In this document: positions 1 through 21,833 of the stretch, piece by piece
How positions within the stretch are numbered: position 1 is the stretch's first letter
Layout: each line of letters starts with the position of its first letter
IMG/VR virus record: IMGVR_UViG_3300009180_000247
Coordinates: 1-21,833 of that record
Length of the DNA stretch: 21,833 bases
Direction: 5' to 3' (one strand)
From: a virus
Program-made: the position numbers and the translations under genes
Notes under the pieces: generated by a model
What the model saw: the letters and a program-made list of their open reading frames with translations, nothing else
Database searches by the model: none
What the model was told of the DNA's origin: nothing

Positions 1-1
1 A

Positions 2-1177
2 TCATCCTTACCATCTCCTATATATACTCACCCTTCATCAAGCCACGTATATACATCTATTGCTGCATCGGGTCCTGCAATTTATGTTTCTGGTTACAAT
101 GGCATTCAGTCAACAATCCTAAAATTCACACTATCTACTGCTGGAGTAATGCCTACTCTTACATCAGCGGTAGTTGCAGCAGAACTTCCAGTCGGTGAGA
201 TTGTCCACAAGATTTATTACTACCTAGGTTATATGATGATTGGTACTAATAAGGGTGTTCGTGTGGCAGCAGTATCTGACCAAGATGGTTCACTTAACTA
301 CGGTCCACTGATTGTAGAAACATCACAGCCTTGCTACGACTTTGCAGCACGTGACCATTATGTGTGGTGTGCAACTGGTGTAGCAGGTGAGGCTGGAGTA
401 ATCCGCATTGACCTATCTAATGAACTAGAAACTCTACGCTTTGCGTGGGCTAACGACCTTTATATGGATGGTGTTACAGGGCACGTAACTACTGGCTGTG
501 CTTTTGCTAATGGTACTGACCGACTTGTATTCACTACAGCATATGCATCATCTGAAAATGGTGGCATCTATATCGAGGATGAATCAACTCTTCGTACATC
601 TGGATATGTAACTACAGGTAACATCCGCTATGGAACTCTTGAGCCTAAGAACTTTAAGCGTCTTCTTGGACGCGGTGACTTTACCTATGGTTCTATGACT
701 CTTGAAACCGTAGACAAAGATGGTGTTGAGTATGACCACATCTCATACGACTCATCAGTTCCATCTATTGAAGTTGGAACCTCATCTCCTGCTACAGCGC
801 AAGAGTATGTAGCCTATAAGTTTATTCTTTATCGTGATGCAACAACAACATCACTTGGTCCAATCTTCAAGGGATACCAGGCTAAAGCAACCATTGCTAC
901 TCCACGCCAGCGTGTCATCCAGTTCCCTATCTACTGTTACGACCTAGAGACAGATAGATACAACTCAATGATTGGCTATGAAGGCAAAGCCTTCGAGAAG
1001 ATTCTAGCCCTAGAAGGTATTGAAGAAGAAGGTGACGTTCTTACCTGGCAGGACTTAACTACTGGCGAATCTCGTCAAGCAGTTATCGAACAGATTTCAT
1101 TCTCCCGTATGACACCACCTGATAAGCGATTCAGCGGATTCGGTGGAGTAATTAACGTAACAATTAGGACTGTATAA
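2..1177 (+). CDS. Minor tail / tail-tip structural protein, 5' truncated
   Basis: The frame is open from base 2 with no stop, so the gene begins outside the window and the ATG at 149 is probably internal. The visible 391 residues are rich in beta-strand, Thr, Gly and aromatic residues, with short blocks such as YYYLGYMMIGTNKGVRV that resemble beta-propeller blades. The last 60 residues (TWQDLTTGESRQAVIEQI, then a Pro-Pro-containing loop and GFGGVINVTIRTV) look like the C-terminal beta domain of phage tail proteins. It ends directly against the lysis cassette, with the next ATG starting on the base after its stop, as expected for the last tail gene. The family assignment comes from sequence character and position, not from a diagnostic motif. 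Confidence 0.6.
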   Translation, partial: SSLPSPIYTHPSSSHVYTSIAASGPAIYVSGYNGIQSTILKFTLSTAGVMPTLTSAVVAAELPVGEIVHKIYYYLGYMMIGTNKGVRVAAVSDQDGSLNYGPLIVETSQPCYDFAARDHYVWCATGVAGEAGVIRIDLSNELETLRFAWANDLYMDGVTGHVTTGCAFANGTDRLVFTTAYASSENGGIYIEDESTLRTSGYVTTGNIRYGTLEPKNFKRLLGRGDFTYGSMTLETVDKDGVEYDHISYDSSVPSIEVGTSSPATAQEYVAYKFILYRDATTTSLGPIFKGYQAKATIATPRQRVIQFPIYCYDLETDRYNSMIGYEGKAFEKILALEGIEEEGDVLTWQDLTTGESRQAVIEQISFSRMTPPDKRFSGFGGVINVTIRTV

Positions 1178-1402
1178 ATGACAGCAACAGAATGGGCTGG
1201 CTTTGCAGTTGCCATAATGACTTTGCTTGGTGGTTTTACAGCAGCAATTAGATGGTTAGTTAAGCACTACTTAAGCGAACTGAAACCAAATTCAGGGAGC
1301 AGTATGAGGGACTCCGTTAATATCAACACCGAACGATTGGACCGAGTTGAACAACGCGTTGACCAGATTTACCTCATCCTCTGCGAAAATCACAGGAAGT
1401 AA
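1178..1402 (+). CDS. Small membrane protein with coiled-coil tail, holin-like
   Basis: A 74-residue protein with one hydrophobic segment at residues 5-28 followed by a charged tail. The tail contains the heptad-like stretch ERLDRVEQRVDQIYLIL, a likely short coiled coil. The start follows the tail gene stop with no gap, and AGGA lies about 10 nt upstream. Small one-helix proteins of this shape beside endolysins are commonly holins or holin regulators in actinophages. The last 56 nt overlap the next gene in another frame, so the two are probably translationally coupled. Function is inferred from topology and position only. Confidence 0.6.
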   Translation: MTATEWAGFAVAIMTLLGGFTAAIRWLVKHYLSELKPNSGSSMRDSVNINTERLDRVEQRVDQIYLILCENHRK

Positions 1403-2783
1403 GTTAGCAGTATTCTTTTTAGTTCTAGGCACATCATTCTTCTGGAGTCCAGTTGCTAACGCAACTTCACCAGAGTTAATGGTTAGAGATGTAACAATCA
1501 TCTGTGCCAACCCTGCAGGTGAAACTCATACTGCAATGACTGGCTGGAATGCCGACAACCCTTTCTTCAATGGCAAGGGTGACATCGCAAGATTGTTCTG
1601 CGAAGGTGGATTTATTGGTGAGTGGACAACTTATCTAAGTGATAACTACACAGGTATAGGACGATACTACAATGGTATTGCACCTACTCCTACTCCATCT
1701 CCATCCCCAAGTGAGACTCCAACTGCAACAGCGAGTCCGCAACCAAGCCCATCAGAGACTGCAACACCATCCGTTTCGCCATCGCCAACTCCTTCTCCGA
1801 GTCCAACTCCGACTGCTCTAGCAGATACGAATACTGCAACCACAGTTCCGAGTCCTTCTCCAAGCGAGACTGCAACTCAACAAGTAGATACTCCAACTGT
1901 TGTAAATCAAGAGACATCTACTGTCCTTTCTGATACATCAACCGTAGTTGTGCAACCTGCACCTATTCCAATTCCTGAACCCGTACCTGTAGTACCTCCA
2001 GCCCCGCCTGCGGTGGAACCTCAACCAACTCCAGCTCCTGTGCAACCAGCTCCACAGCCCGAGCCTGCTCCCCAGCCTGTGCCCGTCGCTGAGCCTGCTC
2101 CTGTGCCTGTCGCTGAAGAACCTCTTCCTCCTCTTCCAGTAGAAACTCTACCGCCAGAGCCTGTTGCTGAACTCGCTCCAGAGCCCGTAGAAGAAGCTCC
2201 ACCCGTACTTGAGCCTGCGCCTGTTCCTGAGGAACCGCCTGCAGTAGCGCCCGAGCCTGAACCAGAACCTTCTCCAGAGCCTGAGATAAAACCTGTAGTT
2301 GATATTGCACCTGAACCTCCTATGGTTGAGCCAATTGTACAACCAGAAGAACCACCTATAAAGGTAAGCGAGAACGCTACCAAAGAAGAGAAGCAGGTAG
2401 TAGCACAAGCAATCATTGAGCAAGCACAGGGGGAACCCGTGACAGCACAAGCAATCCAGGAAGCTGGACTTACCTATGCTGACTTGCCACCTGAGACACC
2501 AGTTGAAGTTCGTGAAGATGAGAACGGAAACGAAGTTGTTATCACAGCAGAAGTTGCTGCTGCGCTGGTAGTCCTTGAGAACCCAGCAGAATTAATCAAC
2601 GCAATCTTTACTGACCCAGCACAAGCACTCTTAGCACTAGGCTCTATCGGTGCGGACATGAGCTCTGAAGAAAGAACAGAGTCTGAGAAGACCATTGTTG
2701 CTGCAGTTATTGTAGGTCAAATTGCTGGACAGGCTGCAGTAACCGCTGCTGCTGGCGCTGCAGCTTATCGGAGGAAACCATGA
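1347..2783 (+). CDS. Exported Pro-rich stalk protein, probable membrane anchor at C-terminus
   Basis: A 478-residue protein. The first codon is TTG (1347; an in-frame TTG at 1359 is also possible), and no ATG fits. A signal peptide is clear: basic residues, a hydrophobic core around residues 20-33, and the site VANA/TS near residue 40. After a globular part with two Cys pairs (to about 110) comes roughly 210 residues of low complexity, first Ser/Thr/Pro then alternating Pro/Glu/Ala/Val. The C-terminal 130 residues look folded and end in an Ala/Val/Gly-rich helix followed by YRRKP, a typical membrane anchor with a cytoplasmic positive tail. Its place in the lysis cassette suggests a wall-spanning role, for instance helping disrupt the envelope or displaying a domain outside. 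No enzymatic motif was seen. The start codon is the least certain part. Confidence 0.65.
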   Translation: MNNALTRFTSSSAKITGSKLAVFFLVLGTSFFWSPVANATSPELMVRDVTIICANPAGETHTAMTGWNADNPFFNGKGDIARLFCEGGFIGEWTTYLSDNYTGIGRYYNGIAPTPTPSPSPSETPTATASPQPSPSETATPSVSPSPTPSPSPTPTALADTNTATTVPSPSPSETATQQVDTPTVVNQETSTVLSDTSTVVVQPAPIPIPEPVPVVPPAPPAVEPQPTPAPVQPAPQPEPAPQPVPVAEPAPVPVAEEPLPPLPVETLPPEPVAELAPEPVEEAPPVLEPAPVPEEPPAVAPEPEPEPSPEPEIKPVVDIAPEPPMVEPIVQPEEPPIKVSENATKEEKQVVAQAIIEQAQGEPVTAQAIQEAGLTYADLPPETPVEVREDENGNEVVITAEVAAALVVLENPAELINAIFTDPAQALLALGSIGADMSSEERTESEKTIVAAVIVGQIAGQAAVTAAAGAAAYRRKP

Positions 2784-2950
2784 AGAAGTTCTTTTCAGAC
2801 GTAGTAAATCAATTGTGGACTCTCCTCGGCATGTTCATTGCCTGGGTAGTCCTTGACGGTTCTGCCAAAACGGTTGTTGGGTATGCTATTGGCATCTCCT
2901 CAATTATTTGGGGAGTAACATACAAACTAAGAAACTCAGAGGACGATTAA
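2780..2950 (+). CDS. Two-helix small membrane protein, holin candidate
   Basis: A 56-residue ORF. It starts ATGA-overlapped with the stop of the Pro-rich protein gene and has GGAGG 6 nt upstream, so initiation is well supported. Two hydrophobic stretches (about residues 12-25 and 31-47) are joined by a short polar turn with DGSAK, and the protein ends in the charged tail KLRNSEDD. This N-in/C-in hairpin topology is the classic small class II holin layout. Its stop overlaps the ATG of the next small membrane protein (TAATG). Which of the cassette's membrane proteins is the true holin cannot be told from sequence. Confidence 0.65.
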   Translation: MKKFFSDVVNQLWTLLGMFIAWVVLDGSAKTVVGYAIGISSIIWGVTYKLRNSEDD

Positions 2951-3192
2951 TGGATACATTCAAAAGTGTAATGATGAGGATTTTTGCTGTTATCGCAGCT
3001 GAATCTCTTGGAGTTATTGGAGCAGGTTCCCTCGTAGGGATTGAAGTATGGCAAGCAGGAGTACTAGCTGGTGCACTGGGTGCAGCGCGTGTGCTTGAGA
3101 CACTAGCACGCTTCTACCTAGCAGATGGACACCTATCAGCAGAAGAAATCAACGAAGCCTTTGCTAAGGTCGATAAGAAAGCGAACGAGTAA
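2950..3192 (+). CDS. Holin-like membrane protein with EF-hand-like tail
   Basis: An 80-residue protein. ATG at 2950 is chosen over an upstream in-frame codon because AGAGGAC lies just ahead of it and it forms a TAATG overlap with the previous stop. Residues 8-50 form two hydrophobic, Gly/Ala-rich segments (VIAAESLGVIGAGSLVGIEV and AGVLAGALGAA). The tail contains ADGHLSAEEINEAF, which resembles the second half of an EF-hand loop plus helix, then a basic end. Proteins with this plan next to endolysins are often annotated as holins. The next gene, the endolysin, also starts in a TAATG overlap, giving a fixed expression ratio of the two. Confidence 0.65.
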   Translation: MDTFKSVMMRIFAVIAAESLGVIGAGSLVGIEVWQAGVLAGALGAARVLETLARFYLADGHLSAEEINEAFAKVDKKANE

Positions 3193-3701
3193 TGGGACAA
3201 CGTAATGATTTTATTAAGGTAGCCCGTGAGGAAGTCGGTGTTATCGAAGGACCAAAAGAGAACGAGACAAAGTATGGAGCCTTTACCAAGGCTAACTTTC
3301 TCCCTTGGTGTGGCTCATTCGTGAATTGGTGTGCAAATGAAGTGGGACTTAAGATTCCTAATGTGGTCGGCACGTTGGCGGGAGCTCAGGCGTTCATTAA
3401 AAAGAATGCTTGGGAAAAAGTAAATGAAGCAACTCCGCTACCTGGCGATATTGTTTTCTTTGACTTCCCTAACGACGGCATTGACCGCATTAGTCACGTT
3501 GGAATCGTGGTACGAGACAACGGAGACGGAACTGTAATCACTATCGAAGGTAACACAGCGCCCGATAAAAAGGGCGACCAACGCAACGGAGGGCAAGTCT
3601 GCCTGAAGAAGCGTGCTTACAAAGTAAAGAACGGCCCAGCTCTCAAGAAGTCACTACCTGTGTACATCGTGGGATTTGGTAAGCCTGTCTTTAAATCCTA
3701 A
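3192..3701 (+). CDS. CHAP-domain endolysin (peptidoglycan hydrolase)
   Basis: A 169-residue single-domain enzyme. The NlpC/P60-like CHAP fold is visible from Cys40 in LPWCGSFVNWC (nucleophile), through GDIVFF at 85-90, to His102 in ISHVGIVV and the Glu119/Asn121 of IEGNT as the third catalytic position. Enzymes of this family cut amide bonds in peptidoglycan peptides or at the MurNAc-peptide link. The cell wall-binding domain usual in longer endolysins is absent; the basic C-terminal 40 residues may bind wall polymers instead. There is no signal peptide, so release depends on the holin-like neighbours. The start overlaps the upstream stop as TAATG. Confidence 0.88.
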   Translation: MGQRNDFIKVAREEVGVIEGPKENETKYGAFTKANFLPWCGSFVNWCANEVGLKIPNVVGTLAGAQAFIKKNAWEKVNEATPLPGDIVFFDFPNDGIDRISHVGIVVRDNGDGTVITIEGNTAPDKKGDQRNGGQVCLKKRAYKVKNGPALKKSLPVYIVGFGKPVFKS

Positions 3702-3709
3702 GGAGATAC

Positions 3710-3904
3710 ATGAATACCGAAAAAATCGCAGCAATCGTAACAACCTATGCACGTGCAGCAGTACCAACAGTGGTAGCGCTCTACGCATCAGGCGTGACAG
3801 ACCCTAAAGCTTTGGTTTATGCTTTCCTATCAGCGTTCATTGCGCCAATCTGGAAGGCTCTCGACCCTAAGGCCAAGGAATTTGGCATCGGAAGCAAGAA
3901 GTAA
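3710..3904 (+). CDS. Small membrane protein closing the lysis cassette
   Basis: A 64-residue protein with a strong AAGGAGA ribosome site 6 nt before ATG. A hydrophobic region with two Ala/Val-rich halves (residues 5-26 and 34-47), separated by a turn containing TDPK, is followed by a Lys-rich tail. The topology again fits a small holin or holin partner. It is the fourth small membrane protein in 2.7 kb and the last gene before the terminator at 3945. No family was recognised. Confidence 0.6.
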   Translation: MNTEKIAAIVTTYARAAVPTVVALYASGVTDPKALVYAFLSAFIAPIWKALDPKAKEFGIGSKK

Positions 3905-3944
3905 ACCACCTCATATAGGCCCTTAGCTGGGCCATAGAGACAAG

Positions 3945-3989
3945 AAGACCCCCAACCCTAGCATCACTGCTATGGAAGGGGGTCTTTTT
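3945..3989 (+). terminator. Rho-independent terminator of the lysis operon
   Basis: The arms AAGACCCCC (3945-3953) and GGGGGTCTT (3978-3986) pair perfectly. Inside, a second stem TAGCA/TGCTA (3959-3963 with 3968-3972) closes a 4-nt loop, with CC/GG pairs and one mismatch linking the two stems. A run of five T follows (3985-3989). It sits about 40 nt after the last lysis gene on the same strand. Confidence 0.9.
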
Positions 3990-4083
3990 GTGTTTTCAGC
4001 GATAGGAATCGTACGCCTTCTACAGAGATATATTCGCCTCACCGTTCAGCCGACCACAGGCTTATATTCCAGGCAAATATTAT

Positions 4084-4233
4084 TTAATTTTCGTCAGCGT
4101 CAATGTCTTCAAGCAGGTCAACGAACACTTCAAAGTCTTTATGTCGTCGGTAGTGGTTGTATCGAGCAACTGCCTCGTATACAATATCACGAATTGCTAG
4201 CGCAGCTAGCGAACCTAGTATTACTTCAGTCAT
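4084..4233 (-). CDS. Small protein of unknown function
   Basis: A 49-residue ORF on the minus strand. The ATG at 4233 is preferred to an upstream in-frame ATG because AGGAGA lies 5 nt ahead and the upstream extension is only AT-rich low complexity. The N-terminal half (TEVILGSLAALAIRDIVYEA) is an amphipathic to weakly membrane-like helix, the middle is basic (RYNHYRRHK) and the end is acidic. It is transcribed away from the replication operon. No domain was recognised. Confidence 0.6.
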   Translation of the reverse strand: MTEVILGSLAALAIRDIVYEAVARYNHYRRHKDFEVFVDLLEDIDADEN

Positions 4234-4268
4234 TCTATCTCCTATAATATATATTATATATATACTAT

Positions 4269-4287
4269 AAGACCCTTTCAGGGTCTT
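4269..4287. other. Stem-loop in the divergent control region
   Basis: AAGACCC (4269-4275), loop TTTCA, GGGTCTT (4281-4287), set within long TATA-type repeats (about 4245-4305). It lies in the 5' leader of the small leftward gene. It may be a leader hairpin, a weak terminator, or part of an operator; the following T-run is poor. Confidence 0.5.
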
Positions 4288-4329
4288 TATATTATATATT
4301 ATATACAAGTATACACTGAACCCTGATGG

Positions 4330-4354
4330 GTGTAGGTAGGCAGCCTACCTGCAC
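4330..4354. promoter_or_regulatory. 25-bp near-perfect palindrome, candidate operator
   Basis: The left arm GTGTAGGTAGGC (4330-4341) and right arm GCCTACCTGCAC (4343-4354) are inverted repeats with a single mismatch around one central A. It lies just upstream of the extended -10 element at 4368, so a dimeric repressor bound here would cover the -35 region of the replication-operon promoter. Regulation is inferred from position. Confidence 0.65.
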
Positions 4355-4367
4355 AACACCTGACCTG

Positions 4368-4376
4368 TGCTATACT
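4368..4376 (+). promoter_or_regulatory. Extended -10 promoter (TGCTATACT) of the replication operon
   Basis: TGC followed by TATACT matches the extended -10 consensus; no good -35 is present at 16-18 bp. The predicted start site is about 4383, only a few bases before the ATG at 4386, which has no Shine-Dalgarno. The transcript would be leaderless or nearly so, a common arrangement in actinobacteria. The same TGCTATACTACACC string occurs on the minus strand in the promoter before the amidoligase gene. Confidence 0.65.
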
Positions 4377-4385
4377 ACACCCACG

Positions 4386-4574
4386 ATGATACAACTTGGA
4401 GAATATAAACTACCCGAGCATGTTTCATACTCAGCATTCTCGACCTACATCGACTGTGGCTATCAGTACTACCTCGGTAGATTAATGATGGTACCAGAAG
4501 AACCTTCGGTTTGGTCGGTAGGTGGTTCGGCATTTCACCGAGCAACTGAACTGTGGGATTTGGAGAATGCATGA
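4386..4574 (+). CDS. Cas4/RecB-like Fe-S nuclease, N-terminal piece
   Basis: A 62-residue ORF carrying the N-terminal hallmarks of the PD-(D/E)XK Cas4/RecB exonuclease family: the SYSAFSTYIDCGYQYY block with Cys24, where the family has its first Fe-S cysteine, and GGSAFHRATE with His51 and Glu55 (motif I). The core catalytic motifs are missing here and lie in the next ORF, which starts in a -1 frame at an ATGA overlap (4571). Either two polypeptides assemble into one enzyme, the ribosome changes frame, or an indel broke one gene. ATG 4386 is chosen because the promoter start site falls next to it and family similarity begins there. Confidence 0.75.
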   Translation: MIQLGEYKLPEHVSYSAFSTYIDCGYQYYLGRLMMVPEEPSVWSVGGSAFHRATELWDLENA

Positions 4575-5176
4575 TACAGGAACTATGGGCTAGAGCATGG
4601 GCTGATGAGCTTGGTACTACTGACCTAACCAATGCACGTGTTGGTGGTAGGGCTACTAAAGCTAATCCTAACAAAGAGAACGAAGCTTTCTGGCACGAAG
4701 CTGGTCCTCGTTGGGTACAGGCCTACATTGAATGGCGACAAGCCAATACCGATTGGAAGATATGGAAGACACCGCAAGGTGTCCCAGCTATCGAACTCGA
4801 AATGATTCCCGAGTTTACTGGTGTACCAGTCAAGATGATTCTTGATAGGGTGTTCGAAGTTAATGGTGAGTTAGTCATTGTTGACCTTAAGACATCCCAG
4901 GCTACGCCTTCCAATACACTGCAGCTTGGTTTCTATAAGATTGGTTTGATGAAAACCTTTGGCATAGATATCAAGTGGGGAACATACTTCATGTCACGTC
5001 AACACGGCGTGTCACCGTTGGTCAGTCTTGAACAGTACACAGAGGAGAAGCTGGAGTACCTGGTATCAGGGTTTGACAAAGCACGTAAGGCAGGTATATT
5101 CTTGCCGAACACAAACAATTGCCAATACAAGTGTGGACTGACCGCACATTGTCAGTTCTCAACTAAGATAGGATAA
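4571..5176 (+). CDS. Cas4/RecB-like Fe-S nuclease, catalytic piece
   Basis: 201 residues from the ATG in an ATGA overlap with the upstream stop, GGAG about 6 nt ahead. The PD-(D/E)XK core is clear: Glu77, Asp92 in ILDRVFEV, Asp105 and Lys107 in IVDLKTS, and QLGFY at 118-122 (the Q-x3-Y motif of RecB-like nucleases). The C-terminus has C184-x3-C188-x5-C194, the trio that together with one N-terminal Cys holds a 4Fe-4S cluster in Cas4/AddB nucleases. That fourth Cys sits in the preceding ORF. The two ORFs add up to about 263 residues, close to a normal phage Cas4-like exonuclease. Likely role: DNA end resection in recombination and replication. Confidence 0.85.
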   Translation: MIQELWARAWADELGTTDLTNARVGGRATKANPNKENEAFWHEAGPRWVQAYIEWRQANTDWKIWKTPQGVPAIELEMIPEFTGVPVKMILDRVFEVNGELVIVDLKTSQATPSNTLQLGFYKIGLMKTFGIDIKWGTYFMSRQHGVSPLVSLEQYTEEKLEYLVSGFDKARKAGIFLPNTNNCQYKCGLTAHCQFSTKIG

Positions 5177-5179
5177 CAG

Positions 5180-5599
5180 ATGAACGAAGACTGGAAACTA
5201 CAAGTCTCCTATAAGACACCAGCAGGTGACATGATTAACGTGCGTGCCAATACGGCCGACGAACTAAGCGTGTTGCTCGAAGGTGTTGGAGATTACTCAT
5301 CACAAGTTGCATCAGTACAACGATTGGTTGTTGGTGCATACAACGCGGCCCCTTTGGGGACCACTGGTTCAACAGCAGGCACAACGCCATCGCAATTCTC
5401 CGCTCCAATCCAGCAGGCAGCAGCATCCGTTGGAGCTCCACCGTCCGCGGTAACGCCAGCGGGGACAGCAAGTCCGACGTGCATTCACGGGGCACGAATC
5501 TTCCGACAGGGAGTGAGCAAGACAAGTGGGAAGCCTTACGCTTTCTGGGCATGCCCAACACCACAAGGCACGCCTGACCAATGCAAGCCAGTTAACTAA
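5180..5599 (+). CDS. Small protein with C-terminal Cys motif, possible DNA-binding accessory
   Basis: 139 residues. The N-terminus (1-50) looks folded, residues 50-100 are an Ala/Pro/Ser/Thr-rich linker, and the C-terminus (about 100-139) contains CIHGARIFR, then FWACP and QCKPVN. These three Cys plus one His could bind zinc. The aromatic and basic character of the terminal module (GKPYAFWACP) suits nucleic-acid contact. It follows the exonuclease by 3 nt, so a single-strand or nuclease partner role is plausible. A family name cannot be given from sequence alone. Confidence 0.7.
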   Translation: MNEDWKLQVSYKTPAGDMINVRANTADELSVLLEGVGDYSSQVASVQRLVVGAYNAAPLGTTGSTAGTTPSQFSAPIQQAAASVGAPPSAVTPAGTASPTCIHGARIFRQGVSKTSGKPYAFWACPTPQGTPDQCKPVN

Positions 5600-5602
5600 G
5601 AT

Positions 5603-5812
5603 ATGATTGAGCGTAGCCATCGTTACACACCGCAATGGTGGCTACGTTCTATCCTTACAGAAGGGAATGAACCATGCGTACACTTGTCAGAAGCGTTGGC
5701 CGTGCCAGTATCGGTGGAGAACCGCTCCCTAGTTGCTTCAAAGCGTTCGAGTCAAACAAGATTATCATACGTCGCTCTGAAGTTTCAATGTTTGCAGCAG
5801 CACCAGGTGTAG
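5603..5812 (+). CDS. Questionable ORF overlapping the ATPase gene
   Basis: An ORF of 69 codons beginning 3 nt after the previous stop and overlapping the first 139 nt of the ATPase gene in a different frame. Only its first 24 codons, in the stretch before the ATPase start, look protein-like (HRYTPQWWLRSILTEGNE, rich in aromatic residues). The remainder is shadow-like. The ribosome site is weak. It could be a small leader peptide, or the old N-terminus of the ATPase moved out of frame by an indel. Listed because the 74-nt gap is otherwise unexplained. Confidence 0.25.
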   Translation: MIERSHRYTPQWWLRSILTEGNEPCVHLSEALAVPVSVENRSLVASKRSSQTRLSYVALKFQCLQQHQV

Positions 5813-6456
5813 GTAAGTCAACCCTAGCACTAGCATTAGCTTTGAAGATGAGAGTTCCAACTCTATACATCTCAGCAGATACCAACGCACACACTATGGC
5901 TATGCGATTAGCCTCAATGATTTCAGGTAAGTCACAGGGTGACGTAGAGTCACTCATGAATACTGACCATGGCTGGACTAAGGCTACACTTGCCCGAGGT
6001 TCACACATTGTGTGGTCATTTGAATCAGCACCATCATTGCAAGACATTGATGAAGAAGTACAAGCATTTGAAGAACTATGGGGTTGTCCCCCAGTTCTTA
6101 TTGTAGTAGATAACCTAATGGACGTAGCCACCGATGGTGGTGAAGAGTTCGCATCTATGCGTGCGATTATGAAGGAGTTGAAATACCTTGCTAGAGCGAC
6201 CAATGCAGCAGTTGTTGTCTTACATCACACATCGGAGGCTATCCAAGGCTCTCCATGCCAACCTAGAAGTGCTATCCAAGGAAAGGTTGCGCAATTACCC
6301 GCACTCATCTGTACGCTTGGAGTTGTCGGGACAAGTATGGGAGTTGCGCCTGTCAAGAACAGATATGGTCGTGCCGACGCAGGCGGAGGACTAATGACTT
6401 GGGTTGCATTCAACCCTGAGTATATGTTCATCGATGATATTCCAGAGAACGCATGA
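5674..6456 (+). CDS. RecA/DnaB-type ATPase, probable replicative helicase or recombinase
   Basis: 260 residues. Walker A APGVGKST at 43-50 and Walker B VLIVVD at 141-146 define a RecA-fold ATPase; VVVLHHTSEA at about 180-189 matches the sensor strand region of DnaB/RadA-like proteins. A Gly-rich block (RADAGGGL) near 230 resembles DNA-contact loops. The length fits a lone RecA-like core without the DnaB N-terminal domain. Placed between the exonuclease and primase genes, it most likely unwinds DNA at the fork or promotes strand exchange; sequence alone does not separate the two. GAAGGGA precedes the ATG. Confidence 0.8.
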   Translation: MRTLVRSVGRASIGGEPLPSCFKAFESNKIIIRRSEVSMFAAAPGVGKSTLALALALKMRVPTLYISADTNAHTMAMRLASMISGKSQGDVESLMNTDHGWTKATLARGSHIVWSFESAPSLQDIDEEVQAFEELWGCPPVLIVVDNLMDVATDGGEEFASMRAIMKELKYLARATNAAVVVLHHTSEAIQGSPCQPRSAIQGKVAQLPALICTLGVVGTSMGVAPVKNRYGRADAGGGLMTWVAFNPEYMFIDDIPENA

Positions 6457-7025
6457 CACAGTTTTCTAATTGGTTTGCTGGTCAACAGTATAACTTTGAG
6501 GCTCAGCTTGCTCACCTTAGTGGCAAGCCTGACTTAAGGTTCCTGCAGATTGGTGCATACACAGGTGATGCAAGTGTTTGGTTATGCGAGAATGTTCTAA
6601 CGCATCCAACGTGTGTGCTAATTGATGTTGATACGTGGGCTGGTTCAGATGAACGCGAGCATCAGGCTATCGACTTCGAGAGAGTACTGAAGTATTATGA
6701 AGCACGTATCACTAAGTATCAGAAAGTTGTAAGGCTTAAGATGACTAGTGATAAGTACTTCACTGGAGAGATTGCTGCACATTTTGACTTCATCTACATT
6801 GATGGCGGTCATACATCTGCTCAGGTTGAGCGTGATGCATACAGTGCATGGAATCTACTCAAGCCTAAAGGTATCCTTGCCTTTGATGATTATCAATGGG
6901 GCAAAGACTTACCACCTGATACCACGCCTAAGCCAGCAATTGATAATTTTTTACAGACACATACTGGTGAGTACACTCAGTTAGTTGATAGTTACCAAGT
7001 TTGGATAAAGAAGAATGACAACTAG
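6453..7025 (+). CDS. Class I SAM-dependent methyltransferase
   Basis: 190 residues. The Rossmann motif I is FLQIGAYTGDASVWL (30-44), where the usual E/D-x-G-x-x-x-G pattern appears as QIGAYTG; the second acidic strand is VLIDVD (55-60); FDFIYIDGGH at 111-120 and a post-motif LLKPKGILAFDDY are typical of the Methyltransf_24 type. That type acts mostly on small molecules, sugars or proteins; no target-recognition domain for DNA is present. The start is in an ATGA overlap with the ATPase gene. Substrate is unknown; host or virion modification are both possible. Confidence 0.8.
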   Translation: MTQFSNWFAGQQYNFEAQLAHLSGKPDLRFLQIGAYTGDASVWLCENVLTHPTCVLIDVDTWAGSDEREHQAIDFERVLKYYEARITKYQKVVRLKMTSDKYFTGEIAAHFDFIYIDGGHTSAQVERDAYSAWNLLKPKGILAFDDYQWGKDLPPDTTPKPAIDNFLQTHTGEYTQLVDSYQVWIKKNDN

Positions 7026-7386
7026 GAAAAGCCATAAGGCTAGGGGAGCAACATATGAAACAGACATCACGAAATACTTTAGAGGAATTGGATACGACGC
7101 TGAACGCCTTGCAAGGAGAGGTAGCAAAGATGAAGGGGATGTTGTTGTCCGCAAGGATTTCATTGGAGGAACCATTGGCATCCTTGAATGCAAAGCACCA
7201 GGAGCAGGTAACGCAATCAGCCTTAGTGGCTGGAGCAAAGAAGCACAGGTCGAAGCGGACAATTACGCAGAAGCTAGAGGCATTGACAGGGAAAACATTC
7301 TTCCAGCGATAGTAATCAAGGCAAGAGGTAAGTCAATAGCAGATTCATATTTAGTACTGAGGTTAGGAGATGTCTTTGGTGAGTAA
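7015..7386 (+). CDS. Hjc-like Holliday junction resolvase (PD-(D/E)XK)
   Basis: 123 residues with the layout of archaeal-type Hjc resolvases: N-terminal GATYETDITKYFRGIGYDAE with Glu15, Asp42 in EGDVVV, and Glu58-x-Lys60 in GILECKA. The motif RLARRGSKDEGD matches the family's basic loop before the catalytic Asp. The expected activity is metal-dependent cleavage of four-way junctions formed in recombination or replication. It overlaps the methyltransferase gene by 11 nt and sits next to the primase ORFs. Confidence 0.85.
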   Translation: MTTRKSHKARGATYETDITKYFRGIGYDAERLARRGSKDEGDVVVRKDFIGGTIGILECKAPGAGNAISLSGWSKEAQVEADNYAEARGIDRENILPAIVIKARGKSIADSYLVLRLGDVFGE

Positions 7387-7744
7387 CTTGCCTTCAATCA
7401 AGGCTGTGCTTGAGCACTACGGTGCAACGCTACGGCGTGACCATGGCCAAGCTAACTTAAGGTGTCCGTTCCACGGTGATAGTCATCAATCAGGAACAGT
7501 TAACCTAGATAAGAATATTTTTATATGTTTTGCATGTGGAGTACAAGGAAATAGTTTACAAATCGTAGCTATGCAGGAGGGAGTTGACATACGTGAGGCA
7601 GCTAGAATCGCAGAAGGATTTGCTGGGACAAGCAACACGCAAGTACCAGGAAAGCATTTATCAGGCCGAAGATTACCTAGCAAGCAGGGGTATTCCAATC
7701 GAAGTAGCACGGCTGGCTCGATTAGGCGTAGTCGCGGAGCCTGA
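7370..7744 (+). CDS. DNA primase, CHC2 zinc-finger piece
   Basis: 124 residues, of which the first about 85 look real. Zinc ligands of a CHC2 primase finger are Cys32, His35, Cys53 and Cys56 in LRCPFHGDSH and FICFACGVQGN. The end, after AEGFAGTS, is a Ser/Arg-rich stretch that is the out-of-frame reading of the TOPRIM ORF. ATG 7370 abuts the ribosome site AGGAG (7365-7369); TTG 7376 or GTG 7379 would be better spaced. The finger binds template DNA and sets start-site choice. The catalytic half is in the next ORF, so the primase is split or frameshifted. Confidence 0.8.
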   Translation: MSLVSNLPSIKAVLEHYGATLRRDHGQANLRCPFHGDSHQSGTVNLDKNIFICFACGVQGNSLQIVAMQEGVDIREAARIAEGFAGTSNTQVPGKHLSGRRLPSKQGYSNRSSTAGSIRRSRGA

Positions 7745-8225
7745 GACAGGACATGAAGCATACCTCGGGCGCTTAGCCATACCGTATGTAACTAAGACTG
7801 GTGTAGTTGATATTAGATTTAGAAGTTTGAACCCAGCAGTTGAGCCTAAGTATATGGGCATGACTGGTAGTGACACTAAGATGTACAACGTACTAGATAT
7901 TGAAAGGGCAGGTGATTGGATTGGCGTATGTGAAGGAGAGCTTGATACAATCACGCTCAGTAGATGCGTCGGTATCCCTTGTGTTGGAGTTCCAGGTTCG
8001 AACTCATGGAAGAAACACTACACAAGATTGCTCGCAGATTTTGAAAGAGTATTTGTATTCGCTGATGGCGACCAGCCTGGAAAAGAATTTGCAGCAGGGC
8101 TTGCCCGAGAACTTCCAGTTACTATCGTCTCCATGCCAGACGGCGAAGATGTCAATTCTATCTACGTCAAGTTCGGTGCGGACTATATCAGAGAGAAAGC
8201 AGGGCTAACCAATGAAGCCGATTAA
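7584..8225 (+). CDS. DNA primase, TOPRIM catalytic piece
   Basis: Up to 213 residues. TOPRIM motifs: GVCEGELDTITLS with Glu117, and VFVFADGDQPGKE with Asp161 and Asp163. Upstream, AEDYLASRGI and GRLAIPYVTKTGVVDIRFRSL match the linker and N-terminal catalytic region of phage primases. The start is uncertain: TTG 7584 lies very close to AGGAGGGAG (7575-7583), and GTG 7593 sits 9 nt after it. It overlaps the zinc-finger ORF by about 160 nt in a +1 frame. The internal ribosome site supports separate translation; a +1 frameshift near 7619-7630 is the alternative. Confidence 0.8.
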   Translation: MTYVRQLESQKDLLGQATRKYQESIYQAEDYLASRGIPIEVARLARLGVVAEPETGHEAYLGRLAIPYVTKTGVVDIRFRSLNPAVEPKYMGMTGSDTKMYNVLDIERAGDWIGVCEGELDTITLSRCVGIPCVGVPGSNSWKKHYTRLLADFERVFVFADGDQPGKEFAAGLARELPVTIVSMPDGEDVNSIYVKFGADYIREKAGLTNEAD

Positions 8226-8547
8226 ACCATGTCCTGAATGTGGTGAGCAGTTCGAGAATGTATTCGAAGCGACTGACCACCTGCTCGAGGAAGACGAAGA
8301 GTTTGACCCAGCACTTATCCTACCTAATGGCTATCGCCTGATGATTGGTTCGTTGTTGCGTTGCTTCTATCGTTATGCTGATGAGCCCGAGAAGATTAAA
8401 AGTGTAGCACAAGATACGTACATGACTCTCTTTACTGTCGAGATGGAACCATCAACAGTTGTCGAAGTCATCGAAGACATGATTGTAGGTTCCAGCATGG
8501 CGGAAATAGATGATGAACTTAAACAACTACTCGAAGGTGGAGAGTGA
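8212..8547 (+). CDS. Small zinc-knuckle protein with acidic body
   Basis: 111 residues. The N-terminus has KPCPECGEQFENVFEATDHLLE, a C2H2-like pattern with Cys7, Cys10 and a later His. The rest is acidic and helical. It overlaps the TOPRIM ORF by 14 nt and has AGCAGGG ahead of its ATG. Its place next to the primase hints at a replication accessory role, but no function can be assigned. Confidence 0.65.
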   Translation: MKPIKPCPECGEQFENVFEATDHLLEEDEEFDPALILPNGYRLMIGSLLRCFYRYADEPEKIKSVAQDTYMTLFTVEMEPSTVVEVIEDMIVGSSMAEIDDELKQLLEGGE

Positions 8548-8553
8548 ATTGAT

Positions 8554-8916
8554 ATGGCAGATTACCCAGCACCTGGCGAATCAAGGTTTTACGGTGACGC
8601 AAGTACGCATGGAGAACCAGCAGTTGGTATTAGAGATTCGGATTTCGCATATGACGTAGCCTCTACCTTCCAGGAACTGGCTGACCTATTGCTTAGTAAG
8701 CACAATGATTATGGTCCAACCAACATCTCGCGTAGCCCAGGTGGGCCAGTCAATGGCCTGCGTGTGCGTATGTGGGATAAGTTTGCACGCATCAATAACC
8801 TAGTAGATAATAACAAAGACCCACAGCATGAAAGCCTTGAGGATTCCTTCAAGGACATGGCAAACTATGCAATCATAGGGTTGCTAGTACTAAGAGGAAA
8901 GTGGCCTAATGACTAA
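8554..8916 (+). CDS. DUF1599 / MazG-like nucleotide-associated protein
   Basis: 120 residues. The helical core has Glu41 in TFQELADLL, KHNDYGPTN at 49-57, a WDKFARINNLVD helix around residue 80, and EDSFKDMANYAIIG at 96-109. This E...NDYG...DxxxDxxNYA pattern is the DUF1599 type, related to all-alpha NTP pyrophosphatases and associated with nucleotide modification or dNTP-pool control. It may hydrolyse or bind non-canonical nucleotides during phage replication. The family assignment is from motif memory; activity is inferred. Confidence 0.7.
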   Translation: MADYPAPGESRFYGDASTHGEPAVGIRDSDFAYDVASTFQELADLLLSKHNDYGPTNISRSPGGPVNGLRVRMWDKFARINNLVDNNKDPQHESLEDSFKDMANYAIIGLLVLRGKWPND

Positions 8917-9322
8917 CAAGTCTTCATTCGATTTGGACTTCGGCTATGGCCGTAAGGGTGAGAAACTAGTAGAAGAACTACTTACTGGTGGCAAGACTGT
9001 CGAAGTAAAGCGCGACAGGAAGTGGTGGATTACTAACAACCTTTACATTGAGGTTGAGTGCTGGTTCATGAAGTCTAAATCATGGGAGCCATCAGGCTTG
9101 ATGGTTACTGAGGCTGCATACTGGGCGTTCGTACTAGAACAAACAGTTGTTATTGTACCAACGCATATCCTTAAGAAGGGTGTGCTTGAATTAGGTAGAG
9201 AAATCTCATGCGAGATACCACCTAACAAAAGCAAGGGCTATTTAATTACTGTAGAAGATTTACTATCCATGAGTCGTAAGTATAAGAATGAGAAAGTTGA
9301 TGATGGACTGGAAGCTAATTGA
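8909..9322 (+). CDS. PD-(D/E)XK-like phage nuclease
   Basis: 137 residues. Glu18 in GRKGEKLVEELL, Glu32-Val-Lys34 in TVEVKRD, and NNLYIEVECW (44-52) followed by PSGLMVTEA form the restriction-endonuclease-like core seen in many small phage proteins that contain E-x-K-x-D and an NLYIE strand. This is the third such fold in the operon. Probable roles are resolvase, recombination nuclease or host DNA degradation. It overlaps the previous gene by 8 nt with AGGAAAG ahead of the ATG. Confidence 0.7.
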   Translation: MTNKSSFDLDFGYGRKGEKLVEELLTGGKTVEVKRDRKWWITNNLYIEVECWFMKSKSWEPSGLMVTEAAYWAFVLEQTVVIVPTHILKKGVLELGREISCEIPPNKSKGYLITVEDLLSMSRKYKNEKVDDGLEAN

Positions 9323-9959
9323 GCCTTGGGAATATGCAGTAACCAATGTAGCTAGTGAGTATCATAGAAAGTTTAAGATGATTGAACTTGAGGATATTCG
9401 TCAGACACTATACGAGTGGTTCCCTGCCCATATAAATAAGTTTACTGAATGGAATGAGATGGGCGGTAAGGATGCAAAGAACCTTATCTACCGTAGCCTT
9501 CGTAACTATGCACTAGATTATTGTCAGTATCAGAAGGCCAAGTCCCTTGGCTATGATGTATCTGATTTGTATTACTATGACCCAGTAATAGTGGAGGCGT
9601 TGCTTCCTGCTGTGTTGCGCAGTGAGTGGGGTGTAACCCATAAACTTAATCTTGGTAGGCCAGGAAGGCCTAGTGCTCCTAATGAGGGCGGTAATCTACA
9701 GGCTATGATGATAGAGGTAGACTCCGCATACCATAAGTTAAGCACTGAAGATAAACAGTTACTCTTCTTAAGATATGCAGAGTCTATGGAGTATGCGGAC
9801 ATAGCCAAGGAGCTTGAGCTCGTTAGCCCTGACGCTACTCGCATGCGTACAACGAGAGTAATACGCAAACTTGTTAGGTTGATGGGTGGGATGAAGCCTT
9901 GGGTTGATAGAGATATAGTGGATGAAGAACCTGACGACGAGCAATCACTCGTCGATTAG
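9303..9959 (+). CDS. Sigma-70-like / HTH transcription factor
   Basis: About 218 residues. The start could be 9288, 9300 or 9303; 9303 is preferred because AGAAAG lies 6 nt ahead. The N-terminal half has MIELEDIRQTLYEWF, like sigma region 2 helices (DIRQ resembles DLxQE). The C-terminal third (YHKLSTEDKQLLFLRYAESM, then YADIAKELE and R-rich helices) is a region-4-type helix-turn-helix. The end is very acidic. As the last gene of the replication operon it is well placed to redirect host polymerase to later genes. No exact family was recognised. Confidence 0.7.
   Translation: MDWKLIEPWEYAVTNVASEYHRKFKMIELEDIRQTLYEWFPAHINKFTEWNEMGGKDAKNLIYRSLRNYALDYCQYQKAKSLGYDVSDLYYYDPVIVEALLPAVLRSEWGVTHKLNLGRPGRPSAPNEGGNLQAMMIEVDSAYHKLSTEDKQLLFLRYAESMEYADIAKELELVSPDATRMRTTRVIRKLVRLMGGMKPWVDRDIVDEEPDDEQSLVD
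9935..9954. terminator. Hairpin at the convergent gene junction, possible bidirectional terminator
   Basis: CGACGAG (9935-9941), loop CAATCA, CTCGTCG (9948-9954). The hairpin straddles the 15-nt overlap of two converging genes and lies in the coding sequence of both. The T-tracts on either side are poor, so termination strength is uncertain. Confidence 0.45.
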
Positions 9960-10139
9960 TTCTTCGTCGAACTCATACTCTTCAAACGGTTCATCATCTT
10001 CCTCGTCTACCCATAGGTGTTCAAAGAGAATTTCCATGTTATCTGAGATGCAGTCATCTTCAGTCTCATATTCTTGCCAATTTGCTACATGCTCACGAAC
10101 GATAGCAGTAACTTCGTCTGATGTCAAGTCGCCGTACAT
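9945..10139 (-). CDS. Small acidic protein, last gene of the leftward operon
   Basis: 64 residues. The C-terminal 25 residues are almost all Asp/Glu with aromatics (VDEEDDEPFEEYEFDEE). ATG at 10139 has AAAGG 8 nt ahead. Such acidic phage proteins sometimes mimic DNA or neutralise host nucleases or regulators, but nothing specific is visible. It converges on and overlaps the sigma-like gene by 15 nt. Confidence 0.65.
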   Translation of the reverse strand: MYGDLTSDEVTAIVREHVANWQEYETEDDCISDNMEILFEHLWVDEEDDEPFEEYEFDEELIDE

Positions 10140-10149
10140 ATATAACCTT

Positions 10150-10296
10150 TCAAAATAATAAATAAATAGCTAGAGATACTAGTATGATGGCGGGCACGAT
10201 AGTGACCACGCCTCCTAAGAGTGCTAAGAGTGTAACAGTTGATGTAATCTTAAGTAATCGTATGCTATCCTCCCGTTGAATAAAAGCCAGTTGCAT
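10150..10296 (-). CDS. Single-pass small membrane protein
   Basis: 48 residues when started at ATG 10296, ending in a long hydrophobic helix (residues about 20-48, TVTLLALLGGVVTIVPAIIL and on). The ATG lies inside the upstream FmdB-type gene and in the loop of a GCCAGTT/AACTGGC hairpin (10284-10308 region), with no good ribosome site. By contrast GGGAGG is placed 5 nt before an in-frame ATA (10263), which would give a 37-residue protein. So the true start is either the internal ATG or an unusual AUA. Function unknown. Confidence 0.5.
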   Translation of the reverse strand: MQLAFIQREDSIRLLKITSTVTLLALLGGVVTIVPAIILVSLAIYLLF

Positions 10297-10441
10297 TGAA
10301 CTTAACTGGCGTTGGATTAATTATTCTGCGCATTATTCGTAAGCAGTATTGACAAGAAGGACATTCATCCCTCTCTTCTATCTTGCGATAGTGTTCCTCT
10401 GATGTATTGCAATCGTCACATCGGTACTCATAGTTGGGCAT
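10265..10441 (-). CDS. FmdB-type zinc ribbon protein
   Basis: 58 residues beginning MPNYEYRCDDC and carrying CPSCQYC later: Cys8, Cys11, Cys27 and Cys30 form the zinc ribbon of the FmdB family. The C-terminus PVKFNATGFYSTGG matches that family's conserved end (P-V-x-F-x-x-x-GFY). FmdB proteins are small putative regulators. The ATG overlaps the previous stop as TAATG. Confidence 0.85.
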   Translation of the reverse strand: MPNYEYRCDDCNTSEEHYRKIEERDECPSCQYCLRIMRRIINPTPVKFNATGFYSTGG

Positions 10442-10608
10442 TAGTATGGCCCCTGTCCCGTGTCTCGTTGCTCTTGCATGTTGATGTTACCAGTGAATGG
10501 TGGTGGTGGTTCTGAATATCTCCATGGGTCAGAGGCTTCATCAACCATTTCACTTATCAATTGGTTCATGTTTTGTTTCTTGATTAGTTCATGTAAGAAC
10601 TCGGTCAT
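10441..10608 (-). CDS. Small hypothetical protein
   Basis: 55 residues. A helical N-terminus (FLHELIKKQNMNQLISEMV) is followed by DPWRYSEPPPPFTGNIN and a polar tail. It begins in an ATGA overlap with the upstream zinc-ribbon gene and ends in TAATG with the FmdB-type gene, so it is locked into the operon. A GGGGTGA ribosome site lies 5 nt ahead. No domain was recognised. Confidence 0.7.
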   Translation of the reverse strand: MTEFLHELIKKQNMNQLISEMVDEASDPWRYSEPPPPFTGNINMQEQRDTGQGPY

Positions 10609-10925
10609 AAGTCACCCCAACATATCTCACATACAAGCCAGTCACCCATTGTCATTAGAGTTTCTGTCTCATACATTGCCTCGCACCTTGTGCATGCCGA
10701 CATATCTTTGGCAGGTTCTGAGTCAATAGGTGTGGGTGCAGTAGCTAATGTACCACACTCGGCACATTCCATGTCTAAGAAGTACATGTCAATCTCACCG
10801 TCGTCGTCGAACTTACACTTAACATTCCATATCTCACACCCACATGGGCACACAGCGGTTGGCTTACCGCGTATGTCCATAGCCTGAGTGTAATCAGGCT
10901 TCATCTCTGTAATATGTTTAGCCAT
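10605..10925 (-). CDS. Double zinc-ribbon protein
   Basis: 106 residues with ten cysteines: Cys26, 28, 30 and 37, Cys54 and 57 (CAEC), Cys78 and 81 (CTRC), Cys99 and 102 (CEIC). This gives at least two zinc ribbons and suggests nucleic-acid or protein binding. The start overlaps the upstream gene by 8 nt and is preceded by AACGAGAGG, a motif repeated before other leftward genes. No enzymatic motif is visible. Confidence 0.7.
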   Translation of the reverse strand: MAKHITEMKPDYTQAMDIRGKPTAVCPCGCEIWNVKCKFDDDGEIDMYFLDMECAECGTLATAPTPIDSEPAKDMSACTRCEAMYETETLMTMGDWLVCEICWGDL

Positions 10926-11133
10926 TGTCGTCCTCTCGTTTAGTCATGGCCCTCTTATGGTATATCTTTACTGTCTCGGTTGCATTAGCGCAATCGAATG
11001 GGTTGGGGTGGAAGTGGTTGAACTTCTTGGCGTACTGTGCCCAACCTCTACCATGATTAGTGATTGTATTTGCCTCACCCTTTATCTCCTTGTGACATGA
11101 GTCACACATAACCTTCTTATCTTTGGTTATCAT
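10918..11133 (-). CDS. Small Cys/His-rich protein, possible HNH-like zinc module
   Basis: 71 residues from ATG 11133, chosen because it forms a TAATG overlap with the previous stop. MCDSCHKEIKGEAN resembles the first zinc pair of HNH or zinc-ribbon proteins. Later His residues (NHFHPNPFDC) could supply further ligands, and FHPxxF-DC is seen in some phage HNH-like small proteins. It is too short and lacks a clear His-Asn-His catalytic order, so nuclease function is not claimed. Confidence 0.65.
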   Translation of the reverse strand: MITKDKKVMCDSCHKEIKGEANTITNHGRGWAQYAKKFNHFHPNPFDCANATETVKIYHKRAMTKREDDNG

Positions 11134-11522
11134 TAGTGCCACCCATTCCTCTTGAAGAATGCCCATGCGTTGCATGGTGTATCATATCTGTAGTAGATAT
11201 AGGATAGCCCTCGTTCAATTTGTCGTGGTGCAGGTGTGTCAGGGTCAAGCCCCAGTAACTGTGGTATACCGCCAGCGTTCTTCCCCATAACTCTGACGCT
11301 ATTGTAAGCATTAGGATTCCATGCAGATTCCTTGCCCCACAGATTACTAAGGCATGACCATTGTTCTTCTTGCCATGCAGATAACTGGTCTCTTGCATAT
11401 GCCTTGCTGTCCGCTTTACTCCATGTCAATGTCACCGTGTTTGTTTGTGTTGGTGCTTCTGATGGAGGGGTGAACAGAAATATGCTAACCATTACGAATA
11501 GCAAGAAGAATATTGATTTCAT
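11133..11522 (-). CDS. Secreted or anchored lysozyme-like transglycosylase
   Basis: 129 residues. Residues 3-18 (SIFFLLFVMVSIFLF) are a signal peptide or anchor. The C-terminal domain has CLSNLWGKESAWNPNAYN with Glu65 as probable catalytic acid, GGIPQLLGL, then QIERGLSYIYYRY and AWAFFKRNGWH. This W-x-KES-x-WN...GIPQ...YI-x-x-RY...GW order is the actinobacterial lytic-transglycosylase type. It is encoded far from the lysis cassette, in the presumed early operon, so a role in wall remodelling during infection or superinfection exclusion is possible. It starts in an ATGA overlap with whiB. Confidence 0.8.
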   Translation of the reverse strand: MKSIFFLLFVMVSIFLFTPPSEAPTQTNTVTLTWSKADSKAYARDQLSAWQEEQWSCLSNLWGKESAWNPNAYNSVRVMGKNAGGIPQLLGLDPDTPAPRQIERGLSYIYYRYDTPCNAWAFFKRNGWH

Positions 11523-11863
11523 TTCATTGAACTCCTAATGTTCAGCGCTGTCACTACGCGATACTTTCTGTCGGTTGCACCAACAATCTTATCAACCATG
11601 AGTATGCGTTCGCCAGGTAGCAAGCCACCCCATATGCCATAGTCTAGGTTCTCATCTTTAAGTCCTTCATTCAGACAATTGGTACGAATCGGACATTTGT
11701 TACACAGTTCTATGGCTTTAATCATGTTAGCCTTGCGTATTGCAAACTTGATGAGTGGATTCTTGCTACCCTTTCGTCTCTCAAATAGGTCGCCTGAGTC
11801 CTCGAACCATAGGTCAGGGTTCTCGTGTGTCGTACATAATCCTTGCATGTTACTCATTTCCAT
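11519..11863 (-). CDS. whiB: WhiB-family Fe-S transcription regulator
   Basis: 114 residues. Cys10, Cys54, Cys57 and Cys63 give the C...C-x2-C-x5-C pattern that holds a 4Fe-4S cluster, and GIWGGLLPGER (76-86) is the WhiB turn that contacts the sigma factor. WhiB proteins are confined to actinobacteria and their phages and act by binding the principal sigma factor region 4. In phages they can repress host whiB genes. The start may be 11863 (GAGGTGG about 10 nt ahead) or 11857 (ATGA overlap). The C-terminal tail after residue 90 is basic, suited to DNA contact. Confidence 0.93.
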   Translation of the reverse strand: MEMSNMQGLCTTHENPDLWFEDSGDLFERRKGSKNPLIKFAIRKANMIKAIELCNKCPIRTNCLNEGLKDENLDYGIWGGLLPGERILMVDKIVGATDRKYRVVTALNIRSSMK

Positions 11864-11994
11864 GGTGAATGCACCACCTCGTTATCGTATCCACATGTTG
11901 AGCATGTGAACCAGTAAGTTCCATTGTTATCTTCCCAGTCAAGGTTTTCTGCCTCGCACTCGTCGACTTGGCATATCACTACATACTTACTCAT
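11854..11994 (-). CDS. Small zinc-ribbon protein
   Basis: 46 residues. Cys8-x4-Cys13 (ICQVDEC) and Cys31-x2-Cys34 (FTCSTCGYD) make one compact zinc ribbon. It starts in a TGATG overlap with the upstream gene and ends inside the start of whiB, so all three are coupled. Possible role: small regulator or adaptor; none can be shown. Confidence 0.7.
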   Translation of the reverse strand: MSKYVVICQVDECEAENLDWEDNNGTYWFTCSTCGYDNEVVHSPWK

Positions 11995-12137
11995 CAGTTG
12001 TGTACCCCATAGTTCCAGCAGACTTCCGTTACTGCCTTGATTAGTTCTAATCTGAATTCTTTAATCTTATCTTCACTCATGTTGGCTACATCTTTATCAT
12101 AGATTGTAGTCTGCCATAGTACGGTGCGTTCTGTCAT
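11994..12137 (-). CDS. Small hypothetical protein
   Basis: 47 residues from ATG 12137, preceded by AACGAGAGGATACATA, which gives a good ribosome site. An upstream in-frame ATG lies within the stem-loop region and is less likely. The protein is helical and charged (SEDKIKEFRLELIKAVTEV) with no known motif. Its stop overlaps the next ATG. Confidence 0.65.
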   Translation of the reverse strand: MTERTVLWQTTIYDKDVANMSEDKIKEFRLELIKAVTEVCWNYGVHN

Positions 12138-12164
12138 TATGTATCCTCTCGTTGGTAATAATGG

Positions 12165-12187
12165 TGAGCAGTTTGATGACATGCTCA
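12165..12187. other. Intergenic stem-loop before a leftward gene
   Basis: TGAGCA (12165-12170), 11-nt loop, TGCTCA (12182-12187). It lies in the 60-nt gap between two leftward genes and just upstream of the AACGAGAGG ribosome-site motif (12145-12153). It may be a processing or stability element. Confidence 0.4.
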
Positions 12188-12197
12188 GGTCAGTTGG

Positions 12198-12467
12198 TTA
12201 CGCCTCGAATACAGTCGAGACATACCCGTCAAGGCGAGCATGGGTTGTGATGAGACCCTTGCTACCAGTCAAGTGCTTGTATGTACCGTCGCCCAATGAT
12301 ACCCACATTGACTTAGCCTTGTAACGATTTTGTGTAGGCAGAGCCTTCACAATAGTACCCCGTGTTGGGTAATCTGATGATGTGTCTACTGACATAGCAA
12401 GGTATGCTACTTCGCTTGCTAGTGCAGAGATTTCATCTGCGATATTCTGAATTGCTGTTGCTGACAT
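12198..12467 (-). CDS. Small hypothetical protein
   Basis: 89 residues. The N-terminal 28 residues form an Ala-rich helix (IADEISALASEVAYLAMSV); the rest is a basic beta-rich stretch with RGTIVKALPTQ and LGDGTYKHLTG. AACGAGAGG (12478-12486) precedes the start. No family was recognised; the helix could mediate dimerisation. Confidence 0.65.
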   Translation of the reverse strand: MSATAIQNIADEISALASEVAYLAMSVDTSSDYPTRGTIVKALPTQNRYKAKSMWVSLGDGTYKHLTGSKGLITTHARLDGYVSTVFEA

Positions 12468-12499
12468 GATTGTATTGCCTCTCGTTAGTTGGTGTTACC

Positions 12500-12520
12500 C
12501 CACATAGACTATCCATGTGG
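12500..12520. other. Intergenic stem-loop after the amidotransferase gene
   Basis: CCACAT (12500-12505), 9-nt loop, ATGTGG (12515-12520). It starts 2 nt past the amidotransferase stop and lies upstream of another AACGAGAGG motif. No U-run follows on the minus strand, so it is more likely a processing or stability hairpin than a terminator. Confidence 0.4.
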
Positions 12521-12522
12521 AA

Positions 12523-13377
12523 TTATAGTGAGCTGAACAGGTCATAGTCCTTCTTGCTTGACCATTGTCTATCGGGTGTGTAGCATAGGCAGTCTATGAT
12601 ACTGGTATCACAGTCGAAGCATATCTCACACATGTTGCAGTAGTATGGATTCTCATGCATATCTACGAGTGTCTCGCAGTTAGGGCAGAGGTCTATTACT
12701 TCTTCCCCTTCTTCTTGATAGTAGTGCTTGAGTGCATAGTCATAGGCTAGTTGCTCTGCCTTGTCTAAGTCCCTTGCTGGTGCTTGCCATACTGTAGAGG
12801 GGGTGGTATATGTGGTGCGCTTATGCGACTGATTACTCCACCATATACCAGCATTGTCCCATGTACCTAAGTTCTCATTGACTAGGTAGATTTGGTGCTT
12901 GGCACTAGGGTCTAAGGTTAGGATACATATCTTGCTACCACTAGCCCACTTGCTAACCATAGTCCATACTGTGTCATTGTCAAGTACCGACACGCCACCC
13001 ATAAGTGGCAAGGTATCCTCTGCGAATACTCTAGTGTCGCTACGCTTATCTGATTTCTCAATCGTTACATCTAGTATACCATTGTGTGCTAGGTATGTCA
13101 AGTCTGAATTGCCAACCTTGAATGGGTGGCAGTTAGCCTCGTTCTTAACACCATGCGTGGCGTATCGTGCGTGCCACATGGCGTAGCCGTTAGGATATTG
13201 CTTACGCAATTCCAAGAATCGTGCAATAGATTTTTTAGCAGACATACTACGCTCTGATATGATAGTATCTCCAGCGATAATGGCAAAGCCATAACCGTGA
13301 GGATTACTACACGCACCATTGTGTAGGTCTGTCTTGGTTGGTGTGCTATTGGGTTCACACACCACAAGGATACACAT
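12523..13377 (-). CDS. Class II glutamine amidotransferase with C-terminal zinc cluster
   Basis: 284 residues. The Ntn nucleophile is Cys2, exposed after Met removal. GATase II signatures follow: GYGFAII (28-34), WHARYATHG (68-76, with His69 and Arg71), NCHPF (82-86), LAHNGIL (96-102) and SDT (113-115). These bind glutamine and release ammonia. The synthase domain found in PurF or GlmS is missing; instead residues 230-265 hold eight Cys in CxxC pairs (CPNC, CNMC, CFDC, CLC). Ammonia must therefore go to a partner, most likely the amidoligase encoded 8 nt upstream in the same operon. GAGGTGATGT precedes the ATG. Confidence 0.85.
   Translation of the reverse strand: MCILVVCEPNSTPTKTDLHNGACSNPHGYGFAIIAGDTIISERSMSAKKSIARFLELRKQYPNGYAMWHARYATHGVKNEANCHPFKVGNSDLTYLAHNGILDVTIEKSDKRSDTRVFAEDTLPLMGGVSVLDNDTVWTMVSKWASGSKICILTLDPSAKHQIYLVNENLGTWDNAGIWWSNQSHKRTTYTTPSTVWQAPARDLDKAEQLAYDYALKHYYQEEGEEVIDLCPNCETLVDMHENPYYCNMCEICFDCDTSIIDCLCYTPDRQWSSKKDYDLFSSL
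13073..13101 (-). promoter_or_regulatory. Consensus promoter inside the amidotransferase gene
   Basis: On the minus strand TTGACA (13101-13096), 17 bp, TATACT (13078-13073). It lies over the codons for SDLTYLAHNGIL. It matches the promoters before the other leftward sub-operons and would add transcripts for everything from about 13066 leftward. It may be chance, given that the HNG codons are constrained. Confidence 0.5.
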
Positions 13378-13385
13378 ACATCACC

Positions 13386-14711
13386 TCATGCATTCTCTAG
13401 TGTTGGGTTGGTTATATCTACGCCCGATACCTTATAGATTCGGGAGTATAGGTCGGGATATAGTCCGTTGTTATCTCGTACATAATCAACGAACCATGTC
13501 CAGTCTAGCGCACCTAACTTGACCTCGTCAAGTCGTAGGTCTCTAGTGTATTCTACCATGGCTTGCGCTAAGTCAAGTGCCGATAGAATAGTGCTGACAT
13601 TCATAGTACCACGAAAGAACCTAAGTTCTAGCGTGCCTTGATTCTGCGTATTGACCGCAGAATATCTTTCCGTATTGCTACGGCGTGGGTCTGCTAACTT
13701 GTGCTTGAACGACTTGACTGGTTGGTCATACTGGTTGAAGGTATAGACATCATTGAACCTAGCATAATCGGACTTGCGACCACCGAACTTCATCATGTAT
13801 TCTGCATTAGAATACACGAATGATATGAAGCGGTGCATGTGCGCACCACTTGAGAAGCCAGCGCGAGAGACATGGATATGTATGCCACAGGATTTGGTAT
13901 CCCATGACCTAGCACCATAGTCTAGGCGTAGCGTGTTGATAATATTCCATAGTGTATCACTATGTTCTCGATATTGCAAGTGAGTATGTGGTTGTGTCAC
14001 TATCTCGAACCCGTCATACCCGTCACGACTGATACTGCCGTCATGCTTGATGATACCGATTTTATTTTCTAGTAGAGCGTTGGACGCGTATTCGGATGCA
14101 CCGTCTAGGCTACCGCCTTGAATCTGTGTCTCCAACTCTAGCCCCATATAAAGCCCACTCTTGGACTCGCCATGGAATACTAGCGGTGGCTTGCAGTTGT
14201 AGTCGTGTATAACCTTACGGCAATTACACTCACGACCAACGATAGATGGGTTGCCACTCTGTGTATTCTCACAGTTGCTACACTCATCACCTTCACGATT
14301 ATACTGGTCACAATCGTTACAGTACCATGCGTGTCGGCTAGTGCAGTCATCACACCATGTATCATTATTTATATGATAGTAGTCACTTCTGTCGCTGTAA
14401 CTAGTGCCACAAGGCTCACAATAGAATGTGTTATTCTCGTAGCAATACTCACACCATGACTCATCTTCAACGAAGTAATCGTCACCTGAGAAGGCACTAT
14501 TGCAACGCTCACAATACTTACCGCAAGATTGACAATAGTAACTACTGCCGTCACTAATCGAGTCGTCTGTGCTGGTCAATTCCTCGCAAGACTCGCACCA
14601 TACGGTACAATTCTCACAAGCAATAGAGCCGTCACCGAATCGGCGTTCCGTCTCATCATCTATGATTTGGTCGCATAGACTACATATAATATCTTCTACT
14701 TCTTCTGCCAT
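13386..14711 (-). CDS. Amidoligase (COOH-NH2 ligase) with large N-terminal zinc-ribbon array
   Basis: 441 residues in two parts. Residues 10-150 carry ten CxxC pairs (Cys10/13, 32/35, 39/42, 60/63, 67/70, 87/90, 98/101, 120/123, 131/134, 144/147), spaced like a string of LIM- or ribbon-type zinc modules. Residues 180-400 match the glutamine-synthetase-like Amidoligase_2 fold: GLELET (190-195, metal-binding Glu192/Glu194), HDGS (223-226) with a later Glu236, CGIHIHVSR (275-283), and LELRFFRGT (361-369). Such enzymes use ATP to join a carboxylate to an amine. Substrate and product are unknown; the zinc array could recruit a protein or nucleic-acid target. Its own consensus promoter lies at 14746. 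Confidence 0.85.
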   Translation of the reverse strand: MAEEVEDIICSLCDQIIDDETERRFGDGSIACENCTVWCESCEELTSTDDSISDGSSYYCQSCGKYCERCNSAFSGDDYFVEDESWCEYCYENNTFYCEPCGTSYSDRSDYYHINNDTWCDDCTSRHAWYCNDCDQYNREGDECSNCENTQSGNPSIVGRECNCRKVIHDYNCKPPLVFHGESKSGLYMGLELETQIQGGSLDGASEYASNALLENKIGIIKHDGSISRDGYDGFEIVTQPHTHLQYREHSDTLWNIINTLRLDYGARSWDTKSCGIHIHVSRAGFSSGAHMHRFISFVYSNAEYMMKFGGRKSDYARFNDVYTFNQYDQPVKSFKHKLADPRRSNTERYSAVNTQNQGTLELRFFRGTMNVSTILSALDLAQAMVEYTRDLRLDEVKLGALDWTWFVDYVRDNNGLYPDLYSRIYKVSGVDITNPTLENA

Positions 14712-14745
14712 ATCTACTCACTCCCTTCCTGTATGTTGTAGGTGT

Positions 14746-14774
14746 AGTATAGCATAATCTTATTTAGTTGTCAA
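14746..14774 (-). promoter_or_regulatory. Consensus promoter of the amidoligase module
   Basis: Minus strand: TTGACA (14774-14769), 17-bp spacer, TGC-extended TATACT (14751-14746). The predicted start is near 14739, about 28 nt before the amidoligase ATG with its GGAAGGGAG ribosome site. The -35 overlaps the 3' end of the preceding gene. Confidence 0.85.
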
Positions 14775-14913
14775 ATTGCCCATGCTTGCGCAGTTGCAAC
14801 TTGAGGTACTCAATCTTGCGAGTGAGTCTAGCGTTGGCTAGTGCAGTTGTAATCACTAGGGTCATGGAGACCGATAGTGCTATGATTACGGCGAGCATAT
14901 CCATGTTGGTCAT
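14764..14913 (-). CDS. Small membrane protein with basic tail
   Basis: 49 residues. Residues 6-26 (MLAVIIALSVSMTLVITTALA) form one membrane helix, with two flanking residues polar; the tail LTRKIEYLKLQLRKHGQ is a basic, heptad-like helix facing the cytoplasm. It starts in an ATGA overlap with the upstream gene. Possible roles are membrane anchoring of a complex or superinfection control; none is shown. Confidence 0.65.
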   Translation of the reverse strand: MTNMDMLAVIIALSVSMTLVITTALANARLTRKIEYLKLQLRKHGQFDN

Positions 14914-15065
14914 GCTTCCTGTAATCCTTTAAGGCGTGTCTGCTTGGTAGCAGGTTGCCATGGGGTTGCGAGTAGGTTCGCTTGGAATAGTGCCTTAGCA
15001 CCTTCCCTAGATTCGAGCCACTCACTAGCCCGCAATTCCGCCGTAAGGCGTTGGGTTGCGGTCAT
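14910..15065 (-). CDS. Small basic protein of unknown function
   Basis: 51 residues, mostly helical (LTAELRASEWLESREGAKAL) with a basic C-terminus. AACGAAAGGTGATGA lies just before ATG 15065, and the start forms an ATGA overlap with the upstream gene. No motif was recognised. Confidence 0.65.
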   Translation of the reverse strand: MTATQRLTAELRASEWLESREGAKALFQANLLATPWQPATKQTRLKGLQEA

Positions 15066-15163
15066 GCTTCATCACCTTTCGTTGATAGGCAGGGGCAGGG
15101 TGGATATGCACCTAGTAATAGTCTGCCACAATTTGGGCAGGTATAGAACCTTGGCTTATCCAT
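15062..15163 (-). CDS. Very small zinc-ribbon protein
   Basis: 33 residues: FYTCPNCGRLLLGAYPPCPC, with Cys9, Cys12, Cys23 and Cys25 forming one minimal zinc ribbon. GAAAGGTAAGAGC precedes the ATG. It is the first gene after the promoter at 15191 and is coupled to the next gene by an ATGA overlap. Despite the size, the ribosome site, promoter and overlap support it. Confidence 0.65.
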   Translation of the reverse strand: MDKPRFYTCPNCGRLLLGAYPPCPCLSTKGDEA

Positions 15164-15190
15164 GCTCTTACCTTTCGTGCGTTATGCCAT

Positions 15191-15219
15191 AGTATAGCAT
15201 AGATTCGACACCTTGTCAA
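15191..15219 (-). promoter_or_regulatory. Consensus promoter of the 15163 leftward sub-operon
   Basis: Minus strand: TTGACA (15219-15214), 17-bp spacer ending in TGC, TATACT (15196-15191). The start is predicted near 15184, about 20 nt before the zinc-ribbon ATG. Confidence 0.85.
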
Positions 15220-15224
15220 ATCGT

Positions 15225-15269
15225 GCCACGCTAGGTCGTGAACCTATGTAGCCTATCACTAGGCGTGGC
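15225..15269. other. Predicted three-way-junction structure
   Basis: Three perfect 5-bp stems: outer GCCAC/GTGGC (15225-15229 with 15265-15269), TAGGT/ACCTA (15232-15236 with 15242-15246, loop CGTGA) and GCCTA/TAGGC (15251-15255 with 15260-15264, loop TCAC). A rival fold pairs GCCACGCTAG with CTAGGCGTGGC (one bulge). It lies between the stop of the 15550 gene and the promoter at 15191. It could end or process the upstream transcript, or act as a structured RNA. Confidence 0.5.
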
Positions 15270-15274
15270 GTATC

Positions 15275-15550
15275 CTACTTATTGTGGATATTAAGGTTAA
15301 GGTGTGGCGCGGTGTCGGCGGTAGCCAACTTAGCCACTAGTGCTAATGCGGTTGCTTCATCTAGGGTAGGCAGTACGCGTTCCACCTTGGGGCGATTACT
15401 TGTCACCTTGCCATTACGGGTGCGCTTGAAGGCGCGACCATTTGGCGTGTCGTGTAGTCGCCACCCCGTAGAGCCTAGTCTGCGACTAGTTACTATAGGG
15501 CGTATAGGTGTCATCACGATACTACCGCTTCCCCCGTAAGGGTTAGGCAT
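15275..15550 (-). CDS. Basic protein of unknown function, first gene of the leftward operon
   Basis: 91 residues from ATG 15550, preceded by GCGAAAGGATACCACC. The N-terminus is Gly/Pro-rich (PNPYGGSGS), the middle is strongly basic (TSRRLGSTGWRLH, AFKRTRNGKVTSNRPK) and the C-terminus is helical (LDEATALALVAKLA). The charge suggests nucleic-acid binding. Since it is the first product of the tandem promoter array, it may be an early takeover or regulatory protein. No family was recognised. Confidence 0.65.
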   Translation of the reverse strand: MPNPYGGSGSIVMTPIRPIVTSRRLGSTGWRLHDTPNGRAFKRTRNGKVTSNRPKVERVLPTLDEATALALVAKLATADTAPHLNLNIHNK

Positions 15551-15595
15551 GGTGGTATCCTTTCGCATAGGGTATCTCCCTGTGCTAGTGCGCTA

Positions 15596-15612
15596 ATCGG
15601 TAGCGAGCCGAT
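15596..15612. promoter_or_regulatory. Dyad at the start site of promoter P4
   Basis: ATCGG (15596-15600), 7 nt, CCGAT (15608-15612), directly downstream of the -10 at 15613-15618 and so over the predicted start site. Candidate operator. Confidence 0.45.
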
Positions 15613-15641
15613 AAGATACCATAGTATCTAGCGCGTGTCAA
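15613..15641 (-). promoter_or_regulatory. Tandem leftward promoter P4 (nearest the genes)
   Basis: Minus strand: TTGACA (15641-15636), 17-bp spacer, TATCTT (15618-15613). The spacer and -10 contain the inverted repeat AGATAC-TATG-GTATCT. The start is predicted near 15606, 56 nt upstream of the first leftward ATG. Confidence 0.75.
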
Positions 15642-15681
15642 GTGTTAATGGATATGGTAGTGATACCACGGGCGACCCGCT

Positions 15682-15693
15682 GTTACTAGTAAC
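15682..15693. promoter_or_regulatory. Dyad at the start site of promoter P3
   Basis: The perfect 12-bp palindrome GTTACTAGTAAC lies 1 nt downstream of the P3 -10 element, over the predicted start site. A second ACTAGT overlaps its edge, giving tandem ACTAGT copies. Confidence 0.5.
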
Positions 15694-15694
15694 T

Positions 15695-15723
15695 AGTCTA
15701 GCATATCCATATTCACTTGTCAA
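15695..15723 (-). promoter_or_regulatory. Tandem leftward promoter P3
   Basis: Minus strand: TTGACA (15723-15718), 17-bp spacer ending in TGC, TAGACT (15700-15695). It is 82 bp upstream of P4. Confidence 0.75.
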
Positions 15724-15752
15724 GTGATAGCCAACCAACCGACTATCGGGTT

Positions 15753-15769
15753 GCACCCTTGTGGGGTGC
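15753..15769. promoter_or_regulatory. Dyad downstream of promoter P2
   Basis: GCACCC (15753-15758), loop TTGTG, GGGTGC (15764-15769). It begins about 10 nt after the P2 -10, at or just after the predicted start site, with a second small dyad CCGACTATCGG at 15740-15750. Operator or leader hairpins. Confidence 0.45.
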
Positions 15770-15779
15770 TTGTGGGGTA

Positions 15780-15808
15780 AGTGTAACACACTTGCCCTAC
15801 CTTGTCAA
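15780..15808 (-). promoter_or_regulatory. Tandem leftward promoter P2
   Basis: Minus strand: TTGACA (15808-15803), 17-bp spacer, TACACT (15785-15780). It is 85 bp upstream of P3. Confidence 0.75.
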
Positions 15809-15864
15809 ATCTTGCAATATCGGCGTGTCGTGAGACTTGCCTAGTGCTTGACTTGATGACAGGT

Positions 15865-15893
15865 ACTTTACCCTATCGGCTCACGCTTGTCAA
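15865..15893 (-). promoter_or_regulatory. Tandem leftward promoter P1 (farthest upstream)
   Basis: Minus strand: TTGACA (15893-15888), 17-bp spacer, TAAAGT (15870-15865). It is 85 bp upstream of P2. The nonamer repeats begin at its -35 edge. Confidence 0.7.
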
Positions 15894-15919
15894 GAGGACA
15901 ATTCGGACATGTCGGACAT
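15893..15919. repeat. Three tandem nonamers ending in GGACA(T)
   Basis: AGAGGACAA, TTCGGACAT, GTCGGACAT follow one another without gaps. Related 9-mers recur at 15958, 16005 and 16023. They abut promoter P1 on its upstream side. Confidence 0.65.
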
Positions 15920-15925
15920 TAACCA

Positions 15926-15941
15926 TGTGATTTAGGTCACA
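15926..15941. promoter_or_regulatory. Crp/GlxR-type operator
   Basis: TGTGA-TTTAGG-TCACA is a perfect match to the actinobacterial GlxR/Crp consensus TGTGA-NN-TA-NN-TCACA. Its centre is about 75 bp upstream of the predicted P1 start site, a distance at which Crp-type activators can act. Confidence 0.6.
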
Positions 15942-15957
15942 CCCCCATAAGGTACAT

Positions 15958-15975
15958 ATCAGACATATCGGGCAT
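15958..15975. repeat. Tandem nonamer pair
   Basis: ATCAGACAT followed directly by ATCGGGCAT, same family as the repeats at 15893-15919. Confidence 0.5.
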
Positions 15976-16004
15976 GGAATCACAATTCGGAATTATACAT
16001 TTAA

Positions 16005-16040
16005 TAAGGACATAGCCCCCAAATTGGACATTTAAGACAT
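16005..16040. repeat. Nonamer single copy and tandem pair
   Basis: TAAGGACAT at 16005-16013, then ATTGGACAT at 16023-16031 followed directly by TTAAGACAT at 16032-16040. All copies in the region have the same orientation. Confidence 0.55.
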
Positions 16041-16042
16041 GG

Positions 16043-16073
16043 TTGGTGGATAGTCGCTCAAGCGACAAACCAA
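16043..16073. other. Long inverted repeat
   Basis: Core GTCGCT-CA-AGCGAC (16053-16066) flanked by TTGGT (16043-16047) and ACCAA (16069-16073), which also pair. It could be an operator, or a cruciform or hairpin element of an origin. Confidence 0.5.
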
Positions 16074-16088
16074 TATAGCGATATATCT

Positions 16089-16138
16089 ATTTATCGACAA
16101 TTATATTACTATGTAGATATGTCGATTTATCGACAATT
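16089..16138. repeat. Pair of 14-bp direct repeats with palindromic extension
   Basis: ATTTATCGACAATT occurs at 16089-16102 and again at 16125-16138, exactly 36 bp apart. The second copy is part of the palindrome GTCGAT-TT-ATCGAC (16121-16134). Candidate repressor or initiator sites. Confidence 0.6.
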
Positions 16139-16227
16139 TAGAGGGTAGGTGTAGTGAATCCATGTTTTTGTATGTATTATGTCTTCCCAAATAAATTTCT
16201 GTTATATTATATTAGGGGGCAATATAT

Positions 16228-16246
16228 AGGCCTGACCAGGCCTTTT
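16228..16246 (+). terminator. Terminator-like hairpin in the control region
   Basis: AGGCCTG (16228-16234), AC, CAGGCCT (16237-16243), effectively a 5-6 bp GC stem with a 4-nt loop, followed by TTT. No annotated rightward gene precedes it. It may insulate the late operon from stray rightward transcription or end a small RNA. Confidence 0.55.
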
Positions 16247-16300
16247 AAAAATACTTAGTCAGAATGTGTTCGTTTTAGCACTTTGAACAGGTTATCTATT

Positions 16301-16316
16301 ATGTAATGAATTACAT
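16301..16316. promoter_or_regulatory. 16-bp perfect dyad, candidate operator of the late operon
   Basis: ATGTAAT-GA-ATTACAT, located 120 nt upstream of the terminase start. Its 7-bp arms and 2-bp centre suit a dimeric repressor or activator. Confidence 0.55.
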
Positions 16317-16318
16317 AC

Positions 16319-16348
16319 GGAGTCGCTCCGTTAAGACTCCGCGACTCC
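16319..16348. other. Stem-loop upstream of the terminase gene
   Basis: GGAGTCGC (16319-16326) pairs with GCGACTCC (16341-16348). An alternative uses GACTCC at 16335-16340, and CGGAG-TCG-CTCCG forms a smaller hairpin. It is followed by 30 nt of almost pure A/T. Switching between folds is possible if transcribed. Confidence 0.5.
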
Positions 16349-16437
16349 TATATATTATATATATATAATTATATAATGGGAGAGTTATATCGCTATACAG
16401 GGACCGTTATAAGAGCGATTAACAAGGGGATTAACTG

Positions 16438-18306
16438 ATGGGTAGAAAGCCAGGAAAGCAAGACATTCCTAAGGGCGAGGCCCAGGAGAGAGTCCTGATG
16501 GCCCTAGCCCAGGGCGCGACTGTAATTACCGCTATGGGCACTGTAGGCCGCAATGACGTGACATTCCGTCAATGGTGCGCCTCAGACACATCCTTCAAGG
16601 AGCGAGCCGACAAGGCCCGCCTAGAGGGTAAGGGTGTCAAGACTGATTTAGCTGAACTCAAGGATATCGACTTCGTCTCCTTCTGTGAGCAGTTCCTCGA
16701 TTCAAAGCTCTTCCCCCACCAGCTTGACTGGATTGATATGGTTGAGGGACGCGAGCCCGAGTGGCTACCAGCTGGTATGACATACGAGCCAGGAGAGCCC
16801 GACAGAGTCCTGATTAACGTGCCACCCGAGCATGCCAAGTCGACTACCCTGACCACAAACTATGTCACATACAAAATCGTGACCAACCCCAACATGCGAG
16901 TCATAATCGTCTCTAAGACGCAAGGTATGGCCCGCAAGTTCCTTGGGGCAATTAAGACAAGACTTTCACACCCAGCATATATTAAGTTGCAGACGGCCTT
17001 CGGTCCTAACGGCGGATACAAGGCCGATGCAACACAATGGTCTGCTGATATGATTTACCTAGGTACGGGACGTGACTCAGGCGAGAAGGACCCAACCGTA
17101 CAAGCCCTTGGTATGGGTTCTCAGATTTACGGTGCTCGCGCTGACCTAATTATCGTTGATGACGCCGTGATGGGAGCTAATGCCCATGAGTGGGAAAAAC
17201 AACTCGAGTGGCTCCAAAAGGAAGTTATCACACGCCTGGGGCGGCACGGAAAACTAATTATTGTAGGAACCCGTGTCGCGCCCGTGGACCTCTATAAGAT
17301 GCTCCGCGACCCAGGTCAGTGGTCTGGTGGTGTAGCACCTTTCACATATTGTGCCATGCCAGCAGTTTTAGAATTTGACGAGAATCCTGACAAGTGGAAA
17401 ACACTATGGCCAGAATCTGACCAACAGGAGAATGCAAAAGATGACGCGTTACCCAATGGGAACTTTCCCAAGTGGGATGGACCCTCGCTCTCTAAGCGCC
17501 GCTCTCAGGTCTCTCCCGCAGTATGGGCAATGGTTTATCAGCAAGAGGATGTCACAGAAGATTCAATCTTCTCACCAACCTGCGTTGCAGGAAGCATCAA
17601 CGGAATGCGAAAGCGTGGCCCGTTAAAGCCTGGAGTACCTGGACACCCTAAGTACGCTGAAGGTACATATACTGTTATGGGCCTTGACCCTGCTATGTCA
17701 GGTGCAACTGGTGCTGTTATAGCCACATACAACAAGTCCGATGGCAAGATTTATATTCTTGACTGCGTCAACATGACTGAGCCTTCACCAGATAAGATTC
17801 AACATCTAATCGAAGACTGGGTTGAGAAGTACCGTCCTCAGGAATTGCGTATTGAAATCAACGCTCACCAGAAGGCTTACGCCCTGGATGAGAACTTAAG
17901 AAACTTTCTAGCCTCTTATGGCTGCCAGTTGAATTCACACTTTACTGGTAAGAACAAATGGGACACCTCTTTCGGTGTAGCCTCTATGGCTATGCTGTTT
18001 GGTAATACGCGTGACGGCCGTTTCCAGGATAACAATATCATGGAGATACCAAGTAACGAAGGCTCTGAGGGAATCAAAACCCTCGTACAGCAATTAATTA
18101 CCTGGAAACCTGATACCAAGAACCCCACAGATACTGTGATGGCTCTCTGGTTTGCAGTCATCCGCATACGCGAGTTAATGCAGAACACATCAAGAGTTGG
18201 TCAGTATCAATCAAACCGTTGGGCTACAAGAGCACAGATGGGCTCACGCGGTTCAATAAATTTAGACGAAGCCTTTGCAGAGCAATGGGCTCAAACATAC
18301 GGATAG
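16438..18306 (+). CDS. terL: Terminase large subunit with fused N-terminal HTH
   Basis: 622 residues. The packaging ATPase has Walker A PPEHAKST (129-136) and Walker B LIIVDD (237-242); the RNase H-like nuclease domain has Asp417 in VMGLDPAMSG, Glu473 in LRIEINA and Asp565 in NPTDTVMALWFA. The first 65 residues (AQERVLMALAQGATVITAMG, then RNDVTFRQWCASD) look like the DNA-binding helix-turn-helix of small terminase proteins, and no separate small subunit gene precedes it. The enzyme cuts concatemers and pumps DNA into the prohead through the portal encoded downstream. AAGGGGA lies 8 nt before ATG. Confidence 0.95.
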   Translation: MGRKPGKQDIPKGEAQERVLMALAQGATVITAMGTVGRNDVTFRQWCASDTSFKERADKARLEGKGVKTDLAELKDIDFVSFCEQFLDSKLFPHQLDWIDMVEGREPEWLPAGMTYEPGEPDRVLINVPPEHAKSTTLTTNYVTYKIVTNPNMRVIIVSKTQGMARKFLGAIKTRLSHPAYIKLQTAFGPNGGYKADATQWSADMIYLGTGRDSGEKDPTVQALGMGSQIYGARADLIIVDDAVMGANAHEWEKQLEWLQKEVITRLGRHGKLIIVGTRVAPVDLYKMLRDPGQWSGGVAPFTYCAMPAVLEFDENPDKWKTLWPESDQQENAKDDALPNGNFPKWDGPSLSKRRSQVSPAVWAMVYQQEDVTEDSIFSPTCVAGSINGMRKRGPLKPGVPGHPKYAEGTYTVMGLDPAMSGATGAVIATYNKSDGKIYILDCVNMTEPSPDKIQHLIEDWVEKYRPQELRIEINAHQKAYALDENLRNFLASYGCQLNSHFTGKNKWDTSFGVASMAMLFGNTRDGRFQDNNIMEIPSNEGSEGIKTLVQQLITWKPDTKNPTDTVMALWFAVIRIRELMQNTSRVGQYQSNRWATRAQMGSRGSINLDEAFAEQWAQTYG

Positions 18307-18314
18307 GAATCCAA

Positions 18315-18569
18315 ATGGCAACAGGAACAAGAAACTCAGGCGGAATTTCAGGACCTGGTGGAAAAAACGTAAACCCAGTTTATGCAATGGGCACAGGTGG
18401 TAATGCTGGCCTAGGTGCAAATAATAATCCACCAGCAAAACCTAAAAATAATGAACCTTCAATTTTGCAAAAAATTAAAAAAGGTTTTGAAATAAAGCCA
18501 AAGTATTCTCAAGAATATTTACGCATTGAAGCAGCAATTGCTGCTGAATCTAAAAAGAAAAATAAATAA
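18315..18569 (+). CDS. Small Gly-rich protein, GKNVxPVY motif
   Basis: 84 residues. The start at 18315 is preferred to in-frame upstream ATGs inside terL because AGGA lies about 8 nt ahead. The N-terminus is Gly/Asn-rich (SGGISGPGGKNVNPVYA), the C-terminal half a basic helix (LQKIKKGFEIKPKYSQEYL, then Lys-rich end). The next gene shares the motif. AT-rich codon use in its second half differs from terL. Function unknown; it may be a head accessory or portal-associated peptide. Confidence 0.65.
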   Translation: MATGTRNSGGISGPGGKNVNPVYAMGTGGNAGLGANNNPPAKPKNNEPSILQKIKKGFEIKPKYSQEYLRIEAAIAAESKKKNK

Positions 18570-18596
18570 TTTTCCCTTCTAATCGTTAGGACAATA

Positions 18597-18851
18597 ATGC
18601 CAAAAGACAGTAACCTATCCCAGTCTGGCGGAGGCACCCCTCGCAGCTCTGGTGGCATTGGTGGCTCTAGTGGCAAGAATGTTCAACCAGTATACCGAGA
18701 GCTAACTCCGTCAGCAAAGAATTCAATTGCCCAAGCACGTGATGCAATGGGTGCAAAGAAGGCAACAGCCGAAGAACTTGCTCGCCGTTTGGCGAAAGAG
18801 AAAGCTGCCGAAATGGCACGCATTAGAAATCAAGGACGTAATACACGATGA
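18597..18851 (+). CDS. Small Gly-rich protein, second GKNVxPVY copy
   Basis: 84 residues. The N-terminal half has SSGGIGGSSGKNVQPVYREL, closely like the upstream gene; the C-terminal half is a charged Ala-rich helix (EELARRLAKEKAAEMARIR). AGGA precedes the ATG, and the stop overlaps the portal ATG as ATGA. The matching N-termini with different helices suggest duplication then divergence. Function unknown. Confidence 0.65.
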   Translation: MPKDSNLSQSGGGTPRSSGGIGGSSGKNVQPVYRELTPSAKNSIAQARDAMGAKKATAEELARRLAKEKAAEMARIRNQGRNTR

Positions 18852-20629
18852 CATTATCTATGGAACAGGTTGCAGCACGCGTTCAATCGCTGCGCTATCG
18901 CAACCATGAACGTGATGCACGTAACCTTGACGTCCTTGCTGTACGTAAGGGCAAGATTTCTGAAGTCTATCCTGACTTCTTCCCATCAGGCGTAGATGCA
19001 AACGTAGTCGCAAACTTTGTTGACATCGTAGCACGCGACTTATCTGAAGTCATGGCTCCGCTTCCAGCGGTTAACTGCTCTGCTGCAAATCAGACATCTG
19101 ATAGAGCACGTCAGTTTGCTGATAAACGCACTCGCATCGCAGCTAACTATTTCCAGAACTCAGACCTATCAGTACAGATGTACTCAGGTGCTGACTGGTA
19201 CATCACATACGGTTTCCTCCCATTCATGATTGAATTGGACGAGGAATCGAAACTACCACGTATCCGCATAGAAAACCCAATTGGGGCTTACCCAGAATTT
19301 GACCGCTATGGACGTTGCGTAGCTTTCGCAAAACGATATACAATGACACTCGGAGAGCTCTGCTCTACATTCCCTGAGTATGATACACAACTTCTTGGAC
19401 CTATGGGTTACAAGCAAGACCTAAATGCTCAGATTGAACTGATTCGTTATTACGATAAAGACCAGTCAGTCATCTATATCCCAGCTAAAGATAATCTAAT
19501 TCTTTCTCAGGCACGAAATCCGCTTGGCAAGATGATGATTGTTGTTGCACGCAAGCCATCTATTGATGGTGAACTTCGTGGACAATTCGACGATGTACTT
19601 GGCATCCAACTACTACGCAACCGCTTTGCGTTGCTTGCAATGGAAGCTGCAGAGAAATCTGTACAGGCTCCTATTGTACTCCCACAGGATGTACAGGAAC
19701 TTCAGCTTGGTGGAGATGCGGTTATTCGTACTGCCAACCCAGCAGGCGTACGCCGTGTAGACCTGAATCTACCACAAGGCGCATTCACTGAGCAGACATT
19801 GCTTAACCAGGAACTTCGCGTTGGTACTCGTTATCCTGAAGGACGTACTGGTAACGTTAACGCATCTGTCGTTACAGGCCAAGGTGTACAAGCTCTTATG
19901 GGAGCATTTGATACACAAGTTAAGTCAGCACAAGCTATCTTTGCTGCTGCACTTCGTGATGTAATCAGCTTGTGTTTTGAAATTGATGAAACAATTTTCC
20001 CAGAAGAAAAGACCATTCGTGGTGTTGATTCTGGTAGCCCATACGAAATTACATATAAGCCTTCAAAAGATATCAAGCAGGACTATTCAGCTGATGTCCG
20101 TTATGGAATGCTTGCTGGTCTTAACCCAGCACAGGGTCTTATCTTTATGTTGCAAGCTCTTGGCGGAGGGCTTATCTCTAAGGATATGGCTATGCGTGAA
20201 CTCCCATTCACTGTCAACGTAACTCAGGAACTAGAAAAAATTGAAATCGAGAAGATGAGAGATTCTCTTCTTGGTTCTATCACTGCACTCTCTCAAGCGA
20301 TACCACAGATGGCTATGCAAGGCCAGGACGCTTCTGAAGTAGTGCGACAAATTGCCGCTGTGATTAAGGCACGCCAAAAGGGACAGGCACTAGAAGACGT
20401 CATCGCTGACATCTTCGCCCCACAGCAGCAACCAGTTCCTCCTGCTGGGGCTCCACAATCGGTTGAGCAACCGTCCCCTGCTCCTGAAGGCGTTCCAGCA
20501 GGAGGCGCTTCCCCAATGGGTGGCGCACCTGAAGTACAACAACAAGCACCTGATATTCAAACAATCCTTGCTAACATGACAGCTGGTGGTGCAGCTGGCG
20601 GAAGAGCAACCACACAGTACAGACTATAA
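18848..20629 (+). CDS. Portal protein
   Basis: 593 residues directly after the terminase and two small genes, coupled by an ATGA overlap. The N-terminal region (Leu/Arg-rich helix, then VDIVARDLSEVMAPLPAVNC) and a conserved middle (ADWYITYGFLPFMIELDEES, followed by an NPIGAYPEFDRYGR block) match the clip and wing regions of phage portals. A helical segment with repeated Gln/Ala follows, and the last 65 residues are Pro/Gln/Gly-rich and probably disordered. Twelve copies would form the DNA channel at one capsid vertex. The length is normal for the family. Confidence 0.85.
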   Translation: MTLSMEQVAARVQSLRYRNHERDARNLDVLAVRKGKISEVYPDFFPSGVDANVVANFVDIVARDLSEVMAPLPAVNCSAANQTSDRARQFADKRTRIAANYFQNSDLSVQMYSGADWYITYGFLPFMIELDEESKLPRIRIENPIGAYPEFDRYGRCVAFAKRYTMTLGELCSTFPEYDTQLLGPMGYKQDLNAQIELIRYYDKDQSVIYIPAKDNLILSQARNPLGKMMIVVARKPSIDGELRGQFDDVLGIQLLRNRFALLAMEAAEKSVQAPIVLPQDVQELQLGGDAVIRTANPAGVRRVDLNLPQGAFTEQTLLNQELRVGTRYPEGRTGNVNASVVTGQGVQALMGAFDTQVKSAQAIFAAALRDVISLCFEIDETIFPEEKTIRGVDSGSPYEITYKPSKDIKQDYSADVRYGMLAGLNPAQGLIFMLQALGGGLISKDMAMRELPFTVNVTQELEKIEIEKMRDSLLGSITALSQAIPQMAMQGQDASEVVRQIAAVIKARQKGQALEDVIADIFAPQQQPVPPAGAPQSVEQPSPAPEGVPAGGASPMGGAPEVQQQAPDIQTILANMTAGGAAGGRATTQYRL

Positions 20630-20644
20630 CTAAGGCGGGGGACA

Positions 20645-21214
20645 ATGACAACATTAGCTGCTATTCAGGGCAAGGGCTGGGTTGTAATGGGTTGTGACTC
20701 CCGTAGCTCAGATGAAGATGGCCGTCCAATGGAGATGGCAACACATAAGATTGTTGAAAATAATGGAGCTCTGATTGCTGGAGCTGGTGCAGGTAGAGGT
20801 TCGAATATATTGCAGTTTGGCTGGAAGGCTCCAAAGCCTACAGCAGCTGAAAACTTAGATATATTTATGACACAAAAATTTATTCCACAAATGCGACAAG
20901 TATTTATTGACGCAGGGTATGACATGAAAGAGGACGGCGATGCTGCTTCGCATGATTCGCAATTTCTTGTCAGTGTTCGTGGAACTGTTTATCCTATCTT
21001 TGAGGATTACTCTTGGGACCGTGATATACGTGGTATCTACTACGCTGGCTCTGGTAGCCCGATTGCTCTTGGAGCTATGGCAGCGCTGGGTATCGATGAT
21101 GTACAAGATGCTTCTCAAGCTGAAAGGCTAGTACGAAAAGCAATTGAGATTGCAACAGAGTGGGACATTTATACAAGTGGACCAATCATTACTAAAATTC
21201 AATTTACTAAGTAG
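20645..21214 (+). CDS. Proteasome-fold Ntn hydrolase, probable prohead protease
   Basis: 189 residues. After Met removal Thr1-Thr2 is exposed, as in HslV and proteasome beta subunits. Counting from that Thr, Asp17 falls in VVMGCDSRSS and Lys34 in ATHKIV (Lys33 in the classic family), then GALIAGAGAG follows like the family's xxxAGxxG strand. Later YAGSGSPIALGAMAAL matches the GSG-x-x-A-x-x-A helix near the active site. So the catalytic Thr, Asp, Lys and the GSG turn are all present. The gene sits between portal and later head genes, where a prohead maturation protease normally lies. GGCGGGGGAC precedes the ATG. Confidence 0.85.
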   Translation: MTTLAAIQGKGWVVMGCDSRSSDEDGRPMEMATHKIVENNGALIAGAGAGRGSNILQFGWKAPKPTAAENLDIFMTQKFIPQMRQVFIDAGYDMKEDGDAASHDSQFLVSVRGTVYPIFEDYSWDRDIRGIYYAGSGSPIALGAMAALGIDDVQDASQAERLVRKAIEIATEWDIYTSGPIITKIQFTK

Positions 21215-21222
21215 GAGAAACA

Positions 21223-21657
21223 ATGACAACTGCGCCACAAGATAACAGAGGCGGTAATCGTCCTCTTGCACCGCAGAACAACGTCGGCGTTAACGGCCTT
21301 GGAGGAAATGGTTCTGCCGATGGAGTTCCTAACATAGACTACACAGGTTTTGCATACGGCCAGAACAAAGAAATTAATAACCAGATGAAGGGTGCATCTT
21401 TGAATGCATCTTCGCAGAAGCCAACAGCTTCACCACTCATTGGGTTATTTGATAAGACAGCATTGCCTGAGCAAGATTTAACACACGGTGGAGATGTCGG
21501 ACCTGGTCCAGATTCATCATCACTTGTTATGCCAGCAATGGCTGTACCAGAACCTGAGTCACCAGTTCAGTTGCTTCAGGTTATGGCAATGCAGGACCCA
21601 ACTAATCAAGATGTTCGTTTTGCTTTGGAGAAGTTACAGCAGCAAGGACGTATCTAG
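21223..21657 (+). CDS. Structural or scaffold-like protein
   Basis: 144 residues with AGGAGA 6 nt before ATG. The first 60 residues are Asn/Gly-rich and probably disordered; the middle has Pro/Ser blocks; the last 30 residues form a helix (PVQLLQVMAMQDP then DVRFALEKLQQQGR). Its position after the protease suggests a scaffold, a protease substrate or a head accessory. No domain was recognised. Confidence 0.6.
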   Translation: MTTAPQDNRGGNRPLAPQNNVGVNGLGGNGSADGVPNIDYTGFAYGQNKEINNQMKGASLNASSQKPTASPLIGLFDKTALPEQDLTHGGDVGPGPDSSSLVMPAMAVPEPESPVQLLQVMAMQDPTNQDVRFALEKLQQQGRI

Positions 21658-21833
21658 TGGCAACATTACCTAGCGTCAAGAAAGACAAAAATGGGTTGCC
21701 AGTACTTGTTGGCGTACAAGAACGCCAAATAACACAGCAGCAAGCTGACTACTCTGATATCGTAAAAGCTTCATCTATGATTACTGGTGAAGAAGGATTT
21801 AGGGCACGCGAGATTTTGCGTACAAATCCTAAT
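21657..21833 (+). CDS. Head-region gene of unknown function, 3' truncated
   Basis: A GTG start at 21657 overlaps the previous stop (TAGTG), with GGACG upstream. The open frame runs 59 codons to the window end without a stop. The visible N-terminus reads ATLPSVKKDKNGLPVLVGV, then polar residues and a helix (GEEGFRAREILRTN). The start codon is weak but the frame is uninterrupted. Confidence 0.6.
   Translation, partial: MATLPSVKKDKNGLPVLVGVQERQITQQQADYSDIVKASSMITGEEGFRAREILRTNPN

Follow-up and report, generated by a model that had tools for sequence, protein, structure and literature searches.

A candidate tandem early-promoter region over a structured-RNA leader in a freshwater actinophage

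Why should a phage set four identical −35 boxes one after another ahead of its leftward genes, at steps of 82 to 85 bp, and let the −10 hexamers differ? We addressed this question on a 21,833-nucleotide stretch of viral DNA (hereafter the window; features in Table 1), in which the initial annotation had seen a graded or combinatorial early-promoter array stepping at about eight helical turns. As part of an overall reading to which we give an even chance, the locus serves as control region for the early leftward genes of a freshwater actinophage akin to the cultured Planktophila phages E7 and F5. In its terminase, the virus shares 80–99% identity with many metagenomic phages, 79% with a pair of records under the name Caudovirales sp. 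ct2KA10 and roughly 44% with Streptomyces phages. The ct2KA10 record LanE43-AprF5 is Planktophila phage F5, which belongs to the first pair of phages brought into culture on 'Ca. Nanopelagicales' (PMC10202952). A terminase relative was also sought in bacterial genomes for host inference and none was found, and the ladder region had no DNA similarity to deposited phages. Very little is known about gene regulation in phages of the lake-abundant acI/Nanopelagicales bacteria; what is gained here is an early control region that relatives keep, together with a family of repeated RNA elements that is absent from Rfam.

Judging by relatives, the first leftward gene may start at an internal ATG at 15550 instead of at the start of the ORF. 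Below the array, the leftward genes comprise, among others, an amidoligase-like gene, a gene that weakly resembles glutamine amidotransferases and a WhiB-like regulator; a sigma-like gene at 9288 lies on the opposite strand to them. The amidoligase-like and glutamine-amidotransferase-like genes adjoin within the early operon (12526–14711) and are possibly a peptide- or cell-wall-modifying pair.

Table 1. Positions of the features discussed in the text, numbered along the window
Feature	Position	Strand	Description
Whole stretch	1–21,833		IMG/VR virus record IMGVR_UViG_3300009180_000247, positions 1 to 21,833
CRP/GlxR-like palindrome	15926–15941	.	TGTGATTTAGGTCACA; exact TGTGA-N6-TCACA pattern, upstream of P1
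TGTCC repeats	15896–15919	−	ATGTCCGAC-ATGTCCGAAT-TGTCC, just upstream of P1; conserved in relatives
P1 (candidate promoter)	15865–15893	−	TTGACA-17-TAAAGT; −35 at 15888–15893; conserved in relatives
P2 (candidate promoter)	15780–15808	−	TTGACA-17-TACACT; −35 at 15803–15808; −10 within hairpin 2a
P3 (candidate promoter)	15695–15723	−	TTGACA-17-TAGACT; −35 at 15718–15723
P4 (candidate promoter)	15613–15641	−	TTGACA-17-TATCTT; −35 at 15636–15641
P5 (candidate promoter)	15191–15219	−	TTGACA-17-TATACT; downstream of the ladder
P6 (candidate promoter)	14746–14774	−	TTGACA-17-TATACT; precedes the amidoligase-like gene
Unit 1	15809–15887	−	Leader; weak, variable structure, not clearly folded
Unit 2	15726–15800	−	Hairpins 15772–15800, 15753–15769 and 15726–15747
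Unit 3	15649–15709	−	Long covarying helix, inner hairpin 15668–15680; P3 −10 inside
Unit 4	15590–15634	−	tRNA-like three-way junction; P4 −10 inside
Hairpin	15565–15585	−	Ahead of the first leftward gene's ribosome-binding site; stem varies in sequence among relatives
First leftward gene	15275–15568	−	97-aa ORF, function unassigned
Second tRNA-like three-way junction	15225–15269	−	5 nt after the stop of the 97-aa ORF, upstream of P5

The promoter ladder and its upstream sites

The four minus-strand TTGACA boxes, each with a −10-like hexamer at exactly 17 bp, were all found where the initial annotation had placed them, and the start-to-start spacings of 85, 85 and 82 bp were reproduced in the window. 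Such a cluster is not expected by chance: four TTGACA-N16–18-TANNNT sites lie within 341 bp, whereas 5000 dinucleotide shuffles gave 0.0032 on average and never more than 1. The TG of an extended −10 is present at three of the four ladder promoters, and the −35 region of P3, CTTGACAAG, is itself palindromic. Tandem duplication was ruled out as the origin of the ladder, as no repeat unit of such length was found.

We then looked at the ladder in relatives. The array and its 17-bp spacer are kept, with successive spacings of 85–102, 85–91 and 81–92 bp in close relatives and of 97–105, 70–75 and 87–89 bp in four more distant ones (L106, L107, L109 and L112), whose amidoligases are only 45–53% identical to that of the window and whose four sites are still in order, the first one of L112 being TTGACT. 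Neighboring sites thus lie 70–105 bp apart across relatives, and the proposed helically phased period of about 85 bp is not supported: already in close relatives that spacing is lost, but the ladder is not. Over 71 distinct TTGACA leader contexts, a TANNNT hexamer follows at 17 bp in 54, at 18 bp in 9 and at 16 bp in 2; a second peak at 12 bp apparently comes from the TACTAT motif of Unit 4. The ladder is confined to this subclade, since the wider group (terminase identity of about 84% or less) and phage F5 have at most scattered single candidates; the phages known to carry it are all uncultured. In some relatives P5 takes the form of a TTGACA...TGTCAA hairpin. The leaders of L118 and L122 have, in place of P1 and P2, a different region with repeated TTTTCACA motifs, which suggests promoter rewiring while the downstream RNA units persist.

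In 10 of the 12 leaders that have both, the distance between the CRP-like palindrome and the P1 −35 is exactly 47 nt; the exceptions are L127, where the site is duplicated and lies at 41 and 57 nt, and L135 (25 nt). Other distances are found in the distant group. Taken together, the conservation of the spacer, of the CRP-like site and of the ladder provides independent signs of real promoters, above all for P1. From these signs we infer, within the evenly rated reading given above, that P1–P4 (plus P5 and P6) are sigma-A-type promoters which would drive the leftward operon.

Several other sequence features lie upstream or in related genomes. Palindromes similar to the CRP-like one are found ahead of early genes in F5 and other relatives. 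Repeats of the ATGTCC type, in steps of about 10 bp, occupy 15896–15919 and about 15950–16040, are conserved in relatives and are possibly an array of sites for some regulator. Between 16080 and 16138, two 23-bp repeats, GATATRTCKATTTATCGACAATT, adjoin a TTGTCGCTTGAGCGAC palindrome, and this may be an origin or a regulator site. Finally, an AT-rich segment between the early region and the terminase gene (16296–16374) contains a strong GC hairpin (GGAGTCG...CGACTCC) that is conserved with altered stems in L118, L130 and L131; its Rfam match is microRNA-like and was dismissed as chance.

Covarying modules in the leader

Across aligned relatives, the stretches between the −35 boxes change in step, and they are covarying RNA structures, which within the same reading would fold in the cell. 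The three hairpins of Unit 2 are found in most relatives with differing stem sequences, as judged by a comparison of folds with no pair-count test. For Unit 3 (16 sequences), 98.8% of the cells are paired, double or compensatory changes occur at 13 of 16 pairs, and the covariation score is 0.730, compared with 0.211 for shuffled alignments and at most 0.173 when the structure is slid. Unit 4 is made of a stem (GCGCTA/TAGCGC) and two hairpins (GATAC-TATG-GTATC and ATCGG-CTCGCTA-CCGAT); 94.7% of its cells are paired, 11 of 16 pairs show compensatory change, and it scores 0.466 compared with 0.111 when shuffled. No Rfam family was matched by the leader units or by the related elements described below.

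Which strand carries the RNA can be read from wobble pairs. Unit 3 has 25 G-U against 2 A-C, with 15 of the G-U at a single position; for the element before P5 the count is 9 G-U against none, 8 of the 9 coming from one pair that is maybe mis-registered. This excess of G-U over A-C favors the leftward transcript. Neither kind of pair occurs in Unit 4, and for Units 2 and 4 the opposite strand gives a slightly better fold. On sequence criteria the RNA strand is settled only for Unit 3 and, through the orientation of all its matches, for the element family; for these two, wobble pairs and match orientation do not support an RNA from the rightward strand.

The −10 hexamers sit within or at the stems of the modules, and this accounts for what had been noticed in the window. 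The dyads reported at the start sites are real and turn out to be parts of larger covarying structures extending upstream of the starts. Likewise, the −35 is invariant and the −10 variable, as described, but covarying RNA stems rather than graded promoter strength account for the variation. The step of about 85 bp would then be the length of an RNA module and not helical phasing. Promoters and structures are nevertheless lost separately. The −35 and −10 of P3 are missing in several relatives that retain Unit 3. Structure persists without its promoter in L118/L021, a single contig, for both Unit 3 and Unit 4, and in L119, L122, L131 and L135 for Unit 3. Conversely, P4 is present with no Unit 4 match in L111, L114 and L131. 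Neither layer is a by-product of the other.

A tRNA-like family after stop codons

A model of Unit 4 matched the element before P5 (15216–15276, E=0.0014) as well as elements in far relatives. By these model matches, Unit 4 and the element before P5 are members of a clade-wide family of RNA three-way junctions of about 47 nt with a T-arm-like hairpin. The third family model gave 86 matches in 77 sources, all on the early-coding strand, with up to four copies per record; it matches 17 of the 20 long related phage records, and in F5 there is one weaker match (E=0.025), located between two genes at 10441–10494 of record L136. A 19-nt core is matched exactly in 39 viral contigs. By the same exact-match search, no bacterial or archaeal genome of the GTDB collection contains this core, and a host origin of the elements was rejected. 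We found no earlier description of them in the open-licence literature.

Each element consists of an acceptor-like stem of 6–7 bp and two hairpins, one to the side and the other, which carries a 7-nt loop, directly on the 3' strand of the acceptor. The loop is mostly TTCACGA, with a subset of canonical T-loops such as TTCGAGT, and has TC at positions 2–3. The sets behind the counts of features and of placement, like the 26-element family alignment, were partly selected by pairing and these counts are descriptive only: 11 nt separate the loop from the acceptor end in 42 of 50 elements, the first acceptor pair is G-C in 42 of 51, AC follows the acceptor in 47 of 51, and 51 of the 62 elements with an upstream ORF start 5–10 nt after its stop. 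The acceptor was tested on a set picked by loop and side-hairpin sequence and not by acceptor pairing; with nine different acceptors, 6.95 of 7 pairs are formed on average, compared with 5.18 after shuffling. Of the tRNA features, the elements have the stacking of an acceptor on a T-arm whose loop is 7 nt long, and they lack the 3' RCC(A), the CCA, the D arm and the anticodon arm. Neither ARAGORN nor the Rfam tRNA model calls the elements tRNA; in relatives, Rfam recovered true tRNAs and unrelated weak matches and no element.

Most elements end 35–60 nt ahead of the next start, in gaps of about 100 nt. Among the 33 stops examined before elements, 26 are TAG, 7 are TAA and none is TGA, compared with 46 TAG, 117 TAA and 102 TGA for leftward ORFs generally, a contrast that is inflated by kinship among the phages. 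All the stops in these 33 cases are codons of release factor 1, in spite of the frequency of TGA among leftward ORFs. A role of the element in stimulating readthrough of the stop is not supported: the length over which the frame stays open beyond the stop differs widely, and the following gene occupies no constant frame.

Readings of the locus and known systems

Building on the anatomy, covariation, conservation and placement demonstrated above, we propose a tandem early-promoter region over a structured-RNA leader, whose modules would act as cis punctuation of the early transcript; we consider it an even bet. P1, probably aided by a CRP/GlxR-type factor, and the tandem P2–P4 (plus P5 and P6) would drive the leftward operon. 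The leader of about 300 nt would fold into successive covarying modules, about one for each rung, whose stems contain the −10s, and the tRNA-like elements lie in gaps of the early operon, mostly 5–10 nt past the stops. The modules would most likely be read like the acceptor/T-arm of a tRNA, with processing of the RNase P/Z type, or else affect the terminating ribosome. Since the expected start sites fall within the modules, each in its own, initiation at a lower promoter would cost the transcript the 5' arm of the module concerned; lower promoters would thus yield fewer intact modules, and the RNA content of the leader would depend on the promoter used. Against this explanation, Unit 1 is poorly structured, and the loop-to-end helix has 11 nt compared with 12 in tRNA. 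The lack of wobble pairs in Unit 4, the slightly better fold of Units 2 and 4 as the opposite strand, the missing CCA, D arm and anticodon arm together with the negative ARAGORN and Rfam calls, and the other CRP-site distances of the distant group also count against it.

A more specific version is in our opinion possible but rather doubtful. It holds that freshwater actinophages punctuate their early operon with tRNA-mimicking junctions placed 5–10 nt after release factor 1 stops, where the tRNA-processing or translation machinery of the host would cut or insulate the genes, and that the leader is built from such modules, their number being dialled by which of the four embedded promoters fires. 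The tie between element and stop codon makes a concrete question testable, namely whether tRNA mimicry separates operon genes. Two relatives are in culture, Planktophila phages E7 and F5, and the weaker element of F5 is well placed.

The position of the elements after stops also suits ribosome termination structures, which would keep terminated ribosomes from sliding or re-initiating and so insulate the early genes, the leader modules being relatives recruited to the 5' end. The 5–10 nt distance, the gaps of about 100 nt and the choice of TAG or TAA over TGA (0 of 33) agree with this role. Such structures need stability only, whereas in the elements a particular loop, a strand of 11 nt and the AC at the 3' end are conserved, and Units 2–4, upstream of the first gene, are left unexplained; we judge this reading unlikely. 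Somewhat similar objections meet the view, which we find very improbable, that the structures are REP-like mRNA stabilizers blocking exonucleases at gene ends and at the 5' end and tuning transcript half-lives: repeated structures do occupy operon gaps right after stops in up to four copies per record, but a simple barrier needs no conserved tRNA-like loop or 3' tail.

The two other readings concern the leader itself. In a put-like antitermination, the nascent leader RNA would bind RNA polymerase and suppress pausing or termination across the early operon, and P2–P4 would mainly be −10-like (and −35-like) pause signals for module folding instead of starts. Structured RNA does lie directly downstream of an early promoter with −10-like hexamers inside its stems, and the −10-like sequence in the HK022 putL RNA has been proposed as a sigma-dependent pause aiding folding (PMC9378689). 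Full TTGACA boxes at 17 bp across diverged relatives nevertheless exceed the needs of a pause, P4 persists where Unit 4 is absent, and the same elements recur between genes, and we regard this mechanism as quite unlikely. We also find it very improbable that the locus contains plain redundant tandem early promoters whose stems are DNA palindromes (operators or cruciforms) and not RNA. The palindromic −35 region of P3, the hairpin form of P5 in some relatives and the lack of wobble pairs in Unit 4 speak for it. However, stems that vary with compensation around fixed loops are the opposite of a protein-binding operator, G-U is far above A-C in Unit 3, and the structures outlive lost promoters.

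With the tandem-promoter and structured-leader reading in mind, we compared the locus with known systems. The T7 A1–A3 promoters are tandem early promoters of a lytic phage used by host RNA polymerase. The likeness is that several consensus promoters in tandem serve early genes in one direction; here, in contrast, the promoters are embedded in covarying RNA modules, a CRP-like site lies ahead, and the conserved step is the module length. The stoperator of cluster A mycobacteriophages has the complement of CTTGACA as its core, which shares positions with an early −35. Stoperators, which are asymmetric sites (PMC9283540), were rejected for the present boxes: the 13-bp consensus including its flank is not shared, and the TTGACA sites have unrelated flanks (by eye) and each a −10 at 17 bp.

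HK022 put is an RNA of about 70 nt with two stem-loops, present in two copies per genome (PMC9378689). In both cases a structured RNA follows directly on an early phage promoter and includes a −10-like sequence, but the present locus has several modules of other shapes, one type of which recurs between genes; compared by description, the position fits and the architecture differs. Ribosome termination structures are stable structures just downstream of stops, enriched where genes are at least 25 nt apart (PMC7518266). A stable structure directly after a stop codon is shared by 51 of the 62 elements and not by Units 2–4; ribosome termination structures are defined by folding energy only, whereas the elements share one fold with a conserved loop and tail and have one copy upstream of the first gene.

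Model substrates reduced to acceptor and T-arm are cleaved by RNase P (PMC11143913). The elements resemble them in the stacking of an acceptor-like stem and a T-arm-like hairpin whose loop has 7 nt, in a mostly G-C first pair, in A then C beyond the acceptor, and in canonical T-loops in a subset; they differ from tRNA by one short side hairpin in place of the D and anticodon arms, by 11 instead of 12 nt from loop to end and by the lack of CCA. The nearest repeated intergenic elements that we found for actinophages in the open-licence literature are the SAS/ESAS of cluster K mycobacteriophages, which are tied to start codons, have the 13-bp consensus GGGATAGGAGCCC, contain inverted repeats in about half of the cases and have no assigned function (PMC3203893). 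Like them, the present elements are repeated intergenic elements of an actinophage, mostly in one orientation; unlike them, they accompany stop codons, and it is their shape more than their stem sequence that is conserved.
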